NCBI GenBank assembly: GCA_020532085.1
Contig: JAJBAV010000001.1
Span: forward strand, 124,001 to 188,000
Direction of reading: 5' to 3'
DNA length: 64,000 nt
Source of the DNA: Candidatus Cloacimonadota bacterium
Lineage (GTDB): Bacteria; Cloacimonadota; Cloacimonadia; Cloacimonadales; Cloacimonadaceae
Shown: positions 1-64,000 of the stretch, piece by piece
Layout: every line of letters begins with the position of its first letter
How positions within the stretch are numbered: position 1 is the first letter of the stretch
The notes under the pieces: generated by a model
What the model saw: the letters and a program-made list of their open reading frames with translations, nothing else
Told to the model about the DNA's origin: nothing
Databases searched by the model: none
Made by a program: the position numbers and the translations under genes

Positions 1-405
1 GTGGACCATATGGCCGACGCCCTGACCACGGTGATAGTCTGCCTGGCTTTTGGCATGTCGCCCCTCATGCGGTTCGACATCGCGATGATGCTGGCCATCG
101 GCTATCTGCTGATGAATGTCTTTGTGCACGTATCCGCCTACACTCACGGGGAGTTCCGCATCTCCTACATGAAGTTCGGACCCACCGAGATCAGGCTGGC
201 CATCATCCTCTTCAACACGGTCATGGTTTTCTGGGACGGCCGGGTGATGCGATACCGGGGCGATGATCTGACCATCATGGATTTGGGCGGCCTGTTCTTC
301 AGCCTTGTGTTTCTGATCATATTCGTGGTGAACACCATCAGAACTGCGCGTAAACTGGACAAACTTGACCGGGCGAAAAAGCCGGGCGCGGGCAACGAGG
401 AATGA
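1..405 (+). CDS. CDP-alcohol phosphatidyltransferase family protein, C-terminal part
   Basis: This is the 3' end of an integral membrane enzyme of the family that moves a phosphoalcohol from or onto CDP-activated lipid. The first codons read DHMAD, which matches the final D-x3-D of the family signature DGx2ARx8Gx3Dx3D, so the first half of the active site lies before the window. YTHGEFRISYMKFGPTEIRL is followed by hydrophobic stretches at about residues 8-25, 27-45, 65-80 and 93-113 and a charged tail. FGPTE-R is typical of bacterial members with unknown alcohol substrate. The GTG at base 1 is an internal codon, not a start. The substrate cannot be told from this fragment. Confidence 0.75.
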   Translation: MDHMADALTTVIVCLAFGMSPLMRFDIAMMLAIGYLLMNVFVHVSAYTHGEFRISYMKFGPTEIRLAIILFNTVMVFWDGRVMRYRGDDLTIMDLGGLFFSLVFLIIFVVNTIRTARKLDKLDRAKKPGAGNEE

Positions 406-729
406 ATCCGGCCAACCGCAGATGTTGGGGCGACAGAGATGCTTACCCACCGCAAAGTCCTTCCAGTCACGCCCTGAGCGCTCGCTTCCATCCCCCTCCC
501 ACGTTCCCCGCCTGATCATCGCATCAAACGCGGCTATCATGCGGGAGGCGCGTCCGGGCCCCGGGAAATGGCCTTAATGGCCAAAGGGGCATCGTTTCGG
601 TCCTCTGCGGGGTCCCCGGCCACTTCACCCTCATGCCAACGCATTCCGCTTCTGGGATCTACTTACCCGATTTGCAAAAGATCCCTAAAAAAGGCAGTTG
701 GCCCCGTTTTCGTCTTGTTCAGTTCTGGT
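406..729. other. intergenic gap between convergent genes
   Basis: No gene is supported here. The gap separates the end of the rightward phosphatidyltransferase from the end of the leftward hisS. A run of seven T on the minus strand lies near 686-693 after a very short GGC/GCC stem, so a weak hisS terminator is possible. I saw no tRNA-like fold and no copy of the dispersed repeats found elsewhere in the window. Confidence 0.5.
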
Positions 730-2007
730 TCAATGAACAGGGGATCGGCGCCGGAGGGCGGAGATCAGCTCTGAAAGGGGCTCCAGCGGATAGGTGAGTT
801 GTTCTCCGCTGCTGAGGTCTTTGAGGATGGCGCTTTTCCTGGCCAGTTCGGTCTCGCCGATGATCAGGGCGTGGCGGGCCTGGCTGTTGTCGGCGGCCTT
901 GAGCTGGGCTTTGAAGGAATTCTTGTCGGGATCGTATTCGGCGTAAACACCCGCCTTGCGCAAATCGTTCAGGTAGGGCAGGATGAATTCCTGGGCCGCG
1001 GTTCCCATCGGGATCACAAAAACATCCGGGACAGGCGCCTGGCCAAGGGACACTTTTTCCTCTTCCAGGGCCAGCAGGAGTCGTTCGAAGCCTCCGGCGA
1101 AACCGATGGCGGGAATGCTCTTGCCGCCGATCTGTTCCAGCAAGCCGTTGTAGCGTCCGCCTCCGGCCAGGGAATTCTGCGCGCCGAGGCCTTCCGACAC
1201 GATCTCGAAAGCCGTATTGGTGTAATAATCCAGCCCACGCACGATGCGGGGATTGATGGTGAAAGGCACCTGCATCAGTTCCAAATGTCTTTGGGTGGCG
1301 GCAAAGTGGATCTGGCAGGGTTCGTCCAGATAATCCAACTGCGACGGCGCGCCCCGGGCTATATCTTTGCAGGCCTTCACCTTGCAGTCAAGCAGCCGGC
1401 GTGGTTTCAGGCCGATCCGCAGCTGGCAGTCCGGACAAAGCTCTGCCACGTGGGGCTGGAAATATTCCTGCAGCGCCTTGTCGTAGTCTTTGGCGCAGTT
1501 GGCGCAGCCTACGCTGTTCAGTTCCAGACGCAGCTTGGCAAGCCCCAAACCGCTGAGGTAGAGCCAGAGGATGGAGATCACCTCCGCGTCGTAAAAGGGA
1601 TTGTCGCTGCCGATGAATTCGATGCCGTATTGCTGGAACTGGCGGTAGCGTCCGGCCTGGGGGCGGTCGTAGCGGAACATCGGGCCGATGTAGTAGAGCT
1701 TGCGCACGGCGGAGCCGATGTCCAGGCGGTTTTCCAGGTAGGCCCTGGCCACCGGCGCGGTCCCTTCCGGACGCAGCGCGAATTGGCGGCCTTTCTGGTC
1801 CGAGAAGCGGTACATTTCCTTTTTAACGACGTCGGAACTCTCTCCGGATGAGCGTTCGAACAGAGCGGCCTGCTCGAAGACAGGCGTGCTGATCTCTTCA
1901 TAGCCAAAGGCGGCGGCGAGCTCGCGAAAAGCGGAGATAACTTTTTGCCACTTATAGCTTTGCTCAGGCAGGATGTCATAGGTTCCGCGGGGTATCTGGT
2001 ATTTCAT
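730..2007 (-). CDS. hisS: histidyl-tRNA synthetase
   Basis: Charges tRNA-His with histidine in the cytoplasm. The protein opens with KYQIPRGTYDILP, typical of HisRS. It has the class II motif 2 region (FRYDRP...YRQFQQYGIEFIG), the histidine-specific GLDYYTNTAFE and GGGRYNGL motifs, and a C-terminal anticodon-binding domain from about residue 330. The insertion with GCANC, CPDC and CKVKAC is usual for this bacterial subtype. Three candidate starts (GTG 2013, ATG 2010, ATG 2007) follow one another. The GAGG at 2013-2016 sits 5 nt from ATG 2007, which I chose, giving 425 residues. The truA stop TGA (2010-2012) lies directly upstream, so the two are probably translationally coupled. Confidence 0.96.
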   Translation of the reverse strand: MKYQIPRGTYDILPEQSYKWQKVISAFRELAAAFGYEEISTPVFEQAALFERSSGESSDVVKKEMYRFSDQKGRQFALRPEGTAPVARAYLENRLDIGSAVRKLYYIGPMFRYDRPQAGRYRQFQQYGIEFIGSDNPFYDAEVISILWLYLSGLGLAKLRLELNSVGCANCAKDYDKALQEYFQPHVAELCPDCQLRIGLKPRRLLDCKVKACKDIARGAPSQLDYLDEPCQIHFAATQRHLELMQVPFTINPRIVRGLDYYTNTAFEIVSEGLGAQNSLAGGGRYNGLLEQIGGKSIPAIGFAGGFERLLLALEEEKVSLGQAPVPDVFVIPMGTAAQEFILPYLNDLRKAGVYAEYDPDKNSFKAQLKAADNSQARHALIIGETELARKSAILKDLSSGEQLTYPLEPLSELISALRRRSPVH

Positions 2008-2009
2008 CA

Positions 2010-2801
2010 TCACCTCAAGAAATAGAGCAAATCCTCAGCAGGGGCGGATTCGTCAAGCGGCAAATTCGGATAGCGCACCCCAGTGAGGTACAAACCCTGG
2101 GCGGGAGCGGTGGTAACCAGCTTTTGGCGCGGGTTGGCCTCGTCCAGGATGGCCTGCAGCGCGGCGGAGCCCAGGCCGGCGTGGTCCAGGTTGACCAGGG
2201 TGCCCACGATGCGGCGCACCATGTTGTGTAAAAACCTGTCCGCCCTGATATCGAAGCGGATGATGCCCCGTTCTTCGGAGACGCGAAGCTGCTGGATATC
2301 GCAGACATGATTGGGCACCAAGGGGTTATCGCGGCTGAGGGAGGAAAAGTCGTGGGGGCCCAGCAGCACTTCGGCCAGCCGGGACAAAGTTTCCCTCCCG
2401 ATGTTGCGGCGGGGCATGAAACCTGTGTGCAGGCGGTTCAGCGGGGTTTGCACCCGGGCCAGCAGATAGGCATAGCTGCGGGCCATGGCCTGATAGCGGG
2501 CGTGAAAATCGTCCGCCACCGGCCAGATGCCTGTGATCAATAGGTCCTCGCCCAGTTTGTTGTTCAGAGCCAGCAGAAGTTGGCGTGGACTCATGGTGCC
2601 GGGATAATCGAAATGGGCGAAGTGCGCCAAAGCGTGCACTCCGGCATCGGTGCGCCCGGCCCCGGTGACTCCGGGATGGCGCACCCCGATCTGGTGAAAG
2701 GCGGAGATGAGATCACCCTGGATGCTGCGTCCGGCGCACTGCACCTGCCAGCCGCGGAAGCCAGCTCCGTCATACATCAAGCGCATCAGATAGCGGGCCA
2801 T
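2010..2801 (-). CDS. truA: tRNA pseudouridine synthase A
   Basis: Converts uridines 38-40 of the tRNA anticodon arm to pseudouridine. The N-terminus ARYLMRLMYDGAGFRGWQVQ and the catalytic motif GAGRTDAGVHALAH (Asp near residue 51) are diagnostic, and the 263-residue length is normal for the family. It ends against hisS and begins 4 nt after the upstream membrane protein gene, so it belongs to a five-gene leftward group led by hutH. Nothing looks degraded. Confidence 0.96.
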   Translation of the reverse strand: MARYLMRLMYDGAGFRGWQVQCAGRSIQGDLISAFHQIGVRHPGVTGAGRTDAGVHALAHFAHFDYPGTMSPRQLLLALNNKLGEDLLITGIWPVADDFHARYQAMARSYAYLLARVQTPLNRLHTGFMPRRNIGRETLSRLAEVLLGPHDFSSLSRDNPLVPNHVCDIQQLRVSEERGIIRFDIRADRFLHNMVRRIVGTLVNLDHAGLGSAALQAILDEANPRQKLVTTAPAQGLYLTGVRYPNLPLDESAPAEDLLYFLR

Positions 2802-2805
2802 GGGC

Positions 2806-3459
2806 TCACACCGAGCTTATCAGCACCATCAGGGTCATCAGGCTGAGGCCGATGAGATTGGCCGCGGACCTGTCCGTTTCCTCCACTGGGGCTTGCGACA
2901 TCCTGGCCAGTTGTGCCTCGATCACAGCGGAATCCCGGTAAACTTTGGACCCGGCAGCGATCATGTTGTCCAGCACCGCGCCAATGCTGCTGTGGCCTTT
3001 CAGCTTGTGCCGGTCGAAATGTTTGGCATAGGCCCGGAGATACAGCGTGGTGGCCAGGACAAAGTGCAGCATACGCCTGCCCCACTTGCGTTCGCGCAGC
3101 CAGGAGGTGTCCCGCAGCACCAAGCCGAGACGCAAATTTCCGAAGCAAAAGACGCTGGCCTCAATGAAGAAGACGAGCTTCAGGCTGAACAGCAGCAAGT
3201 CGGGGAAGGCTGTTTTGAAGAGGGTCCCGAAGATCCAGTAAGCCGCCAGGAAGGGCAGGGTGAGGCGCAGGCCGCGCAGGAACTTGGGGTAGAGGGAAAG
3301 ATCGAGCAGCATGAACAGCCAGTGGAGTGCCATCAGCATGCCAAGCTGCCGCCAGGAGGCATCCAGCGCGGCGAACAGGGCCAGGACCAGGATCAGCAGA
3401 CGCAACCAGAGATTTTGCCCGCTGAGGGCGGAAGCCTGGCTGTTACTCTGAGGGGGCAT
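2806..3459 (-). CDS. polytopic membrane protein, possibly EcfT/CbiQ-like
   Basis: A 217-residue protein with several hydrophobic segments (about residues 17-33, 35-55, 65-85, 88-108, 195-215) and basic cytoplasmic loops. The loop with RKWGRRMLHFVLATTLYLRAYAK and later RMSQ recalls the coupling helices of EcfT/CbiQ-type vitamin transporter membrane subunits, but no Ala-Arg-Gly box is clear and no ECF ATPase lies nearby. I therefore leave the function open. The start overlaps the end of the TPR lipoprotein gene by 17 bases and has no strong ribosome binding site, which suggests translational coupling. Transport, cell envelope or isoprenoid-related roles are all possible. Confidence 0.6.
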   Translation of the reverse strand: MPPQSNSQASALSGQNLWLRLLILVLALFAALDASWRQLGMLMALHWLFMLLDLSLYPKFLRGLRLTLPFLAAYWIFGTLFKTAFPDLLLFSLKLVFFIEASVFCFGNLRLGLVLRDTSWLRERKWGRRMLHFVLATTLYLRAYAKHFDRHKLKGHSSIGAVLDNMIAAGSKVYRDSAVIEAQLARMSQAPVEETDRSAANLIGLSLMTLMVLISSV

Positions 3460-6118
3460 CCGGTTTCAGGAGTTCAGAGCCGCCGTCCTCATCCGGCAGA
3501 TCTTCCGGCGGTTGCGGCGGGGTTTCTTCATCCGGCGCGGGCTCATCCGGTGTGGGTTCTTCCGGCTTGGGCTCTTCCGGCTTGGGCTCATCCGGGTCGG
3601 GTTCCGACGGCAAAGGTTCCGTTCCGGCGCCGCCTTCCCCCGCTTGTTCCGGCTCCTGGAGATCTTCCTGCGGCTTGATCTCCGGCTCTGGTTCCGGCTC
3701 GGGTGTGCCGCCTTCAAAGGGTTTCAGTGAATCGGCTGCCGCCGTTGAATCAGCCAGGGCCTGCAGACTGTCCGCCACTGCCAGGGAATCGACCAACTCG
3801 TCGAATTTGTGCAGCTTGAACTTGCTGCCATCGTAAAAGCGGGAGGTCACGCTGGCGTACTCGCTGCCGCGTTCGAGCTCGAGCACCTTGTCCAGATAGG
3901 GCCTGGCCGCGGTGGTGTCCGGCAGCTCGAAAGTGTGGTACCAGCCCAGGCGGTAATTGGCTTTCAGGCTGATCGGCAGGTAATCCGAGGCGGCAAGTTC
4001 GTTCAGGATCACCAGCATGGAATCCGGCGCTGACTCTGCCAGGCCGAAAGCCCTGTCCAGAAGCAGTTCCTGGGCTTCCTCCGCTGGATCGACAAGGCGT
4101 ACCGTCTCTCCAGCCAGCAGGTCTTCCAGGGCATTGGTGTATTTGTTGTTGGGAAAGCGCGCCAGCATGTCCGCATAAATGGCTTCCATGCGCGGACGGT
4201 CGGGGCCGGTCCGGCTGTGGATGTTGGCTTGGGAAAACAGGGCAAGCGGGATCAGTTCCCGGTCGTAGCGCTGCAAGAGCGTATCCAGAGCCTGCAGACG
4301 GTCCTGGGCCTGTTTAAGTTCGGTTTCCGCAGAAGTCAGCTGCTGTTGAAGCTGCCGGCGCTGTTCCTCAGGGTCCGGAGCGCTTTCGATGATGTCCAGG
4401 CTGTCGGCCACGGTTTCCGGATCTGGTGCCAACTCCGTGATCAAAAGGCTGTCCGCCCCGGCCTCCAGATCCCTGATGATCTCAGTTTCGGCCAGGTCCA
4501 GGCTGTCCGCCACGGTGTCCGGATCAGGATCGAGTTGAGGTAATGAAAGGCTGTCCGCCCCGGCCTCCACATCCTTGATGATCTCAGTTTCGGCCAGGTT
4601 CAGACTGTCCGCCACGGTTTCCAGATCTGGTGCCAGCTCCGTGATCAAAAGGCTGTCCGCCCCGGCCTCCAGATCCTTGATAATCTCAGTTTCAGCCAGG
4701 TTCAGGCTGTCCGCCCCGGCCTCCAGATCCTTGATGATCTCAGTTTCAGCCAGGTTCAGGCTGTCAGCCACGGCCAGGGAATCGGCTGCAACCGCCAGGC
4801 TGTCGGCGATCACCACCGTGCTGTCCGGCATCACCGGTTCCGGCAAGGCGGCCAGGGCCACGCTCAGCGAGTCCACCCGTCCCTGTTTGGGGGCCAGTTC
4901 CACCGCCACGCTATCCCGCAGGGTCACCAGGCTGTCACGCGAATCGATGATCCGCTGATACATCAGCAGCGCGGAATCCGGCAGGGAAAACACGTTGAAG
5001 TAGTTTTCCGCCGCGGAGATATGGTAATCCACAAATTGCTGCAGGTTGACAGTGGGATCGAAGCTGACCCTGGCCTTCAGTTGATTGACCGCGGTGGCTT
5101 TTTGCTGGCCGGGTTCGGCAAGTTCCGAGTTCGCAAATTCCGTGCGCACTTTATTGTAAGCTGTGCCGGCTTTTTCCAGATCCATGGCCTGGTAGAAAAA
5201 ATGTTCGCCCAAACGGTATTGCGCCTCGGCCGAGCTCAGCGTGCGGGGATAAACCTTGCTGATGTCCTCGATCTCGGCAAGGCCTTGCTCCGCATCACCG
5301 CGAGCCAGCATCAGCCTGGCTTGCAGCACCCTGGCCTGGGAGATCTTTTCCGGACGGAGTTCGTCTTTGAGCAATTTCTGCAGGGTTTTGCGGCTTTGCT
5401 CGTGATCGCCCAGCAGAAACTGGTTCAAAGCCACATAGTAGCGAGCGTCCAGCTTCATTGCCTGGGGGATGCGGCCGTCTTTGGCTATCTTCTGAAACTC
5501 CTCCAGCGCGGCCTGGTAGTCCTGCTGGATGAAGTAGTTCTGCCCGTAAATGAAGAAAGCTTCGCGGTATTCGCTGGACTTGGGATAGTCTGTGATGATC
5601 CTTCCCAGCCAATACTGGGCCTGCAGGTAATCCTTGTCGGCAATGTTGAATTCCGCCAGGGTGAGCAGGGCGCGGGGATGCAGTTTTTTGTGCTGGGGAT
5701 CCAGAATGAATTCCTGCAGCACCTTCACCGCTTCTTCCTTGCGGTTGATGTCGCGCAGCACCCGGGCCAGGTAGATGTGCGCCTCGCCGAAGAAGGGGCT
5801 GTCCGGCCAGCCCTTGATCAGGGATTCGAACTGGTCCTTGGCCTGGAAAGCGCTGTTGCCTTTGTAGTAAAGGGCTCTGGCCATCAGGAAGAGCGCGTCG
5901 TCGCTGCGGCTGTCCCGGGTTTCGTTGCTGAGAATGATGCCGCATTTCTGGATTGTCTTGGTGTACTCCTCCACGGCCTGGTTGTTGGGCCGGCCATTGG
6001 CGTTCAGGGGCCTGGCCTGCGCGGCGGCGAAATACTTGCGCGCGTTGTACAGCGTGTTCACCTGGATGCAGGAGGCCAGAGCAAAGGCCAGTAAAAACAG
6101 CGGAACTATTTTTCTCAT
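3443..6118 (-). CDS. TPR-repeat outer-membrane lipoprotein with acidic tail
   Basis: An 891-residue lipoprotein. RKIVPLFLLAFALASC is a signal peptide with a lipobox (cleavage before Cys), so ATG 6118 is preferred to the ORF's first codon 24 bases upstream. Residues about 60-330 are tetratricopeptide-type helices (FLMARALYYKG, AHIYLARVLRDINRKEEAVKVL, YQAALEEFQKIAKDGR) resembling BamD/YfiO or Tol-Pal-linked proteins. A middle region carries four copies of LAETEII(K/R)D(L/V)EAG separated by ADSL motifs. More TPR-like helices follow, then a Pro-Glu-Asp tail of about 70 residues. The architecture suggests a periplasmic scaffold anchored in the outer membrane. The repeated acidic parts are probably unstructured, and the partner is unknown. 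Confidence 0.85.
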   Translation of the reverse strand: MRKIVPLFLLAFALASCIQVNTLYNARKYFAAAQARPLNANGRPNNQAVEEYTKTIQKCGIILSNETRDSRSDDALFLMARALYYKGNSAFQAKDQFESLIKGWPDSPFFGEAHIYLARVLRDINRKEEAVKVLQEFILDPQHKKLHPRALLTLAEFNIADKDYLQAQYWLGRIITDYPKSSEYREAFFIYGQNYFIQQDYQAALEEFQKIAKDGRIPQAMKLDARYYVALNQFLLGDHEQSRKTLQKLLKDELRPEKISQARVLQARLMLARGDAEQGLAEIEDISKVYPRTLSSAEAQYRLGEHFFYQAMDLEKAGTAYNKVRTEFANSELAEPGQQKATAVNQLKARVSFDPTVNLQQFVDYHISAAENYFNVFSLPDSALLMYQRIIDSRDSLVTLRDSVAVELAPKQGRVDSLSVALAALPEPVMPDSTVVIADSLAVAADSLAVADSLNLAETEIIKDLEAGADSLNLAETEIIKDLEAGADSLLITELAPDLETVADSLNLAETEIIKDVEAGADSLSLPQLDPDPDTVADSLDLAETEIIRDLEAGADSLLITELAPDPETVADSLDIIESAPDPEEQRRQLQQQLTSAETELKQAQDRLQALDTLLQRYDRELIPLALFSQANIHSRTGPDRPRMEAIYADMLARFPNNKYTNALEDLLAGETVRLVDPAEEAQELLLDRAFGLAESAPDSMLVILNELAASDYLPISLKANYRLGWYHTFELPDTTAARPYLDKVLELERGSEYASVTSRFYDGSKFKLHKFDELVDSLAVADSLQALADSTAAADSLKPFEGGTPEPEPEPEIKPQEDLQEPEQAGEGGAGTEPLPSEPDPDEPKPEEPKPEEPTPDEPAPDEETPPQPPEDLPDEDGGSELLKPDAPSE
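4380..4790 (-). repeat. in-gene repeats coding for LAETEII/ADSL segments
   Basis: Four near-identical DNA copies coding LAETEII(K/R)D(L/V)EAG alternate with ADSLLITELAPD or ADSLSLPQLDPD spacers. Two copies are directly tandem. The DNA copies are almost identical, which indicates recent duplication or gene conversion and a risk of assembly collapse here. Confidence 0.8.
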
Positions 6119-6149
6119 GGTCACAGCCGGGCGTGGTGGCAAATATTTG

Positions 6150-7679
6150 TCAATACAAATCTACGCCCGCGGCGGCCAGGGCGCTGAAAATGGCTCCGGA
6201 GGACAAGAGCGCGATCGCGGCGTTCACGTCTGGATACGAGATCCGGTCTTCTTCCAGCCGGGGGACGCTCTGGCGCAGCAGCGCCTTCACCCGCTCCAAA
6301 CCCGGCGAGCTGGGAATGCCCCGCAGGTCCAGGGCCTGGCAGGAAATCATCAGCTCCATGGCCAGCACAGCGCGAACATTTTCCACCACCTGCACCAGTT
6401 TGTTCGCGGATATGGAGCCCATGGAAACGTGATCTTCCTGGTTGGCGGAGGTGGGAATATTGTCAACGCAGGCGGGATGGGCCAAAACCTTGTTTTCAGA
6501 AACCAGCGAGGCGGCGGTGAGCTGCACGATCATGTAGCCGGAATCGATACCCGGACGCTTGGCCAGAAAAGGATTCAAACCGCGGTTGAGGGCGGGATTG
6601 AGCATTTGCTCCACGCGCCGTTCCGCGATGGAGGCCAGTTCCGCGATGGCGATGGCCAGTGTATCCAGTGCCAGGGCAAGGGGTTGGCCGTGAAAATTGC
6701 CTCCCGAGATCACCTTCTCTTCTTCGGGAAAGATCAGCGGATTGTCCGTGGCGGAATTTATCTCAACCTCCAGAACCCCGCGCGCGTAGGCCAGAGCGTC
6801 GCGCGTGGCGCCATGGACCTGCGGTGTGCAGCGCAGGCTGTAGGCGTCCTGAACGTTGCCGCAGTTCGCGTGCGAGGCGCGCAGAGGACTGTCGGCCAGC
6901 AGCTTGCGCAGATTGGCCGCGCTGGCTGCCTGGCCGGGATGGGGACGCAAGGCGTGGATCAGCGGATCGAAAGCCCGCGGCGTGCCCTGCAGCGCGTCGA
7001 TGCTGGCGGCGGCGCTGAGATCGGCGTATCTGCACAGCCGTTCGGCCTCCAGCAGGTTCAAAACGCCCAAAGCCGCCATCACCTGGGTGCCGTTGTTCAG
7101 CGCCAGGCCTTCTTTGGCAGCCAGGGCTACCGGTTCCAAGCCCGCTCTGAGCATGGCTTCCGCGCCGCTCAGGAGCTCGCCCTGGAATTCCGCCTCGCCT
7201 TCGCCGATCAGCGGCAAGGCCAGATGCGAAAGAGGTGAAAGGTCGCCGCTGGCGCCCACTGATCCACGCATCGGGATCACCGGATGCACTCCCCGGTTCA
7301 GCATCCCCACCAGGGTTTGCAGGGTTTGCACGCGGATGCCGGAATGCCCTTTGGCCAAAACGTTCACCCGCAGCAGCATGATGGCGCGAACCTGGGCCGT
7401 GCTGTAGGCGGGGCCAACGCTGGTGGCGTGGCTGCGGATCAGGTTCAACTGCAGTTCCGCGATGTGTTCCGGCGGGATGGTGACCGTGCTGAATTTGCCG
7501 AAACCGGTGGTGAGACCGTACACCACGTCGCCGCGAGCGATCACCGTGTCCACGTAATCGCGGCATTTACTCACCTTGGCCAAACAGGCCTCGGTTAGCG
7601 CTATGGGTGAGCGCTGTACAGCTATTTCCTCCACCTGCTCCAGGCTCAGGCTGTTTCCGTCGATGGCTATTGTCTGCAT
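6150..7679 (-). CDS. hutH: histidine ammonia-lyase
   Basis: Removes ammonia from L-histidine to give urocanate, the first step of histidine breakdown to glutamate. The MIO prosthetic group forms from Ala-Ser-Gly at about residues 143-145 inside GSVGASGDLSPLSH. The family motifs YGLTTGFGKF (near 54) and TSANQEDHVSMG are present, and the 509-residue length is normal. ATG 7679 is preferred over GTG 7691 because GAGGA lies 6 nt before it. No hutU/hutI genes are in the window. It leads a group with the TPR lipoprotein 31 nt downstream. In an amino-acid fermenter it would feed glutamate towards 2-oxoglutarate. Confidence 0.96.
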   Translation of the reverse strand: MQTIAIDGNSLSLEQVEEIAVQRSPIALTEACLAKVSKCRDYVDTVIARGDVVYGLTTGFGKFSTVTIPPEHIAELQLNLIRSHATSVGPAYSTAQVRAIMLLRVNVLAKGHSGIRVQTLQTLVGMLNRGVHPVIPMRGSVGASGDLSPLSHLALPLIGEGEAEFQGELLSGAEAMLRAGLEPVALAAKEGLALNNGTQVMAALGVLNLLEAERLCRYADLSAAASIDALQGTPRAFDPLIHALRPHPGQAASAANLRKLLADSPLRASHANCGNVQDAYSLRCTPQVHGATRDALAYARGVLEVEINSATDNPLIFPEEEKVISGGNFHGQPLALALDTLAIAIAELASIAERRVEQMLNPALNRGLNPFLAKRPGIDSGYMIVQLTAASLVSENKVLAHPACVDNIPTSANQEDHVSMGSISANKLVQVVENVRAVLAMELMISCQALDLRGIPSSPGLERVKALLRQSVPRLEEDRISYPDVNAAIALLSSGAIFSALAAAGVDLY

Positions 7680-7847
7680 GGGGGTCCTCACTGGCGGCTG
7701 GCGGGGCTTGTTTTCAAAGGCGTTCCGCGAGCCAAGATTTGCTCAAGTTTTTTTCCCGCCCCTTTTTTGTCAAACCCCTTGTCCGCGGAATCGTTCCACG
7801 GTGGATCAGAGCTGGCAGATCTGCCTGCTTGGAAGCGCAGTTTTTGG

Positions 7848-7874
7848 TTGACAGATCTTTGAGAGTGATACAAT
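7848..7874 (+). promoter_or_regulatory. sigma-70-like promoter of the FG-GAP protein gene
   Basis: TTGACA at 7848-7853 and TACAAT at 7869-7874 with a 15-nt spacer. An AAGGAG ribosome binding site follows at 7888-7893, six nt before the ATG at 7899. The leader would be under 20 nt. The spacer is shorter than the usual 17, so the -10 box is uncertain. Confidence 0.5.
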
Positions 7875-7898
7875 TGAAAAAAACTGCAAGGAGCAGCC

Positions 7899-9755
7899 AT
7901 GAAAGCGTCATCTAATGAGGCTTCATTCCTCGGAAACGTTGTCCGCCGGGGTGCCCTCGTATTCCTTTTTCTGATCTGCGCGGCCCCGGTCTGCGCCCAA
8001 ACCGATTATCTGGTGGTGGATGTGGACGATCTTTTCGGACTCTGGTACAGCGAAAGCGACTGGGGCGATTTTGATAACGACGGAGACCTGGACCTGCTGA
8101 TGGCTGGTTACGGACCCACCTCCGGCCAAGGTTACCACAAATTTTACCGCAACGACGGCAATTCCGCCTTCGCTCTGCTGGATCTGGGCATCACGGGCAC
8201 AGGCAACGGCAGCGTGGCTTTTGCCGATCTGGACGGAGACAACGACCTGGACGCCTTTGTCTGCGGCCAGTCTGCCACGGGTGTGGATTTCAGCGGCATC
8301 TACATTAACGAGGCGGCAAGCTTCATCCTCTCCGACGCGGTCATTCCGCACCGGATCTCCAGTTCGGTCCGCTTCGGGGATTACGATTGCGATGGCGATC
8401 TGGACATCCTCCTGACCGGCGGAACGGTTGACGATACCTCCACCAGCTTCATCCACATCTTCCGCAATGACGGTGATTTCAATTTCAGCCAGGTGGATGT
8501 GAACGCCCCGGGGATCAGATATGGCAATGCCGATTTCGGAGATTACAACAACGACGGCTGGCTGGACATCGCCCTCACCGGAAGCGCGGGAACCAGCAAT
8601 TACATCTCCAAGATCCTGGCCGGTAACAGCGAAGGAACTTTCTCCGAAACCGGGGCAACCCTTCCCGGCCTGCGCTACAGCCGCATATCATGGTACGATT
8701 TCGATTGCGACGGCGATCTGGACCTCCTGCTCAGCGGTTCCTACAGCAATTCCGAACCCAGCGTGTTCAAACTCTTTCGCAATGACGGGGATGACGTCTT
8801 CACCGACGTCCCCCAGCCAAACGTGATCGGCGAAAGGCAGGGTGATGTGGCTTGGGGAGACATCAACAACGACGGCTATCCGGATCTGATCGTGAATGGC
8901 CTGATCACCACCACCACCTACGTGGAAAAACTCTATCTCTACAACCCCCAAAACGGCCTCTATGAAGACGCCCAGACCCTCACTTACCTCAAATACGCGG
9001 CCATTTCCCTGGGGGATTATGATAACGACGGCAAGCTGGACATGAGCGTAAGTGGCCACTATGCGTCCGGTAATTATTGGAACAAACTCTATCAGAACAT
9101 CAATCCCGCGGCCAACACAGCGCCGCAACCTCCGCTGGCCTTGGGCAGCGAGGTCACGGGCAGCGACGTTCTGCTAAGCTGGGGCTCGGGCACAGACGGC
9201 GAAACCCCCTCTGCCGGGCTTTCCTACAACCTGAGAGTGGGTACCCTGCCCGGCGTCTGCGACGTCGTCAGTCCCCATGCCGACCTGGCAAGCGGCTGGC
9301 GCAAAGTGGCCCGGCCTGGAAACGCCGGACAGCGCCACGATTATTCCTTGCGAAACCTGCCCGATGGCACCTATTACTGGAGCGTGCAGGCCATCGACAA
9401 CTGCTTCGCGGGATCTGGCTTCGCCCCCGAACAGACTTTCACCATCGGCGCCGTGCCCGTTCAGGAAAACCTGCTGCCCGCCCTTCCCCGGGTGTCCAAC
9501 CATCCCAATCCCTTCAACCCCACCACCCGGATCAGCTTTACCCTGATGTCAGCCGGAAAGGTGGAAGTGTCTGTCTTCAACTCGCGCGGGCAAAAAGTGG
9601 CGATCCTGGCCGACGCGTGCCTTCCCGCCGGCGATCACAGCCTGTCCTGGAACGGAACCGGCCTGAACGGAGCCATCCTCCCTTCCGGGGTTTACGATCT
9701 TCGCGTCCGCCATGGCGCGGCCACACTGCATCACAGGATGGCGCTGATCAAATAG
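7899..9755 (+). CDS. secreted FG-GAP/VCBS repeat protein with sorting-type C-terminus
   Basis: A 618-residue exported protein. Residues 1-34 are a signal peptide ending APVCAQ. Residues about 50-395 hold seven FG-GAP/VCBS-type calcium-binding repeats of the form D-x-D-x-D-G-D-L-D (DFDNDGDLDLL, DYDCDGDLDIL, DYNNDGWLDIA and others), predicted to build a beta-propeller. An FN3-like domain (about 400-510) follows. The end, with HPNPFNPTTRISF and LPSGVYDLRVRHG, is an FlgD-Ig/type A sorting-like domain. Such proteins are exported and held at the surface in FCB bacteria, often with binding roles. The ligand is unknown. AAGGAG precedes the ATG by 6 nt. Confidence 0.9.
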   Translation: MKASSNEASFLGNVVRRGALVFLFLICAAPVCAQTDYLVVDVDDLFGLWYSESDWGDFDNDGDLDLLMAGYGPTSGQGYHKFYRNDGNSAFALLDLGITGTGNGSVAFADLDGDNDLDAFVCGQSATGVDFSGIYINEAASFILSDAVIPHRISSSVRFGDYDCDGDLDILLTGGTVDDTSTSFIHIFRNDGDFNFSQVDVNAPGIRYGNADFGDYNNDGWLDIALTGSAGTSNYISKILAGNSEGTFSETGATLPGLRYSRISWYDFDCDGDLDLLLSGSYSNSEPSVFKLFRNDGDDVFTDVPQPNVIGERQGDVAWGDINNDGYPDLIVNGLITTTTYVEKLYLYNPQNGLYEDAQTLTYLKYAAISLGDYDNDGKLDMSVSGHYASGNYWNKLYQNINPAANTAPQPPLALGSEVTGSDVLLSWGSGTDGETPSAGLSYNLRVGTLPGVCDVVSPHADLASGWRKVARPGNAGQRHDYSLRNLPDGTYYWSVQAIDNCFAGSGFAPEQTFTIGAVPVQENLLPALPRVSNHPNPFNPTTRISFTLMSAGKVEVSVFNSRGQKVAILADACLPAGDHSLSWNGTGLNGAILPSGVYDLRVRHGAATLHHRMALIK

Positions 9756-9797
9756 AGGCTGGAACAGGACTAACAGCTCGGCAGAAACCGCCGAAAG

Positions 9798-10514
9798 TCA
9801 TTTCAGGACGGGTTCGGACCCATACCGGAAACGGGACGGGTTTTCCCTGATGAACCGCTCCACCGGCTTCCCCAACCAAGATCCGCCGCCGGCCCTGAAG
9901 TGGAAAAAAGCCGCCACAGCCACCAGCAACGCGCCCGCGAGGTCCATGGCCAGGTCGGCCATCGTGTTCTCCAAAGCGCGCTGCCAGTTATAGATCCCGC
10001 TCATGTCCGTGCTGGCGCGGCCTTTGAGCAGATTGAGGCCCAGCAGCTTGTCCACCCCGAACTCGAACAGCTCCCAAACCACCCCGAACGACAGGGTGAA
10101 CCAGACCATGGCCAGAGCTGTGAGCGCAGGCCCCAGCCGCATGTGGATCTTACTGTCCCGGCTGAGGATGTGGAGCAGCAGCAAACCGGCGTAGGTGAGC
10201 AGCATGGCCGAGCCGGTGTGGATCAATTCGTCCCACCAGGCAAAGCGGTAAAAGAAATTGTGCAGCTCGCCCAGATACATCGAGGCTCCGATGAACAGCA
10301 GCCAGATCACCTTGAAAGGCTGGGGCAACGATATTTTGAAAATCTTCCCCAAGAGCGGGAACAGCAGGAACAGGACCACGGTCAAAACCGCGGAAAGCAC
10401 CCGCACCATGTTTCCCTGCAGATAATAGCTCACGCCCGCCCAAACGCTGAGCAGGACAAGCAGCCAGCGGGCGATCAATTCGATCCTGGCTCCGGTGGTC
10501 TTATTTTCAGGCAT
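9798..10514 (-). CDS. multi-pass membrane protein, DUF2238/YjdF-like
   Basis: A 238-residue inner-membrane protein with about six hydrophobic segments. WDELIHTGSAMLL, then FGVVWELFEFGVD, and a C-terminal DLAMDLAGALLVA match the pattern of the DUF2238/YjdF family (conserved D-x2-H, W-E-x2-E and D-x2-D in membrane helices). The function of that family is unknown. ATG 10514 has AAGGA 9 nt upstream. The 132 bases upstream in the same frame code a proline/glycine-rich stretch without a membrane pattern and are probably not translated. It lies convergent to the FG-GAP gene and divergent from the next secreted protein. Confidence 0.75.
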   Translation of the reverse strand: MPENKTTGARIELIARWLLVLLSVWAGVSYYLQGNMVRVLSAVLTVVLFLLFPLLGKIFKISLPQPFKVIWLLFIGASMYLGELHNFFYRFAWWDELIHTGSAMLLTYAGLLLLHILSRDSKIHMRLGPALTALAMVWFTLSFGVVWELFEFGVDKLLGLNLLKGRASTDMSGIYNWQRALENTMADLAMDLAGALLVAVAAFFHFRAGGGSWLGKPVERFIRENPSRFRYGSEPVLK

Positions 10515-10816
10515 TGCGTCAGTCCTTACGTGATTCTTGATCAGCGGACCTTTTCCCGTAATGCCGATCGTGTCAACAAAAAACTCGCGGCCTCCCCACC
10601 CTTTCCCCTGCCCTGTTTTTTCACTTGACAAATAATTACGTTCCATTTAAAAACGGATTATGAAGTGGAGCGCCTCTCAGCCGCGTCCAGGCAGGCCATA
10701 TTCCGGGCCACCCGCCGGGATGTGAAGCTCTACGCCGCAAGAGGACTTGCGGCCATCACCGGCGCTCCCCAAGGCTGACAGAGCGGAAAAGTCCATTGGC
10801 AAAGGAGGTTTACGCC

Positions 10817-10918
10817 ATGGAAACTTCACGAGACCTCTTGGCTTTCAAGTTGAATTTCCGGAGGTCTGTTGATGTTTGTCAACAGCTCCGGCCTCCCCCC
10901 TTCAAATCCTCATGGTAA
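10817..10918 (+). CDS. possible 33-residue leader peptide
   Basis: A short frame with a near-perfect ribosome binding site (AAAGGAGG at 10801-10808, 8 nt before ATG). It begins METSRDLLAFKLNF and stops 10 nt before the start of the next secreted protein, with that gene's own AAGGAG overlapping the stop. It may be a leader or coupling peptide. Its coding status rests on the ribosome binding site alone, and chance cannot be excluded. Confidence 0.3.
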   Translation: METSRDLLAFKLNFRRSVDVCQQLRPPPFKSSW

Positions 10919-10928
10919 GGAGTTCAGC

Positions 10929-11630
10929 ATGAAAAAACTTCTCATCCTCACTCTGCTTCTCGCATCACTGGGAAGTGCGCATGGACTCGTCGGCTTCGGG
11001 GAGTCCAACATCTTCACCATCATCGTGCCGACCCTGCCGGTGGAGCTGTCGTCCTTTACTGCCGCGGTTACAGTCCAGAACTTTGTTTCAGTGAACTGGA
11101 CCAGTCAGACGGAGACTGGCCTGGTCGGCTACCGCATTTATCGGGCTCAAGCGGCGGAATTGGCCGGAGCCCAGCTTCTCACTCCTGTCTGCATCCCGGC
11201 TACCAACAGCTCCCAACCGCACAGCTACAGCCATGTGGACCAGGAAGTGGAGCTGGGCCGCACCTATCATTACTGGTTGGAAAGCGCCGATTACTGCGGC
11301 AGCAACTTTTACGGCCCCGCCAGCGTAACCGTGGAACCGGCCTCCGCCCCACCCCTGCCCGAGGTCACCCTGATGCGTGATCCCTGGCCCAACCCCTTCA
11401 GAGCCTGCGCCAACCTCGAGATCGAGGTGAAGGCCGACGAAACCGCCGTCCTCGGCATCTACAACCTGGCCGGGCAATTGGTGAGCACCGAGAGCTTCAG
11501 CCCCGGCTATCACAAACTGGCCTGGGACGGCCGGGACAGCCGCGGACGCCCCTGCTCCAGCGGCATCTATCTGCTCCGCCTCGTTTCCCCCAGCCGTGTT
11601 TGCAGCAATAAACTGGTGCTGCTGAAATAG
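10929..11630 (+). CDS. small secreted FN3 protein with sorting-type C-terminus
   Basis: A 233-residue exported protein. KKLLILTLLLASLGSAHG is the signal peptide. LPVELSSFTAAV...VNWTSQTETGLVGYRIYR is the FN3-like segment that often precedes sorting domains in this group. DPWPNPFRACANLEIEV to SSGIYLLRLVSPSRVCSNKLVLLK is the FlgD-Ig/type A sorting-like module. It has little beyond the FN3 and the sorting module, so it may be a minimal surface protein or adaptor. ATG 10929 has TAAGGAG seven nt upstream. An earlier in-frame ATG at 10869 lacks this and would spoil the signal peptide. It is 10 nt from the next gene and is probably co-transcribed. Confidence 0.88.
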   Translation: MKKLLILTLLLASLGSAHGLVGFGESNIFTIIVPTLPVELSSFTAAVTVQNFVSVNWTSQTETGLVGYRIYRAQAAELAGAQLLTPVCIPATNSSQPHSYSHVDQEVELGRTYHYWLESADYCGSNFYGPASVTVEPASAPPLPEVTLMRDPWPNPFRACANLEIEVKADETAVLGIYNLAGQLVSTESFSPGYHKLAWDGRDSRGRPCSSGIYLLRLVSPSRVCSNKLVLLK

Positions 11631-11640
11631 GGAGGCAGCC

Positions 11641-14133
11641 ATGAACAAGACAATCCTGACCCTCGCGGCCCTGCTATCCGTCCTGTGCCTGTTCGCGGGC
11701 GCTCCGGAAGTGACCGCCGTGACCGCCTCCCAGCAGGAAAACCTGGTGGTGATCGACTACTACCTCGCCCATCCCGACGAATTGTTGTGTAACGTCTCGG
11801 TGGAAATATCGGACGACGGTGGCCTCAGCTACGGCATCGTTCCCAGCCCTGGTTCCCTGAGCGGGGATATCGGCATCCTCGAAGCCACCGTACAGGGCGC
11901 TCCCCGCCAGATCGTCTGGGATTACAGCCAGGACGGCATCCCCTCTGGCACCAACTACCGTGCCAAGGTGGTCGCCGACGATAACATCCCCGTCATCGTA
12001 TCTCCCCTCACCCATGTCCTCACAGCCGCCGATCTGCCCTTCATAGTGCATATGGACGAGATGAACCTGGTGCTTCTCAACTCAGCCCCGGCTCAATACT
12101 ACACCCCCGGCAACATCCTTGTAATGGCTCCCTGCCCCCAGATCCCCTCCGGCCTGATACGCAAGGTCGTCAGCTTCTATTTCTCGGGCAACCTGGTTTA
12201 CCTCGAAACGGTAACTGCCACGCTGGAAGAGGCCTTCGATCAGGTCCAGCTGAGCTTCAGCGGGGACCTGAAAGCCTCGGACATGGTTTCCTTCGGCCCC
12301 TTGGTGGACGGAGTCACTTATGTTCCGGATGGCAAGGACCTCAGCCATACATTCGACCTGAGTTTCGAGATGACCACGGATGAAGGGGTCAAACTCGCTG
12401 TCACCGGGGAAGTTAAAATTACCCTGGGCTACGACATGAGCATCACCGTGAGCGGACCCTTTTGGGACACGAAACTGAGTTACCTGAAAGCCGGTGGACA
12501 TGGATCTGTGAATGCCACCATTGGACTGGAGATCGGCGGTGAACTCTCGGTGGACAAAAAGGTCGAACTCGGCGTGATAAATTTCGCGCCCATAACCGTC
12601 TGGGCGGGTCCCGTGCCAATCGTTTTGCTCCCCTCCGTGACTTTGGCCCTGGAGCTTGAAGCCGGCGTGGGAGCCTCTGTCACAACCTCGGTGACCGATA
12701 TCGTAACTTTTTCCGCCGGGATCAAATACGATGAGGACGCTTCGGCCCAATGGTCACCCTATGGAGACGCCGCCAATAGCTTCAGCTTCAATCCGCCTTC
12801 GCTCTCCACGAGTTTGAACGCCTCCGTCGCCGCGGGGCCGCAACTGGAGCTCAAGCTCTACGGCATTGCCGGTCCGTTTATATATACCCCCCTCTACGTT
12901 GAACTGGAAGCCGATGTCTTTGCCACTCCCTGGTGGACCTTGAAGGCCGGCTTCAAAGCCGATGCCGGGGTGGAGGTTGAAGTGTTGGGCGTCGGATTGG
13001 AATGGGGAGTCACCGTTTTCGACTACCCCATTACTCTGGCCTCGGCCACCACCGACCAGGTCGCCCAGCCTTCTTTCAGCCCGGGCGGAGCAAACTATGC
13101 CGCCGCCCAGAACGTTACCATCTCCTGCTCCACCGACGGCGCTTCCATCCGCTACACCACCGACGGCAGCGATCCCAGCACCGCCTCAACCCTCTACTTC
13201 GGGCCGGTGAACATCAACTCCGACACCACCCTGAAGGCCAGGGCGTTCAAGAGCCCCTGGAAGCCCAGTGACACAGCCTCGGCCACTTACACGATTTCAA
13301 CCCCGGCGGTGGCGACCCCGGCGGTCAGCCCCGCTGCCGGAGACTACCTGACATCCGTGGTTGTCTCCATCTCCTGCGCCACCGACGCCGCCAACATCCA
13401 CTACACCACCGACGGCACCACTCCCACCACTTCCTCACTCCAGTATGTGAACCCCTTCACTCTCACAGAGTCCGCCACCGTCAACGCCAGAGGCTTCAAG
13501 GACGGATACAATGCCAGCCTCACCGCCTCCGCCGCATACGCGATCATCGACGTGGAGGAGTATGGGTCCGGAAAGGACGCCAGCATCCACGCGGCCATGC
13601 CAAACACCAACGACGGCACCGGAGAGCGCCTCACTGTGAGGAACGGGGTGGGAAATCCGCTCTATCCGCCCCCGGCCGGGTCCTGGCAGATCGACACCCT
13701 CATCTGGTTCAGCCTGGCTTCGGTCCCCGCTGGCTCCACCATCGATTCCGCCACCCTGATGCTATACTACTGCGATAACAAGGACAACAACCCGGCAGGC
13801 CGGACGCTGTCGCTTTTCAGCGCCAACCTGCCCTGGAACGAAAACACGCTCACCTGGAACAACCAGCCCACCTATCCCGTGGCCACCTCAGTCTCCAGCT
13901 CCGTGCCCGCCTCCTGCCCTTCCTGGATGGCCTGGGACGTAACAGCCGACGTCCAGGATTTTGTGGCTGGAACAACCCTCAACTATGGCTGGAAGATCAC
14001 CGACATCACGCCCTGGAACGACTACAACATCCCCATCACCTATTTCCGTTCCCGGGACTACGTCAATACAACGGAACGTCCCTACCTCGAGGTGCAACTG
14101 GCCGGAAAGGCGGAGCCGCTGATCTTCAAGTGA
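11641..14133 (+). CDS. large secreted protein with two chitobiase-type domains and a DNRLRE domain
   Basis: An 830-residue exported protein (signal peptide 1-20, ending LFAGA). Residues about 20-120 look like an Ig/FN3-type domain with VSVEISDDGGLSY. Residues about 130-470 form an unrecognised beta-rich region rich in alternating hydrophobic residues. Two tandem domains (about 475-550 and 555-635) have the pattern PxFSPGGANYxAAQNVTISC followed by IRYTTDGSDPS, as in chitobiase/beta-hexosaminidase C-terminal domains. The last 190 residues (DASIHAAMPNTNDGTGERL...LTWNNQP) are a DNRLRE-type domain. No catalytic domain is recognised. Carbohydrate or surface binding is plausible. Confidence 0.88.
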   Translation: MNKTILTLAALLSVLCLFAGAPEVTAVTASQQENLVVIDYYLAHPDELLCNVSVEISDDGGLSYGIVPSPGSLSGDIGILEATVQGAPRQIVWDYSQDGIPSGTNYRAKVVADDNIPVIVSPLTHVLTAADLPFIVHMDEMNLVLLNSAPAQYYTPGNILVMAPCPQIPSGLIRKVVSFYFSGNLVYLETVTATLEEAFDQVQLSFSGDLKASDMVSFGPLVDGVTYVPDGKDLSHTFDLSFEMTTDEGVKLAVTGEVKITLGYDMSITVSGPFWDTKLSYLKAGGHGSVNATIGLEIGGELSVDKKVELGVINFAPITVWAGPVPIVLLPSVTLALELEAGVGASVTTSVTDIVTFSAGIKYDEDASAQWSPYGDAANSFSFNPPSLSTSLNASVAAGPQLELKLYGIAGPFIYTPLYVELEADVFATPWWTLKAGFKADAGVEVEVLGVGLEWGVTVFDYPITLASATTDQVAQPSFSPGGANYAAAQNVTISCSTDGASIRYTTDGSDPSTASTLYFGPVNINSDTTLKARAFKSPWKPSDTASATYTISTPAVATPAVSPAAGDYLTSVVVSISCATDAANIHYTTDGTTPTTSSLQYVNPFTLTESATVNARGFKDGYNASLTASAAYAIIDVEEYGSGKDASIHAAMPNTNDGTGERLTVRNGVGNPLYPPPAGSWQIDTLIWFSLASVPAGSTIDSATLMLYYCDNKDNNPAGRTLSLFSANLPWNENTLTWNNQPTYPVATSVSSSVPASCPSWMAWDVTADVQDFVAGTTLNYGWKITDITPWNDYNIPITYFRSRDYVNTTERPYLEVQLAGKAEPLIFK

Positions 14134-14166
14134 ATTGATTTGTCCGGACTGCGGCCCTTTGACTGC

Positions 14167-14197
14167 AAGGCCTGCCGCTCTGGCAGGCCTTTGCTTT
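14167..14197 (+). terminator. rho-independent terminator after the DNRLRE protein gene
   Basis: A 10-bp stem AAGGCCTGCC/GGCAGGCCTT with a 5-nt loop (14167-14191), followed by a short T-rich tract. It lies 34 nt after the stop codon. Confidence 0.8.
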
Positions 14198-14533
14198 CCA
14201 AGGAGTCGTTCCTGAGGCCATCGATCCGGCTGTTTGGAAGCCACCCGCCTGATCCCCGCACCAGAGGCGGGAATCTCCCGGGAGGCAGGCTGGAGGGGCA
14301 GTAGAATCAATAAGGGATGAGCCTCGGAAAGCGCTGAAAGTGTGGATAAGGTGAAAATCCCTGCGATCCGGTTGATCGCAGGTAAACAAAGGCTCTCTTT
14401 CAAATCAAGTAACTGAGGCAACCCGTTATGAACCATGCCATCTTATCTTGGGTTGCCAAATCCCTGCGCTGACTCTGCACAGCGGCAGAAACTTAACCTG
14501 GACACACAACCCCGCCTTGCGCGGGGTGCAGGG
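14198..14533. other. start of repeat island, no gene
   Basis: There is no supported reading frame. The stretch holds GC-rich non-coding sequence leading into the inverted repeats that fill the next 2 kb. CTCTTTCAAATC at 14394-14405 resembles the TTTGAAAGAGAG found at 47136-47147 in the second repeat island. Confidence 0.5.
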
Positions 14534-14796
14534 CTATAGGCGGGGTGTTTCAACCCCCTTAAAAGCACTCGGGCAAATCCCTGAAAAACCCCTCGCCAGA
14601 GGGGAGCATGACTTCGGTTCGTGATTTATCGCGGATCAGAGGTGCGTTGCTAAATCCCAGATCATTATGGCGAAGCGATTAATCGCTCCGCAAATTCCTT
14701 CACCCTGCAGGATTTTATCCTTTTGCCTGGTCATCCCTGCCACGGGGGTTGAAACACCCCGCCTATAGTGCTTCACCCCTCTGGCGAGGGGTTTTT
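14534..14796. repeat. two interleaved perfect inverted repeats (A-B-A'-B')
   Basis: Arm A (14534-14558, CTATAGGCGGGGTGTTTCAA plus CCCCC) is the exact reverse complement of 14744-14768. Arm B (14584-14604, AAAAACCCCTCGCCAGAGGG plus G) is the exact reverse complement of 14776-14796. The order A, B, A', B' is not nested. B is itself a hairpin (CCCCTC/GAGGGG). In the second copy A' and B' are 7 nt apart, while in the first A and B are 25 nt apart. No coding sequence is seen between them. Confidence 0.85.
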
Positions 14797-15130
14797 CCGG
14801 CCATTACCCACTCGGTTTGAAAAAGAGCCAAAGAAAAAAACAAGCTTTGGATTGCTACTTGCGTAAAAAACGCGGATCGCCACACCCAGAGGGGCTTTGG
14901 ACTTCAGACAGCGAGGGTTGATCCGCAGCCAACAAAACCAGACCCTGTTTGAAGCCCAAGCCGGCCAAGCGATTGCGTTTGTTTCAACTCTATACAGCCG
15001 GCTAGGACTCCATAGCTTACAATGCATACGTCATCCCGGACTTGATCCGGGATCCAGCCCCGCAGCCGGAGTGGGGATAGCTTGGTTTCTGGAATGAATC
15101 GCCGCAGGGTGTGGCAGTTTTAATAGTTCT

Positions 15131-15413
15131 AATAATTCACAAGTTCCCCTTATACGGGGGAAACCGATTTTAATGATTCTCCAAATTCACTGATTCTCTC
15201 TTTACGGCCCCGCCGGAGGGGGCATTTGCCGGTAATGACAGCACATGGACGGAAGACCATATATTACATATATATACCTATATAACTACTAATACCTACT
15301 ATATTACTATATATTATATCTATATAGTATATCTATCAGTATCTTATATATCCTGGACCTGGTTCTGGACCGGGGTTTATAAAAAGGGGCCGTATAGGGT
15401 GAATTGGTGAATT
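15131..15413. repeat. arm/AT-core/arm element, unit 1
   Basis: The left arm begins AATAATTCACAAGTTCCCC and runs to TACGG. It is followed by a GC-rich stretch, an AT-only core whose 53-nt heart (15267-15319) recurs in units 2 and 3, a CCTGGACCTGGTTCTGGACC segment, and an opposite-strand arm GGGGCCGTATAGGGTGAATT. The left arm is more diverged than in the other units. Confidence 0.75.
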
Positions 15414-15441
15414 TGGGGAATCATTAAAATTGAATGATTCG

Positions 15442-15676
15442 AATAATTCACAAGTTCCCTTTATACGGCCCCGCCGGAGAGGGGTTCTGGGAAAAATGGC
15501 ACAACCAGGACTTAAACTCCTATATACCATATATATACCTATATAACTACTAATACCTACTATATTACTATATATTATATATAAGTATATATATAACAGA
15601 AACTTGGACCCTCTTCACCCCGGTCTTGGATGAGACAAGCCAAAAGCGGCTATATAAGGGGAATTTGTGAATTATT
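15442..15676. repeat. arm/AT-core/arm element, unit 2
   Basis: 235 bp. Left arm AATAATTCACAAGTTCCCTT..TACGGCC and right arm GCGGCTATATAAGGGGAATT..GAATTATT form an imperfect inverted repeat. The AT core heart is at 15528-15580, identical to unit 1 over 53 nt. A GGTCTTGGATGAGACAAGCC segment separates core and right arm. The 93 nt at 15387-15479, which join the right arm of unit 1 to the left arm of unit 2, are repeated exactly at 15733-15825. Confidence 0.8.
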
Positions 15677-15787
15677 CGGATCATTCAAACCAGCCCTGGT
15701 CGATTGGGTTTAGAGGAAGCTTGGAACGGGGAGGGCCGTATAGGGTGAATTGGTGAATTTGGGGAATCATTAAAATTGAATGATTCG

Positions 15788-16023
15788 AATAATTCACAAG
15801 TTCCCTTTATACGGCCCCGCCGGAGGTGAGAATTGTCCAAATAGACAACACCTGGATGTATAGTCATATATAGCATATATATACCTATATAACTATTAAT
15901 ACCTACTATATTAGTATATATTATATCTATATAGTATATATATCAGTATATTACATACCCTTCTCCTGGTCCTGGATGAGTCAAGCCAAAAAGCGGCCGT
16001 ATAGTGGGAATTTGTGAATTATT
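15788..16023. repeat. arm/AT-core/arm element, unit 3
   Basis: 236 bp, nearly the same length and layout as unit 2: left arm, AT core (heart 15874-15926, two differences from the other copies), GGTCCTGGATGAGTCAAGCC, then right arm GCGGCCGTATAGTGGGAATT..GAATTATT. An extra right-arm copy (from 15733) precedes it. No reading frame of interest crosses the unit. Confidence 0.8.
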
Positions 16024-16210
16024 CGAATTACTCATTTTCATTTTTGCACCTAAACCAAATCCTCCGAATTGACAACCGCTGTTTTTTCAACGGCGTCATC
16101 CCGGAGTCCATTACGTCATCCCGGACTTGATCCGGGATCCAGAAAAAGAACTGGATGCCAGCCCTCCCACCCGGCGAACTCGCTGCGCTCGCTCACGAGG
16201 ACCCCGGCGT

Positions 16211-16400
16211 GTCATTCCGGGGAAGCGTACGCCAGCACGCTGGGCCCCGGAATCCAGACGGTCCGGGTAATGCCCTGGGAGGGTGCCGACACAGACGCAG
16301 TCTGTATCGGACCCTGCATTGGCCTGAATCTGGGATGGGCTATTCCCGCAAGAGCTGGATTCCGGATCTCCGGCGCTGAAGCACCTGCGTCCGGAATGAC
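16211..16400. repeat. dispersed GTCATTCCGG palindromic repeats
   Basis: Two adjacent members. 16211-16349 is an inverted relative of the modules at 46905-47032 and 48086-48212 (shared GGTCCGGGTAATGCCCTGG core). 16355-16400 is the exact reverse complement of the 46-nt module at 46634-46679. Both begin or end with GTCATTCCGG/CCGGAATGAC. Related CGTCATCCCGGACTTGATCC copies lie at 15029 and 16113. Confidence 0.8.
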
Positions 16401-16631
16401 GCAAATTTGAGGCAGGGTGGGGGTGTTTAAATACGTGAAGCCGTCCAATCGGTAATCCGCATTAAAAGTGAATGCCTGGAAGCGTGAATGGAGCCGCAAA
16501 CGTCCCCGTTTGCGAAGCCTCGGAGCAGCTTGTCTTTGGGTTCTGAAAGACCTTCCGGATCTTGGCAGACGGGGACGTCTGCCACTCCTGTTTAGCCCGG
16601 AATGACAGCATCAAACCCAAGCCGGGGATGC

Positions 16632-16657
16632 AAAAAGGCGGGAATGGATCCCGCCTT
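16632..16657 (-). terminator. terminator of the hydrogenase operon
   Basis: On the minus strand AAGGCGGGA and TCCCGCCTT pair around a 5-nt loop and run into five T. It lies 27 nt after the hydA stop, at the end of the 12-gene operon. Confidence 0.85.
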
Positions 16658-16683
16658 GGTTTGATCGTTTATTGAAAGCCGCG

Positions 16684-18474
16684 TCAGTGGGCTTCGTGCT
16701 TATGGGTTACCTGTTCGAGCACCTGGCCGCTGTTGACGGAGCGTTTGAAGTAGTAGGTGTGGAGCAGCTTGAGGGCGAGGGGGGAGTTGGGTTCGCCGAG
16801 GAAGCGCTCGTAAACCTTGAGAACTTCAGGATTCCGGTGGGACTGGCGCACGGGCAGATTGCGGTCTTCCTCGTAGAGGGAGAGGCCTCTGCGGGCGCGG
16901 GAAGCGATATCGTTGCCGTAGGGCTGTCCGCCGCCGCCGACGCAACCGCCGGGGCAGGCCATGATCTCGATGAAGTGCCAGGGCGATTCGCCTTTGGTGG
17001 CCAGGCCTTCGCGCACCTGGTCCATCACCTTGCGGGCGTTGGAAAGCCCGTGGGCGACGGCCACGCGAACCTCGCCGAAGCCGGGAACGTCGATCGCGGC
17101 TTCCTTCACGCCTTCCAGACCGCGGACACCGGTGATCTCGACGTTGGCGAGGTCGGTTTTGGTGACCAGGTAGTAGGCGGAGCGGATCGCTGCTTCCATC
17201 ACGCCGCCGGTGGCGCCAAAGATGGTGCCGGCCCCGGAATAGAAGCTCATGCCCTCATCCGGTTCCTCTTCCGGCAGATTGGCGAAATCGATGCCCGCTT
17301 CCTTGATCATGCGGATCAGTTCGCGGGTGGTGAGCACATAGTCCGTGTCCTGGAAGCCGGAATCACGCAGTTCGGGGCGCCGGGCCTCGAATTTCTTCGC
17401 GGTGCAGGGCATCACGGCCACGGAGACGATCTTGGCGGGATCGATGTTGTGTTCCTGGGCGTAGTAGGTCTTGGACAGCACGCCGAACATGCTCATGGGG
17501 GATTTGGCGGTGGAAACGCAGTCCGCGAGGTCGGGATAGTAAGTTTCCATGAATTTGATCCAGCCCGGGGAGCAGGAGGTGATCAGGGGGCGCTTTTCGC
17601 CGGCAACCAGCTTGGCCACGCATTCGGTGCCTTCCTCCATGATGGTGAGGTCGGCGGTGAAGTTTGTGTCCATCACGCTGTCGAAGCCGATCTTGCGCAG
17701 GGCGGCATACATTTTCTTGGGGGTCACGGAGCCGAGCGGCAGGCCGAAATCCTCACCCAGGGAAACGCGGACGGAGGGAGCTTCCTGCACGATCACGTGT
17801 TTGTCGGGGTCGAGGATGGCTTCCCAGACCTCGTCGATCTCGCCGCGTTCGCGCAGAGCGCCGGTGGGGCAGTAAACCGTGCATTGGCCGCAGTTCACGC
17901 AGGGGCTGTTGGCCATGCCGAGCCCGAAGGCGGTGTCGATGTGGGCATCGATGCCGCGGTCGGAGAAGGTGAGGGCGTAAACGGTCTGAACTTCGTTGCA
18001 AACGTTGATGCAGCGTCCGCAGGCGATGCATTTGTTCACGTCGCGGATGATGGACAGGGAGCTGGTGTCGACAGGTTGTTTCACCAGGATGCTGGGCAGG
18101 GCTTCGGGGTCCACGCCGAGGTTATTCGCCAGGGTTTGGAGCTCGCATTTGTTGTTGGCCACGCAGGTGGGGCAAACCACGTCGTGGTTGGAAAGGATCA
18201 TCTCCACCAGGGTTTTGCGGTAGGAACGCAGTTTCCTGGTGTTGGTAACGATCTTCATCCCTTCGGCCACGGGGGTGCAGCAAGCGCGTTTGGGGGCCGG
18301 ATTTCCGGTGATCTCCACCACGCAGACGCCGCAGTTGGCCGTGGGCGGCAGATCGGGATGGTAACACAGGCTGGGGATATAGATCCCGTGCTGGCGAGCG
18401 GCTTCGATGATGGTCATCGTATCCGGAACTTCCAGATGTTGGTCATCGATCCAGATATTTACTGTTTTAGCCAT
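16684..18474 (-). CDS. [FeFe] hydrogenase catalytic subunit of an NAD-linked complex (HydA/HndD type)
   Basis: A 596-residue cytoplasmic H2-evolving subunit. Domains in order: [2Fe-2S] plant-type (Cys 37, 48, 51, 65), His-Cys cluster (His 97, Cys 101, 104, 110), two [4Fe-4S] clusters (CIACGRCINVC near 149, CVNCGQCTVYC near 192), and the H-cluster domain with TSCSPGW (299-305), MPCTAKKFE (Cys 357) and EIMACPGGCVGGGGQP (Cys 507, 511), then the small-subunit-type C-terminus. TSCSPGW differs from textbook TSCCPxW at the second Cys. The neighbouring NuoE/NuoF-like genes mark it as part of a multimeric, probably electron-bifurcating enzyme that oxidises NADH and reduced ferredoxin together. Last gene of the operon. 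Confidence 0.95.
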   Translation of the reverse strand: MAKTVNIWIDDQHLEVPDTMTIIEAARQHGIYIPSLCYHPDLPPTANCGVCVVEITGNPAPKRACCTPVAEGMKIVTNTRKLRSYRKTLVEMILSNHDVVCPTCVANNKCELQTLANNLGVDPEALPSILVKQPVDTSSLSIIRDVNKCIACGRCINVCNEVQTVYALTFSDRGIDAHIDTAFGLGMANSPCVNCGQCTVYCPTGALRERGEIDEVWEAILDPDKHVIVQEAPSVRVSLGEDFGLPLGSVTPKKMYAALRKIGFDSVMDTNFTADLTIMEEGTECVAKLVAGEKRPLITSCSPGWIKFMETYYPDLADCVSTAKSPMSMFGVLSKTYYAQEHNIDPAKIVSVAVMPCTAKKFEARRPELRDSGFQDTDYVLTTRELIRMIKEAGIDFANLPEEEPDEGMSFYSGAGTIFGATGGVMEAAIRSAYYLVTKTDLANVEITGVRGLEGVKEAAIDVPGFGEVRVAVAHGLSNARKVMDQVREGLATKGESPWHFIEIMACPGGCVGGGGQPYGNDIASRARRGLSLYEEDRNLPVRQSHRNPEVLKVYERFLGEPNSPLALKLLHTYYFKRSVNSGQVLEQVTHKHEAH

Positions 18475-18491
18475 TTCATATCCTCTTTATC

Positions 18492-20054
18492 TTACTTTTT
18501 TGTAATCGCTATGAATTCGTCTTTGAAGTATTCCACCGCGCTCCGGATCACCATCACGGGGGATTGGCCAAGGGCGCAGAAGCTGGTGGCGAGCATGGTT
18601 TCGGAGATGGTTACCATGAGGTTCACATCATCCATGGTGCCCTGCCCCTTTTTGATCTTGGTGATCAGCTTGTAGAGCTGCTGGCAGCCGTTGCGGCAGG
18701 GGGCGCATTTTCCGCAGGATTCGTGGCGGAAGAAGCGCAGGATCGACCACAGCATGTCCACGATGCTCTGATGCTCGTTCATCACGAGGATGGCGCCCGA
18801 GCCGAGGACGGCGGCATACTGCTTGAGGCTGGCGTAGTCCATGTTCACATCCAGCATCCGTTCCGGCAGGAAAACCCCGGCCGCGCCGCCAACCAGGGCG
18901 GCCTTGAAGCGGAAGCCTTTTTTCATGCCGCCGGCATAATCGTTGATGATGGTGCGCAGGGTGGTGCCCATGTCCACTTCGCAGAGGCCGGGATGGGCCA
19001 CATCGCCAAGGATGGTGTAAACCTTGGTGCCGGTGCTGTCCGGGGTGCCGTGGGCCTTGAAGGCCTCGGCCCCTGCTTTGATGATGTAGGGCACGTTGGC
19101 CAGGGTTTCCACGTTGTTCACCACGGTGGGGCATTTCCAGAGGCCTTCGACGCCCGGGAAGGGCGGTTTCCAGCGGGGATTGCCGCGGTTGCCTTCCAGG
19201 GATTCGATCAGGGCGGTCTCTTCTCCGCAGACGTAGGCCCCGGCGCCGATCTTGATGGCAATGTCGAGGTCAAATCCGCTTTCGAAGATGTTGGTGCCGA
19301 TGATGCCGTATTCACGGCACTTGTCGATGGCCTTCTGGAGGCGCTCGATGCAGAGCTTGTATTCGCCGCGGATGTAGATCCAGGCCTTGGTGGCGCCCAC
19401 GGCGCGGGCACAGATCATCACGCCTTCCAGCAGTTGGTGGGGGTCGCCTTCCATGATCAGGCGGTCTTTGAAGGTTCCGGGCTCGCCTTCGTCGGCATTC
19501 ACCACCACATATTTCTGGGGCGCGTCGATGGGGGCGGTGAAGCTCCATTTCACGCCGGCGGGGAACCCGGCTCCGCCGCGGCCCTGGAGGCCGGACTTTT
19601 TCACTTCATTGACGATGTCGATGGGCTGCATCTGGGTGAGGGCTTTTTCCCAGGCCTCATAGCCGCCGGCGCCGATGTATTCGTCTATGCTTTCAGGATC
19701 GATGATGCCGGAATTGCGCAGCACGATGCGGTTCTGATAGTTCAGCTTGGGAGTGTACTTTCCGGCGGCGTCCAGCAGCAAACGGGCGACGGGGCGTCCC
19801 TTGAGGAAATGTTCCTCCACCAGTTCGGGGATGTCCTCGGCCTTCACGTCCTGGTAGTTGACGTTTTCGGGATAGACGGAGAGGCAGATCCCGCGGCCGA
19901 AAAAGCCCAGGGGACCGGTCTCGAGGACATTCACCTCTTCCTGGAGGTTATGTTTGGCCAGTTCAGCGCGGAGGGCAACGACGAAGTTTTCCACCCCGGC
20001 CAGCAGGGAGGTTTCGTTTATGCCCACAAGGATGTGGCTGCGATAGAATTTCAT
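18492..20054 (-). CDS. NuoF-like hydrogenase subunit, short form without Cys in the N-terminal domain
   Basis: A 520-residue flavoprotein subunit expected to bind FMN and NAD(H) (GRGGAGFPAGVKW, NADEGEPGTFKDR, GAGAYVCGEETALIESLEG) and one [4Fe-4S] cluster (ESCGKCAPCRNGC with a distal Cys in FCALGQ). The thioredoxin-like N-terminal domain has lost its cluster ligands: ILVGINETSLLAG and ETGPLGFFGRG stand where the neighbouring 615-residue paralogue has CCGSGC and GCMGPC. It also lacks that paralogue's C-terminal two-cluster ferredoxin domain. It starts inside the end of the NuoE-like gene (4-bp overlap) and lies 17 nt before hydA, so it is the likely direct partner of hydA. Confidence 0.92.
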   Translation of the reverse strand: MKFYRSHILVGINETSLLAGVENFVVALRAELAKHNLQEEVNVLETGPLGFFGRGICLSVYPENVNYQDVKAEDIPELVEEHFLKGRPVARLLLDAAGKYTPKLNYQNRIVLRNSGIIDPESIDEYIGAGGYEAWEKALTQMQPIDIVNEVKKSGLQGRGGAGFPAGVKWSFTAPIDAPQKYVVVNADEGEPGTFKDRLIMEGDPHQLLEGVMICARAVGATKAWIYIRGEYKLCIERLQKAIDKCREYGIIGTNIFESGFDLDIAIKIGAGAYVCGEETALIESLEGNRGNPRWKPPFPGVEGLWKCPTVVNNVETLANVPYIIKAGAEAFKAHGTPDSTGTKVYTILGDVAHPGLCEVDMGTTLRTIINDYAGGMKKGFRFKAALVGGAAGVFLPERMLDVNMDYASLKQYAAVLGSGAILVMNEHQSIVDMLWSILRFFRHESCGKCAPCRNGCQQLYKLITKIKKGQGTMDDVNLMVTISETMLATSFCALGQSPVMVIRSAVEYFKDEFIAITKK

Positions 20055-20509
20055 TGGTTCCCCCTTCTGATCCTGGCGATGATCTCCTCCACCCGTTCTT
20101 CGGTGAGGTCGCCGTAAACGTCGTTGTTGATCATCATCACGGGAGCGTTTCCGCAGACGCCGAGGCAGGCGCAGAGTTCCAGGGTGAAGACGCCGTCTTT
20201 GGTGGTTTCGCCGGTTTCCACGCCAAGAAGGATTTGCAGTTTGCGGAGGATGTTTTCGCTACCCTTGATGTAGCAGGGCGGGGATTCGCAGAGGCGGATG
20301 ATGTTGCCGCCGCGGGGTTTGGTGCTGTACATCGTGTAAAAGGTAAGCACGCCGTAGATGTGGTTCGGCGGAAGGTTCAGATACTCCGCCACGGCCTGCA
20401 CGGCTTCCTCGGAGATGTAGTGCTGGGGATGGGTATCCTGGATCTCGTGCAGGATCTGGATCAGGTTGTCTTTGTCAGGAGTGTATTTGGCGCAAATTTC
20501 TTTGTACAT
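20051..20509 (-). CDS. NuoE-like [2Fe-2S] subunit (HndA/HydC type), copy 1
   Basis: A 152-residue thioredoxin-fold electron-transfer subunit. Ligands for one [2Fe-2S] cluster are in CESPPC and CACLGVC. YGVLTFYTMYSTKPRGGNII is the family signature. It normally docks on the NuoF-like subunit and either relays electrons or tunes the flavin. It sits between the two NuoF-like genes, overlapping the start of the short one by 4 bp and 12 nt downstream of the long one. Confidence 0.94.
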   Translation of the reverse strand: MYKEICAKYTPDKDNLIQILHEIQDTHPQHYISEEAVQAVAEYLNLPPNHIYGVLTFYTMYSTKPRGGNIIRLCESPPCYIKGSENILRKLQILLGVETGETTKDGVFTLELCACLGVCGNAPVMMINNDVYGDLTEERVEEIIARIRRGNQ

Positions 20510-20521
20510 GGGTACTCCTTG

Positions 20522-22369
20522 TCAGTCTTCTTCGGTTTGAGCGAGGCTGGCAACGTGTTGGATGACCTCGGCGTGCATGCCGGGGATCCTGTCGATGGCC
20601 TTCACAGGACAGACGTCCTGGCAGTTTCCGCATTTTATGCAATCCACTTGGTGGATGGTGTATTTTTCCTCGCGTGATCCGCTGATGCAGCTCACAGGGC
20701 ACTTGCGGGCGCAAAGTGAGCAGCCGATGCAGCGGTCTTTGTCGATATTGAAGTGGAACAGGTCGGTGCAGACCTTGTTGGGGCAGGCTTTGTCGCGGAT
20801 GTGAGCCTCATACTCGTCGCGGAAATAACGGAGGGTGGAGAGCACCGGGTTGGGCGCCGTCTGGCCGAGGCCGCAGAGAGAGAGTTTGCTGATGGTTTCG
20901 CCCAGGCGCAGCAGTTCGTCGATATCGCTTTCCTTGCCCTTTCCGGTGGTGATCCGGTCGAGGATGTTGTACATCTGTTTGAGCCCGATGCGGCAGGGAG
21001 GGCATTTTCCGCAGGATTCGTCCACGCAGAATTCCACGAAGAACTTGGCCACGTTGACCATGCACTTCTGGTCGTTCATCACGATCACGCCGCCGGAACC
21101 CATCATGGCCCCGCGTTCCTTCAGGCTTTCATAGTCCACCGGAACGTCCAGGTGTTCCTGGGTGAGGCAGCCGCCGGAAGGTCCGCCCAGCTGAACGGCT
21201 TTGAACTTGTGGCCGCCGGTCATGCCGCCGCCCACGTCAAAGATGAGTTCACGCAGGGTGATGCCCATCGGCACTTCCACCAGGCCGGTGTTTTTGATGT
21301 CGCCGGTGAGGGCGAAGACCTTGGTGCCCTTGCTGGTGGGGGTGCCCATGGAGGCAAACCAGTCCGCGCCTTTAAGGAAGATGGTGGGCAGATTGGCCAT
21401 GGTTTCCACGTTGTTCACCACGCTGGGTTTATCCCAGAGCCCTTTCACCGCGGGGTAGGGTGGTTTGGGGGAGGGATTTCCGCGTTCGCCTTCCAGGGAA
21501 TGGATGAGGGCCGTTTCCTCGCCGCAGACGAAAGCTCCGGCGCCGGTGCGCACCTCGGCCTCGAACGAAAAATCCGAGCCGAAGATATGCTCACCCATCA
21601 AACCGGCTTCCCGGGCTTGGGCGATGGCTTGCTTGATGCGCTTGATCGCCAGCGGATATTCCGCGCGGATGTAGAAAAAGCCTTGGGAAGCGCCGATGGC
21701 ATAAGCGCCCAGCATCATCCCTTCCAGGATGCGGTGGGGATCGCCTTCCAGCAGAGAGCGGTCCATGAACGCGCCGGGGTCGCCTTCGTCGCCGTTGCAG
21801 ATGATGTATTTCTGGTCGGCCTGAACGTCGTGCACCAGTTTCCATTTGATGTGGGTGGGGAAACCGCCGCCGCCGCGGCCGCGCAAACCGGAGGCTTTCA
21901 CCAATTCGATGGCCTCGAGGGGCGTCATCTGGGTGAGCACCGTGCCCAGGGCTTCATACCCGCCGGTGGCGATGTATTCGTCCATGCTTTCGGGATCGAT
22001 GTAGCCGCAGTTGGCCAGCGCCACCTTCACCTGTTTCTGGTAGAAGGGCACTTCCTTTTTGGCGGAGATCACCTTCTCTTCGTCCTGCAGCATCAGGCGC
22101 TGGACGGGGCGGCCTTTCACGAAATGCTCGGAGACGATCTCCTCCACATCATCCACACTCACGTGTTTGTAAAAGATGCCTTCGGGGTAGATCACCATCA
22201 CGGGGCCATAGTCGCAGGGACCCATGCAGCCGGTCTCGATCAGGTTGACCTCATTGGCGATGCCTTTTTCGGCCAACACGGCGTGAAACCGTTCCTTGAT
22301 CTTCAGAGCGCCCGCCGATACGCAGCCGGAGCCGCAGCAGATCAGCAGGTCAATTCTTTTCAGAGACAT
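20522..22369 (-). CDS. NuoF-like hydrogenase subunit, full form (HndC/HydB type)
   Basis: 615 residues. The N-terminal thioredoxin-like [2Fe-2S] domain is intact (CCGSGC at 11-16, GCMGPC near 48-52). The FMN/NADH core follows (GRGGGGFPTHIKW, CNGDEGDPGAFMDR, GAGAFVCGEETALIHSLEG), then a [4Fe-4S] site (ESCGKCPPCRIG) and a C-terminal 2[4Fe-4S] ferredoxin (CIGCSLCARKCP, CIKCGNCQDVCP). This is the full domain set of bifurcating-type beta subunits. GGAGG lies 7 nt before the ATG. Two different NuoF-like genes in one hydrogenase operon is unusual. They may be alternative diaphorase modules, or both may be in one larger complex. Confidence 0.94.
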   Translation of the reverse strand: MSLKRIDLLICCGSGCVSAGALKIKERFHAVLAEKGIANEVNLIETGCMGPCDYGPVMVIYPEGIFYKHVSVDDVEEIVSEHFVKGRPVQRLMLQDEEKVISAKKEVPFYQKQVKVALANCGYIDPESMDEYIATGGYEALGTVLTQMTPLEAIELVKASGLRGRGGGGFPTHIKWKLVHDVQADQKYIICNGDEGDPGAFMDRSLLEGDPHRILEGMMLGAYAIGASQGFFYIRAEYPLAIKRIKQAIAQAREAGLMGEHIFGSDFSFEAEVRTGAGAFVCGEETALIHSLEGERGNPSPKPPYPAVKGLWDKPSVVNNVETMANLPTIFLKGADWFASMGTPTSKGTKVFALTGDIKNTGLVEVPMGITLRELIFDVGGGMTGGHKFKAVQLGGPSGGCLTQEHLDVPVDYESLKERGAMMGSGGVIVMNDQKCMVNVAKFFVEFCVDESCGKCPPCRIGLKQMYNILDRITTGKGKESDIDELLRLGETISKLSLCGLGQTAPNPVLSTLRYFRDEYEAHIRDKACPNKVCTDLFHFNIDKDRCIGCSLCARKCPVSCISGSREEKYTIHQVDCIKCGNCQDVCPVKAIDRIPGMHAEVIQHVASLAQTEED

Positions 22370-22384
22370 TACTCAACCTCCAGC

Positions 22385-22750
22385 TCAGTCGCCAGTTGCC
22401 ACAACGTAATCGGAGACCACCCTGCCATTGACGATGTGCTCGACGACCACCTTTCTCACCTTGTCCGGATTCATGTTTCCGTAGGTGACTTTGGCTTTGC
22501 CATCTTCGATGAGGTCCACCACCGGTTCCATCGAGGAGAGGCCTTTTTCGCCGGTCTGGGTAACCAAAACATCGGTGAGGTTGCGGTTGGAAATCTCTTC
22601 CAGAAAGGTCTTCATGACTTCGCGGGCACCCATCGCGATGCCGGATGTTCCCATCCCCACCACGATCTTGACGCGCACGCTGCCGCCACGAAGTTTCATC
22701 TCTTCCTGGGCCTTTTCCCGGATTTTTTTGAGGTCTGCAAGTGTTTTCAT
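22385..22750 (-). CDS. HndB-like thioredoxin-fold subunit with no cysteine
   Basis: A 121-residue protein similar in pattern to HndB-type (2Fe-2S ferredoxin-like) subunits of NADP-reducing hydrogenases: KIVVGMGTSGIAMGAREVMK, then DVLVTQTGEKGLSSMEPVVDL. In relatives the TxGI and TQTGxxGLxxxEP motifs carry Cys. Here the protein has no Cys at all, so it cannot hold a cluster in the usual way and probably serves as a structural or regulatory subunit. Its start codon overlaps the stop of the HATPase gene by one base (TGATG). It lies 15 nt before the full NuoF-like gene. Confidence 0.85.
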   Translation of the reverse strand: MKTLADLKKIREKAQEEMKLRGGSVRVKIVVGMGTSGIAMGAREVMKTFLEEISNRNLTDVLVTQTGEKGLSSMEPVVDLIEDGKAKVTYGNMNPDKVRKVVVEHIVNGRVVSDYVVATGD

Positions 22751-23319
22751 CAGACATTCTCCATGTTTGTATTTTGTATTCCTTCATTTAATGACTGGTC
22801 GATGTATTCGATCACATCGGGGTAGGTGAGCGGGATGTCGCCCAATTCCTCTTTGATGGCGGCCGTTTCGAAGTGGAAAGAGTGTTCCCTGCCCCTGTCG
22901 CAATGGATCAGGATGACGTGGAAGTCCACTTCCGGATGGCCGACGATGGCGCCCAGCAGGGTGGCCTTGAGGTTGCCCAGGGGCATGCGGTCGATGTGGT
23001 TGAGCTCGAAATCCACGGTGAGCACGGTGCCGAAACCGGGCTGGCTGCTCATCATGAACGAGCCGTTGCTCAGCTCCGCGTTCTGTTTGAACAGCGGTAT
23101 GCCCAGCCCCACTTTCTTCTCCCGCTCCGCTTTGCTGGTGTAAAACGGGTTCTGCGCCATGGCCAGGGTCTCGCTGTCCATCCCGGAACCGTCGTCCTCC
23201 ACGATGATCCGGAGCAGGTTCGCGCCCACATCCTTGATCACGCGGATCTTGACGTTCCTGGCCCGGGCCCGGACGCTGTTTTCAATGATGTCCAGCAGAT
23301 GCAGGGAAATATCTTGCAT
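22750..23319 (-). CDS. HATPase-domain protein in the hydrogenase operon
   Basis: 189 residues. Residues 1-110 form a GHKL ATPase domain: N-box DIIENSVRARA, G1 DDGSGMD, and G2-like KKVGLGIPLFKQ followed by GTVLTVDFEL. The remaining 80 residues are of unknown fold (VDFHVILIHCDRGREHSFHF). No His-phosphotransfer or receiver domain is seen, so it is a histidine-kinase-like or anti-sigma-like ATPase of unknown target. GHKL proteins recur beside NuoE/NuoF-type hydrogenase genes in fermentative bacteria, which suggests a redox or H2-linked signalling role. That role is inferred. Confidence 0.85.
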   Translation of the reverse strand: MQDISLHLLDIIENSVRARARNVKIRVIKDVGANLLRIIVEDDGSGMDSETLAMAQNPFYTSKAEREKKVGLGIPLFKQNAELSNGSFMMSSQPGFGTVLTVDFELNHIDRMPLGNLKATLLGAIVGHPEVDFHVILIHCDRGREHSFHFETAAIKEELGDIPLTYPDVIEYIDQSLNEGIQNTNMENV

Positions 23320-23328
23320 TACGCTGGC

Positions 23329-23811
23329 CTATTGATACTTTTTCAGGATCTCGGACATCTTCTCCCTGGTGTCCACCCGGCCGTAGGTTTCTTCGCCGAT
23401 CACGAAGACCGGCGCCAGCGAACAGGCTCCCACGCAGCGCACCGCGCTTACCGTGAACCGCCCGTCCGGGGTGGTCTCGCCCATTTTCACGCCCAGCTCT
23501 TCCTCGATCATCTGGGCCAAACGCGGCGCGCCTTTCACATAGCAGGCCGTGCCCATGCACAGGTTGAGGGTGTACTTGCCCCGGGGGGTCATGGTGAAGA
23601 AGTTGTAGAATGTTACCACTCCGTAGATCTTGTTGACGGGGATGTTCATTTCCCGGGCAACGAATTCCTGCACTTCAACGGGCAGGTAGCCGAAGATCTC
23701 CTGGGCCTGGCGCAGCACCTCGATGAGGGGGTTGCGCAGCCCCTGGCTGGCTGCGATGACGGCTTTGAGCCGTTCATACAGCAGATTGTCTTGCTGTGTA
23801 GCGGGAGTCAT
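23329..23811 (-). CDS. NuoE-like [2Fe-2S] subunit, copy 2
   Basis: 160 residues, a paralogue of the copy at 20.1-20.5 kb. Cluster ligands lie in CMGTAC and CVGAC. YGVVTFYNFFTMTPRGKYTL is the family signature. It begins the electron-transfer part of the operon, downstream of the signalling-type genes and 9 nt before the HATPase gene. With two NuoE and two NuoF copies, either two diaphorase modules are made or one pair serves the NAD-linked step and the other has diverged. Confidence 0.93.
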   Translation of the reverse strand: MTPATQQDNLLYERLKAVIAASQGLRNPLIEVLRQAQEIFGYLPVEVQEFVAREMNIPVNKIYGVVTFYNFFTMTPRGKYTLNLCMGTACYVKGAPRLAQMIEEELGVKMGETTPDGRFTVSAVRCVGACSLAPVFVIGEETYGRVDTREKMSEILKKYQ

Positions 23812-23836
23812 TAACTCCTCCTGTTCTCTATTTTTT

Positions 23837-24574
23837 TTATGCTAAAATCTTTCTGTTTTCAAGGCCCAGCGCGGCTTTTGCAAGCTCTTCCACCCTGGGA
23901 GCGGCGGCCCAAACCCGGCTGCAGCCGGAGCCCAGATCGGCCAGATAATGCGCGTCGGAACAGCGCAGCCAGCTTTTGCCGGCCAATTCCGGATGGGCGC
24001 CCAGAAACCCCGCCAGGTCCGCTTTGGCGGTGAGGCCAAAGAGCTCAAATTGGGGTTCCGCGGGCAAAAATCCCAGCTGACCGATCAGGCTGTTCACGGA
24101 CGCGTCCACATGGGCCGGAACGCAGTATCCTCCGTGGCTTCGAGCCACATCAGCAGCGGTGTTCAGGTCCCAGAGGGAGGAGTTCATCAGCGCTCTAAGT
24201 TCCATTCCTAAAATGTTCTCATTTTCGTCAATGATAACTTGATCGCCAAAAAATTCCGGGTCGTTGGCGATCGGCAGCAGCGAGGCGTAAAGCTCTTCGC
24301 CAAAGGCCTGCGCCGCCCGCGGAGCGTCAAAATAGACCAGCAGATGGATCTCTTCGGCGGTCTGCACTTCCACGCCCCAGGTGAAAGCCAGTCCCTCCCT
24401 GGCCGCGACGGCGGCGTAAGCAGGGCAGTTGGCCAGGGAATTGTGGTCCGTGATCGCCATCCAGTCGATCCCGCAGCTTTTAACCCGCGCGACCACCTCC
24501 CGGGGCGACATTTCCAAACCCCCGCAGGGTGAAAGCACGGAATGGATGTGCAGGTCCGCCGTGAACCATCGCAT
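23837..24574 (-). CDS. PHP-domain metal-dependent phosphoesterase
   Basis: 245 residues of the polymerase-and-histidinol-phosphatase (PHP) superfamily. Metal-binding motifs are DLHIHS (near 7-12), CGGLEMSP, ITDHN (near 41-45), the Glu in GVEV, a later CVPAHVDAS, and CSDAHYLADLG. That set is complete for a PHP phosphatase of the TrpH/RNase AM type. Its position between the [FeFe]-like sensor cassette and the electron-transfer genes suggests it acts on a signalling nucleotide or phosphoprotein, but its substrate is unknown. Confidence 0.9.
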   Translation of the reverse strand: MRWFTADLHIHSVLSPCGGLEMSPREVVARVKSCGIDWMAITDHNSLANCPAYAAVAAREGLAFTWGVEVQTAEEIHLLVYFDAPRAAQAFGEELYASLLPIANDPEFFGDQVIIDENENILGMELRALMNSSLWDLNTAADVARSHGGYCVPAHVDASVNSLIGQLGFLPAEPQFELFGLTAKADLAGFLGAHPELAGKSWLRCSDAHYLADLGSGCSRVWAAAPRVEELAKAALGLENRKILA

Positions 24575-24577
24575 GGG

Positions 24578-24943
24578 CTAGATCAACTGATGCAGCATTC
24601 CGTAGAGGATCCCGGCCAGGCTGAAAGTGTCCAGCGGGCTGGAAATCAGGCAGATCCCCTCGCTGGCGGCTTTTTCCACCACCGTTTCGTCCGGGGCGTT
24701 GCCTTTGGCAAAAACGATCGCCGGAATTCCGGTGAGGGAAGCCACGGCCACGGTGTTCAGATGCTTCATGATGGTGATCCAGGCCTGGCCTTCGCGGGCC
24801 GAGCCCATCACGTCGCTGAGCATGTCGCAAACGTATCCGCCGCTAAGGCTTACCTGGGCGGGGTCGAGCTGGGGAGTGTGGTTGACGCCTTCGACGGCGG
24901 CCATGAATTCTGCCAGTGTGATCATCTCAGTATCCTGTGTCAT
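24578..24943 (-). CDS. DRTGG-like domain protein, copy 2
   Basis: A 121-residue single-domain protein. GGYVCDMLSDVMGSAREGQAW, then TGIPAIVFAKGNAPDETVVEKAASEGICLISSP, follows the DRTGG fold found next to HPr kinase and phosphotransacetylase domains, where it binds a ligand or regulates. The start at 24943 overlaps the stop of the [FeFe]-like gene (ATGA). The upstream in-frame codons would lie inside that gene. A second, shorter relative starts the operon. Alone it is likely a regulatory, not catalytic, protein. Confidence 0.85.
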   Translation of the reverse strand: MTQDTEMITLAEFMAAVEGVNHTPQLDPAQVSLSGGYVCDMLSDVMGSAREGQAWITIMKHLNTVAVASLTGIPAIVFAKGNAPDETVVEKAASEGICLISSPLDTFSLAGILYGMLHQLI

Positions 24944-26223
24944 TGCTGTTCTTCTTCCTTGGAATGGCGCTTGAGCAGCACCACGCAATCGTCGATGGTG
25001 GCTTTACCCTGCACGATGTCCTCCGCCAGGGCGTAGCAGGTGGGCGAGCCGCAGGCGCTGCAATTCAGGCCGGGCAAAGAGGTTAGGATCTCGTTGATCC
25101 GTTTCATCTTGACAATGGCGGCCTTGATGTCTTTGTCCAGTTCCATGATCGGCCGCGGGGCCAGGGGAACCACGTCGAATTCTCCGGCGTGGTAAAGGTT
25201 GTCCAGGTCGTGCACGTCGATCTCGCTGTCGGTGCCTTCCTTGATCATCTTTTTGATGCGGCTCATGGCCACAAAGGGATTTTCCACGTTGAAGGAACCG
25301 CCCACGCAGCCGTTGGTGCAGCTGCGCAGCACGATGTAGTCGTATTGGTCCAGATAGTGGTCTTCCACCCGGGAAAGGATCTCCATCACGTTTTCCACAC
25401 CGTTCACGGAAAGGGCCCGGATGTCCTCGCAGTCAACCAGCTCCGCCTGCACGCCGGATAGCGCCCAGGTGAGTCCTTTGGGGTAGGTTTCCAGGTGGGG
25501 CGGGTGGTTTTGCAGGTGTTTGATGTGTTCGTGCACCTTGCCATAGATCATGCCGATGGAGAAAGCGCCGTCCTGAAGGTGTTTGTAGGCCCCTTCGGGT
25601 TGGTGCACCGCGGTCACATGGGCCGGGCAGGGCACGATCAGGAAGATGCCGATCTCGTCTTCCGCGAAGCCTTTCTCCGCCTTGATCCTGTCGCGCAGAT
25701 AGCTGGTGAGGATGCTCATCGGCGCTTCCAGATGGAAGAGGTTCGGCAGCAGCGAGGGAAATTTCAGCTGGATCAGCCGCACCACCGTGGGACAGTTGCT
25801 GCTCAGGATCGGCCGCTTTTCGCGGTTGGCGCGGATGTAATCGCGGATCATGCCGATCATGAATTCCGTTACCATCGCCTCTTCCTGAACTTCGTCGAAG
25901 CCCAGCTCAAAGATGGCCTGTTTGGCCACTTCGTAGGAGACGTCTTCGGTGAATTGGCCAAAGTAGGAGGTGGAAAGCACCGCCACCTTGTACTTGAAAT
26001 TGTGGATCAGCTCGAGCGGATCGCTGCGCGGGATGATCGCGTGAAATTCACAGGCTTCGATGCATTTGCCGCAGTCCACGCAGCGGTTGGGATCGATGTG
26101 GGCCTTGCGGTTCCGGACCCGGATGGCCTCGGTGGGGCAAACCCGCACGCAGGCAGTGCAGCCGGTGCAATTGTCCTCAAGGATCTGGAGGGCGTGATAG
26201 TATTTTTTTTCCTGTTTGTCCAT
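24940..26223 (-). CDS. [FeFe]-hydrogenase-like protein with ferredoxin and Fe-S C-terminal domains (putative sensor)
   Basis: 427 residues. Two [4Fe-4S] clusters at the N-terminus (Cys 19, 22, 25, 29 and 48, 51, 54, 58), an [FeFe]-hydrogenase large-subunit-like domain, and a C-terminal CSACGSPTC...C cluster motif (Fes domain). The H-cluster motifs are altered: SSNCPTV for TSCCPxW, VPCPAHVTA for MPCxxKxxE, RSCTNGCVGGSF for ExxxCxxGCxxGGGxP. Four Cys (144, 199, 302, 306) remain, so a cluster can still be held, but the Lys and Glu of motif 2 are missing. This matches hydrogenase-like proteins thought to sense rather than turn over H2, and the DRTGG/HATPase/PHP neighbours support that. Function is inferred. 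Confidence 0.85.
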   Translation of the reverse strand: MDKQEKKYYHALQILEDNCTGCTACVRVCPTEAIRVRNRKAHIDPNRCVDCGKCIEACEFHAIIPRSDPLELIHNFKYKVAVLSTSYFGQFTEDVSYEVAKQAIFELGFDEVQEEAMVTEFMIGMIRDYIRANREKRPILSSNCPTVVRLIQLKFPSLLPNLFHLEAPMSILTSYLRDRIKAEKGFAEDEIGIFLIVPCPAHVTAVHQPEGAYKHLQDGAFSIGMIYGKVHEHIKHLQNHPPHLETYPKGLTWALSGVQAELVDCEDIRALSVNGVENVMEILSRVEDHYLDQYDYIVLRSCTNGCVGGSFNVENPFVAMSRIKKMIKEGTDSEIDVHDLDNLYHAGEFDVVPLAPRPIMELDKDIKAAIVKMKRINEILTSLPGLNCSACGSPTCYALAEDIVQGKATIDDCVVLLKRHSKEEEQQ

Positions 26224-26224
26224 C

Positions 26225-26716
26225 TTACTTGAAAAAGATCAGAAATTCCAAAAATGTGGTGTTGCCCGCTTCCGAATTTATATGCAACGCGTCGGTGTTC
26301 TTCTTGATGTTCGGCAATCCCAGCCCGGCCCCGAACCCCAGTTCCCGCACCATGTCGTCCGCGGTGGAAAAGCCCGGGATCATTGCTTGTTCAATGTTTC
26401 CGATCCCCGGCCCGTTGTCCTGGAAGATCATGTGGATCAGGTTCGGATGGATGTGGCTGAGCATTGCCCCGCCCAGAGAGTGGGCCGCCACGTTGATCTC
26501 GGCTTCGTAGGCCGCCACGGCCACTCGGCGCAGGATCTCGGGATCCACTCCCAGCCGCTTGAGCAGGTTCTTCACATCCGCCGAGCCTTTGCCGGCGCTG
26601 TTGAAATCCTTCTCCGGGATCACCGAATCCAGCGTCACGTCGGCCTCGGGAGGCTGTTCAAAATGCTTCCGCACAGCTTCTTCAAAGCCTTCGCGGATAT
26701 GCCAGTACTCCGCCAT
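26225..26716 (-). CDS. anti-sigma-type HATPase protein (RsbW-like)
   Basis: A 163-residue GHKL ATPase of the serine-kinase anti-sigma type. VAAYEAEINVAAHSLGG is the N-box region, FQDNGPGIGNIEQAM the G1 box, and GFGAGLGLPNIKKNTD the G2 box. The N-terminal 45 residues (EYWHIREGFEEAVRKHFEQ) are helical. ATG 26716 is chosen. The same frame runs on upstream through the antisense of the DRTGG gene and looks non-coding there. It is 2 nt after the DRTGG gene and 1 nt before the [FeFe]-like gene, a tight signalling cassette. Confidence 0.88.
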   Translation of the reverse strand: MAEYWHIREGFEEAVRKHFEQPPEADVTLDSVIPEKDFNSAGKGSADVKNLLKRLGVDPEILRRVAVAAYEAEINVAAHSLGGAMLSHIHPNLIHMIFQDNGPGIGNIEQAMIPGFSTADDMVRELGFGAGLGLPNIKKNTDALHINSEAGNTTFLEFLIFFK

Positions 26717-26718
26717 GC

Positions 26719-27066
26719 TCAGATCTTGCAGCTGCGCAGCCCGGCGTTGAAAAGCAGGCCGCTGGAACGGTACATGGTGAGGTTGGTGCAGATGAGGGGC
26801 AGGTTTCTTTCCAGGGCCATGGCGGTGATCTCGTCCAGGGGACGTTTGCCGCGCACGAAGATCACCCCCACGATGTCGATCATGTCTGAAAGCCTGATCA
26901 CCTGATTGTTCGTAAGGCCGGTTAAAAGCAGGGTGGGCTCCTTGGTGCACATCAGTATGTCGCTGATCAGGTCCGAGGCAAAAGCGCAGGGCACCTCCAC
27001 CTCCAGATCGGCTTCAGGGGTAAGCACCTCGCCGTCCAATAACTGTACGATATCCTTTAATGTCAT
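26719..27066 (-). CDS. DRTGG-domain protein, copy 1, first gene of the operon
   Basis: 115 residues: MTLKDIVQLLDGEVLTPEADLEVEVPCAFASDLISDIL is a DRTGG N-terminal pattern, followed by GVIFVRGKRPLDEITAMALERNLPLICT. Relatives lie next to HATPase and [FeFe]-like genes in fermentative bacteria. It probably binds a small ligand and controls the neighbouring ATPase. Both statements are inference. It begins a leftward run of 12 genes with gaps of at most 25 nt, so its upstream gap should hold the operon promoter. Confidence 0.85.
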   Translation of the reverse strand: MTLKDIVQLLDGEVLTPEADLEVEVPCAFASDLISDILMCTKEPTLLLTGLTNNQVIRLSDMIDIVGVIFVRGKRPLDEITAMALERNLPLICTNLTMYRSSGLLFNAGLRSCKI

Positions 27067-27363
27067 TCACTGTCACCTGTTTTATATAGTGAGGCCAAAC
27101 CACAGGAAAGGCCATATCAGTCAAGCAAATAATTGCCCAACGGGTTCAACGTGGCCGGGGAGGAAATCCAGTCAATGGTTCGGAAACCGGCAACGCGCGC
27201 AAGCCAAAAAAAATGACTTGACAAATATATGATACATTATATGGTCTGCGTGTATTAATGGACGTCGTCCAGATACAAGACACTGGGTGACTACGCCTTG
27301 TTTTATGGAACCCGGATGGGGCAAAGCTCTGTGGCGGGGTTTGCGTATTAGGGGGAGGAACCC
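27067..27363. other. divergent control region
   Basis: It separates the hydrogenase operon (leftward) from the nuclease-barrel gene (rightward). It holds one clear TTGACA box on the plus strand with AT-rich sequence after it, and no gene. I did not find a convincing -10/-35 pair for the leftward operon. Confidence 0.5.
27218..27244 (+). promoter_or_regulatory. possible promoter of the nuclease-barrel gene
   Basis: TTGACA at 27218-27223 followed by the AT-rich AATATATGATACATTATATG. The -10 box cannot be fixed: the best hexamers are 9 to 15 nt away, shorter than standard spacing. The leader to ATG 27364 would be about 110 nt. Confidence 0.35.
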
Positions 27364-29562
27364 ATGAAAAATACGCTGGTTGTCGCGGTCCTGCTATTTC
27401 TGCTCTGCGCTGGATTGGCCGCGCAGGAGATCACCACCCGGTCCTACGGTTCCCTGAAGCTCGCCACAGTAAATGTTTGGAGCGGCTCAGACTATCAGGG
27501 GCTGCTGGCTTTCGGTGAATGGGAAACGGAGGCGGTGAGGGAACAACGTTATCAAAACCTGGTCAACGAGCTGCGCCGGCTGAACCCGGACCTGCTTTTC
27601 CTGCAGGAGGTCAACCCCGTACGCGGCTACAGCAGGCGGATGGCCCAAGACCTGGGCCTGGATGAGATCCATCAGGTTTGCATCGGCGGGCTGAAGATCT
27701 TTGGGCTCGGCATCCCCAAGGGCTTCCAGGAGGGCAAAGCCATCCTGGCCAAACCAAAGCTGAAACTCAGCAAAACAGACGACTGGAAGCTCTCCGGGGG
27801 TCCGGGCATCTACTCCGACAATTTCACCTTCCATCTGGATGAGACCATCTCCGCCCTGGTTGGCCAGATCGTTTACCGGGATAAACCGATCAACCTGGTC
27901 TGTGTCCACCTCTCCGCCTATCCGGAGCTCAGCCCCGCGCTGCGGGACGAGCTGGACGCGCTGGCGCTGGCCGATTCGCTGACCACACTGGAGTACTGGG
28001 ATATTGTGGACAAATGGAACTCCGGACTCCGGCGGCGGGAGCGAGAAGCCCAACTCCTGCTGCAAAAGGTCTCCGGCCTGGAGGACGACGTGCCGCTGAT
28101 CATGGGCGGCGATTTCAACGCCACGCCCGGCTCCGACGCCATGCTCAGGCTGGCCGCGCTGGGTGAATTCACGGAAACCTCCATGGGCGGCAAGCCTTTC
28201 GTGACCTGGGACGCCGCGAACAATCCCAACACTCTGCCCAGCACGCTAAGGCAGGACGCCCGCGGCAACCCCAACACCCATTGGGAAAACTTCAACGCCC
28301 TCAACGCCGCCGTCAGCCGCCGCCTCGACTATCTCTTGCTCAGCGATGAGTTTGACCGCCGGGACATCCTAAGCCACCAGCCCTTCCTCAATGAACCCAG
28401 GGCTGGATCGCACCCCTCCGACCATTACGGCGTCTTCAGCGAGGTCAGCCTGGACCAAGCTCTGAGGGACGCGCCAGGCTTGTTCGATGCGATCCCCAAA
28501 CACGACAATGCCCAGATCAGCCTGCTGCCCATCGTGATGTACGACACGGACACCGGCTTCGGCTACGGCGTGAAGTCCTTTTTATGGAATCTGCTCCATG
28601 CCAACGAATCCTTTGATCTGATCCTCTTTCAGAGCACAGGTGGAGAACGCTGGTACAAGCTGGAATTTTCCCTGCCGGACCGGGAACTCCGCCAGCGCAA
28701 AAAGTACCCGCTGGCCGTGGACCTGAAGATCGACTACGACAAGTGGATCAACAACAACTTCTTTGGAGTCGGCTCCGGATCGAGTTTTGCCAACCGGGAG
28801 AAATTCACCAAAGAGCCTTTCGAAGTGCTGCTGAACCTCACCCATCCCTTCAGCCGCTATCTGAACGGTCAGCTCGGATTTCGCTTCAAGCACGTGAGCG
28901 CATACAACTACCTCCCCGGAAGGCTCCTGGACCAGTATCTGAACACGCCCGGCTCCCTCCGTGATCCTGAATCCGCCTACCTGAGCAACATCCTCAGCCT
29001 GCGCTACGACACCCGCGACAGCTTCAACAATCCCAGCCGCGGCTACGCCCTCCAGTATGACTTTGAAACCAACTGGCCGCAGCACAAACTGATGGAGAGC
29101 GTCTCCGCCAAAAGCCTGCAATTCGACTGGGGCGATGAGTTTTACTTTCTCCGCAATTCCCTCAGCGCCCAGTACTACACCGTGCTCTGGTATCCCAAAA
29201 CCGTTCTGGCGCTGCGTTTGCAGGGCCAACAGCAAAGCGGTGACAACACCCCTTTCCAGGCCATGCTCCCCCTGGGGGGAGGCACCACCCTGCGCGGGAC
29301 CCCGGCTGAACGCTATCTGGTGAACACCACCCTGGTGGGCAACGCCGAGATCCGCTTTCCCATCTACAAAGCGCTGGGAGGCGTGATCGGCTATGATGCC
29401 GGGATCGCGGCTGATTCGCCAGCTGAAGTTGACCTGGGCAAGCTTGCCTCCAATCCCGTGTTTGGCTTGCGGCTGTACCTCTACGGGATCATCGCCCGCC
29501 TGGATATCGGCCTGGGCAGGGACGCGATGGGGCTCTATTTCAATTTCGGCCACGCTTTCTGA
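27364..29562 (+). CDS. fusion of endonuclease/exonuclease/phosphatase domain and Omp85-type outer-membrane barrel
   Basis: 732 residues with a signal peptide (1-21). Residues 31-365 are an EEP-superfamily domain (DNase I/sphingomyelinase-like): TVNVWSG (Asn 37), LQEVN (Glu 82), CVHLSAYPE (His 182), GGDFNATPGS (Asp 250, Asn 252), RRLDYLLLS (Asp 322) and SHPSDHYG (Asp 353, His 354), so the catalytic set looks complete. From about 385 to the end is a barrel of the BamA/TamA family: RYDTRDSFNNPSRGY, the loop-6 motif GGGTTLRG (637-644), and a C-terminal phenylalanine. No POTRA domain is evident. It would place a metal-dependent nuclease or phosphodiesterase in the periplasm or at the surface. The substrate is unknown. 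Confidence 0.9.
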   Translation: MKNTLVVAVLLFLLCAGLAAQEITTRSYGSLKLATVNVWSGSDYQGLLAFGEWETEAVREQRYQNLVNELRRLNPDLLFLQEVNPVRGYSRRMAQDLGLDEIHQVCIGGLKIFGLGIPKGFQEGKAILAKPKLKLSKTDDWKLSGGPGIYSDNFTFHLDETISALVGQIVYRDKPINLVCVHLSAYPELSPALRDELDALALADSLTTLEYWDIVDKWNSGLRRREREAQLLLQKVSGLEDDVPLIMGGDFNATPGSDAMLRLAALGEFTETSMGGKPFVTWDAANNPNTLPSTLRQDARGNPNTHWENFNALNAAVSRRLDYLLLSDEFDRRDILSHQPFLNEPRAGSHPSDHYGVFSEVSLDQALRDAPGLFDAIPKHDNAQISLLPIVMYDTDTGFGYGVKSFLWNLLHANESFDLILFQSTGGERWYKLEFSLPDRELRQRKKYPLAVDLKIDYDKWINNNFFGVGSGSSFANREKFTKEPFEVLLNLTHPFSRYLNGQLGFRFKHVSAYNYLPGRLLDQYLNTPGSLRDPESAYLSNILSLRYDTRDSFNNPSRGYALQYDFETNWPQHKLMESVSAKSLQFDWGDEFYFLRNSLSAQYYTVLWYPKTVLALRLQGQQQSGDNTPFQAMLPLGGGTTLRGTPAERYLVNTTLVGNAEIRFPIYKALGGVIGYDAGIAADSPAEVDLGKLASNPVFGLRLYLYGIIARLDIGLGRDAMGLYFNFGHAF

Positions 29563-29735
29563 ACCACGGAGTTCCCCGAATCGCGTGGACTCAACTGGAT
29601 ATCCGCTTTGCGGCAGCATTGCCAGGCAGGCCGGAAGCTATTTTTGGGCCTTGGTTTGGCGTGCGCCAAACATTTGTCTTGACAGGTGGCAGGAGCCTGC
29701 AACCTTAGCCAAAATCGCCACAGAAGGTACATCCA

Positions 29736-31316
29736 TTGACTAGATCCCACCCAAGAGAACCAAGCTCCAAATCGCAGTCCCCGGCCAAACATGGGCAGGC
29801 GGCCGGGATCGGCCTATTGCTGATCCTGCTCCTTCTCCCCCTCTTCGCTTTCGCCCAGGAGACAGGCTCCGCCAACGGCTATCTGCTGCTGCAGTGTGAG
29901 TTGCCCGGAGTGAAATACCAGATCAATGGCCGCGAATACGCCGAAGTTCAGTATCTGCCCCTGACCCCGGGTTCCTATCTGGTGCGGGCTTTCGGGGCCA
30001 ATCCGGTCACAGGCCCGTTTGAGGAGGACCGCCAGGTGGAGGTGAGGCTGGGGGAAACCACCCTCGAGCGCTTCGATTTTCCCCACGGCACCCTGAGCCT
30101 GATCAGCAACGAAGCCTACGCCCGCTTCACGATCGACAAGGCGAATCTGGGCCGGGTGGAAAATCTGCCCCTGCCACCCGGAACCTACACCGTTACAGCC
30201 GTTCTGCCCAAAGCCGTCACTGGTTTTGGCGATTACCGGATCTCGCGCCCGGTGACCATCCAAGCCGGGATCCACCTCGACCAGCGCATGGATTTCAGCT
30301 ATGGCACGGTTTCCATCAGTTCTTCGCTGGACGACACCAGGTATCTGATCGACGGCGTGGCCAAGAAGAAGGTGAACAAACTCAAACTCCCCGAAGGTGA
30401 ACACAGCTACACCGCCTTCCCGCCCGCGCCCTACACCTCGCGATCCGGCAGTTTCAGCATCCGCCCCGGCGAAGATCTGCCCATCGAACTGGAATTTGCC
30501 AAAACCCGCCAGATCAGCGACGCCGAAAAACGCCGCGAATACACCTGGCGCTTCGGATTGATGCCCGCCGCGGTGCTGGAGGCGAACCACTACTTCAGCC
30601 TCGGGGAAACCGGCCAGCCAGGCTACGCGCCGCTGCGCAACGGACTGTCGATCAGCGGCTTGCGCTTCAAGGCCATCAACCTCTGGCAAAAGGAATTCAC
30701 CCAACCTTACACCTCGCGCTATCCGGCCTTTATGCTGGGCGCCAGCCTGCTCGACCAAGCCGTCTTCACCTGGGAAAATGATCCCGCGGATTCCCTCCTG
30801 TTGTCCGGCATTCTGCTCGACCTCGCCAGCGTCAGCACTGGCTACGCGCATATATCGCCTGCCGGTTTGCTGCACGCGCAGCTTGAACTGATCGGGCATT
30901 TTTCCTATCAAAAACCGCTGGTGAGTGAGATCGGCTATTACTCCTTTGTGAACGCCTTCAAGGAGGGCGACGAGCGCAGCTACAGCGTTTGGGACTACCA
31001 GTGGGGCGGCGAAACCAGGCTGCAGATCGGCCTCCGCCTGGCCCAGTACAACTATCTGAACCTGCACTTTGGCGCGCGTTATCAACTGCCCTTGGAAGGA
31101 TACTGGTATTCAAACAACGATATCGCGGCCTGGATGACAGAGGATGGACCGCAGCCATTACCCAGTTCGCCGCCTGGCGCTCCGTCCCGTAACGCGGCTT
31201 TCGAGGGATTCAGCTTCTACGCCGGCATCGGCTTGGAAACCAATCTCATCCCCTCCCTGCTGGGCCTGCTGCTGGACAAAGCGGACAAAAGCGGGGCAAG
31301 TGACCTAATGGACTGA
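29736..31316 (+). CDS. PEGA-repeat envelope protein, barrel-like C-terminus
   Basis: 526 residues. A hydrophobic export segment (about 24-42, ending FAFAQE) is followed by three PEGA-type repeats of about 70 residues, each with a Y-x-I-(N/D)-G or equivalent turn and a PxGxYxVxA end (LPLTPGSYLVRAFG, LPLPPGTYTVTAVLP, LKLPEGEHSYTAFPP). Residues from about 265 on alternate aromatic and polar residues (YWYSNNDIAAWM, FYAGIGLETNL) and may be an outer-membrane barrel. PEGA repeats usually act in surface or peptidoglycan contacts. The start used is TTG 29736 with AAGGT about 9 nt upstream. No ATG gives an intact signal peptide, so the start is uncertain. It may be co-transcribed with the nuclease-barrel gene 173 nt upstream. 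Confidence 0.75.
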   Translation: MTRSHPREPSSKSQSPAKHGQAAGIGLLLILLLLPLFAFAQETGSANGYLLLQCELPGVKYQINGREYAEVQYLPLTPGSYLVRAFGANPVTGPFEEDRQVEVRLGETTLERFDFPHGTLSLISNEAYARFTIDKANLGRVENLPLPPGTYTVTAVLPKAVTGFGDYRISRPVTIQAGIHLDQRMDFSYGTVSISSSLDDTRYLIDGVAKKKVNKLKLPEGEHSYTAFPPAPYTSRSGSFSIRPGEDLPIELEFAKTRQISDAEKRREYTWRFGLMPAAVLEANHYFSLGETGQPGYAPLRNGLSISGLRFKAINLWQKEFTQPYTSRYPAFMLGASLLDQAVFTWENDPADSLLLSGILLDLASVSTGYAHISPAGLLHAQLELIGHFSYQKPLVSEIGYYSFVNAFKEGDERSYSVWDYQWGGETRLQIGLRLAQYNYLNLHFGARYQLPLEGYWYSNNDIAAWMTEDGPQPLPSSPPGAPSRNAAFEGFSFYAGIGLETNLIPSLLGLLLDKADKSGASDLMD

Positions 31317-31385
31317 GTCTTGGCTTCCTTCTCCACTTAACACAGCTAGTTTTGCCAAGATTTGCCAGCCTGTGTGGAAACCCAG

Positions 31386-31480
31386 TTGGCTCCCAATATC
31401 AATACGGTATCAATACGGAATCATTACGGATGAAATCCGTATTGATTCCGTATTGATACCGTATTGATATTGGGAGCCAA
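31386..31480. repeat. near-perfect 95-nt hairpin between convergent genes
   Basis: Arms 31386-31431 and 31435-31480 (46 nt each) are reverse complements with a single mismatch and a GAA loop. Each arm contains repeats of ATCAATACGG. It sits 69 nt after the PEGA gene stop and about 105 nt from the end of the convergent CCA-type gene, and could act as a two-way terminator. There is no T-tract. Confidence 0.9.
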
Positions 31481-31584
31481 CTTGGTGACGGACAGTAATG
31501 GATTTGCCAATGTATTGATTTTATGTAAGATGGATATCAGCTGCTGAATATTGATCTGCAATATACATTTAACTTATATGTTTA

Positions 31585-32319
31585 TCATGGGGTTGCGAGC
31601 TTATCTCTCAGCTGGTCCCAAACACCGCTTGCCTTGGCCAGCTCTTCCCAGCGCGATAGTTGTTCGGAAGTGGCAACGGCAGCAAGCCGCTCCTGTTCGC
31701 TTTGGCAGCGGGCGCGGCTCAGTTGCCGGACCAAAGGGGCCAGATCACCGATGGATCCGAGGGTTTGGGCCTCGATCCCGAAATCCAGGACGGCGGCGAA
31801 ACGCAGGGCGCGCAGCAGGCGCAGAGGGTCTTCCTGAAAGGATTCGCGGGGATCTCGCGTACAGCGGATGAGGCGGTTGTGGAGGTCTTGCCGGCCAAGG
31901 GCGCAGGGGTCCAGCACCTCCGCGTCCGAGATCCTCTGATAGAGGGCGTTAATGGTGAAGTCGCGGCGGCGGCAATCGTGGCTGAGAGGGGCGAAGCGCA
32001 CCCGGGGAAAGCGGTTTCCGGGCCGGTAGCGCTCGCTGCGGGTCATCACGAATTCCAGCGGGACACCTTCCAGAGTGAGTTTGGCAGTGCCGAACGAGTG
32101 ATGGATCCTGGGCTCCGGCAGATCGAAGGTTTGGGCCAGCCAGCGGGCCAGGGCGATGCCGCCGCGGGGCAGTTCCACGGCGATGTCGGCGTCCAAAACC
32201 TGATCGGACCTGCCCAAAAGTTGGTCGCGCACGCAACCGCCGGTGAAGTGGCAGATACCCTCAAATCTGGTCTCCCGGGTGGCCTCAGCCAGCAGCAGCC
32301 GCAGTTCTTCCAGCTTCAC
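31585..32319 (-). CDS. class II CCA-adding/poly(A) polymerase-type nucleotidyltransferase, short form
   Basis: 244 residues. HFTGGCVRDQLLG, the catalytic pair DAD in VLDADIAVE, RRRDFTINALY and DPLRLLRALRFAA are the head and neck motifs of tRNA CCA-adding or poly(A) polymerase-type enzymes. Full enzymes have 400 or more residues. Here the body, tail and any HD domain are missing and the reading frame ends cleanly after the neck. It may be a specialised enzyme (for example CC-adding or A-adding only) or an enzyme working with another protein. Its start overlaps the end of hemW by 4 bp. Confidence 0.85.
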   Translation of the reverse strand: MKLEELRLLLAEATRETRFEGICHFTGGCVRDQLLGRSDQVLDADIAVELPRGGIALARWLAQTFDLPEPRIHHSFGTAKLTLEGVPLEFVMTRSERYRPGNRFPRVRFAPLSHDCRRRDFTINALYQRISDAEVLDPCALGRQDLHNRLIRCTRDPRESFQEDPLRLLRALRFAAVLDFGIEAQTLGSIGDLAPLVRQLSRARCQSEQERLAAVATSEQLSRWEELAKASGVWDQLRDKLATP

Positions 32320-33491
32320 AGCAGTTCCCCGATCACGGCATTGGAAACGAAGAGCGCTTCTTCAGTAAGGCGCAGCCGCGATCCCTCGAGCGCGAGCAGA
32401 CCGGAGGCGCTCAGCCGGGCGATCTCAGCCGCTTTGGCGGCGCGCAGGTCGTATCTATAGAGGCTTTGGAGCTCATCCAGGTCCAGGCCCTCCAGCAGCC
32501 TTAGCCCCATCATGATGTGGTCGGCGCGGGCCTGTTCCAAAGCGCATTCCTCAGTCTCGTCAGGCAGTTTTCGCGAGTCAACGTTCAAAAAATACTGGTC
32601 CAAATCGGCGGGATTGCTGTAGCGCAGAGGCGGCAGCCAGCCGGAGGCGGAAGCGCCCAGAGCCAGCCAGGGCCGGCTTTTCCAGTAAGTGAGGTTATGG
32701 CGGGAGGCCTTTCCCGAACGGCAGAAATTGGAGATCTCGTAGTGCTCAAAACCGGCGCCGACAAGGGTTTCGCGCAGGGCATGGTATTGCGCGGCCAGGT
32801 TTTCCTCGTCCGGGAGAGGGGATTCAGCTCCGGTGGCCAGGGCGCGGCCCAGAGGGGTGTCCGGATCCGGTGTGAGCAGATAGGCTGAGATGTGATCCGG
32901 GCCCATAGCGAGGTAGAGGTCAAGGTTGCGGCGCACCCCCTCCGCGTCCGAGCCGGGCAGTCCGTAGATGAGATCGAGGGAGAGGTTGGCAATGCCGTGA
33001 TCGCGGCAAAGCCTGATCAGATCAGGTATCCGGGCGGCACGGTGGCGCCGGCCCAGCCAGGCCAGGTCCTTGTCATTCATGCTCTGCAGGCCGATGGAAA
33101 GCCGGTTTACAGGCGTTTCGCGCAGATTTCGCAGATAGGTGTCCGTGATTTGGATGGGGTTGATCTCCAGGGTGACCTCCGGGTCCGGAGTCAGCTCAAA
33201 CTCTTCGCAGAGGGTGTTGATCTGTCCGGCGCTCAGCAGCGAAGGCGTGCCGCCGCCGAAATAGAGGGTCCGCGCCTGTTTCGAAGAGGGTTCGCGCCGC
33301 TGCCAGAAACCGATCTCGCGCCGCAGATAACCGAGGTATGACTCCAGGGCGGAGCGGGAAAAGGGACGGCTGAAGAAGCTGCAATAGCCACAGCGGGCCA
33401 GGCAAAAGGGGATGTGGAGATAGACCGCCACCCCGCTATTCCCACGGGAAGCGGCTTCTGGCGAGGCATCCAGGCTGGGACACATATTCAT
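32316..33491 (-). CDS. hemW: HemW-like radical SAM protein
   Basis: 391 residues. VYLHIPFCLARCGYCSFFS has the radical SAM CxxxCxxC motif in the HemW form (fourth Cys position is F, as in HemW, not the HemN signature). FGGGTPSLLSAGQI and a C-terminal HemN-type domain (GLRLLEGLDLDEL) follow. HemW is a haem-handling chaperone related to, but distinct from, coproporphyrinogen III dehydrogenase. The length is typical. It overlaps the CCA-type gene by 4 bp. Confidence 0.92.
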   Translation of the reverse strand: MNMCPSLDASPEAASRGNSGVAVYLHIPFCLARCGYCSFFSRPFSRSALESYLGYLRREIGFWQRREPSSKQARTLYFGGGTPSLLSAGQINTLCEEFELTPDPEVTLEINPIQITDTYLRNLRETPVNRLSIGLQSMNDKDLAWLGRRHRAARIPDLIRLCRDHGIANLSLDLIYGLPGSDAEGVRRNLDLYLAMGPDHISAYLLTPDPDTPLGRALATGAESPLPDEENLAAQYHALRETLVGAGFEHYEISNFCRSGKASRHNLTYWKSRPWLALGASASGWLPPLRYSNPADLDQYFLNVDSRKLPDETEECALEQARADHIMMGLRLLEGLDLDELQSLYRYDLRAAKAAEIARLSASGLLALEGSRLRLTEEALFVSNAVIGELL

Positions 33492-33512
33492 CCCGCACCC
33501 CGGAAAGCTGGG

Positions 33513-34490
33513 TTATCCTGAGGTTTTGGGCGCCTGGGGCGTTCTGGCGAAGCGGAACATCCGGTCCCAACGCACGTGGGGCACATCGAAGAGCTTGTTG
33601 TATTCGATGCCTTTGGAGAAGAAGATCAGCCAGGGGGTGCCGGTGATGTCCTTACGATCCAAAAATCCCCAATAGCGGCTGTCTTCGCTCAGGTCACGGT
33701 TGTCGCCCAGCACGAAATATTTACCCGCGGGCACCTTGATGGGACCGAACCAGTCGCGGTTGTAGAGCTTGCGGGCCGGAATGCCTTTGAGGCTGTCGGC
33801 CGGAGCCCGGTAGGGCTCATACCAGTCGTGTTGGGTGATGTAGCCGTCATCCTGGCCCTCGGCATAGCGGTGGGGCATGATCCGGGTGGGCGATTCGGGC
33901 GGCGAGGGGATCGGAATATCGTAGCACTCGTAGCCGCGGGTGAATTCTTTGCCGTTGACGTAAACCAGTTTGTCGCGCACTTCCACGATGTCGCCGGGCA
34001 TGCCGATCACGCGTTTGACCACGTTTTTGCGGGCATAGTAGGTGATGTGGAAAAAGGTCATGGGAAACTTGGCAAAGGTTTGGGATTTATTGAGATAGAT
34101 GGGATGAAAGAGTTTGATGAAGTTGCCCTGGAAATCCGGATGTTCGGGTGTGCCTTCCTCCAGTTTGGGAAAGCGGAAGGTGACGATGTCCTCGCGTTTG
34201 GGATCGGCGAAGAAATATTTCAGCTTGTTGGCCACCAGGTAATCGCCGGTGAGCAGGGTTTTTTCCATCGAGGGCGAGGGGATCATGAAATTCTGGAAAG
34301 TGTAGTTGCGGATGATCATGGCCACCACGAAGGCAAAGAGGATGGCCTCGATCCAGTCCTGCAGCCAGGGTTTGCGGCGGCGGTACTTTTTTCCCTCCGG
34401 AACGGGCGTGATCGTGTAGGCGGGCTCTTTGTATTCCTGTTTGCGGGCTTTGGCCTTGATAATGTTTCGCTCTTTCATCGTATCCTTCAC
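33513..34490 (-). CDS. lepB: signal peptidase I
   Basis: A 325-residue inner-membrane protease that removes signal peptides, as needed for the many exported proteins in this window. One membrane segment (about 47-62) precedes the catalytic Ser 74 in IPSPSMEKTL. The general-base Lys 159 lies in VVKRVIGMPGD, and GDNRDLSEDSRYWGF is the family box E. There is a long insertion between Ser and Lys and another before GDNR, as is common in FCB members. It lies 22 nt upstream of hemW. Confidence 0.96.
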   Translation of the reverse strand: MKDTMKERNIIKAKARKQEYKEPAYTITPVPEGKKYRRRKPWLQDWIEAILFAFVVAMIIRNYTFQNFMIPSPSMEKTLLTGDYLVANKLKYFFADPKREDIVTFRFPKLEEGTPEHPDFQGNFIKLFHPIYLNKSQTFAKFPMTFFHITYYARKNVVKRVIGMPGDIVEVRDKLVYVNGKEFTRGYECYDIPIPSPPESPTRIMPHRYAEGQDDGYITQHDWYEPYRAPADSLKGIPARKLYNRDWFGPIKVPAGKYFVLGDNRDLSEDSRYWGFLDRKDITGTPWLIFFSKGIEYNKLFDVPHVRWDRMFRFARTPQAPKTSG

Positions 34491-34575
34491 AATAGCTGAT
34501 ATCCGCCCCAGTTTTGCAGCCGGCCGCTTTTGTCAAGCAGGAAATTGCCGGCCGCCTGTTTTGCCGGCGCGGCGT

Positions 34576-35718
34576 TTAAAAGGCCAGCATCAGCAGGGCT
34601 TCGATGTCCGCGGCGCTGAATTTCACGATCCTGCCCACCCCGCGTGAAAGCAGGATGATGTCGCGTAGCTGGGAAAGCTGGTTTTCGTGGAAGCCAAGGT
34701 CGCGCAGGCTGGTGGCGGAGCCCCAGGCTTCGATCTGGTCGCGAAAGCGGCGCAGGGCGCGGGACACGCTGTCGGCTCCGTGCACGTTTTGGGCCCAGTA
34801 TTCAAAGCGGGCGGGCTGTTTTTCGCTCACATACTCGATCCAGGCGGGAAAGATCACGCCAAGGCCCTCGCCGTGGGCGATACGGGGGTCCAGCACGGAA
34901 AAAGCGTGCTCGATGCTGTGGCAGGCCCAATCGCCCCCCTGCAGGCCGGCGCCGCTGATGCCGTTGAGCGCCAGGGTGGCGCTCCAGGCCAGGCTGGAAC
35001 GGGCCGCGAGGTCGGCAGGGTCCTGTTGCAGCCGGTTGGTGGCGGTGGTGATGGTCTTCAGCAGGGCCGCGTCGATGGCGCGGGTGGTTTGCGCGGGCCC
35101 GTCCATGAAAAAGTATTCCAGAATGTGCGCGGTGGCGTCCAGGGCGCCGTTCACCGTCTGGCGCCAGGGCAGGCTTGTCTGCGCGGCTGGATCGATTATG
35201 GATACGCGCGGATAGAGCAGCGGCGAGCTGATGCTCCATTTCTTTTTTTCTTCGGTATTGGTGATCACGGCGTTGCCGTTCATCTCGCTGCCGGTGGCGG
35301 AAAGGGTGAGCACGGTGAAAACGGGCAGGGCCTTGTTTATTCTTTCCCGGCCGGAAAAGGCGTTCCAGACATCCTGCAGGTGGAAACCCGCCGCGGTGGC
35401 TTTGGCGCTGTCGATCACGCTGCCTCCACCCACGGCCAGAATGGCGTCCACCTGTTCGGCTTGGGCCAGGGCGATGAGTTCGCGCACCTTGTCCAAAGTG
35501 GGATTGGCCTGCACGCCCCAGGCTTCGGTCCAGTCGATCTGGCTGGCCCGGAGGCTGTCACAAACCTGCTGATGCACTCCGTTGGCACGAATGGAGCCAC
35601 CGCCGGCAACCAGCAGGCACTTGCGCGCGCCGGCCTCTTTGAGCTCCGGCCCGATCCGCTCTATCATCCCCGCTCCAAAATGGATCCGGGTGGGGTTGTG
35701 AAAACTGAAGGAATCCAT
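34576..35718 (-). CDS. iron-containing alcohol dehydrogenase (BdhA/YqhD-like)
   Basis: 380 residues of the group III alcohol dehydrogenases. GGGSVIDSAKATAAG binds the nucleotide. Metal ligands are expected in NGALDATAH (Asp, His), CHSIEHAFS (His) and RIAHGEGLGV (His). TLSATGSEMNG is the family motif. The closest pattern is the NAD(P)H-dependent butanol dehydrogenase/YqhD branch, which reduces aldehydes and so disposes of reducing power in fermentation. Aldehyde specificity cannot be read. It stands alone, 86 nt upstream of lepB. Confidence 0.93.
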   Translation of the reverse strand: MDSFSFHNPTRIHFGAGMIERIGPELKEAGARKCLLVAGGGSIRANGVHQQVCDSLRASQIDWTEAWGVQANPTLDKVRELIALAQAEQVDAILAVGGGSVIDSAKATAAGFHLQDVWNAFSGRERINKALPVFTVLTLSATGSEMNGNAVITNTEEKKKWSISSPLLYPRVSIIDPAAQTSLPWRQTVNGALDATAHILEYFFMDGPAQTTRAIDAALLKTITTATNRLQQDPADLAARSSLAWSATLALNGISGAGLQGGDWACHSIEHAFSVLDPRIAHGEGLGVIFPAWIEYVSEKQPARFEYWAQNVHGADSVSRALRRFRDQIEAWGSATSLRDLGFHENQLSQLRDIILLSRGVGRIVKFSAADIEALLMLAF

Positions 35719-35853
35719 GTCTGCTCCTTAATCTATTGCACCGTTCCAAATGCTGTTCCGGTTACTGATATACTAAGGGCAAAGCGGTTTCTGGCAAGCT
35801 GAAAAGAGCTTCCGCCGGCGACGGGGCGCAGGTGGATCCCTGCCGGGGCGGGA

Positions 35854-36258
35854 TCAGAGTTCCAGAACTTCCTCGTGCATTTTGCCGGGCTGCAGATAGC
35901 GCAGCTGGCGAAGTTCCAGTTCGTAAAGGCGGAAATCCGGGTCGGCGGCATCCTTCCAGTAAGCGTAGATGAAGGGCGCGAAATCCGCTATCTCCCGCCT
36001 GAGATCGTCCACCCGGAGCAACCTGCCCCGGCCCCGCAAGTAGCCGGAACCGGCTTCCGCAGAGTAATACAGGCAGAATTCCGCGTTGGGGTTGGCGGCG
36101 ATCTGGGCGCTCTTGTTGTCCGTGGAACCGGTGGCCAGAAAGAGCCGGCGCCCTTTGGCGATCAGGGTCATGGGCCGCAGGCGCGGCTCGTTGCCTGCGC
36201 AGGTGGCCAGGTGGACCATCTGCGTGGGTTTCAGGGTGTCGAGGATGCTGATGTTCAT
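35854..36258 (-). CDS. pyridoxamine 5'-phosphate oxidase-like flavin-binding protein
   Basis: 134 residues of the split-barrel flavin-binding family. VHLATCAGNEPRLRPMTLI, FLATGSTDNKSAQIAANPNAEFCLYY and YLRGRGRLLRVDD are typical of general-stress-type or FMN/F420-binding members. It does not look like true PdxH. ATG 36258 is preferred over the GTG-like upstream codon because GGGAGAG lies just ahead. It is separated by 135 nt from the alcohol dehydrogenase. Substrate unknown. Confidence 0.85.
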   Translation of the reverse strand: MNISILDTLKPTQMVHLATCAGNEPRLRPMTLIAKGRRLFLATGSTDNKSAQIAANPNAEFCLYYSAEAGSGYLRGRGRLLRVDDLRREIADFAPFIYAYWKDAADPDFRLYELELRQLRYLQPGKMHEEVLEL

Positions 36259-36397
36259 GATCTCTCCCAATGTGGGTTAAGCCTGCGCGGCCGCCCGTCG
36301 CTGTCAAGCGAATCTTCTTCCGAACATATTGCTTGACATTCGCGGCGGCCGGGGAGAAAAGGTGAAATTGTTGAAATATACTTGCCAGGAGACGCCC

Positions 36398-39300
36398 GTG
36401 CCCCGTATCATCTGCCTCGCCATCCTGCTGCTGAGCCTCAGCGGCCTGGGTTCCGTGATCACGGAAGTGGGCTCTTTGCGTGGATTTCTGTATGGCTCGG
36501 AGCCCGCCTGCGGCTACGACAACTGGGTGAGCCACATCTCCGAGGGCCAGGTGTCCGGGCTGAACGTTTACGCGCCCTGGGAAGAGCAGAACAACTCTTT
36601 TGGCGATTACCTCATCCCCACCGAGGCTGAGCTGTACCTCTGGGGGCTGGTGGTGGAAGACTTTCTGGCTTTGGATCTGGACAGCGCGCAGGCCAAGATC
36701 AGACATTATGGTTTCCGCTATCAGGTGGTGAATTTCCAGGACCTGGACAGCGGCCGCAACCTCTTGATGCTGAGGGAGTTTCTGAACGACGACATCGATA
36801 CCAACGGCACCGCCGACCCCGCGGATGACGAGATCGGCAGTTTCGACCATGGCTGGGGCCTCTACCTATATGATCCCTGGTCCAGCCGCCCCATCGTGAT
36901 CACCGCGCCGCATCCCTGCGACGACTACCCCACGCCGGTGTTCTCGCTGGAAGCCTTTTACAAGCTGGACGCGCGCTTCCTGCTGATCGCCGGCGCCGGC
37001 CGCGAGGTTGCCTACTTTCCTCCCTACAACAGCAACAACCAGTCGATCAGCGATCCCTCGCGCTGCGCAAATCATGCCTTCAACGTCTTCTACCAGCACG
37101 CCTGCGAGCAGATCCGCGGCCTCACCGATAAAACGGAATTTTCGCTGCAAATCCATTCTTACGACTGGTACAAATACCAGGGTCGGCCCAACGTGATGCT
37201 TTCCGCTGGAAACGGGCGTAATTGGCCGGCCTTGCCCCTCCGCGACAATTCCCGCGCCCGGCACGACCTGATCAACCACACGCCCTGGCTGGTGCATCCC
37301 GCCAATTCCCTGGGCGAACACAACGAGGTGGACATCCTCGATTTTTACTGTGTGAACCAGTCCTCATCCGATCCGGTCATCTATCTGCATGACGGCGAGA
37401 GCGTTACGCTGCCCTACAACTCGGACCTGCCGGGAGCGGAATTCAACCGGCAGATGCTCTTCACACAGCAGCAAAATCTCTACGATGTCTATTCGCCCTT
37501 TCTGCATGTGGAGATGGATGAACTGCCCAAGTGCTATGACCTGGAAACCGGCTGGTGGAACTGGTTTTACGGCTATGATTACGAAACCGGAACCTGGGAC
37601 ACGTCCCAGCGTTACGCCCGCTTCACGGAGTTCTTCAACCCCTGGCTGGACGCGCTGCACGCGGTGATCGACAGCATGCTGATCCTGGATGACGGCACGG
37701 GGCCTACAAATCCGGAAAACCTCCGTCTGACCTCGCTTTACGGTAACGAAGCCGAGATCGGCTGGGACCGCAGCTACAGCTACGATTTCGACAGCTATGT
37801 GCTGAACCTGCGCTGGGAGCAGGACGGAGCCTGGCAAAGCCGGGTGCTCGACCGCCACACCAACTCTGAACTGGCCTGGCAGAACCGCAAGACATTCAGC
37901 CTGAATCTTGGCGCAGGCGAGCGCCTTTACTATCTAAGCGTGCAAGCCCGGGACAAACACGGAAATCACAGCCCCCGCAGCCGGGAACTAAAGATCTGGA
38001 AACTGGGTACACCCATCACGGAATTCACGGCCACCGCCGGAGACGGGGTGATTGACCTGAATTTCGCCGCCAATAACAGCAGCGCGCTGGGCTTCAACAT
38101 TCACCGGGCTGAGGGTAACGCGGGTCCTGAATTGATCGCATCCTGGGCCTGGAACCTGGGCCTGCGGCCAAACCCGGAAGGGATTTACAGCTATCAGGAC
38201 ACCCTGCTCTGCAACGGCGGGATCTACCACTATCAGGTCAGCGCGGAATATGTGGGAGATTATGAGGCATATTACTGGCAGACGCAGAGCGTGAGCCCCA
38301 ATCCCCTGTGGTCGCTGATCCTGAGCGATATTGACCACTTGCAGAACAAAACCTTCAGTTTCGGAGGCAACCCCCTGGCGCTGGACGGCTCCGATCCCCT
38401 GGACCAGTATGAGGCGTCTGGTTCGGGGCAGTTGAAGCTGGGAACCTTTCTGCGGCCGGAGAACGATTATATGATCTTCACGCGGGATGTTCGCGCCGCC
38501 TTTGATCCCAATGCCGGTTGCAAACGCTGGGACCTCAGCTGCCGCAGCCAGCACACCGGCATGTTGCTGCATCTGGCCGCGGATGAAGCGCTGCTGCTGG
38601 CCGGCGACGACCTTCTGCTCCACGACGTCCAGAGAGACCGCTGGCACGATCTGCGCTCGGGGGCTTACAGCTGGCTGAACACCCAGACCGGCTGGCAGGA
38701 TTTCCAGCTGCATTGGGGCAAACAACCGCCCCGGGTGTCCTTCAATCCCGCGCCGGACCTTTTCGTTTGGCAGGGGGATGAATTGAACCTGCACTACGAG
38801 GTGCTCAACCGCCAGCGGGTGGAAAGCGTTGACCTCTGGCTCTGCGCGGAACATGATTCCCTGGCCCTGGGCTCGGGCCTGCCACCGCAGATCACCGACT
38901 GGCCCTGGCTCGCGCAGGAACTGATCAGCGGCGCCCGCCTGCTGGTGCTGCTGCATCTAACCGACGGTGGCACACTGCTGCAATATTCCAGCCAGCGCTT
39001 CAGCATCCTGCCCCAAAACATTGTCTATCAGCAAACTCCGGGCTACAGCCTGCTCAGTTTCCCCCAGGCCGGGTCCTGTCTGCCGGTCAGCGAATTTCTG
39101 GGTGGTTCCGCCACCGCCTGGATCTGGGGAGCGGACGCCCAGTGGCAGCCACAAACGAGCCTGAACGGCACGCAGGGCTTCCTGGTCCGCCATCCGCAGG
39201 CCTTCCAGGTTTCGCTGCCGGTGCAAATACCCACCGCGCCCATATCCCTGAACCTGCATCAGGGCTGGAATCTGCTGGCCAATCCCCATTATCACAGCCA

Positions 39301-40258
39301 CCAGCTTAAAAACCTGGTTTTCAGCCACGACGGCAGCCAGAAAAGCTACGCGCAGATGGTGGCCGAAAACTTGCTCACACCGGGAGCCCAGCTCCACGAC
39401 CAAGCCGGCTTCAGGATAGCGGACGCGATCCCGCCTGGCGCGGCGGCCTTTGTGCATTACATTTCAAGCGCGCCCTGCGCGGTAACATTCGATCCCCAAT
39501 ATTATACGGGAGAAGCCCTGAATCCACCCCCGCAATGGAGCGTATCCTTAAGCATCTCAGATGGATACAACTCCGGAGACGCGGTGCAACTGGGTACCGC
39601 CGACCTGAGCAGCGAAGCTTATGACCCCACCTTCGACCTGCCCAAAGCTCCGGCCTTCCCCGATCTGTCCTACAGGCTGGCTTTGCGGCTGCCAGATCCC
39701 CAAAGCGGTGCCACGCATGTGCTGCAGAGCGAGTACCGGGGCCTCTACCCCTTTTACAATCAGGCGGAGAAGCTTTGGGATATTCAGCTGGAGCTGAGCG
39801 ATCAGCGGCCCCTGCGGCTGGAGTGGGAAAACTCTTGCCTGCCACAGGGTTACAGCGCCGAGCTGGCCCTTTTTGGCCAGAGCTTCACGCTGCAGCAGGG
39901 ACAAGCCTGGTGGATCGATCCTCCCGCGGCCGGAACGCATTTTGGCCAAATCAGGATCCGCAACCACGATCCGGAGCGGCCAAACGCATGCAAATCTTAC
40001 CAGATCGGCATTTACCCCAATCCCTTCCGGGATGGGTTGCGGATCGATCTTTCAGCTGTAAAGACCACGCAACTCAGCGGCGCCGTGTACAACCTGCGGG
40101 GGCAGAAAGTGCGGGATCTTGGCAACTTGGCCATCGGCGAGGCGGCCTTAAGCTGGGACGGCCGGAACAGCCGGGGCGAGAACCTGCCCGCAGGGATCTA
40201 TTTGCTCAGGATCAAAGCCGACACAGGCAGCCAAACCCTCAGGCTGGTAAAATACTGA
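36398..40258 (+). CDS. 1286-residue secreted protein with hydrolase-like N-terminus and sorting-type C-terminus
   Basis: GTG 36398 follows AGGAGA by 5 nt and opens a clear signal peptide (PRIICLAILLLSLSGLGSV). An earlier ATG at 36329 lacks this. Residues about 20-430 contain IVITAPHPCDDYPTP, LLIAGAGREVAYFPP, DPSRCANHAFNVFYQHACE and FSLQIHSYDW, a spacing of His/Asp/Arg motifs that recalls zinc-dependent amidohydrolases of the N-formylglutamate type. I could not confirm the family. FN3-like domains (near 460-660), further beta domains, and a C-terminal FlgD-Ig/type A sorting-like module (YPNPFRDGLRIDLS to LPAGIYLLRI) follow. It is probably a large surface-held hydrolase or adhesin. Confidence 0.85.
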   Translation: MPRIICLAILLLSLSGLGSVITEVGSLRGFLYGSEPACGYDNWVSHISEGQVSGLNVYAPWEEQNNSFGDYLIPTEAELYLWGLVVEDFLALDLDSAQAKIRHYGFRYQVVNFQDLDSGRNLLMLREFLNDDIDTNGTADPADDEIGSFDHGWGLYLYDPWSSRPIVITAPHPCDDYPTPVFSLEAFYKLDARFLLIAGAGREVAYFPPYNSNNQSISDPSRCANHAFNVFYQHACEQIRGLTDKTEFSLQIHSYDWYKYQGRPNVMLSAGNGRNWPALPLRDNSRARHDLINHTPWLVHPANSLGEHNEVDILDFYCVNQSSSDPVIYLHDGESVTLPYNSDLPGAEFNRQMLFTQQQNLYDVYSPFLHVEMDELPKCYDLETGWWNWFYGYDYETGTWDTSQRYARFTEFFNPWLDALHAVIDSMLILDDGTGPTNPENLRLTSLYGNEAEIGWDRSYSYDFDSYVLNLRWEQDGAWQSRVLDRHTNSELAWQNRKTFSLNLGAGERLYYLSVQARDKHGNHSPRSRELKIWKLGTPITEFTATAGDGVIDLNFAANNSSALGFNIHRAEGNAGPELIASWAWNLGLRPNPEGIYSYQDTLLCNGGIYHYQVSAEYVGDYEAYYWQTQSVSPNPLWSLILSDIDHLQNKTFSFGGNPLALDGSDPLDQYEASGSGQLKLGTFLRPENDYMIFTRDVRAAFDPNAGCKRWDLSCRSQHTGMLLHLAADEALLLAGDDLLLHDVQRDRWHDLRSGAYSWLNTQTGWQDFQLHWGKQPPRVSFNPAPDLFVWQGDELNLHYEVLNRQRVESVDLWLCAEHDSLALGSGLPPQITDWPWLAQELISGARLLVLLHLTDGGTLLQYSSQRFSILPQNIVYQQTPGYSLLSFPQAGSCLPVSEFLGGSATAWIWGADAQWQPQTSLNGTQGFLVRHPQAFQVSLPVQIPTAPISLNLHQGWNLLANPHYHSHQLKNLVFSHDGSQKSYAQMVAENLLTPGAQLHDQAGFRIADAIPPGAAAFVHYISSAPCAVTFDPQYYTGEALNPPPQWSVSLSISDGYNSGDAVQLGTADLSSEAYDPTFDLPKAPAFPDLSYRLALRLPDPQSGATHVLQSEYRGLYPFYNQAEKLWDIQLELSDQRPLRLEWENSCLPQGYSAELALFGQSFTLQQGQAWWIDPPAAGTHFGQIRIRNHDPERPNACKSYQIGIYPNPFRDGLRIDLSAVKTTQLSGAVYNLRGQKVRDLGNLAIGEAALSWDGRNSRGENLPAGIYLLRIKADTGSQTLRLVKY

Positions 40259-40414
40259 TCGCCATTGACAACCAAGGCCCCGCGAAAATCCTGGTTTGGG
40301 ATCAGCATCTGATCGCACTATAAATAAGCGCAAAACGCGCTGCCAGAGGACCATGCCCGATGAACACCAAGTGGGATAAATATCCCAAACCCGAGTCCGC
40401 CCTTTAGGCCGGCC

Positions 40415-41395
40415 ATGCTGCTCATAGTCAGCTCCAGCCACTGGGCGCCCTTCAACATCGCCAGCGAGGAATACATCCTGCAGAGCTTTGAAGAGGACGT
40501 GTTCCTGCTCTACCGCAACGCGCCCTCGATCATTGTGGGCCGCAACCAGAACGCCCTGGCGGAGATCAACCTGCCCTGGGTGATGGAGCGCGCCATTCCC
40601 GTGGTGCGCCGCCTCACCGGCGGCGGAACCGTTTGGCACGACCTGGGCAACCTCAACTTCAGCTTCATCATGAACCGCTCGGCCGACGAGGAGAGTGGTT
40701 TTGCCAAATACACCGCGCCGGTGCTGGCCGTGCTGCGTGAACTTGGTGTGGACGCCCGCCTGGAAGGGCGCAACGACCTCACCGTAAAGGGCCTGAAGTT
40801 TTCCGGCAACGCCCGCGCGGTTTACAAAAACAAGATTCAGCAGCACGGCACCATCCTCTTCCTGAGCCACATCGGAGACCTGAGCGCCGCCCTGAAAGCC
40901 AATCCCCTCAAATTCCGCGACAAAGCGGTGAAATCGGTTTCCAGCCGCGTGACGAATCTCAGCGAGCATCTGCCCCGGCCGCTGCCGCTGGAGGACTTCA
41001 TCCGCCTGGTGCAGGCCGAGGTGCTGAAGATGCATCCCGAAGCCCGCGCCCACTCGTTCAGCCCAGCCGAGGAAGCCGCCATCCTGGCCTTGGCCAGGGA
41101 TAAATATGACAGCTGGGATTGGAATTTCGGCCGCTCCCCGGCTTACAACCACGTGCAGGCGGTCCGCTGCGCCGCCGGCACCATCGAGTTCCACGCCGAC
41201 GTCCACCACGGCCGCGTGACCGCTCTGAAGGTCTTTGGCGATTTCTTCGGCAACCGCGACGTCGCGGAGTTTGAAGCCGCCCTCACCGGCCTCCCCCACC
41301 GCGAAAAAGAACTGCGCCAGGCCCTGGATGCCCTTCCCCTGGAAGAATTTTTCGGCCCGGCCACCAGCACCGACCTCTTGCCAGGGCTGATCTGA
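40415..41395 (+). CDS. lplA: lipoate-protein ligase A family protein
   Basis: 326 residues. Attaches lipoate to lipoyl domains such as GcvH or 2-oxoacid dehydrogenase E2. NIASEEYIL, IVGRNQNALAEIN, the RRLTGGGTVWHD lipoate-binding motif, NDLTVKGLKFSGNAR (catalytic Lys) and a C-terminal accessory domain (WDWNFGRSP) are all present, so it looks like a complete two-domain ligase. The ribosome binding site is weak. No lipoyl-domain gene is in the window. Confidence 0.92.
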   Translation: MLLIVSSSHWAPFNIASEEYILQSFEEDVFLLYRNAPSIIVGRNQNALAEINLPWVMERAIPVVRRLTGGGTVWHDLGNLNFSFIMNRSADEESGFAKYTAPVLAVLRELGVDARLEGRNDLTVKGLKFSGNARAVYKNKIQQHGTILFLSHIGDLSAALKANPLKFRDKAVKSVSSRVTNLSEHLPRPLPLEDFIRLVQAEVLKMHPEARAHSFSPAEEAAILALARDKYDSWDWNFGRSPAYNHVQAVRCAAGTIEFHADVHHGRVTALKVFGDFFGNRDVAEFEAALTGLPHREKELRQALDALPLEEFFGPATSTDLLPGLI

Positions 41396-41510
41396 ACCCT
41401 TCCTCAAAGCGGGTTCCAGGCCCTGAGCCCTGCTTTTCCAACGCCAAAAAAAACCTTGACCAATAAGGCCTGCCTTTTTTAATGCGGTTCAACTTAAGAT
41501 TGGAGTTTTA

Positions 41511-41801
41511 ATGAACATACATTTTCGCGACGTGCAGACGGGCAGCGTGGAAGCCCGCGCCATCATGGAGATCGCCGACGGCGTTTTCCTGAACGAGATC
41601 ACCATCCTCAACATCGATGGCGAGATCGTGGTGGAGTTTCCCCGCAAAAGCTTTCTGGGCAAAAACAAGCGTACTTTCTACATGGACGTGGTCACCTTTG
41701 AGGACAACGACAAACGCATAGTGTGGGAGCTCGAGGTAAAGAGCGCCTACCGCGAATGGCGCAAGGCGAACAAGAAAGTACTGGTTTACGAAGAAAAATA
41801 A
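41511..41801 (+). CDS. small conserved protein, SpoVG-like pattern
   Basis: 96 residues. EARAIMEIADGVFLNEITILNIDGEIVVEFPRK followed by RTFYMDVVTFEDNDKR has the strand pattern and central P-(S)RK turn of SpoVG-type nucleic-acid-binding proteins, but the match is loose. GGAG lies 7 nt before the ATG. It is 27 nt upstream of the aminotransferase gene and may start this operon. The function is open. A regulatory RNA/DNA-binding role would be inference. Confidence 0.75.
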   Translation: MNIHFRDVQTGSVEARAIMEIADGVFLNEITILNIDGEIVVEFPRKSFLGKNKRTFYMDVVTFEDNDKRIVWELEVKSAYREWRKANKKVLVYEEK

Positions 41802-41828
41802 CAAAAAATAAACAGCTGGAGGATCATC

Positions 41829-43049
41829 ATGATCACCGACCTGCAAGAAATTCTCTCGACCAACGTCAAAGGAATGAAGCGCTCCGCCATCCGCGAGCTG
41901 CTGAAGTATCTGGGCCAGCCCGGCCTGATCTCGTTTTCCGGAGGCTTTCCCGCCCCGGCCACCTTCCCCGTGGAAGAGCTGAAAGGCATCATCGCCGAAG
42001 TGATGGATACCGAAGCCGCCTACGCGCTGCAATATGGCGCCACGGAAGGCGACACCCTGCTGCGCACCCTGATGGTGGACCGCTACAAGAAAGCCGGCTT
42101 TGACCTGAGCATCGACAACATGATCATCACCACCGCCTCCCAGCAGGCGCTGGACCTCATCGCCAAGATCTTCATCGACCGCGGCGACACCATCATCGTG
42201 GGCCTGCCCTCCTACCTGGGCGGACTGAGCGCTTTCAACTCCTACGGCGCGGACATGATCGGCATTCCGATGGACGACGAGGGCGAAATCCCTGAGATCA
42301 TGGAAACACGGATCAAAGAAGCCATCGCCCGGGGCAAAAAACCGAAATTCATCTATGTGATCCCGGATTTCCAAAACCCCGCCGGGATGACCATGAGCGC
42401 CAGGCGCCGCCGCGAGATCATCGACATCGCCCACCGCCACGACATCCTGATCCTGGAAGACAGCCCCTACCGAGAGCTGCGCTATGAAGGCGAAGACCAG
42501 CCCACCCTCTACGAATTGGACGGCAGCGGCCAGGTGATCCTGCTGGGCACCTTCTCCAAGATCTTCTGCCCCGGTTTCCGCATCGGCTGGGTGATCGGCC
42601 ATCCTGACGTTCTGGACAAGATCGTCGTGGCCAAGCAGGCCACCGACCTCTGCACCCCGCCCTTCACCCAGCGCATCGCCGCCCGCTACATCGAACAGGG
42701 TTTCCTGGATCCCAAGCTGGACCAGATCCGCGCCATGTACAAGGCCAAGCAGAAAGTGATGCTGGATTCCCTGCAGGAATTCATGCCTGAGGAATTCACC
42801 TGGATCAAGCCCCAGGGAGGCCTCTTCCTGATGGCCTACGGCCCCGAGGGCATCGACACCAATGCCCTGCTGCTGGATTGCATCAAAGAGCAAAAGGTGG
42901 CCTACGTGGCCGGCACCTCGTTCTTCTGCGACGGCAAGGGCCAAAACACCATGCGCCTCAATTTCTCCTACGAATCCGAGGAGAACAACCGCGAGGGCTG
43001 CAAACGCCTGGGAAGCTTTTACAAACAGGTTCTGGCCAAAAAGTCCTGA
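41829..43049 (+). CDS. PLP-dependent aminotransferase, class I/II
   Basis: 406 residues, fold type I. YALQYGATEGDTLLR, the NPAGMTMS substrate/PLP loop (FQNPAG), EDSPYRELRYEG (Asp contacting the pyridine ring) and GTFSKIFCPGFRIGW (Schiff-base Lys) place it among the MocR/2-aminoadipate (LysN)-like aminotransferases with broad amino-acid range. GGAGG precedes the ATG. It lies directly before korDABC and mce, so the likely job is to turn amino acids into the 2-oxoacids that KOR oxidises. Confidence 0.93.
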   Translation: MITDLQEILSTNVKGMKRSAIRELLKYLGQPGLISFSGGFPAPATFPVEELKGIIAEVMDTEAAYALQYGATEGDTLLRTLMVDRYKKAGFDLSIDNMIITTASQQALDLIAKIFIDRGDTIIVGLPSYLGGLSAFNSYGADMIGIPMDDEGEIPEIMETRIKEAIARGKKPKFIYVIPDFQNPAGMTMSARRRREIIDIAHRHDILILEDSPYRELRYEGEDQPTLYELDGSGQVILLGTFSKIFCPGFRIGWVIGHPDVLDKIVVAKQATDLCTPPFTQRIAARYIEQGFLDPKLDQIRAMYKAKQKVMLDSLQEFMPEEFTWIKPQGGLFLMAYGPEGIDTNALLLDCIKEQKVAYVAGTSFFCDGKGQNTMRLNFSYESEENNREGCKRLGSFYKQVLAKKS

Positions 43050-43095
43050 ACCCTTTCCAAGACTTGAAATGAAAAATATACAACCTGGAGGAAAA

Positions 43096-43394
43096 GTGCC
43101 TAAAAAAGTCGAAAAAGACCGCATGGGCATGATCATCAGGGAAGAAGACGCGCTGGAAAAGATGGAGGTGGAGCTCACCGAAGTCAAGGCTCCCGGCGAC
43201 GACGATTCCCCCGTTCTGATCTATTACAACTGGTGCAAGAAGTGCGGCATCTGCGTCGCCTTTTGCCCACCGGCTGTCTGGGCCGCAAAGCCGACGGCTC
43301 ACCCTACGTGGCCGCGCCGGAAAAATGCATCCACTGCGAGACCTGCGACCGTCTCTGCCCCGATTTCGCCATCACTGGCGCCAAAGACCGTTGA
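43096..43394 (+). pseudogene. korD: ferredoxin-type delta subunit of 2-oxoacid:ferredoxin oxidoreductase, frameshifted
   Basis: The gene starts at GTG 43096 (GGAGG 4 nt upstream) and codes KVEKDRMGMIIREEDALE..NWCKKCGICVAFCP. After TGC at 43264-43266 the frame breaks: a short C-run (43266-43268) lacks one C. Adding one base restores TGCLGRKADGS, then CIHCETCDRLCPDFAITGAKDR and a TGA at 43392-43394. The second [4Fe-4S] set is thus intact but out of frame. As read, the first half runs on into korA. A sequencing or assembly error in the C-run is as likely as a real mutation. Confidence 0.85.
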
Positions 43395-43404
43395 GGAGAG
43401 CTTC

Positions 43405-44637
43405 ATGCCGAAAAAGCCAACTATCACCAAACCCGCTCCAAAAGCCGCGCCCAAGCCCCCCAAGGCCGAAACCAAGCTCGAGGAATTGCAGGCCACCCGC
43501 GAACGCAAAACCGTGCTGATGCAGGGTAACGAAGCTGTGTCCTACGGCGCTCTGGATGCCGGCTGCAACTTCTTTGCCGGCTATCCGATCACCCCTTCCA
43601 CCGAGATCGCCGAGATCCTGGCCACCGAGCTCCCCAAGCGCGGCGGCGTCTTTGTGCAGATGGAAGACGAGATCGCCAGCATCTGCGCCATCACCGGCGC
43701 TTCTTTGGCCGGCGCGAAATCCCTCACCGCCACCTCCGGTCCCGGCTTTTCGCTGATGCAGGAAGGCATCGGCTTTGCCAAGATCACCGAAACGCCCTGC
43801 GTGGTGGTGAACGTCCAGAGGGTCGGCCCCTCCACCGGCATGCCCACCAGCTGCGCCCAGGGCGAGATCCAGCAATCCCGCTGGGGCAGCCACGGCGACA
43901 GCCCGGCCATCGTTCTTTATCCGGACAGCGTGAAGGAATGCTACGAGCTCACCATCCGCGCCGTAAACCTCTCTGAAAAATACCGCACCTGCGTGATCCT
44001 GCTGTTGGACGAGGTTTTGGGCCACATGCGTGAAGCCGTGCGGTTGCCGGATCTGGCCAACGTGCGCGTGATCTCGCGCATCAAACCCACCGTGCCGCCT
44101 CACTGGTACAAACATTACGACGAAAACCAGAAATACCTCTCCCCCCTGGCCAGCTACGGCGACGGCTACAGGTTCCACGTGACCGGCCTCACCCACGACC
44201 AGCTGGGATTTCCCACCAACAAGCCCACTGAAGCCGCGGATATGATGGACCGCCTGCGCAAAAAGATCACCTACAACATCCGCGACCTGGTGCAGATCGA
44301 AAGCTATGAGATGGAAGACGCCAAGATCGCCATCTTCGCAGCCGGGATCACAGCCCGCGCCGCCAAAGCGGCCGTGGCCATGGCCCGTCACGAAGGCATC
44401 AAGGTGGGCCTGCTGCGTCCTCTCACCATCTGGCCTTTCCCGGATGACGCGGTGCGCAAAATGCTGCGCGACGTGGACATCGTGGTGGTGCCGGAACTCA
44501 ACCAGGGCCAGCTCGTCCGCGAGATCGAGCGCCTGGTGAAAGACCGCAGCGACAGCAAACTGATCAAGATCCAGCGCGTGAACGGAAAACTGATCTCACC
44601 CCAGGACATCCTGAGAAAAATGAAGGAGGGAATGTAA
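43405..44637 (+). CDS. korA: 2-oxoacid:ferredoxin oxidoreductase alpha subunit
   Basis: 410 residues, starting at ATG 43405 with GAGGAG overlapping the korD stop. The first 35 residues are a Lys/Pro/Ala-rich linker (KPAPKAAPKPPKAETK), unusual for this family. Then VLMQGNEAVSYGALDAGCNFFAGYPITPSTEIAE, TATSGPGFSLMQEGIGFA and a C-terminal domain with VGLLRPLTIWPFP are standard. The enzyme oxidises 2-oxoacids to acyl-CoA and CO2 while reducing ferredoxin. The neighbouring methylmalonyl-CoA epimerase makes 2-oxoglutarate to succinyl-CoA the best guess. The long in-frame ORF before it is a by-product of the korD frameshift. Confidence 0.92.
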   Translation: MPKKPTITKPAPKAAPKPPKAETKLEELQATRERKTVLMQGNEAVSYGALDAGCNFFAGYPITPSTEIAEILATELPKRGGVFVQMEDEIASICAITGASLAGAKSLTATSGPGFSLMQEGIGFAKITETPCVVVNVQRVGPSTGMPTSCAQGEIQQSRWGSHGDSPAIVLYPDSVKECYELTIRAVNLSEKYRTCVILLLDEVLGHMREAVRLPDLANVRVISRIKPTVPPHWYKHYDENQKYLSPLASYGDGYRFHVTGLTHDQLGFPTNKPTEAADMMDRLRKKITYNIRDLVQIESYEMEDAKIAIFAAGITARAAKAAVAMARHEGIKVGLLRPLTIWPFPDDAVRKMLRDVDIVVVPELNQGQLVREIERLVKDRSDSKLIKIQRVNGKLISPQDILRKMKEGM

Positions 44638-44639
44638 TC

Positions 44640-45482
44640 ATGGCCAACGTACCGCAAAGAATAATCCACGAATACCTGCGCCACGACAAGAAATTCCCCC
44701 ACGTCTGGTGCGCCGGCTGCTCCAACGGCATCGTGCTGGGCTCCATCATCCGCGCCCTGGCCGGAATGGATATCGACCGCGACGACATCGTGATGGTCTC
44801 CGGCATCGGCTGCTCCTCGCGCATGCCGGTGTATGTGGATTTCAACACCCTGCACACGCTGCACGGGCGCTCCATCGCCTACGCCACCGGGGTGAAGCTG
44901 CACAAGCCGCATCTGAAGGTGATCGTGGTCACCGGTGACGGCGACTGCACCGCCATCGGCGGCAACCATCTGATCCACGCCGCCCGCCGCAACATCGACC
45001 TCACCGTGATCCTGGTGAACAACAACATCTACGGCATGACCGGCGGCCAGTGCTCGCCCACCACCCCCCACGAGGCCATTGCCACCACCGCGCCCTACGG
45101 CAACATCGAGCCGGATTTCAACATCTGCGAACTCGCCCTCGGCGCCGGAGCCAGCTATGTGGCCCGCACCACGGCTTACCACACCCAGGAAACCCAAAAC
45201 ATGGTGAAAGAGGCCATCGAACATCCCGGCTTCGCCCTCATCGAGATCGTTAGCGCCTGCCCCGTGATCTTCGGGCGCCTGAACAAAAAAGGCGGCGCCC
45301 CGGAAATGATGAAGGAAATGCGCGACAACTCCGTGCCCCTGGCCGCGGTGGAAAAACTTCCCCCGGAAAAGGTGGAGGGCAAGATCATCCGCGGCGTCCT
45401 GCGCAAGCAAGTCCGGCCGGAATTCACCGCCCAATACGCCGACCTCGTGAAACGCGTCCAGGCCATGGGAGGTGACAAATGA
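44640..45482 (+). CDS. korB: 2-oxoacid:ferredoxin oxidoreductase beta subunit
   Basis: 280 residues. Binds thiamine diphosphate and part of the iron-sulfur chain. WCAGCSNG (cluster/TPP region), GIGCSSRMPVYVDFNTLHTLHGR, and GDGDCTAIGGNHLIHAARRN with VNNNIYGMTGGQCSPTTP (TPP-Mg motif) are diagnostic. It starts two nt after the korA stop and overlaps korC by 4 bp, so subunit production is tightly coupled. Confidence 0.95.
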   Translation: MANVPQRIIHEYLRHDKKFPHVWCAGCSNGIVLGSIIRALAGMDIDRDDIVMVSGIGCSSRMPVYVDFNTLHTLHGRSIAYATGVKLHKPHLKVIVVTGDGDCTAIGGNHLIHAARRNIDLTVILVNNNIYGMTGGQCSPTTPHEAIATTAPYGNIEPDFNICELALGAGASYVARTTAYHTQETQNMVKEAIEHPGFALIEIVSACPVIFGRLNKKGGAPEMMKEMRDNSVPLAAVEKLPPEKVEGKIIRGVLRKQVRPEFTAQYADLVKRVQAMGGDK

Positions 45483-46027
45483 AGACCCGCAGCTACGAGG
45501 TCCGCCTATCCGGAAGCGGCGGACAGGGACTCATCCTGGCCGGAATCATCCTCGCCCGCGCCGCCGTGCTGGACAAACGCCGCGTTACCCAAACCCAGAG
45601 CTACGGCCCCGAATCCCGCGGTGGCTCTTCCCGCGCGGACGTGATCATCAGCGACGAGGAGATCTACTTCCCCGAAGCCACCAGCTTCAACTGCCTCCTG
45701 GCCCTCACCCAGGAAGCCTGCGACAAATATCTCTTCGACCTCAGCGAAGGCGGCATCCTCATCATCGATACCACCTACGTGAAAAACCTCGCCCTCGCCG
45801 CGGAAAACACCTATGAGCTCAACTTCACCGAGATCGCCATCGCCAAGCTGGGCAGCCCCATCACCACGAACATCCTCTCTCTGGCATTCCTGGTGAAGGT
45901 TACCGGCATCGTGAAGGAAGCCTCGCTGAAGCAATCCATCTCCGAAACCGTGAAACCAGCCTTCGTGGAGCTGAATCTCAAGGCCATGGACCTCGGCTTC
46001 GAGCTGGCCAAAAACTACGGGAAATGA
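45479..46027 (+). CDS. korC: 2-oxoacid:ferredoxin oxidoreductase gamma subunit
   Basis: 182 residues. YEVRLSGSGGQGLILAGIILARAAV and QTQSYGPESRGGSSRADVIIS are the signature of the gamma domain, which contacts CoA and the alpha subunit. The length is typical. It overlaps korB (ATGA) and is 4 nt from the epimerase gene. The order here is delta-alpha-beta-gamma. Confidence 0.95.
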   Translation: MKTRSYEVRLSGSGGQGLILAGIILARAAVLDKRRVTQTQSYGPESRGGSSRADVIISDEEIYFPEATSFNCLLALTQEACDKYLFDLSEGGILIIDTTYVKNLALAAENTYELNFTEIAIAKLGSPITTNILSLAFLVKVTGIVKEASLKQSISETVKPAFVELNLKAMDLGFELAKNYGK

Positions 46028-46031
46028 CCCC

Positions 46032-46448
46032 ATGATCAAACATATCTCCCACATCGGCATCGCGGTCAAGGACCTGGACGAAGGCATCGCCTTCTATGAA
46101 AAGCTGGGCCTCACCCTCGAAGGCACCGAGGAAGTGCCCTCCCAGATGGTGAAAGTGGCTTTCTTTCCCTGCGGCGACACCCGCATCGAATTGCTGGCCC
46201 CCACCTCCGAAGACAGCCCCATCGCCAGATTCCTGGAAAAGAAAGGCGAGGGGATCCAACACATCGCCTTCGCCGTGGACGATCTGCCCGAAGCATTGCT
46301 GGAAGCTGAAGACAGCGGCATCCGCCTCATCGACAAAGAACCCCGCCCCGGGGCCCACCATGCCGATATCGCCTTCCTGCATCCCAAATCCAGCCTCGGC
46401 GTGCTGATCGAATTCTGCCAGGAAGCACAGCCCAAAGAAGAGAAATAA
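46032..46448 (+). CDS. mce: methylmalonyl-CoA epimerase
   Basis: 138 residues of the vicinal-oxygen-chelate fold. Interconverts (R)- and (S)-methylmalonyl-CoA, linking succinyl-CoA with propionyl-CoA. HISHIGIAVKDL (His 7), QHIAFAVDDLPEALLEAEDSGIRLIDKEPRPGAH and the terminal LIEFCQ (Glu) carry the metal ligands. Its placement at the end of the aminotransferase-kor operon supports a route from 2-oxoglutarate through succinyl-CoA to propionate-type products. No mutase gene is in the window. Confidence 0.95.
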   Translation: MIKHISHIGIAVKDLDEGIAFYEKLGLTLEGTEEVPSQMVKVAFFPCGDTRIELLAPTSEDSPIARFLEKKGEGIQHIAFAVDDLPEALLEAEDSGIRLIDKEPRPGAHHADIAFLHPKSSLGVLIEFCQEAQPKEEK

Positions 46449-46490
46449 ATCCCCAGCCCGGCGGTTTTTTGACTCCGGGAACTGATATCC

Positions 46491-46515
46491 AGGCCGGCCT
46501 CAGCGCCGGCCTTTT
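46491..46515 (+). terminator. rho-independent terminator of the kor-mce operon
   Basis: Stem AGGCCGGC/GCCGGCCT with a 6-nt loop and a short T-tract, 43 nt after the mce stop. Confidence 0.8.
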
Positions 46516-46633
46516 CCTGTGCCGGATATAAAGCCCGTCATTCCGGGCGGAGGCTAGCGTCGAGCTAGCTGGCGTCGAGAGAGGAACGAGCATCGACTAC
46601 AGCTGAACATCCCTCTCCCCGCCTCAAACGCAC

Positions 46634-46679
46634 GTCATTCCGGACGCAGGTGCTTCAGCGCCGGAGATCCGGAATCCAG
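46634..46679. repeat. 46-nt GTCATTCCGG module, plus orientation
   Basis: Exact reverse complement of 16355-16400. It begins GTCATTCCGGACGCAGGTGC and ends GGAATCCAG. A 38-nt partial copy with the same start is at 46811-46848. It contains CTTCAGCG in its middle, like the palindromes nearby. Confidence 0.85.
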
Positions 46680-46810
46680 GCCTTGTCCTGTCAATTCTTC
46701 GGGAGCACTTCACCAATCCAGGCGTTATCACCTGAAGAGCCGGACTGGGTGTCATTCCGGGGTGGGGGCCCCGGAATCCAGAAACAACCACCGCCCAACC
46801 CCAAACGCAC

Positions 46811-47032
46811 GTCATTCCGGACGCAGGTGCTTCAGCGCCGGAGATCCGTCGGGGTCCTCGCCGGACAACTTGTTGGCCGGTGGGGTGAATCGAATCCAGG
46901 CCTGGCGGGAATAGCCCATCCCGGACACAGGCAAATGCGGGGTCGATCCAGACGCAGTCTGCATCGACACCTCCCCAGGGCATTACCCGGACCGTCTGGA
47001 TTCCGGGCGCTACTTTGTCGACCCGGAATGAC
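46811..47032. repeat. cluster of GTCATTCCGG-type dispersed repeats
   Basis: A partial 46-nt module (46811-46848) is followed by a module of about 128 nt (46905-47032) that starts GCGGGAATAGCC, contains CCAGGGCATTACCCGGACC and ends CCCGGAATGAC. The longer module has a close copy at 48086-48212 and an inverted relative at 16211-16349. Matching GTCATTCCGG and CCGGAATGAC ends allow long hairpins. Confidence 0.8.
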
Positions 47033-47172
47033 GTAGCGGTGGAGTATTCGGGTGAGAACATCCGGAATGACGCAACGGTGATGTATTCAGGTGAGAACGC
47101 CCGAAATGCAGCTTAGGCTGTCCTCACTCGATTTGAAAGAGAGCTGGATTTTGGGTTTGGAAACACTGGGCG

Positions 47173-47612
47173 GTTCCTATTCTGGATCCTATCAGAACCC
47201 TTTAGCAGAGCGGTTTTAGGGTATATAAAGCACAAAAAAAGCCTTCTCCTCCCTCCCCGGCGGAAGGGCTGACAAGGTAGAGTGTATATAGCCGCTAATG
47301 CTATATCTTATTAATCTATATATAGTTATATTATATATTTATTATATTATTATATATTTTACTATTACTATATAGATACAAGCTCAGCATCCTCACTTTT
47401 CACTTCCTCCAGCGTGTCCTGGATCCTGGCCATGAGTCCAGGTCCTGGATCAGGTTCCAGGGTCTGGGGTAGGTTCCAAGATCTGGGGTCAGGGTAGAAA
47501 AAACCTCTGTTTTCAGCCTTCCGGCGGCGGGGGAGGAGAGGCCGATTTCTGTGCTTTATATACCCTAAACCCTCTCTGCTAAAGGGTTCTGATAGGATTC
47601 AAGATAGGAACC
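47173..47612. repeat. 440-bp arm/AT-core/arm element in the second repeat island
   Basis: Arms of 63 nt (47173-47235 and 47550-47612) are inverted copies with a few mismatches, and pairing continues inward through a CCTCCC/GGGAGG-rich stretch. Between them lie an AT-only core (about 47285-47388) and a segment with repeated CCTGG/CCAGG words (CAGGTCCTGGATCAGG). The order matches the units at 15.1-16.0 kb although the arm sequences differ. No protein-coding signal is seen. Confidence 0.8.
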
Positions 47613-47656
47613 GGCAAAATGCTATCAAAAATCAAATTGAGATGGCATCCCCTCTC

Positions 47657-47781
47657 CGGAAGGTCGACGTCCCCGTCGACCACAAAAATGGAGTGGCAGA
47701 CATCCCCGCCATTCACACCTCGAACTCGCTGTGCTCGTCCGCGAGGACCCCGAGCCAAGGCCCGGAGGGCCTTTCAGAACC
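47657..47781. repeat. direct repeat, copy 1 (partner 48241-48395)
   Basis: The last 95 nt (47687-47781) match 48301-48395 with one mismatch, and the first 45 nt (CGGAAGGTCGACGTCCCCGT onward) match 48241-48285. The text includes ACTCGCTGTGCTCGTCCGCG and GGCCCGGAGGGCC. A related ACTCGCTGCGCTCGC word is at 16180. Confidence 0.85.
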
Positions 47782-47814
47782 GAAACCCAAGCCCCCGCGG
47801 GAAAAGACGGAAGG

Positions 47815-48044
47815 CGGTGGCTTCAGCCACCGTTCCCGGGCCTCAGCGGCGAGGGAGAGACGATCTCCGGCGGTTTCAACCGCCGGCTGACGCCATCCTC
47901 CTGTATCCAGTGAAAAGGCCGTAAACGCGACCTCCGGAGGCCGTAGAGGGCGAATCACCGGGTGTATTGCCGGTGCTTGAAAGCACCGGACATCGTCTAT
48001 TTGGGGGTCGGTCCCCGGGCGGTGTACGGTGGCTGAAGCCACCG
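47815..48044. repeat. series of palindromes with TTCA/TGAA centre
   Basis: Four hairpins in 230 nt: CGGTGGCTTCAGCCACCG (47815-47832), CCGGCGGTTTCAACCGCCGG (47867-47886), CCGGTGCTTGAAAGCACCGG (47970-47989) and CGGTGGCTGAAGCCACCG (48027-48044). The centre is constant while the stem bases change in pairs. A fifth lies at 48854-48869 (CGCGGCTGAAGCCGCG), and the A arms at 14.5-14.8 kb have a similar centre. Confidence 0.8.
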
Positions 48045-48085
48045 CCTTCCGTCTGCTGTCCTCCGGACAAACGGGTCCAAGCCTT

Positions 48086-48212
48086 GCGGGAATAGCCAAC
48101 CGATACCAGGCAAATGCGGGGTCGCTCCAGACGCTGTCTGGACCGACACCCTTCCAGGGCATTACCCGGACCGTCTGGATTCCGGGCCCGACTGCGTCGT
48201 CCCGGAATGACG
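48086..48212. repeat. long GTCATTCCGG-type module, copy 3
   Basis: Close copy of 46905-47032: GCGGGAATAGCC start, GGCAAATGCGGGGTCG, AGACGCTGTCTGGACCGACA, CCAGGGCATTACCCGGACCG and CCCGGAATGAC end. The middle word GTCCAGACGCTGTCTGGAC is itself nearly palindromic. Confidence 0.8.
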
Positions 48213-48240
48213 TAACCATAGCGTATTCAAATGGGCTCCA

Positions 48241-48395
48241 CGGAAGGTCGACGTCCCCGTCGACCACAAAAATGGAGTGGCAGACGTCCCCATCGTAACA
48301 AATGGAGTGGCAGACATCCCCGCCATTCACACCTCGAACTCGCTGTGCTCGTCCGCGAGGACCCCGAGCCAAGGCCCAGAGGGCCTTTCAGAACC
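48241..48395. repeat. direct repeat, copy 2 (partner 47657-47781)
   Basis: 48241-48285 and 48301-48395 match the partner. Here the shared AATGGAGTGGCAGAC word appears twice 30 nt apart, as if part of the unit had duplicated. Confidence 0.85.
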
Positions 48396-48678
48396 CAAAG
48401 ACAAGCTTCTCCGAAGCTTCACATACGGGGACGTCTGTGACTCCTGTGAGGCGCCACCACTCCACCCCGCCAAACCTCCACCCCGACGCCACCCCACCAC
48501 TCCAATACCTCAAAACACCCCCCAAACCGCATCCCATTCACTTCCCATGAACTTCCCCCTGACTTCCCGCCCAACAGGCGGGAACTCAGCGGGAGGTTAG
48601 CGGGAGGCGTATGGGAGAGGGCAAAGGGCAAGACAAGGTTTCCATTCAAACCGAGAGGGTGGAAGCGATCATCCAGCC

Positions 48679-48780
48679 AGCAGCCCGGAGGGCGATAGAT
48701 CATAGCGAGGGCGCGTAAGCCCCTCGTAACGCGACAGATCGATGAATAATGAACATTGCCAGCTTCCCACCCCGGAAACG
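48679..48780. repeat. dispersed repeat related to 55600-55730
   Basis: Shares CATAGCGAGGG, CCCCTCGTAACGCGACAGA, CGATGAATAATGAACATTGCCA and CCCCGGAAAC-like words, in the same order, with the gap at 55.6-55.7 kb. Confidence 0.65.
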
Positions 48781-48870
48781 CGGCGCGTTTTGGGGGGATG
48801 GGCGCTGGACTTGGAAAGCAGGGTTGATCTGGACGGTGCACGAGGGGTTCCGCCGCGGCTGAAGCCGCGC

Positions 48871-48926
48871 CTCCACACCCTCGCTATCATTCTGCCGCCC
48901 TCACGGGCTGCACCCACTTGGTTTGA
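48871..48926. repeat. 56-nt inverted copy of 55600-55655
   Basis: Reverse complement of 55600-55655 with one or two differences (CTCCACACCCTCGCTATCAT start). It sits just after the terminator of the lamin-tail gene. The partner sits just after the M3 peptidase gene. Confidence 0.85.
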
Positions 48927-48937
48927 ATCAGAGCCAA

Positions 48938-48966
48938 AAACAAAACCCGGGAGCGGACTCCCGGGT
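48938..48966 (-). terminator. terminator of the lamin-tail protein gene
   Basis: On the minus strand ACCCGGGAG/CTCCCGGGT forms a 9-bp stem with a 4-nt loop and runs into TTTTG-TTTTT. It lies 29 nt after the stop codon. Confidence 0.85.
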
Positions 48967-48994
48967 ATGCTTATCTTGTTGTATTATAAGTTAG

Positions 48995-51900
48995 TTAGTT
49001 CTTGGCGATCACCTTGTAGAACTTCATCACAGCGGAGGTTTCGCTCCAGGTTGTGCCGGTCCAATTAGCTTCGGCGAGGGTGTAGGTGCCGTAGGGATCG
49101 CTGGCGGACCAGATCTCGTAGTAGGTGGCGCCGATGATGGCGTCCCAGCTGAGGGTGATGGTCCCGCCGGCCTGGATGATCTGCACCACTGGGGTATCGA
49201 GGTCGCCGCCGCCGGGACAGAAGACGTGGCTGCCCAGATAGCTGATGGTGTCGATATCGTAGAAGGTCCATTCAGTGGTGAGGGTGGGGAAGCCGGAAGC
49301 GGGATTGACGGTCACGCCGCCGGTGACAGCGCAGTTGCGGACCATGGTCTTGTTGATGGTCCATTCAGGTTCGGTGCCCCACTCGGTTCCGGGATCTTCA
49401 CCGATGCAGCCGAAGATGTCGATGGTGGCGGCAGTGCCATTGTTGATCAGTTCCAGAGCGTCGTCGCCGTTGTAGTTGGCAACTCCGTGGGTGATGTCGG
49501 CAATGGCCAGTATCTCGGCGTTGGCTGACGCGTTGGCGATCACCCAAACCTCTCCGTGGGCAAGTGTTGTGCCTGTTGGAGCGGTGTAGGTGGAGGTAGG
49601 GGGGGATGTTACTCCGTTCGCGTAGAGCTTGACCGAGTAGTTGCTCAAATCAACTGCCGCGCCGGTGCCGTTGAAGATCTCGATGGCCTTGTTGTTGCTG
49701 GAGCCTTCGATGTATTCGGAGAAGAAGAGGTCGCTGGCGAAGTTGCCGGCAGGCGGAGTGGCGGTTCCTTCCAGGTCGATGGTGGCAGGGCTGGCGTCGG
49801 TGGTCTCATGCAGGATGGATCCGGTGAAATTGCCGGCCACGCTGGAATTCATGCGCACATACACGCTGCCATTGAAGTTGTAGGCCAGTTCGAGAGTGGC
49901 GGACCAGGGTCCGGAAGCGGAGGAGCTGATCTCGAAGGGTCCGTCCACCGTAAGGTCAAGAGTGGAGCTGGAATAAGCGCCGGTCGCGCTCAGAGTGTAG
50001 CTCTGATAAGCGGAAGGCGTTCCCACCTCATGGGAGAAGGCAGTAAGGTTCTCGGTGATGTTCCAAGTGATGGGAGGTTCAACTGTTTCGCCGATCAACT
50101 GAGCGGTTTCATCCATCGCGCCATCGCTGGAGAGGGTCAATACACCGGAGTGTTCCCCCACCACCAAGGAATTGATCCTCACGTAGATGTTCCCATTGAA
50201 GTTGTAGGCCAGTTCAATGCTTGGGGCATAGCCGGTGTCCGTGGCCGTTGAAACTTCGAAGTGTTCCGGGGCTGTGACTGTGATCGGAGCGCTCAGATAG
50301 TTTCCCACCACCTGATAGGTGGAATATTCATCTGAGGGGTAGCCTGGGATGTTGATCAGTTCGGCTTCGTTGATCACTGTCAGGGCAATTTCCGCGCCCA
50401 CGGTCACGCTGATGGGGTTGGAGTTGTCGCTGGTCCCATTGGAATTGTAGGCCCGCACCACGTAATAATAGGTGGTTCCGGCGGTGAGTTCGGTAACGGG
50501 ATAGGTGGTAACGTTGCCCACGTCTAGGTTCTGGTAGCCGGTCACGTAGTTGATGGAGCCCATCAGGTGGTAACCGAGGTAATCCAGCGTGTTGACGTCA
50601 TAGACATCCCAATCATCGATTGAATAGGAGGCCGTGGGCATAGTTATAGTGGATTTCCTGACCAGGGTGACGTCCTTTCCCCAATCGGGGGTAACCTGAT
50701 TGACAATGCCAACCACATCGGTCTGGACGCCAGTGTTGTAAAGCGCAATAGCATCATTGCCGTTGTAATTGACCGCTGAACTTGATGTGTAGAGGTCGAC
50801 ATAATCGCCAATGATGTAATCCCCAGCGCTTTCACTGGAATAGGCGATCACGTAAACGTCGTTGTTTGGCAAGGTACCGCTCAGGACCAATTCATTGCCA
50901 AAATCCCCAGCACCATTGGTCTGCTTCATCAGTGAATAGTTGGCCAAGTCGACCGCCGTCCCTGTTCCATTGTAGATTTCCAGGCCTTTCCTGTAGCTGG
51001 TACCTTCGACATATTCCGAAATGATCAAATCGGTGGCAGCCGCTCCTCCCACAGTGTAAACATCCAGATAGTAGCCGGTGGCTCCGGTCACGGCAGACCA
51101 ATTGGCTGTGAAGCTGGTCCCGCCCACGTTGGTGGCGTCCAGTGCGACTGGGGCGTCCGGAGGCGGAGGAGCGGTTACTTCACCGCTGCAGGTGACGGTT
51201 TGGGGGGCAGCGCCGGTGGAAGTGATGTTGATCACCTCGTTGTTGTATTCGCCAACGGCCAGGCCGGATTTCAGGCGCGCGTAGATGGTGGTGGCAGCAA
51301 CTGTGCCGCCAGTCTGGGTGAGGGTTAGCGGTGAGACGTAACCCGAGGTTTCGCTGAGGGAGATCTCGTAGTTGGTGGGTGCCGTTAGGACGATGTCGGC
51401 AGTCAGGTCCGCGCCGCTGACGGTGAAGGTCTGGGCGGCGGAAGGACCGGTGCCTTCATAGGTGAAGCCCGTAAGGGTGGCCGGAGCGGCCGTGATCACC
51501 GGAACGCTGGCAATATAGATGTTGATGTCGTCAAGTTCCCAGCGGGAGGGATTGTCGGTGGAATAGTACTTGAAGGCCAGATAGACATTGGTGCCGGAGA
51601 TGCCTGAGAGGTCCAGCACGCCGGAGGGGGTTTCGCCGCCGCCAACGCCGCCATTGGTGAAGGGGATCGGTGTCCAGGTGGCTGAACTGGGGTCGCCAAG
51701 GCCTGAGTAGTTGCTGGAATACATCAGATTGAGATAGTTGTTGGCATCGATCACACCAAAGGTGGCGATGGTGTTGAAGGTCATCCTTTCCTGGGTGTAG
51801 TTGTTGAAATTGATGGCGGGCAGGACCAGCCAGTGCTCTTCCAGGGTGCTGCCGTAACCGTTGCAGGAAGCGTTGTCACTGTTGTAAACATACCAGGGAT

Positions 51901-53038
51901 GGGTGCCGGCCACGTCGTATCTGTAGGTGTCGCCCCAACCGGCGGAGAAGTCCTCGGTGTAGGGAATGGTGGTGGTGGCGGGCGCGATCACGGTGTAGCT
52001 GCGCTCGGAAGAAGTGGATGAGTCCGTGTCGTCATCCACGGCATAGACCACGTAATAGACAGTGGTTCCGGCTGGTTGGGCCAGGATGTTGCTCACTGTG
52101 GTGTAGGTGGGGGCTGTGCCCACGGCCATGTTGATCGTGTTGGGATAGGTGCCGGTGGTGGTTCCCCATTTCAACTGGACCAGGGATACCGTTCCGTCGG
52201 AATCTGTAACGTCCGCGGAAACTGAGACGGTGGTTGTGGCCTGAATATCGATGGAGGGGGTTTGCACAATTGAAGTAATGCTGGGTGGTATATTACCGGT
52301 GCTGCCAAACAAGTCCGTCCAGGTCGTTCCTACCCTGATTCCGTCGATCTTGATCGGAGAAGTGGGATTTCCTTGCCGAATCGCTACGGAGCCTACATTG
52401 CCAATATCGGTTCCTGTCACGTCCGGAGCGGAAAGATCCGCGGCAGGCTCTGAACCAGTTGCGGGATTTATCCACAGACTGACCACGTCATTTGCTGTAC
52501 CCGTGATAATGTCATATCTCATCACTATGAGATAAGTCGTGTCAAATTGATAGTTGAATCCAGTATAGGCAGCCGCAGCAGCATTCACTGCCTTTGCCAG
52601 TCCAAATGCTATGTTGCTACCAGCCGGATCCTTTTTCCAGAAAATTCTGCCCTTGAAATCGGTTCCGATTGTTTCTGGTGCAAGATGAAAGAAATAATCG
52701 CTGCTGGCATTTGTTGTGGTGGGCACTTTCACCAAAAGGGAAACGTAAACAGTGCCGGAGGTTTGTGCCCCAAATGACTTGTGGACATCTTCGGCGGATG
52801 TAGTTCCCGTAAACACTGTTTCCGCACTATATCCCGATGCAGGAGTGTAACCAGTGTAGGTCAGATTTTCAGTGCCTATCTGCCCGGGATTGCTTCCCGA
52901 ACCGCTGTGCGCCGTCCAACCATAAGTAGTCAAGGTGTTCCCCGGTGTCCCGGTAAAGTTTTCTTCGAACAGAAGATTTGCGCTCATTGACCCTACCAAT
53001 AAGAGCAGGATCATGAAGATCAGATTTCTTTTAAGCAT
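48995..53038 (-). CDS. large secreted protein with choice-of-anchor, Ig/FN3 and two lamin-tail domains
   Basis: 1347 residues. ATG 53038 lies 6 nt after AAGGAG and starts LKRNLIFMILLLLVGSMSA, a signal peptide. The upstream frame is not coding. Domains in order: a laminin-G-like beta domain (about 20-220), an Ig-like domain (PPSITSIVQTPSI), a choice-of-anchor J-like domain (IPYTEDFSAGW to RWELDDINIY), an Ig repeat, FN3 (TSFTANWSAVTGATGYYLDV), lamin-tail domain 1 (LIISEYVEGTSYRKGLEIYNG), two more Ig repeats, lamin-tail domain 2 (LFFSEYIEGSSNNKAIEIFNG), and a last FN3 ending FYKVIAKN. There is no sorting-type terminus. It is probably a surface or secreted structural protein. Confidence 0.9.
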   Translation of the reverse strand: MLKRNLIFMILLLLVGSMSANLLFEENFTGTPGNTLTTYGWTAHSGSGSNPGQIGTENLTYTGYTPASGYSAETVFTGTTSAEDVHKSFGAQTSGTVYVSLLVKVPTTTNASSDYFFHLAPETIGTDFKGRIFWKKDPAGSNIAFGLAKAVNAAAAAYTGFNYQFDTTYLIVMRYDIITGTANDVVSLWINPATGSEPAADLSAPDVTGTDIGNVGSVAIRQGNPTSPIKIDGIRVGTTWTDLFGSTGNIPPSITSIVQTPSIDIQATTTVSVSADVTDSDGTVSLVQLKWGTTTGTYPNTINMAVGTAPTYTTVSNILAQPAGTTVYYVVYAVDDDTDSSTSSERSYTVIAPATTTIPYTEDFSAGWGDTYRYDVAGTHPWYVYNSDNASCNGYGSTLEEHWLVLPAINFNNYTQERMTFNTIATFGVIDANNYLNLMYSSNYSGLGDPSSATWTPIPFTNGGVGGGETPSGVLDLSGISGTNVYLAFKYYSTDNPSRWELDDINIYIASVPVITAAPATLTGFTYEGTGPSAAQTFTVSGADLTADIVLTAPTNYEISLSETSGYVSPLTLTQTGGTVAATTIYARLKSGLAVGEYNNEVINITSTGAAPQTVTCSGEVTAPPPPDAPVALDATNVGGTSFTANWSAVTGATGYYLDVYTVGGAAATDLIISEYVEGTSYRKGLEIYNGTGTAVDLANYSLMKQTNGAGDFGNELVLSGTLPNNDVYVIAYSSESAGDYIIGDYVDLYTSSSAVNYNGNDAIALYNTGVQTDVVGIVNQVTPDWGKDVTLVRKSTITMPTASYSIDDWDVYDVNTLDYLGYHLMGSINYVTGYQNLDVGNVTTYPVTELTAGTTYYYVVRAYNSNGTSDNSNPISVTVGAEIALTVINEAELINIPGYPSDEYSTYQVVGNYLSAPITVTAPEHFEVSTATDTGYAPSIELAYNFNGNIYVRINSLVVGEHSGVLTLSSDGAMDETAQLIGETVEPPITWNITENLTAFSHEVGTPSAYQSYTLSATGAYSSSTLDLTVDGPFEISSSASGPWSATLELAYNFNGSVYVRMNSSVAGNFTGSILHETTDASPATIDLEGTATPPAGNFASDLFFSEYIEGSSNNKAIEIFNGTGAAVDLSNYSVKLYANGVTSPPTSTYTAPTGTTLAHGEVWVIANASANAEILAIADITHGVANYNGDDALELINNGTAATIDIFGCIGEDPGTEWGTEPEWTINKTMVRNCAVTGGVTVNPASGFPTLTTEWTFYDIDTISYLGSHVFCPGGGDLDTPVVQIIQAGGTITLSWDAIIGATYYEIWSASDPYGTYTLAEANWTGTTWSETSAVMKFYKVIAKN

Positions 53039-53402
53039 GTTCATCTCCTTGCTTAAGTCATTAAAATCTAGTGTTGCCGGGGTCTCTGACCGGCAGCGTT
53101 GCAGATATTGAAACAAAATAACCAGGGATTTGGCGGGGCGGCGGCCCCTGGCCAAGCCATAACACAATATGAAAAAATGCGGTTGCGTCAACAAGCGGGG
53201 GCAGTTTCCCCCAATAGGCAAAATCTCACGGGCGCGGATATCCGTCAATGTATTTTTCTTAAAGCTGACGCCAAAGCGCCGGGTTCCTGCGCGCAGGGGC
53301 GTAAGGCAATCGAACAGCCCGGCCGGAGTCAAAAACGGATTGACAGGGCGGGGGCTTTGGATTATCGTGTACGTAAATGACAATAATGAAAAGGACATCC
53401 AG
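53039..53402. other. divergent gap between lamin-tail and peptidase genes
   Basis: Promoters for both directions are expected here. A plus-strand candidate is annotated separately. I found no convincing leftward pair. Long frames through this gap on both strands lack codon-level sense and are not called. Confidence 0.5.
53340..53368 (+). promoter_or_regulatory. possible promoter of the M3 peptidase gene
   Basis: TTGACA (53340-53345), 17-nt spacer, TATCGT (53363-53368). The leader would be about 25-30 nt with AAAGGA ahead of ATG 53403. Confidence 0.5.
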
Positions 53403-55502
53403 ATGACACAATCCACCAATCCCCTGTTGAGGCCAAAAAGCGGGCACCGTTTGCAGGCCATTCCCTTCGACGAGATCAAGACCGGGCACTTCATGCCGGC
53501 GATCGAGGAAACCCTGAACACCGCGCGGGCGGAGATCGAGGCGCTGAAGAGCAACCCCGCCACGCCTGACTTTGAGAACACCATCCTGGCTTTGGAGCTA
53601 AGCGGCGAACAGCTGGACAGGGTGGCCGGGATCTATTTCAACCTGCTTTCCGCCGAATCCGACGCGGAGTTCAAGGCTTTGGCGCAGCAGATCTCACCGC
53701 TGCTGGCCCAGTTCAACAGCAGCATCGCCACCGACGAAGCGATCTTCGCGCGGGTGAAAAAGGTCTGGGAGCAAGAGGTGGAGGGACGCCCGAAACCTGA
53801 GCTGCCGAAGGATCTGGACGACCGCGAGGCGCTGAAGCGGGCGGAACGCTTTCGCCTGACCGACCGGGCTTACAAAGGCTTCATCCGCGGCGGAGCGCTG
53901 CTGAACGAGGAAGACAAGCAAAAACTCACCGCCATCGCGATGGAATCTTCCAAACTGTCACCCCAATTTTCCGACAACGTGCTGAACGCCACCAACGCCT
54001 GGGAACTGCACGTCACCGCTCCCGCCGACGTGGAAGGCATGCCTGCCGGCGTGCTGGCCGGCGCGGCGCATCTGGCCAAGGTGAAAGGCAAGGAGGGCGG
54101 CTGGCTCTTCAACCTGCAGCCTTCCAGCATGGTGCCGCTGCTCACCTATTGCCAGAACCGCGAACTGCGCCGCCAGAGCCAGACGGCCTATGCCTCGCGC
54201 GCTTTCAAAGACGATTTTGACAACCAGGAGCTGATCAAACGCAGCCTGGAACTGCGGCAACAGCGGGCAGACCTGCTGGGCTTCCCCACCCACGCGGACT
54301 ATGTGCTCTCCGACCGCATGGCGGAATCCGTGCAGACCGCCACGGAGTTTTTGGAAAAGATCTACAGCGTGGCCTATCCCGCCGCCAAGCAAGAATACCA
54401 GGAAGTGGTGGATTTCGCCCGAGAGACAGATGGCATCACGGATTTTCAGCCCTGGGACATGAGCTACTATTCCAACAAGCTCAAGGAAGCCCGCTACGCC
54501 TACGATCCGGAGGAACTGCGCCCCTGGTTCAAGGTGGAAAACGTGCTGGCAGGCCTCTTCACGGTGGCCAGGCACATCTACGGCATCGAAGTGAAGCAGG
54601 TGACCGACATTCCCACCTGGCACAAGGATGTGACGACCTGGGAAGTTTATGACCGGGCCGGCGAGTTCATGGGCCTGATGTACATGGACCTCTTCCCGCG
54701 CGACACCAAGCGCGGCGGGGCCTGGCAGACCTCCTTCCAAGGACAGGGGCTGCACTCCGACGGCCTGCGCCGTCCGCACGTGGCCATCGTGGCCTCGCTG
54801 ACCCCCTCCACGGCAGACCAACCCTCGCTGCTGCGCCTGGACGAAGCGCGCACCGTTTTCCATGAATTTGGCCACGCGCTGCACAGCCTGCTGGCGGACG
54901 GCCATTACCAGGGCCTTTCCGGCACCAGCGTGCTCTGGGACTTTGTGGAACTCCCCAGCCAGATCATGGAAAACTGGCTGCTGGAGGAAGAAGCGCTGAA
55001 CCTCTTCGCCAAGCACCATGAAACCGGGGAAGCACTGCCCAAGGAACTGCTGGACAAGGTGATCGCCGCCAAGAACTTCCAGGCGGGCCTGGCCAATATC
55101 AACCAGCTGCGCTACGCCATGCTGGACCTGGCCTGGCACACCACCCATCCCAGCAAGATCACGGACGTGGACGCCTTTGAGAAACAGGCCACCGCGCGCT
55201 TCCAGATCGTGCCTCCGATCGAGGGGGCAAACATCTCCTGCGCCTTCGCGCACATCTTTGCCGGAGGCTATTCCGCCGGCTACTATTCCTATAAATGGGC
55301 TGAAGCGCTGGAAGCCGACGCCTGGAGCCTCTTCCAGGAAAAAGGCATCTTCAACCCCGAGGTGAGCGAGGCCTTCCACAAATACATCCTGGCCCGCGGC
55401 AACGCCTTCCACCCCATGGACCTCTTTGTGGCCTTCCGGGGACGCAAACCGGACCCCGATGCCCTGCTGAGGCGCGACGGACTGATCCCCACTCCAGCCT
55501 GA
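53403..55502 (+). CDS. M3-family metallopeptidase (oligopeptidase A / Dcp type)
   Basis: 699 residues, cytoplasmic (no signal peptide). Cuts short peptides. The zinc site HEFGHALH is at 487-494. PFDEIKTGHFMPAIEETL at the start, GLMYMDLFPRDTKRGGAW before the zinc site and GYSAGYYSYKWAEALEADAW after it are standard for the Dcp/PrlC branch. ATG 53403 is used. The frame is open 234 nt further upstream, but that part looks like non-coding leader. In an amino-acid fermenter it fits peptide breakdown. Confidence 0.94.
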   Translation: MTQSTNPLLRPKSGHRLQAIPFDEIKTGHFMPAIEETLNTARAEIEALKSNPATPDFENTILALELSGEQLDRVAGIYFNLLSAESDAEFKALAQQISPLLAQFNSSIATDEAIFARVKKVWEQEVEGRPKPELPKDLDDREALKRAERFRLTDRAYKGFIRGGALLNEEDKQKLTAIAMESSKLSPQFSDNVLNATNAWELHVTAPADVEGMPAGVLAGAAHLAKVKGKEGGWLFNLQPSSMVPLLTYCQNRELRRQSQTAYASRAFKDDFDNQELIKRSLELRQQRADLLGFPTHADYVLSDRMAESVQTATEFLEKIYSVAYPAAKQEYQEVVDFARETDGITDFQPWDMSYYSNKLKEARYAYDPEELRPWFKVENVLAGLFTVARHIYGIEVKQVTDIPTWHKDVTTWEVYDRAGEFMGLMYMDLFPRDTKRGGAWQTSFQGQGLHSDGLRRPHVAIVASLTPSTADQPSLLRLDEARTVFHEFGHALHSLLADGHYQGLSGTSVLWDFVELPSQIMENWLLEEEALNLFAKHHETGEALPKELLDKVIAAKNFQAGLANINQLRYAMLDLAWHTTHPSKITDVDAFEKQATARFQIVPPIEGANISCAFAHIFAGGYSAGYYSYKWAEALEADAWSLFQEKGIFNPEVSEAFHKYILARGNAFHPMDLFVAFRGRKPDPDALLRRDGLIPTPA

Positions 55503-55523
55503 GCCCCTGCCAGTCAGTGATGA

Positions 55524-55551
55524 AACGCCGGTGATTTCGCCGGCGTTTTTT
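55524..55551 (+). terminator. terminator of the M3 peptidase gene
   Basis: Stem AACGCCGG/CCGGCGTT with an 8-nt loop and six T, 22 nt after the stop. Confidence 0.88.
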
Positions 55552-55599
55552 CTTGGCGGCCGGAGAGACAGTTTATCAATTCAATCAATTGGCCCTCTT

Positions 55600-55735
55600 T
55601 CAAACCAAGTGGGTGCAGCCCGTGAGGGCGACAGAATGATAGCGAGGGTGTGGAGTGAGCGCAGCAAACGAAACCCCTCGTAACGCGACAGAACGATGAT
55701 CAATGAGAATTGCCACCCCCGGCCCGGAGACCAAA
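55600..55735. repeat. dispersed repeat related to 48.68-48.93 kb
   Basis: 55600-55655 is the inverted partner of 48871-48926. The continuation (CCCCTCGTAACGCGACAGAA, CAATGAGAATTGCCA) parallels 48720-48762. The rest of the gap between 55503 and 55850 holds only the two terminators. Confidence 0.8.
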
Positions 55736-55801
55736 ACCGGCTGCAGGACATGAGCATGACGCGGATCAAACTGGCGAAGAGGAGAGCGAAGTTTGGCAAA
55801 C

Positions 55802-55827
55802 AAAAAAGCCGGGGAGTACCCGGCCTT
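55802..55827 (-). terminator. terminator of the pilus/secretion operon
   Basis: On the minus strand a GCCGGG/CCCGGC stem leads into six T. It lies 24 nt after the pilC-type stop. Confidence 0.8.
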
Positions 55828-55850
55828 GCAAGACATTTTGGTTGAATGGA

Positions 55851-57104
55851 TTATTTGATGCCTTGGGTCATCGCTTCGCCGAGGCTGAAGATGGGCAGGT
55901 AGATCACCACGATAATGCTGCCGACCACGGCGGCCATGATGATGATGAGGATGGGCTCGATGAGCGAAGTGAGGCGCTCGATCACGGCGTCCACCAGCTT
56001 TTCGTAGAACTGGGCGGCCTTGCCGAGCAGCTTGTCCATGTCGCCGGTTTCCTCACCGGTGCCGATCATCTGCAGCAGGGTGGGGGGAAAGAGCCCGGTG
56101 CGACGAAAGGCGTTGGCCACGCCGTAGCCTTCCTTCACCATCACCCGGGCGCGGCGGATGCCGCCTTCGATCACGGCGTTCTGCACCACGTTTTCGGTGA
56201 GTTCCATGGTATCCATGATGGGCACTCCGGCGGCCATGAGGATGGAGAAGGTGCGCGAGAATTTGCTCATGATGGAGTTTACGGTAACTCCGCCGAAGAC
56301 CGGCAGTTTCAGCTTGATGCTGTCCCAAACGTAGCGGCCCTTGTCGGTGAGGTTGATCACCCACAGGGACACGATCACGCCGAGCACGGCGAGGATGGCC
56401 AGAAACACGTTGTTGGTGATGAAATTGCTGATGGCGATGGCGATCTGGGTGGGCACGGGCAGCTCGGCGTCGAAGCCCTCATAGACTTCAGCGAACATGG
56501 GCACCACGTAGTAGAACAGGAACCAGACCACGATGGCCAGGAAGATGAGGATGAAGATGGGATAAGCCATGGCGGAGCGCACTTTGCGGCGGGTGTCTTC
56601 GATCTTTTCCAGATAATCTGAAAGCTCATCCAGAATGGTATGCAAGGTACCGGAAACCTCGCCGGCCTTGACCAGCGCCACATAGAGGGGGTTGAACACG
56701 CCGGGATGCTGTTCCATGGATTCGGAGAGCGAATAACCTTTGCGGATATCGTCGGAAAGGCGCCGCAATACCTTGGCGAATTTGGCGTTCTTTTCAGCCT
56801 TTTCCAGATCGGTGATGGATTTCTCGATGGTGAGGCCGGCGGAGAACATGGTGGAGAGCTGGCGGGTGAAGAAGACCAGGGTTTTGAGGGAAACTCCCGT
56901 GCGCCATTTGTAGATGGAGAGCATGATCTTGTCGGAGAGGGACATCTTGCCCTTGAAAGCGCCTTCGGAGGCGGCTTTCACCGAGATGATGGTGCTGCCT
57001 TCCTTGGCCAGTTTGTCCACGGCCTGGTCCAGGGAATCGGCTTTAAGGATACCCTCGACCCTGGCGCCCTTGGCGTCCTTGATGATATAGGCAAAATTCG
57101 GCAT
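55851..57104 (-). CDS. pilC: type IV pilus/type II secretion inner-membrane platform protein
   Basis: 417 residues of the PilC/GspF family. Two related cytoplasmic domains (FFTRQLSTMFSAGLTIEKSI near 78 and FSRTFSILMAAGVPIMDTMEL near 285) alternate with three membrane segments (about 175-195, 225-250, 385-410). GTGEETGDMDKLLGKAAQFYE is a family hallmark. It would anchor the assembly ATPase and pseudopilin assembly. It is the last gene of the operon, 18 nt after pilB. Pilus versus secretion use cannot be decided here. Confidence 0.93.
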   Translation of the reverse strand: MPNFAYIIKDAKGARVEGILKADSLDQAVDKLAKEGSTIISVKAASEGAFKGKMSLSDKIMLSIYKWRTGVSLKTLVFFTRQLSTMFSAGLTIEKSITDLEKAEKNAKFAKVLRRLSDDIRKGYSLSESMEQHPGVFNPLYVALVKAGEVSGTLHTILDELSDYLEKIEDTRRKVRSAMAYPIFILIFLAIVVWFLFYYVVPMFAEVYEGFDAELPVPTQIAIAISNFITNNVFLAILAVLGVIVSLWVINLTDKGRYVWDSIKLKLPVFGGVTVNSIMSKFSRTFSILMAAGVPIMDTMELTENVVQNAVIEGGIRRARVMVKEGYGVANAFRRTGLFPPTLLQMIGTGEETGDMDKLLGKAAQFYEKLVDAVIERLTSLIEPILIIIMAAVVGSIIVVIYLPIFSLGEAMTQGIK

Positions 57105-57122
57105 TGGCTGAACCTTTCGAAA

Positions 57123-58832
57123 TTAGTCCACGATGGTCATCTTGATGACTTCGCGGATGGTTGTGACACCTTTGACCATCTTGGCCATGGCGGCATCGTG
57201 CAGAGTGCGCATGCCGGCGCGGAGGGCGGCATCGCGAACCAGGTCCTGGTTGCCGCCGTCATAGATGATGCTGCGGATCTCAGGGTTGACCGTAAGCAGC
57301 TCGAAAATGCCGGTGCGGCCGGAGAAACCGGTATTGTCGCAGTGCACGCAGCCGCGGCCTATCTTGAAGTTGATCTTGGCCGCTTCCTCGGGGGTGAGGC
57401 CGCAATCGCTGATCTCCTGCTCGGTGGGTTTGTAGTCCGTAACGCAGTAGGAGCAGATCTTGCGCACAAGACGCTGGGCCATCACCAGGCTGAGCGAGGA
57501 CCCCACCAGGTAGGGCTTGATGCCGATGTCGATGAGACGGGTGACGGTGGAGGCGGCGTCGTTGGCGTGCAGGGTGGAAAAAACCAGATGGCCGGTGAGG
57601 GAAAACTTGATGGCGATGTCGGCGGTTTCCTCGTCGCGGATCTCACCGATGAGCACGATATCCGGGTCCTGGCGCAGCACGGAGCGGAGGGCGGAACCGA
57701 AGGTGAGGCCGATCTGTTCCTTGGTCTCGATCTGGGTGATGCCTTCCAGGCGATATTCCACCGGGTCTTCCACGGTGATGATGTTGGTTTCCACATCCTC
57801 GATCTCCTTGAGGGCGGCGTGGAGCGAGGTGGATTTGCCGCTGCCGGTGGGGCCGGAAACGATGATGATCCCGTAAGGGCGGCGGATGATGCGGGTGAAG
57901 ATGTCCATGTCTTCCTGTTCGAAACCGAGGGTGCCCAGCTTGAAGCCGAACTCACCCTTGTCCAGAAGACGCATCACCACCTTTTCGCCCAGCACGGTGG
58001 GAGTGATGGATACACGCACGTCCACGCTCTTGAGCGAGGTTTTAAGGGCGATGTGGCCATCCTGGGGCAGGCGGCGTTCCGCTATGTTCAGCTTGGACAT
58101 CACTTTCACCAGCGAGATCAGGCCCGGGTGCATGCCGATGGGCGGGGTCATCACTTCGCGCAGGGCTCCGTCCACACGGTAGCGCACGCGGGTGTTTTTC
58201 ACCAGGGGCTCGATGTGGATGTCGGTGGCGTTGGACTTGATCGCTTCGTTGATGATGAGGTTCAAAAGTTTTACGATGGGGGCGTCGGCTTCTCCGGAAG
58301 CGGAGGCGATGGTGATCTCGTTCTCGTCGTCGTCCATGGCCACAAAATCGAAGCCGCCCACGGCGTCCTCCACCTCGGAGGTGGTGCGGATGCTCTTATA
58401 GTGCTTTTCGATGGTATCGTGCAGCGCGGTTTCTGAGATCAGCTTGGGCTTCACGTTTTTGCCCAGGATCTTCTTGAGGCTGTCCAACACGGTGAGGTCA
58501 TCGGGATCGGCCATGGCCACAACCACACCGTCGGCGTCCTCACGCAGGGCGATCACGCGGTTTTGGTTGGCGTAGGGTTCCGGGATCATTCTGACCACGT
58601 CGAGGTCCAGGTCCATCAGTTCATTTTCCCTGGCGATCTCGTAGCCAAGCTGCATGTTCAGCACGGAAAGCAGCTGGGACTCGGTGATGTGGCCAAGCTT
58701 GATCATGGTCTCACCGATCTTGAGGCCGAAATTGGTCTGCTTGATGAGAGCTTCTTTGACCTGATCCTCGGTGGCGTGGCCTTCGTGGACCACGATCTCG
58801 CCGAAGCGGGCAAACTGCGGGTTATATGTCAT
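57123..58832 (-). CDS. pilB: type IV pilus/type II secretion assembly ATPase
   Basis: 569 residues. N-terminal MshEN-type domains (1-160), then the secretion ATPase core: GPTGSGKSTSLHAAL (Walker A), an Asp box EDPVEYRLEGITQI, ILIGEIRDEETADIA (Walker B) and a His box HANDAASTVTRLIDIG. A zinc tetracysteine site (CSYC...CVHC) near 460-515 is as in PilB/GspE. It powers extension of the fibre. AAGGAAG precedes the ATG. The upstream gene is the Ig-repeat lipoprotein. Confidence 0.95.
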   Translation of the reverse strand: MTYNPQFARFGEIVVHEGHATEDQVKEALIKQTNFGLKIGETMIKLGHITESQLLSVLNMQLGYEIARENELMDLDLDVVRMIPEPYANQNRVIALREDADGVVVAMADPDDLTVLDSLKKILGKNVKPKLISETALHDTIEKHYKSIRTTSEVEDAVGGFDFVAMDDDENEITIASASGEADAPIVKLLNLIINEAIKSNATDIHIEPLVKNTRVRYRVDGALREVMTPPIGMHPGLISLVKVMSKLNIAERRLPQDGHIALKTSLKSVDVRVSITPTVLGEKVVMRLLDKGEFGFKLGTLGFEQEDMDIFTRIIRRPYGIIIVSGPTGSGKSTSLHAALKEIEDVETNIITVEDPVEYRLEGITQIETKEQIGLTFGSALRSVLRQDPDIVLIGEIRDEETADIAIKFSLTGHLVFSTLHANDAASTVTRLIDIGIKPYLVGSSLSLVMAQRLVRKICSYCVTDYKPTEQEISDCGLTPEEAAKINFKIGRGCVHCDNTGFSGRTGIFELLTVNPEIRSIIYDGGNQDLVRDAALRAGMRTLHDAAMAKMVKGVTTIREVIKMTIVD

Positions 58833-58944
58833 TTAAATCTTCCTTATGGTGTATTCGAACCGGTTTGGCAGCCTTTGGCGCTATCTTTTTGAAGCCCGGA
58901 CGGCGGAGACGGCCGGGGCCGCCTCCGCACAAAGGGCCAAGTAT

Positions 58945-61203
58945 TTAGAACGGGGGATTGGGCGTCCAGTAGCGGTAGAGCGCGACGTTCGTTTCCGCCG
59001 TTACGTTGGTGCCCAGGATGCGGCCGATGATGATGCCGCTGGTCTGGCCGGGGGTTTGGGTCATGGGATCGCCGGCGGGACACTCCAGCCGGTGATAGCG
59101 GATCTGTCCCCAGGCCCAGCCGGCGTATTCGCCGGTGCCGTAACTCCCGTCGTCGGTAATGATCTTCCAATTGGGATCAGCCGGGTAGTTGTTGTTGAAT
59201 CCCGGTATGGACACAAACTGCCCCTTGGTGCAGAGCAGCATGATGGACGCATTGCCCACAGGCGCTCCCTGTCCATCGGTGAGCACGGCGTAGATATCAG
59301 CGGATTTCCAGTCGGGCGCGGTGTCGCCAAAGATCAGCGAGGCAGGCACGGCCTGAATCTCGAAGCGGGGATCGTTGAGCGGCAGCTGCACGGTGGCATA
59401 GCCGTCCACGCCTTCACCCTGCATGGCGCCGGTGCTGGCCCGGATGGTGATCCAGTCGTAGGTGTAGATGCCCGAGTAGGTGATGGTGGTGAAAGCCACT
59501 CCGGCCAAGGAGTCTTCATCCACGCTCACATTGCCCGTGTAGGCGTTGGCGCCTATCTGGCAGTTGGTAATGTTGTTGATGAGCTCAAAGAACACCGAAG
59601 TGTTGTTCCCGACCGAGTTGCCGTAAACATCTTTGACCACGGCCTGGGCAATGACGCGCCAGAGCCCGCCGCCCATGTTTTCACCCGTATTGAAGAGGCC
59701 GATGGAGGGGATCACCTCTGCCGGCGGCCCGGCCTGGATGAGGATGTTGGCCTTGGTGGCGCGCACCCATCTGCCGCTGCCGGAGGTGCAGGAAGCCCTG
59801 ATGATCAGGATCCCTGATTGAGTGCCGCTGTTTACCGAGATCTGGGCTTCGCCTCCGGTGGATACCACCAGCACGCTGTCCCCCACGGGATAGTTATTCA
59901 GGTTGGCCCCTTCGGGAGGCGTGGTGTTCATGATGCGGAAATACACGTCCTGCGGAGAATCGATCAGGTTGCCGTTGATGTCTTTCAGCTTCACCCTGAG
60001 GATGGCTGACTCGTCGCCGCCGGTGTTGGCAACATCGAGCTCGATCTGGTTTTCCTGGGTGAAGGAGATGGAGTGGATGTCGTCGGAAGTTACGTTGAAG
60101 ATCAGCTGGGTTTGCAGGGTGTCGTTGTTGGCAAAGGCCTTGATGGTGGCCGCGCCGGCCGTGAGGCCAGGCGTAAAGCGCACCTGGGCTTCACCCATGG
60201 TGTCGGTGTTGATGGTAACGGACTGGGTGGTGTTGACAAAGGTGCCCAGGTCCGTTTCAAAGCGCACCGGCTTGATCTGGCAGGGGTTGCCGTGGGGATC
60301 GTTCAGGGTGGCGCGCATGAAGATGTGGTTGGGGCTGGCCACGAAGCTGGTGTCTGCTTCGATCAGCTCGCCATCCACCTCCACAAAGGACTGCAGCCCA
60401 ATCGTGAAGGGACTTCCGGGCCTGATCAGCACTTCCCGGGTGCTGCTCACATTGCCTATGGTTGCCGTTACGAAGGCATTATCCACTCCCGGTGTGGTGG
60501 TGGCCACCGCCCCGGCATTGTATTTCATGTAGGCGCGGCCATTAATTGTTTTTCCCACCATTGAAACTCCAAGCACGTTGCCGGCGTCGTCCACGAACCT
60601 GCCCATGGTACAGGAAAATGTGATCAGGGTGTTGTCCGGGACAGGATTGCCCAAAACGTTCATCGCCATGGCGTTGATCTCGGTGGTCTGCATCACGTTC
60701 ATGGGGTAGGGATTGGCCTGAGAAAGGAAGTTCAGGGTGACACTCTCGACCTGGGGCACTTCGTCGATGAAGACCTGCACTTCGGCAGTATCGGCGGCGG
60801 CGAGCACATTGGTGTCGGTGTCGGAATAGTTACGCACCACGGCCGTTATGGTGGCCAGGCCGTTTTCTCCATCATCCCAGAAGGTGGTGGTCGCCACGCC
60901 GCTGCTGTCGGTGGAAACCGCGGCCAGGATGCGTCCCCGGTCCGTGCGGAAATTCACGATCTGCGAGGGCACGCCGAAACCTTCCCCGTTTTTCACGGTT
61001 ACGCTGACGTCGGAATAGGTGATGTTGTTGTCGGCATAAATGGTATCCGGGGAGGCCGAGATCTTGGTGATGACCCTCATTTCATTGGGATCGGTGGAAG
61101 GGCCACCGGTGGGCGGCGGCAAGCGCCGGTCGCAGGATGAGAAAACCGCCAGTGCAATCACCAGCAGGGTTAAAAGGGGTAAAAGGTTTTTAAACTTCTT
61201 CAT
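58945..61203 (-). CDS. Ig-repeat (Big_1/invasin-like) lipoprotein inside the pilus operon
   Basis: 752 residues. Signal peptide with lipobox VFSSC gives an acylated Cys near residue 24. At least six Ig-like domains follow, each with the Big_1 pattern (VTVKNGEGFGVPSQIVNF, AVSTDSSGVATTTFW, MNVLGNPVPDNTLITFSC, LKDINGNLIDSPQDVYF, VKDVYGNSVGNNTSVFFEL). GGGGAGA lies ahead of the ATG. It sits between the secretin and the ATPase, which is not a standard slot. It could be a secretin-linked structural protein or a substrate of the system. The role is unknown. Confidence 0.85.
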   Translation of the reverse strand: MKKFKNLLPLLTLLVIALAVFSSCDRRLPPPTGGPSTDPNEMRVITKISASPDTIYADNNITYSDVSVTVKNGEGFGVPSQIVNFRTDRGRILAAVSTDSSGVATTTFWDDGENGLATITAVVRNYSDTDTNVLAAADTAEVQVFIDEVPQVESVTLNFLSQANPYPMNVMQTTEINAMAMNVLGNPVPDNTLITFSCTMGRFVDDAGNVLGVSMVGKTINGRAYMKYNAGAVATTTPGVDNAFVTATIGNVSSTREVLIRPGSPFTIGLQSFVEVDGELIEADTSFVASPNHIFMRATLNDPHGNPCQIKPVRFETDLGTFVNTTQSVTINTDTMGEAQVRFTPGLTAGAATIKAFANNDTLQTQLIFNVTSDDIHSISFTQENQIELDVANTGGDESAILRVKLKDINGNLIDSPQDVYFRIMNTTPPEGANLNNYPVGDSVLVVSTGGEAQISVNSGTQSGILIIRASCTSGSGRWVRATKANILIQAGPPAEVIPSIGLFNTGENMGGGLWRVIAQAVVKDVYGNSVGNNTSVFFELINNITNCQIGANAYTGNVSVDEDSLAGVAFTTITYSGIYTYDWITIRASTGAMQGEGVDGYATVQLPLNDPRFEIQAVPASLIFGDTAPDWKSADIYAVLTDGQGAPVGNASIMLLCTKGQFVSIPGFNNNYPADPNWKIITDDGSYGTGEYAGWAWGQIRYHRLECPAGDPMTQTPGQTSGIIIGRILGTNVTAETNVALYRYWTPNPPF

Positions 61204-61214
61204 GGTATCTCCCC

Positions 61215-62639
61215 TTAGTTTTCGTCGTTTTCGAATTTAATCAGGCGACGGGTGAGGCGTTCGTCCACAACCGGATCGCCCATGTCTTTGTATTTCTGAA
61301 CCTCGGGATCGAGGCGGATCTGGTCGGCAGTGATCAGCCGGGGCGTGATCTCGATGATCAGATCGGAGTTTTCCACCAGCTCCTGACGGTGCTGGAAAAG
61401 CCTGCCGATGAAGGGAATGTCGCCCAGGAGCGGCAGTTTGTTCACTTTCTGGGTGATGTTGGAACTGAGCAGGCCGCCCACGATGATCTTGTGCTCGTTG
61501 GGCACGGTGACCGTGGAGGAAATGCGGCGCACCTTGGTGCGGGGCACATAGCCGCCCACCAGTTCCGTGACAGAACTAACTTCCGGCGCGATGTGCGCGG
61601 TGATCTGGCCTTCGTCGTTGACCGTGGGGGTAACCGTAAGCATGATGCCCACTTCCTCACGCTCCACCTGGATCTGCTTGTCGTTGTCGGTAACCACGAA
61701 GGGCACCACTTCACCGATGTGGATCTGGGCTTCGTTGCCGTTCAGGGCGGTGACGCGAGTGTCGGTGAGCAGCTTGGCGGCGTTGTTTTCCAGCAGCCAG
61801 TCGATGGTGATGTCGAAGGCGGTGAGCTGGCGGCTGAAATGGCCGATGTCGTTGAAGCCGTTGATCCTCTGGAAGTACTGCTGGTCCGGCAGGATCTCGA
61901 AATCGGTGGGGTTGCCGTAGGGCAGGTAGCCGTCCGGATCGCTGAAGTTGTAGGGTAATCCTGTTCCCATGGCGTTCACGGGATCTTCAGCGATGATGGT
62001 GGTGAGGTGGTTGAGGCGGCTCCAGTCGATGCCGAATTTCTTGGCATCGGTGAGGCTGATCTCGATCAGGCGCACCCGGATCTCGATCTGCTTCTGCGCC
62101 ACGTCGATCTGCTGCACCAGGTCACGCACGCTTTCAAAGGTGTCGGTGTTGCCATAGACCATGATGGCGTTCTGGCCTTCCAACGGGACCACGGAGACCT
62201 CGGAGTTGGTGAGCGCGTCGCTTACCTTGGTGGCGTCGAGGTTCTTAAGGTAGATGATGTGGCTGCGCTGACCGGAAGATTCGGCAATGTTTTGCTGGGT
62301 TCCCACCAAGAAGGTGTTTTCTCCATAGATCTTGTAGGACAGGCCAGCGGATTTGGCCACCAGTGAGACGGCGGTTTCGATGGGCACGTCCTTGATGCTA
62401 ACGGTCACCCGTTTCTGTTCCCTGTCGGTACCAGTGGACTGGTCGGTTGCCAGCACGATATTGGTGCCGCTGAGACGGGCCAGTGTGCTGAGCACAGAGG
62501 ACAGGGGTTCGTCCACGCTGTTGAGGGTCACGGGTTTTCTGAGAGCGCTCGATTGTGCACCCAGGGCTGCGATCCCCAGCAGGAAACTCAGGATCAGAGT
62601 GCAGATCATAAAGCGTTTGGACACGAAGGCGTTCAACAT
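61215..62639 (-). CDS. secretin of the type IV pilus/type II secretion system
   Basis: 474 residues. Forms the outer-membrane gate. ATG 62639 with GGAG just upstream is preferred over 62669. Signal peptide to about residue 30, then a STN/N0-like domain (LNSVDEPLSSVLSTLARLSG), N1-type domains (IIYLKNLDATKVSDALT, IMVYGNTDTFESVRDLVQQID), and the secretin core with LLTDTRVTALNGNEAQIHIGE, a VPNEHKIIVGGLLSSNI signature and LPLLGDIPFIGRLFQ. It is shorter than most PilQ (no AMIN domain seen). It lies 11 nt upstream of the Ig lipoprotein. Confidence 0.94.
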   Translation of the reverse strand: MLNAFVSKRFMICTLILSFLLGIAALGAQSSALRKPVTLNSVDEPLSSVLSTLARLSGTNIVLATDQSTGTDREQKRVTVSIKDVPIETAVSLVAKSAGLSYKIYGENTFLVGTQQNIAESSGQRSHIIYLKNLDATKVSDALTNSEVSVVPLEGQNAIMVYGNTDTFESVRDLVQQIDVAQKQIEIRVRLIEISLTDAKKFGIDWSRLNHLTTIIAEDPVNAMGTGLPYNFSDPDGYLPYGNPTDFEILPDQQYFQRINGFNDIGHFSRQLTAFDITIDWLLENNAAKLLTDTRVTALNGNEAQIHIGEVVPFVVTDNDKQIQVEREEVGIMLTVTPTVNDEGQITAHIAPEVSSVTELVGGYVPRTKVRRISSTVTVPNEHKIIVGGLLSSNITQKVNKLPLLGDIPFIGRLFQHRQELVENSDLIIEITPRLITADQIRLDPEVQKYKDMGDPVVDERLTRRLIKFENDEN

Positions 62640-62671
62640 ATTTTCTCCAGCTTCGTTGTATTTTTTCATGA

Positions 62672-63217
62672 TTAATAGTTTTGATCGGTGTTTTGTTGCC
62701 TGAGATCCTCTTGCGAGAAATCGGGCATTTCGGGACGGGCCTGAATGCTCAGGGTCTGCGGCCCGCCATAGAAAATACCAACGTTTTGTTCATTGATCCA
62801 GGTGATGCGGCGTCCCTCGATCACGTCACCCACACCGCCGGTGTAGATCTTGTCCTGGTATTCCACCGTGACCAGCCGTTTCCCGGTTTCCTCGTCGATG
62901 TAGGTTCCGGTGGGGCGGAAGGTGTTGCGCAGGGCGTTTTCGAATTCCTTGGCCAGGTCGAAGCGGTCCTTGATGATGTTGCCCTGCCTAAGCGGATCGT
63001 AGGCCACCGTGAAGACAGTGTTCTTGCGCTCCAGGATGGATTCCTCGATGGACATGATCTTGCTGCGCAGGGTGTCTGAGACAGATTCGTTGGTGTATTT
63101 GGACTGGTCCAGCACCTTGTCGTTCTGGGCTTTGTAAGTCACCAGGCGAATGGCGTAGGCCAGCAGGGCAATGAAAAGCAAGGCGATGGCGAGGTCTTTG
63201 AGATATCTGAATTGCAT
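62672..63217 (-). CDS. membrane-anchored protein in the PilP position
   Basis: 181 residues. ATG 63217 (QFRYLKDLAIALLFIALLAYAIRL) gives a single N-terminal membrane anchor, and the longer frame upstream lies inside the PilO-like gene. The C-terminal half (KRLVTVEYQDKIYTGGVGDVIEGRRITWINEQNVGIFYGG) has the beta-rich pattern of PilP/GspC homology-region domains. No lipobox. It starts 1 nt after the stop of the PilO-like gene and is 32 nt upstream of the secretin. It probably links the inner-membrane complex to the secretin. Confidence 0.8.
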   Translation of the reverse strand: MQFRYLKDLAIALLFIALLAYAIRLVTYKAQNDKVLDQSKYTNESVSDTLRSKIMSIEESILERKNTVFTVAYDPLRQGNIIKDRFDLAKEFENALRNTFRPTGTYIDEETGKRLVTVEYQDKIYTGGVGDVIEGRRITWINEQNVGIFYGGPQTLSIQARPEMPDFSQEDLRQQNTDQNY

Positions 63218-63218
63218 G

Positions 63219-63770
63219 TCAGGCCTCCTTCTTAACCTTGAAGATGGACAGTTCCATGGTGATCCGGTAGATGTTGGCACTGCCGGATGACGCCTGGTTT
63301 TTCTCCGTTGCCTGCAGCGGCGCCACATCCAGATACTGGATCTTGATGATGTGGTTTTGGGCTTCCAGTTCGGAGATGAATTGCCCCATCTGCCGGAAAG
63401 TGCCTTGCAGTTCGATGGTGTAGGTGGTTTCGATCATGCCGGACTGGGTGAACTTGTTGGAGTCCGAAATCTTGACCAGCTTCATCTGGTTTTGGTCGCG
63501 CAACCTTTCGATCTCGCGCTGGAAGTTGTTGAGCTCGTCCACCGAAAACTTGGATTCGGTGGTGAGGCTGTTGTCGAGGATCTCGCGGAACTGGCTGAGC
63601 TGTTGGTCCATGATCATGGCGCTGTTCAGTTTTTCCAGGGTTGTCTTGATCTTCTTGTCATAGTTTTCGATCTCGCCGAGATTCTTTTTCAGGGAATTTC
63701 CGGCCAGCATGAAAAACAGCACGGAGATCAGGATCATGCCCAGGATGAAGACCAGGTATTTCTCTCTCAT
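63219..63770 (-). CDS. PilO-like pilus alignment protein
   Basis: 183 residues. A single N-terminal membrane helix (KYLVFILGMILISVLFFML), a coiled coil (about 25-105: SLKKNLGEIENYDKKIKTTLEKL, FQREIERLRDQNQM) and a ferredoxin-like C-terminal domain (YTIELQGTFRQMGQFISELEAQ) match PilO/GspM-type proteins. ATG 63770 overlaps the end of the upstream gene. In the alignment subcomplex it pairs with PilN and PilP. Confidence 0.85.
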   Translation of the reverse strand: MREKYLVFILGMILISVLFFMLAGNSLKKNLGEIENYDKKIKTTLEKLNSAMIMDQQLSQFREILDNSLTTESKFSVDELNNFQREIERLRDQNQMKLVKISDSNKFTQSGMIETTYTIELQGTFRQMGQFISELEAQNHIIKIQYLDVAPLQATEKNQASSGSANIYRITMELSIFKVKKEA

Positions 63771-64000
63771 TGTTCCACCGCCTTCTGGCCCAGGGCCGCC
63801 GAATCGCGGCTGTAACATTCGATCAGGAATTCCAGAATCTCGGTGTCCTTGGCCATCTGCCGGTTTTTTGAGCCGGATTTGATCGCGGGGAAGTCGTTGC
63901 TGATCTCAGGGTTGGCCTGCAAGCGCTGGACGAAGTCGTAAGTGACGTCGCCTTCCTGGATGCGCCGGTCCACTTCAATGATCCCGTTGAGAGTGAGCAC
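63767..64000 (-). CDS. C-terminal end of a PilN/PilM-position protein
   Basis: Only the last 77 codons are in the window; the gene runs off the right edge and the ORF's first codon is just the first in-frame Met. The visible part (LTLNGIIEVDRRIQEGDVTYDFVQRLQ) matches no motif I can name. Its place upstream of PilO and 4-bp overlap suggest the PilN-like or combined PilMN gene. Confidence 0.6.
   Translation of the reverse strand: MLTLNGIIEVDRRIQEGDVTYDFVQRLQANPEISNDFPAIKSGSKNRQMAKDTEILEFLIECYSRDSAALGQKAVEQ

Follow-up and report, generated by a model that had tools for sequence, protein, structure and literature searches.

The question raised by this locus is what three tandem, mirror-armed repeat units represent in the gap between two convergent genes. 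The window, a stretch of 64,000 nucleotides, is carried by contig C1 of a 2.81-Mb, 98-contig MAG (G000). One of the two flanking genes, at 11641-14133, is taken from its open reading frame alone to encode an 830-aa secreted-type protein, and the other, at 16684-18474, is presumably, on the same basis, an NADH-dependent hydrogenase-type gene. The array between them probably consists of three orphan replication origins of a PICI-like mobile primase-helicase replicon, inserted between two genes that are direct neighbours in two relatives; both the origin activity and the mobility of the elements are what we infer from sequence. Among the three readings offered in the preliminary description, a DNA-binding array fits best, in the form of a mobile replicon origin, because related elements occupy the 3' side of primase-helicase genes and carry arms whose sequence follows that of the helicase's winged helix, while the reading as an RNA structure is disfavoured.

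The three arm/core/arm units reported earlier are present in tandem, and each contains, from left to right, a 41-47-nt arm, a GC-richer spacer, a core of ~87 nt, a CCTGG-rich box, and a right arm. All parts of the array are given here on the + strand. Unit 1 (15166-15431) comprises a type B left arm (15166-15212), an A+T-rich core (15260-15346; core profile E 7.8e-21, model R1 E 4e-31), a CCTGG-rich segment in the interval between core and right arm (15349-15375), and a right arm B' (15386-15431) that pairs with the left arm as an inverted repeat of 45 nt with 87% complementarity. Unit 2 (15430-15690) comprises a type A left arm (15430-15472), an A+T-rich core recognised by both the core profile and model R1 (15521-15606), and a right arm A' (15648-15690) that pairs with the left arm over 41 nt at 88%. 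Unit 3 (15776-16038) carries a type A left arm (15776-15818) and a right arm A' (15995-16038), which form an inverted repeat around a core (15867-15954) found by the same profile and model. Outside unit 1 stands a solo outer arm of type A (15117-15157), which has the orientation and nearly the same sequence as the left arms of units 2 and 3, also occurs in G010, and has no partner in the right arm of unit 1.

From the outer end of one arm to that of the other, the units span 261-266 bp and not the 235 and 236 bp first proposed. The 53-nt cores, starting at 15268, 15529, and 15875, are nearly identical as described, with 1-3 differing positions among the units, but they are not AT-only, since 9 C occur in 53 nt and the A+T content is ~85% across 60 nt. 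The 93-nt duplication is exact, as had been noted: 15387-15479, which contains B' and a type A left arm, equals 15733-15825, which contains a second B' followed by the left arm of unit 3, and the identity ends at 93 nt. Pairing of the arms across the core, also anticipated, extends far beyond chance, as indicated by the folding z-scores of unit 3 (-9.7 and -8.2 on the two strands) together with the covariation of the arms across copies.

A search for further copies, suggested at the outset, shows that the element is not confined to a single locus. Profile searches identify at least 11 core copies in the window genome and core copies in 8 of the 13 genomes of the genus. Beyond the genus, weak matches alone occur, in three other genomes of the family, and all records returned by the core search of other genomes belong to Candidatus Cloacimonadota. 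The aligned core has a mean column identity of 76%, and the CCTGGnCCTGG box is conserved in most copies. The arm sequence is private to each copy or small group of copies and is mirrored inside the copy. Across 14 elements, 94% of the cells are paired and both sides have changed in 27 of 44 pairs, a level reached by 0 of 500 shuffles and abolished when partners are shifted by one column. An insertion of a single base in one arm likewise has its counterpart in the partner arm. The arm score is 0.86 within an element versus 0.23 between elements, and 24 of 25 left arms find their best match in their own right arm; L139, for which the chosen inverted repeat is not the true arm, is left out of the later arm tests.

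Several core copies are located just 3' of an 800-900-aa primase-helicase gene or its remnants. These type I proteins are fusions of BT4734-like_N, PriCT_2, and DUF3987 domains, all over the Pfam cut-off, and other genes of the genus are of a split type II, in which an AEP gene precedes a DUF3987 gene of ~445 aa; the type II genes are followed by elements of like architecture with a different A+T core. With their Pfam domains and a predicted C-terminal winged helix, these replicons belong to the AEP, PriCT, and DUF3987 group of primase-helicase replicons known from integrated elements. An element, defined as a pair of inverted arms that enclose a core with an A+T content of 80% or more and lie no more than 1 kb downstream, follows 25 of the 31 distinct helicase 3' ends for which the sequence is long enough, versus 1 of 206 background ORF ends from unselected stretches of C1 and C2, and the lone background positive is a second orphan element of the window itself. 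Cores near helicase genes reach 82-95% A+T over 60 nt. Among the remaining helicase genes, those of L131, L142, and L114 show no obvious downstream element, those of L109 and L124 are followed by an A+T-rich stretch alone, and the gene of L148 has a partly present element past 1 kb from the helicase end. The core lies on the gene strand in C27, C18, C22, C13, G006 C54, and G012 C163, and on the opposite strand in C39, G006 C8 and C7, and G002 C78 and C18. The arrangement extends to a second genus, where the single-contig genome L154 has a helicase gene followed by an A+T-rich stretch with AAATTCACA-type repeats, and in L153, from that genus as well, three TAAATTCGCA repeats spaced at ~21 bp precede an A+T-rich stretch.

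The DUF3987 helicase is predicted to combine an MCM-like AAA+ fold with a C-terminal winged helix. In the AlphaFold2 model (mfe7d232b5ee3; pLDDT 87), the AAA+ part matches MCM with Z ~18 and 3.6 A over ~270 residues, and the C terminus, residues 387-435 (pLDDT 81-88), follows the order E-H-H-E-wing-E, a winged helix by secondary structure whose variable portion is its strands and wing. The arms, for their part, hold short tandem repeats of 8-11 nt, with a 7-12-nt periodicity that is significant in 13 of 24 arms (Fisher combined p = 8e-15). Arm similarity correlates with similarity in the last 40 helicase residues (partial r = 0.60, p = 0.0002), versus 0.15 for the helicase body, and the correlation is significant within type I (0.44) and within type II (0.49), in Mantel sets that are small (24, 11, and 13) and with values partly inflated because wing and arms are adjacent and co-inherited. 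By region, the correlation with the last 40 residues is 0.58 for the distal arm, 0.28 for the stop-adjacent spacer, and 0.08 for the outer flank. Mere neighbourhood is disfavoured, since it would make the spacer the best correlated region and the far arm the worst, and the opposite is observed. The genes on C36, C10, and C20 share mostly 90-100% identity as far as approximately codon 400, beyond which wing, arms, and core are unrelated, so that wing and origin move as one cassette; C36 and C5 are mostly 90-100% alike over their full length, wing and origin included.

The long, near-perfect mirror arms exceed the usual iteron sets in length and symmetry and could instead form a hairpin. The arms would then function as single-stranded DNA, serving as a priming site for the primase in the manner of the ssi sites of IncQ plasmids, and not as duplex iterons. 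This explanation gains from the near-perfect complementarity that is kept despite sequence change, paired insertion included, and from the primase that the replicon itself encodes, but we consider it unlikely, as tandem repeats in the arms are needless in a hairpin, the arm sequence tracks the helicase wing, and the A+T-rich core, which lacks a conserved fold of its own, makes an odd loop.

If the elements are origins of a primase-helicase replicon, as preferred here, the replicon would encode an AEP primase (BT4734-like_N and PriCT_2) and a DUF3987 helicase, fused in type I or as two genes in type II. The C-terminal winged helix of the helicase would bind the arms, with iterons mirrored on both sides, and the mirrored arms would load two helicase assemblies face to face. 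The facing helicases would melt the A+T-rich core, and the primase would then start synthesis. With an arm sequence particular to each replicon and a wing to match, coexisting replicons would not cross-fire their origins. The natural swaps of wing and origin provide a ready data set for the helicase-origin recognition code and also inform how coexisting replicons avoid cross-firing.

Several known systems share parts of this design. The alpha protein of phage P4 unites a primase, a helicase, and a C-terminal origin-binding domain and is served by an iteron-bearing origin; the likeness extends to P4 alpha with ori1/crr in all of these parts, but P4 has two separate sites and its protein families are unrelated. 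The origin of a PICI lies immediately 3' of the initiator gene, and in it an A+T-rich region has a set of iterons on either side (PMC6092414). As in the pri-rep-ori order of SaPIs and PICIs, the origin described here would lie directly 3' of the initiator gene (25 of 31 helicase ends), iteron sets occur on both sides of an A+T-rich region, primase and helicase are fused or adjacent, and arm sequences are replicon-specific. Unlike SaPIs and PICIs, the present replicons have a DUF3987 helicase, belong to another phylum, carry arms that are long and nearly perfect mirror images, adjoin no recognised phage-satellite genes (integrase, packaging), and occur as numerous origins that lack a rep gene, some of them arrayed in tandem. 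By anatomy the elements resemble the PICI origin type, and membership in the PICIs is not established; they are not filed as PICIs, which would call for an integrase, an attachment site, and induction and packaging by a helper phage. For the replicons, neither an integrase nor a tRNA attachment site or exact border is found, and helicase relatives are absent from IMG/VR and from phage and plasmid collections.

On the protein side, the likeness is to the PolpTN2-like and PrimQH primases of integrated elements, which combine AEP, PriCT, a helicase (DUF3987 included), and a C-terminal winged helix (PMC5862659). In that work, DUF3987 is a predicted helicase, and the reading of the origin is assigned, as a proposal, to the winged helix at the C terminus of an AEP protein; it deals with the proteins, whereas the present analysis adds the origin and its correspondence to the wing. 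A DUF3987 primase is also carried by a family of phage satellites (PMC10803314). Iteron plasmids likewise combine iterons with an A+T-rich unwinding element (PMC4980987), and their iterons are usually one-sided direct repeats, in contrast to the mirror-image sets on both sides here. What this locus adds is the origin layout in combination with a DUF3987 helicase that is MCM-like by model, in an uncultured phylum, with many copies per genome and each copy with its own arms. The finding also accounts for one class of intergenic repeat in these genomes, that with an A+T-rich sequence and mirrored arms.

The history of the locus bears on the remaining explanations. The concern that assembly had collapsed or duplicated the repeats does not hold for units 1 and 2 at least, because the independent MAG L030 has both at the orthologous place, where the adjoining gene ends in ...QTARVMVL. 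In G002 and G012, the ...QTARVMVL gene and the hydrogenase gene are neighbours separated by a short gap with no array. The array is therefore present in two species and absent from the matching place in two others, and as G002 and G012 are without it, it was gained or expanded in the lineage of G000 and G010; alternatively, it may have been lost in G002 and G012. The ...QTARVMVL neighbour gene has since disappeared from G000. Between G000 and G010, both arms of unit 2 have changed alike, so that the symmetry persists without a nearby gene, through either palindrome gene conversion or selection.

This presence and absence at one locus also suits transposon ends of the MITE or fold-back kind, in which a transposase would bind the arms as terminal inverted repeats and the copies in the window would count as non-autonomous. 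Such an explanation would cover the dispersal of the copies, some of them gene-free, and the coincidence of the outer arm with the limit of homology between two gene-bearing copies, and like REPIN/BIME and MITE families the elements are short, dispersed, intergenic inverted repeats. It is nevertheless very unlikely. The centre is conserved and the arms vary, the reverse of fold-back families with their conserved terminal repeats; both arms lie on one side of the gene and do not enclose it; and the link is to a primase-helicase and not to a transposase. The array-free sites in G002 and G012 answer the earlier call for an empty-site check in part, with no target duplication seen and intergenic DNA too diverged to define a junction. 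What stands of the proposed non-autonomous mobile element is that the window copy has no helicase gene, while transposase-type ends are not found. Y1 transposase genes exist, with seven matches in the genome, but a single one lies near a copy, ~350 bp from that on C22, and none near the others; a link to REP/RAYT systems was tried and rejected. A structured non-coding RNA, a long hairpin derived from the 3'-terminal part of the helicase transcript, would explain the strong arm covariation and the low folding energy on both strands, but it is highly improbable given the mixed orientation of the core relative to the gene, the lack of a consensus core structure in RNAalifold, and the lack of an Rfam match at the array. 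Over the window region, Rfam yields a sub-threshold Chlorobi-1 match outside the array, at 14738-14797 (19.2 bits, cut-off 50).

The orphan status of the window elements, taken as replicon origins, follows from their surroundings. A protein search finds no helicase gene or remnant in the flanks of the array; tblastn matches at 16478-16600 were considered as helicase remnants and rejected, being repeats that are inserted inside the helicase query. The second orphan element (47171-47613, no strand assigned) has 97-nt arms, a 249-nt gap, and a 95% A+T core, and sits in a 722-bp segment that is 99.4% identical to DNA downstream of the C59 helicase gene. The window orphans may be relics, or they may depend on a helicase in trans that fires them or is titrated by them. 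A bolder and rather unlikely proposal is that gene-free tandem origins are origin-only parasites or decoys, whose mirrored arms are retained so that the origins can be fired or can titrate the helicase. If so, orphan origins would act during the activity of a replicon whose wing matches them and would be satellites of a satellite-like replicon.

Further observations concern the primase-helicase genes and their neighbours. The intact primase-helicase gene on C27 (L091 5501-8212) contains in-frame repeat insertions at approximately residues 216-266 and 360-458, which match intergenic repeats such as window 16478-16600. In several genera, a family of ~149-aa proteins (L144 4922-5371; L180 17080-18000) is often encoded next to primase-helicase genes of types I and II, and it also stands alone in many copies per genome. 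For the protein at L144:4922-5371, there is no match in Pfam, NCBIfam, or PADLOC, none in PHROGs at E <0.3, and no convincing fold match; this companion was dropped from the explanation because it has no family match and occurs widely where the A+T core is missing. Two replicons have as neighbours ZorA/ZorB-like genes and a type IIG restriction-modification gene (L131 3752-5922; L144 8655-11762). In G021 (L180-L181, second genus), the replicon module directly adjoins genes that are type III CRISPR-Cas-like as judged from open reading frames alone, and among the open reading frames read beside this module no integrase is recognised and no tRNA occurs.

Other repeats share the window with the array. 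Two identical, REP-like 31-bp direct repeats, GTCATCCCGGACTTGATCCGGGATCCAG, at 15027-15057 and 16112-16142, bracket the array on both sides, and REPs resembling GTCATCCCGGACTTGATCCGGGATCCAG lie beside core copies on C50, C18, and C39. Nested long inverted repeats, GGGGTGCAGGGCTATAGGCGGGGTGTTTCAACCCCC and CCTGAAAAACCCCTCGCCAGAGGGG, with gaps of 170-185 nt, occupy 14523-14809, and C1:8900-9169 belongs to the same family. At 31380-31486 lies a 52-bp near-perfect palindrome that has a 3-nt centre and is assembled from 11-nt repeats (TATCAATACGG). The region 47805-48054 represents a GC-rich inverted-repeat family, AGACGGAAGGCGGTGGCTTCAGCCACCGT, with a gap of usually 130-190 nt and many copies on C1, C2, C19, C39, and C59.

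Follow-up and report, generated by a model that had tools for sequence, protein, structure and literature searches.

Whether an EEP-superfamily enzyme has genuinely been joined to an Omp85-type barrel, and if so on which side of the outer membrane and on what substrate it would act, is the question raised by the open reading frame at 27364-29562 on the forward strand of the window (the whole stretch of DNA analysed, 64,000 nucleotides of a Candidatus Cloacimonadota genome). The frame starts with ATG and runs uninterrupted for 732 amino acids. An earlier note on this DNA had read it as a signal peptide, an EEP domain and an Omp85 barrel, and the profile searches bore this out. The Pfam EEP model PF03372 was matched over residues 34-354 along its full profile (1-225 of 225; E=2e-19; 70.7 bits against a curated cut-off of 24.5), and the Omp85 model PF01103 over residues 423-682 (E=1.2e-13; 51.8 bits against a cut-off of 24). 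The NCBIfam model Omp85_fam gave E=1.4e-24 and reached the end of its profile (423/423) at residue 732, with a score below its curated whole-protein cut-off. The LRG and YDAG motifs and the terminal Phe of the barrel were confirmed by index. The GC and GC3 of the fusion gene equal those of the adjoining genes, and the gene is present as a single copy in its own genome. Feature coordinates are collected in the table below.

Coordinates of the fusion gene features and of related or neighbouring loci in Cloacimonadota genomes
Feature	Locus	Position	Strand	Basis or remark
Sigma-70-like promoter match, TTGACA-16-TATGGT	Window	27218..27245	+	Divergent intergenic region; 10/12 positions, consensus scan
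Sec signal peptide, residues 1-20, cleavage ~AA|Q	Window	27364..27423	+	Read from sequence; equivalent hydrophobic N-termini in homologues
EEP domain, residues 34-354	Window	27463..28425	+	PF03372 E=2e-19; invariant residues; domain model and Foldseek
Short linker, residues ~361-385	Window	28444..28518	+	Gap from the end of PF03372 to the start of homology to standalone barrels
Omp85-type beta-barrel, residues ~386-732, terminal Phe	Window	28519..29559	+	PF01103, NCBIfam Omp85_fam, PDB profile matches
LRG, residues 643-645, Omp85 loop-6 (V/I/L)RG-type motif	Window	29290..29298	+	R644 and G645 invariant in family
YDAG, residues 677-680, FxDxG-type motif, Omp85 inner barrel wall	Window	29392..29403	+	D678 and G680 invariant in fusion family
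Downstream ORF, 526 aa	Window	29736-31316	+	
Frameshifted subtype-A copy	G006:C42, L064	6712-8906		
Subtype-A remnant	G010:C144, L071	1-1640		
Subtype-B neighbour gene	G004:C66, L066	5442-6776		
Subtype-B neighbour gene	G006:C73, L067	82-1542		
Subtype-B neighbour gene	G029:C14, L068	6994-8430		
Subtype-B neighbour gene	G008:C133, L069	4500-5840		
Open frame with Omp85 match	G000:C40, L115	1450-4575		

The consensus promoter scan found 2 matches where 0.9 were expected, and the match listed in the table is no more than suggestive. The signal peptide, as read from the sequence, contains no canonical lipobox. Neither a patatin domain nor PF00149, which we take to be the calcineurin-like phosphoesterase family, was matched by Pfam in the 732-aa protein. 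No Pfam match to a POTRA domain was found between the EEP domain and the barrel, and since the linker comprises only ~25 residues a POTRA domain is excluded. POTRA domains are not universal in Omp85 proteins; Heinz and Lithgow (PMC4104836) included subfamilies that lack them.

Six intact full-length copies, including that of the window, were found at 41-100% identity and in differing contexts; they are spread over two genera and five genomes of Cloacimonadota. The other five are uninterrupted, are 41-60% identical to the window protein, and come from G004 (two copies), G006, G008 and G029, the last of a genus other than that of the window. A seventh copy, on contig C42 of G006, is frameshifted near residue 450 so that its barrel lies in the next frame; this split copy is either a pseudogene or a sequencing error. 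In G010, just the last 92 codons remain at the same chromosomal site as other subtype-A copies (see below), flanked by a DRTGG-domain gene and a PEGA-like gene, with the remainder replaced by unrelated sequence through either gene loss or an assembly join. The EEP part is present in 5/125 genomes of the phylum and, the frameshifted copy apart, was not found without a barrel in any of the 125. The two damaged loci, and the fact that the related genomes are metagenome assemblies, are what could be said for an assembly or annotation artefact having joined two genes. This was the earlier note's own caveat, and it is extremely improbable: the join falls at the same place in all six uninterrupted copies, across both genera and varied contexts, and the EEP family never stands alone. 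Because two independent domain models agree with conserved full-length homologues, the fusion is not attributable to chance. It is real and rare.

When 84,980 species genomes were scanned with motifs of this exact family, matches were obtained in Cloacimonadota only. That scan reached close relatives of the fusion, and more distant EEP-Omp85 fusions may exist in other phyla or among unpublished database architectures. A phage search gave no match, and a plasmid search returned only an ordinary Bacteroides BamA/TamA-family protein.

The eight catalytic residues listed in the earlier note (N37, E82, H182, D250, N252, D322, D353 and H354) were checked by index and are all present at the positions given there. 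Together with LRG, YDAG and the terminal Phe they are invariant in the six full-length rows, Y677 and A679 excepted, and all catalytic residues of the EEP domain are likewise kept in the frameshifted G006:C42 copy. Catalysis by the EEP domain is likely to have been retained, given that no active-site residue differs between copies that diverge down to 41% identity.

An AlphaFold2 model of the EEP domain alone was obtained with a pTM of 0.73 and a pLDDT of 66. Foldseek matched it to TDP2 (best, E=2.7e-11), the Bacteroides EEP protein 3mpr, nocturnin and human neutral sphingomyelinase, which confirms the EEP fold of the model and not a substrate. PDB profile matches of the EEP domain were weak and mixed (nocturnin, TDP2, beta-hemolysin). 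Assignment of the domain specifically as a nuclease or as a sphingomyelinase was dropped, given these profile matches and the general EEP enzymes returned by Foldseek. No EEP subclass or defence link was obtained from NCBIfam, PHROGs or PADLOC, and a single-sequence PDB search returned nothing useful. The full-length AlphaFold2 model was built from only five alignment rows and had a mean pLDDT of 38, with ~20-35 in the barrel. A nine-row profile of the barrel matched 9ccg, a solved POTRA/Omp85 protein (E=6.6e-14), and the BamA structure 8xnb (E=7e-4). From these profile comparisons the C-terminal part can be assigned firmly to Omp85, and by sequence comparison its length and homology are compatible with a 16-stranded barrel.

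Standalone barrels with the same start and length, each with its own hydrophobic N-terminus, were found in G080, G102 and G106 at 35-36% identity to the window barrel. No EEP gene adjoins them in these three genomes, as a split-gene arrangement would have it. In a maximum-likelihood barrel tree the seven fused barrels formed one clade (support 100/99), sister to the three standalone barrels (parent fork 100/100). Within it the fused barrels separated into subtype A (100/98) and subtype B (100/100). The standalone barrels are the nearest barrel relatives found, in a tree that did not include PlpD. We infer that an EEP gene was fused to a standalone barrel once, within the phylum, and that the fusion then diverged into two subtypes and was lost in a patchy manner.

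The two subtypes also differ in their surroundings. Subtype A comprises the window copy, G004:C196, G006:C42 and the G010 remnant, and adjoins one and the same divergent DRTGG-domain gene at a variable site. On the far side, the three subtype-A genomes with the gene carry genes for tRNA nucleotidyltransferase, HemW and LepB (by synteny; names were given by eye from homology). The DRTGG gene occurs without the fusion in other members of the genus. The downstream ORF of the window, on the same strand as the fusion gene, encodes a signal peptide and weak Ig/PEGA-like repeats. It also adjoins the G010 remnant, and relatives of its C-terminal part lie beside the DRTGG gene in G001 and G003, without the fusion.

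Subtype B comprises G004:C66, G006:C73, G008:C133 and G029:C14. In 4/4 loci the fusion gene lies tail-to-tail with a gene for a secreted protein of ~440 aa, with ~20-30 bases between the gene ends; three of the four genomes belong to one genus, so these linkages are not independent events. Close full-length relatives of this neighbour (57-79% identity to the G006 copy) were found in those 4 of 123 genomes only; the window genome lacks the gene. The neighbour has an invariant HxxxDxxxxxH motif, which we take to be that of the Zn-phospholipase C and P1-nuclease families. A Zn_dep_PLPC match was obtained with the G029 copy only (E=0.011-0.013, below the Pfam cut-off), and no PDB match was found. 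The neighbour resembles the Zn-PLC/P1-nuclease superfamily at a level below the Pfam threshold. More remote relatives make up the N-terminal portion of ~1,465-aa proteins whose C-termini carry type IX-like sorting domains.

Among known systems, Heinz and Lithgow (PMC4104836) listed ten Omp85/TpsB subfamilies, including patatin, PF00149 'metallo', WD40, lipoprotein and no-N-terminus types, none with an EEP domain. In the window genome, the open frame of 1042 codons on G000:C40 has an Omp85 match and an N-terminus that resembles, by eye, the WD40-Omp85 type. No description of an EEP-Omp85 combination was found in the open-access literature searched. The earlier statement that no class with an EEP passenger had been described thus stands for Omp85 proteins and needs amending more broadly, as SpmT/Rv0888 of Mycobacterium tuberculosis (TC 1.B.79) is a known fusion of an EEP enzyme to an outer-membrane pore. 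This protein, compared here by description, is reported to be a sphingomyelinase (PMC6712060; PMC4827864; PMC4733049) and also a nuclease (PMC4733049). It differs in that its pore is N-terminal, the opposite order, is not described as Omp85 and is placed in a separate TC family; the membrane is mycobacterial, and the protein is reported to be surface-exposed. CPn0300 of Chlamydia pneumoniae is an Omp85 homologue with claimed sphingomyelinase activity, but the claim came from a weak alignment and crude lysate assays, and the paper's own Pfam scan gave an IMPDH motif and no EEP domain (PMC3976853).

The 'metallo' subfamily likewise has a hydrolase domain (a metalloprotease in the paper) joined to an Omp85 barrel (PMC4104836), but its N-terminal PF00149 fold is unrelated to the EEP fold. 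Its presumed ancestor is a noNterm barrel (PMC4104836), and the same route would apply to EEP-Omp85: the standalone barrels described above are of this noNterm kind and differ in having no EEP domain, fused or adjacent. A further counterpart in design is PlpD (PL-Omp85, type Vd), which also has a signal peptide, an N-terminal hydrolase and a C-terminal Omp85 barrel in one chain. PlpD carries a patatin lipase where an EEP metallo-phosphodiesterase is found here, and it has a single POTRA domain between enzyme and barrel and dimerises, whereas the present fusion leaves no room for a POTRA domain. The EEP-Omp85 fusion proposed in the earlier note is upheld, and the surface placement that went with it is not supported.

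Both ends of Omp85 barrels lie in the periplasm, and a 16-strand barrel with a periplasmic C-terminus has a periplasmic N-terminus too. The terminal Phe and the direct N-terminal join of the EEP domain to the barrel are compatible with this arrangement. PlpD was earlier thought to be surface-secreting, and Hanson et al. 2024 (PMC11116518) have since placed its patatin domain in the periplasm on the strength of protease, disulfide and lipidomic data. Because of this placement and the periplasmic N-terminus of Omp85 barrels, the EEP domain probably faces the periplasmic side of the outer membrane and not the cell surface. Display at the surface, where the enzyme, carried across the membrane by the barrel as proposed for type Vd proteins, would act on DNA or lipids outside the cell, is improbable. 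It would match the original view of PlpD (PMC11116518) and the reported surface exposure of SpmT/Rv0888 (PMC6712060; PMC4827864). However, the PlpD view has been revised, the mycobacterial outer membrane differs and the SpmT pore precedes its enzyme, and a folded EEP domain of ~35 kDa would need to be unfolded and passed through a narrow barrel. Less probable still is an Omp85 factor for protein assembly or translocation, with an EEP domain whose catalysis is dispensable and which serves as a binding module in place of POTRA. Most studied Omp85 proteins do assemble or translocate proteins (PMC4104836), and the L6 and FxDxG motifs are retained here; the invariance of all EEP catalytic residues down to 41% identity points instead to kept catalysis, Omp85 was matched at four further places in the window genome, one of which is BamA-like, and the fusion gene is patchily distributed.

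The reading towards which we lean is an outer-membrane-anchored, periplasm-facing, metal-dependent phosphodiesterase, with a phospholipid headgroup as the most likely substrate and nucleic acids or nucleotides as its chief rival. The protein would be exported by Sec, and its C-terminal barrel would insert in the outer membrane and hold the N-terminal EEP domain at the periplasmic membrane face, as PlpD does its patatin domain; PlpD (PMC11116518) serves as a works-like model for such membrane-facing catalysis. The barrel would probably be an anchor, and export of the enzyme by it is not expected. The EEP domain would cleave a periplasmic phosphodiester or phosphate ester, most likely an inner-leaflet phospholipid headgroup. 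What tips the balance slightly towards a lipid headgroup is the tethering to the membrane, the analogy with PlpD and the gene that accompanies subtype B. Counted against it, the best Foldseek matches are DNA-processing TDP2 enzymes and not lipases. Tentatively, the protein may be an EEP phospholipase C-type enzyme, tethered periplasmically, that remodels or recycles Cloacimonadota outer-membrane phospholipids, with a Zn-PLC-like partner in one subtype. A nucleic-acid or nucleotide substrate is a serious alternative, which the structural matches and the neighbour motif fit nearly as well. It is possible, if doubtful, that the enzyme is a periplasmic membrane-tethered nuclease or nucleotidase, by which incoming DNA, RNA or nucleotides are degraded for phosphate and nucleoside scavenging. 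The EEP superfamily consists largely of nucleases and phosphatases, TDP2 and nocturnin are the best structural matches, and the HxxxDxxxxxH motif of the linked gene is presumably common to the Zn-PLC and P1-nuclease families. The double activity of Rv0888 (PMC4733049) would also suit a nuclease, but an outer-membrane tether suits lipid substrates better, and inspection by eye and partial Pfam searches revealed no recognisable gene for nucleic-acid uptake or salvage beside any fusion copy.

On the preferred reading of a periplasm-facing phosphodiesterase, EEP is an unrelated fold that joins the few catalytic domains known from Omp85 barrels (patatin and the PF00149 metallo-hydrolase). This lends support to the view that the barrel, besides its part in protein assembly and secretion, has been co-opted to anchor enzymes to the outer membrane on its periplasmic side. 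The standalone sister barrels offer a plausible pre-fusion ancestor, and with the gene of the window and related copies one could ask whether fusions of this kind have inner-leaflet lipids as substrates.

Follow-up and report, generated by a model that had tools for sequence, protein, structure and literature searches.

Replication modules in which repeats lie directly downstream of the gene for an initiator helicase with a C-terminal DNA-binding domain are known from SaPIs and SCCmec elements, where Cch is a DUF927 protein and relative of SaPIbov1 Rep, and Cch2, which has a putative origin, is related to SaPI5 Rep (PMC7581432). On the archaeal plasmid pRN1, a stem-loop of ~100 nt, of unconserved sequence and without iterons, lies just 3' of orf904, which encodes a primase-helicase-winged-helix protein of the SF3 helicase type, and is needed for replication (PMC4234260). 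DUF3987 domains have been predicted as helicases of mobile elements (PMC5862659). In the portions of the PICMI account considered here, the search model for these satellites (DUF3987/DUF5906 primase) uses DUF3987 for the replication protein, the satellites carry int, alpA and fis, and no origin of the kind discussed below is described (PMC10803314). More generally, AT-rich regions and repeats are cited as origin elements (PMC7145576).

The locus studied here is a 443-nt inverted repeat in a 64,000-nt stretch of Candidatus Cloacimonadota DNA, the whole of which is referred to as the window. This block is likely to be an iteron-type origin of replication from a small mobile Ca. Cloacimonadota replicon, present as a copy without its gene. 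The reading draws on an identical, gene-carrying copy on contig C59, on the linkage of the family to DUF3987 and the predicted MCM-like fold and winged helix of that protein, on a primase gene upstream or fused, on element-specific iterons and an AT core, on the joint switching of winged helix and arms, on arm pairing confined to the iterons and on the precedent for helicase-gene/downstream-iteron origins (PMC7581432). The origin activity inferred from these features would involve binding, hexamer loading, melting and replication: in a complete element, an MCM-like AAA+ initiator helicase (DUF3987) would be encoded directly ahead of the origin. Its C-terminal winged helix would bind short iterons, which are arranged as mirror images in the two arms with the AT-rich core between them; this arrangement would allow two hexamers facing in opposite directions to load, melt the core and start bidirectional replication, with a linked PrimPol/PriCT-2 primase, where present, providing the primers.

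The SaPI and SCCmec precedents match the Cloacimonadota element most closely, as SaPI Rep/ori and SCCmec Cch2 share with it a helicase with C-terminal DNA binding, short downstream iterons and a primase in the module, although the helicase family here is DUF3987. Unlike these systems, the Cloacimonadota element has much longer mirrored arms and many copies per genome, some of them gene-less, and no integrase/recombinase or phage context was found for it among the neighbors scanned. The pRN1 origin resembles it in its position just 3' of a primase-helicase-winged-helix gene and in its unconserved sequence, but the Cloacimonadota element has iterons, is ~440 nt long and is associated with a predicted MCM-like fold. 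Points of novelty are the putative MCM-like DUF3987 initiator, the very long mirrored arms, the modular exchange and the [winged-helix + origin] cassettes described below.

The coordinates of the features are collected in Table 1. The arms are 97 nt each, 87% complementary and 249 nt apart; the original prediction had correctly recognized inverted arms, but its length of 63 nt corresponds to the best-matching outer block only. Likewise, the AT core is real without being AT-only, its longest pure A/T run spanning 36 nt (47326-47361), and G+C content of the core is 4-17% as compared with 58% for the window. This AT-rich region adjoins iterons, which in the window element number only two to three per arm, are partly degenerate and consist of the outer repeats and inner site of the left arm mirrored in the opposite arm. 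Five CCWGG sites lie to the right of the core; the CCWGG-rich segment is found in the subfamily of the window element and in that of the 15-kb units but missing from many other elements. Cores like that of the window element occur in G010:C86, G010:C63 and G000:C6.

Table 1. Features of the two window elements and of related loci (window positions unless a locus is named).
Feature	Position	Strand	Remarks
First element	15115..16053	+	three overlapping gene-less units of second subfamily
Stretch identical to contig C59	47022..47701	+	680 bp; both ends in dispersed repeats
Inverted repeat (window element)	47171..47613		443 nt
Left inverted arm	47171..47267	+	carries A-tract and C-tract besides repeats and inner site
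Left-arm outer repeats	GGTTCCTAT 47172-47180; GGATCCTAT 47184-47192	+	
Left-arm inner site	TATATAAAGCACA 47222-47234	+	
AT-rich core	47286..47380	+	~90% A+T; candidate melting region
CCWGG-rich segment	47417..47480	+	
Right inverted arm	47517..47613	+	
Right-arm mirrored sites	TGTGCTTTATATA 47550-47562; ATAGGATTC 47592-47600; ATAGGAACC 47604-47612	+	
5'-truncated DUF3987 copies	L060, L061, L065, L066, L069, L070, L073, L078-L082		
~150-residue gene	L040:2164-2616, L041:8651-9097, L043:2725-3267		
~150-residue gene, further loci	L042:6369-6860, L032:8480-8926, L109:2634-3236		

A scan of the 64-kb window in 125 overlapping 1.5-kb segments, using as criterion a 70-nt core of at least 80% A+T with inverted arms, recovered an AT core flanked by inverted arms only at the two reported elements, the one above and that at 15.1-16.0 kb. 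The two have the same order of parts (arms, AT core, CCTGG-rich stretch) and unrelated arm sequences, both as originally described. The check on core similarity put forward with the original prediction came out negative, the two cores being no closer than dinucleotide shuffles (z 0.2-1.1), and common descent of the two cores was rejected on this ground; the elements have layout and composition in common, not sequence. The core of the 15-kb element matches the core behind a PrimPol-PriCT2-DUF3987 fusion gene on contig C27, and its units belong, as copies lacking the gene, to the subfamily found behind that fusion gene. The observation that the layout is kept while the sequence changes was correct and extends to ~30 further loci in several genomes.

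Within the genome that contains the window (98 contigs, 2.81 Mb), a search for copies recovered the identical C59 element and also over a dozen sequences related to the 15-kb units. Many family members were located directly 3' of one coding sequence, which encodes a DUF3987 protein (PF13148, E 7e-18) and is present in this genome in 13 copies or fragments. Matches were obtained in 10 of the 41 genomes searched and, phylum-wide, in 15 of 124, mainly from the same genus, the named relatives being Candidatus Cloacimonadota MAGs. In this genus, an element 3' of the stop codon accompanies the majority of DUF3987 genes and remnants; where enough 3' flank was available, an AT core followed nearly all DUF3987 copies, with inverted arms in most, across several genomes. 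The C59 copy and most DUF3987 loci thus place the element directly downstream of the putative initiator helicase gene. With respect to the adjacent gene, the conserved core has opposite orientations on C27 and C39 (L012, L017, L081), the CCWGG side staying away from the gene despite the flip of the core.

An AlphaFold2 model of the DUF3987 protein, based on 17 sequences (mean pLDDT 79), places a C-terminal winged helix at residues 444-508, and structure comparison of the model grouped residues 95-435 with MCM AAA+ domains (VIA Z ~18, 275 residues aligned, rmsd 3.7, 11-14% identity). The protein is therefore probably an AAA+ ATPase of MCM-like type that ends in a winged helix, i.e. in the predicted model a helicase with a C-terminal DNA-binding domain, which agrees with the mobile-element helicase prediction for DUF3987 (PMC5862659). 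On C13, C20 and G006:C3 the gene preceding DUF3987 encodes BT4734-like_N and PriCT_2 domains, and on C27 these domains are fused to DUF3987. No relatives of the helicase were found in plasmid and viral collections, the stand-alone helicase had no match in PADLOC, and a sequence search of solved structures gave no match. No integrase was recognized among the subset of neighbors scanned, no plasmid or phage context was found at the copies examined, and int, alpA and fis as carried by PICMIs were not recognized beside these DUF3987 copies; mobility is accordingly argued from copy number and scatter. At one locus (G001:C14, L112:11581-13500), a PrimPol-DUF3987 fusion gene has a Mu-type transposase gene at a distance of ~3.3 kb.

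The arms contain 8-mers repeated up to eight times and different in each element (AAATAAGC, CTACCAAC/TATACCAA, AATTACGC, CTCTTCAC, CTATTCAC, AGGTCTTC, AAATTAGC and others), the repetition being weaker in the window element. DnaA boxes were present in 1 of 37 elements, and a reading based on them was dropped for this reason. The box TTGTGSSACA occurred in 11 of the 37 elements as compared with 2.4 in shuffles, but was chosen after looking and is not counted as evidence. When the window element was aligned with three members of its subfamily, Watson-Crick pairing between the arms exceeded chance for both iteron blocks, reaching 67% in the outer one (28% by chance) and 80% in the inner one, A-tract included (38% by chance). 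It was moderate, 55% against 34%, in the flank with the C-tract, and no better than chance in the spacer separating the iteron blocks (27% vs 27%). Mismatches of the G·T and A·C types were balanced (101:99) in the 25 arm pairs compared, with no excess of RNA wobble or G·U pairs. A comparison of pairing inside and outside iterons was partly circular, the iterons having been defined from both arms, and was not relied on.

Pairing confined to iterons, together with equal mismatches, speaks against RNA and is easier to reconcile with mirrored duplex binding sites than with an uninterrupted hairpin. An RNA element, in which a structured 3' UTR, terminator or non-coding RNA would act as a hairpin transcript, would suit the position downstream of the gene in complete copies and the very stable predicted fold of the 443 nt (-225 kcal/mol), but there was no Rfam match, pairing is lost in the spacer and many copies have a separate short GC-rich terminator-like hairpin ahead of the arms; such an element is very improbable, and an RNA hairpin was rejected on the missing Rfam match and the negative wobble test. 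The mismatch ratio says nothing against a DNA hairpin, and a cruciform or pRN1-type stem-loop origin, in which the replication protein would recognize the extruded hairpin and shape would be the signal, has in its favor the long, 87% complementary arms and the pRN1 stem-loop itself (PMC4234260). Paired-base changes across relatives, for which the original prediction had proposed a test, also exceeded shuffles (20 two-sided pairs vs 11.3, in four sequences), though such changes are expected because the iterons change in both arms. Given chance-level pairing of the spacer in three relatives, several elements with little complementarity beyond the iterons and a pRN1 origin described without iterons (PMC4234260), the cruciform is unlikely. 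As to the proposed function of the shape, a continuous hairpin is poorly supported; the feature retained is a set of mirrored sites around an AT-rich core, probably bound by protein, with a site sequence that varies together with the neighboring DNA-binding domain.

The coupling between protein and arms was apparent in pairs of related copies. Within a single genome, the C36 and C10 copies share 90-100% identity up to a point ~200 nt ahead of the stop codon, identity drops to 58-80% over the winged helix, and beyond the gene the two sequences match in one short stretch only; C36 with C20, and C3 with C4 in G006, show the same switch. Over 27 elements, similarity of the winged helix correlated with the number of common arm 8-mers (rho 0.43, 0 of 5000 permutations; 0.40 without close pairs), a correlation to which common descent adds because winged helix and arms are adjacent. 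The sharp switch beside near-identical ATPase sequence is, in these alignments, the stronger point, and the DNA-gripping end of the helicase appears to have been swapped together with its putative recognition site.

About a dozen DUF3987 copies have lost their 5' part, with truncation points within ~100 nt of a common position at the winged-helix boundary; what remains is the ~110-residue winged-helix part together with the inverted-repeat element. Their frames are open in nearly all cases and dN/dS is mostly 0.03-0.34, i.e. below 0.35, although much of this divergence may predate truncation. Retention of just these two parts, like the coupling of winged helix and arms, would also suit a regulatory or partition site, where the winged helix would bind the arms to autoregulate, segregate or silence and no origin would be involved. 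This is quite unlikely in view of the position of the element 3' of the gene and not at a promoter, and of the primase linkage and MCM-like ATPase character of the protein; origins, moreover, typically have an AT-rich core between iterons. Under the preferred reading of the block as an iteron origin, the common boundary, open frames and dN/dS values suggest, as a tentative and rather doubtful extension, that the genome keeps [winged-helix + matched origin] cassettes that recombine into helicase genes, gene-less origins being parasites or decoys. If so, cassettes would switch replication specificity as a unit, allowing escape from incompatibility or rival control, and gene-less origins such as the window copy would be parasites replicated in trans, or decoys. 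Independently of this extension, the findings provide DUF3987 with a probable MCM-like fold, with a candidate origin and with a DNA-binding domain that comes in many natural specificity variants, which opens initiator-origin recognition to direct testing, and the family suggests how an uncultured phylum may accumulate many replication-module copies and gene-less origins.

The C59 copy of the element lies ~330 nt behind its DUF3987 gene, which is outside the 680-bp identical stretch, and the window copy has no DUF3987 gene nearby. In G002, G006 and G008, the interval orthologous to this site, which follows the gene for methylmalonyl-CoA epimerase, has no such element; the window copy, gene-less as it is, therefore probably arrived recently, but may instead reflect a strain variant within the MAG assembly. 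The empty interval would also be expected of a non-autonomous transposon (MITE) with the long arms as terminal inverted repeats, as would dispersal in multiple copies, gene-less copies and inverted arms. Yet the arms differ between copies, unlike the terminal repeats of one family, the duplicated unit extends beyond the arms, terminating within dispersed repeats, and the gene is outside the arms, making a MITE highly improbable; a version with target duplication was rejected, as none was seen at 47171/47613. For the origin reading, gene-less copies would arise by recombination between dispersed repeats, or by replication in trans.

Intergenic DNA, at window positions 46500-48400 and elsewhere, is packed with the dispersed repeats CGTCATTCCGG...CCGGAATCCAG and GGTCGACGTCCCCGTCGACC. 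In G005 (L095), another AT-rich core with mirrored TTTCGC-type repeats is found behind the same epimerase gene. As a general element end, TTGTTACCCACTATNNATAG was discarded, since it borders some copies but not others and is absent from the vicinity of the window element. A gene of ~150 residues (FKNMLxAYxGxCDGLVYYYNPRLNR) with no Pfam, PHROG or PADLOC match is located near several copies. Several copies are flanked by the palindrome-like TTGTTACCCACTATNNATAGAGGGG (L039:7024-8951, L040:1861, L041:8383, L043:2548, L042:7199, L060 and L061), which in C2 and G010:C23 is present in inverted orientation on both sides, resembling the ends of a mobile unit.
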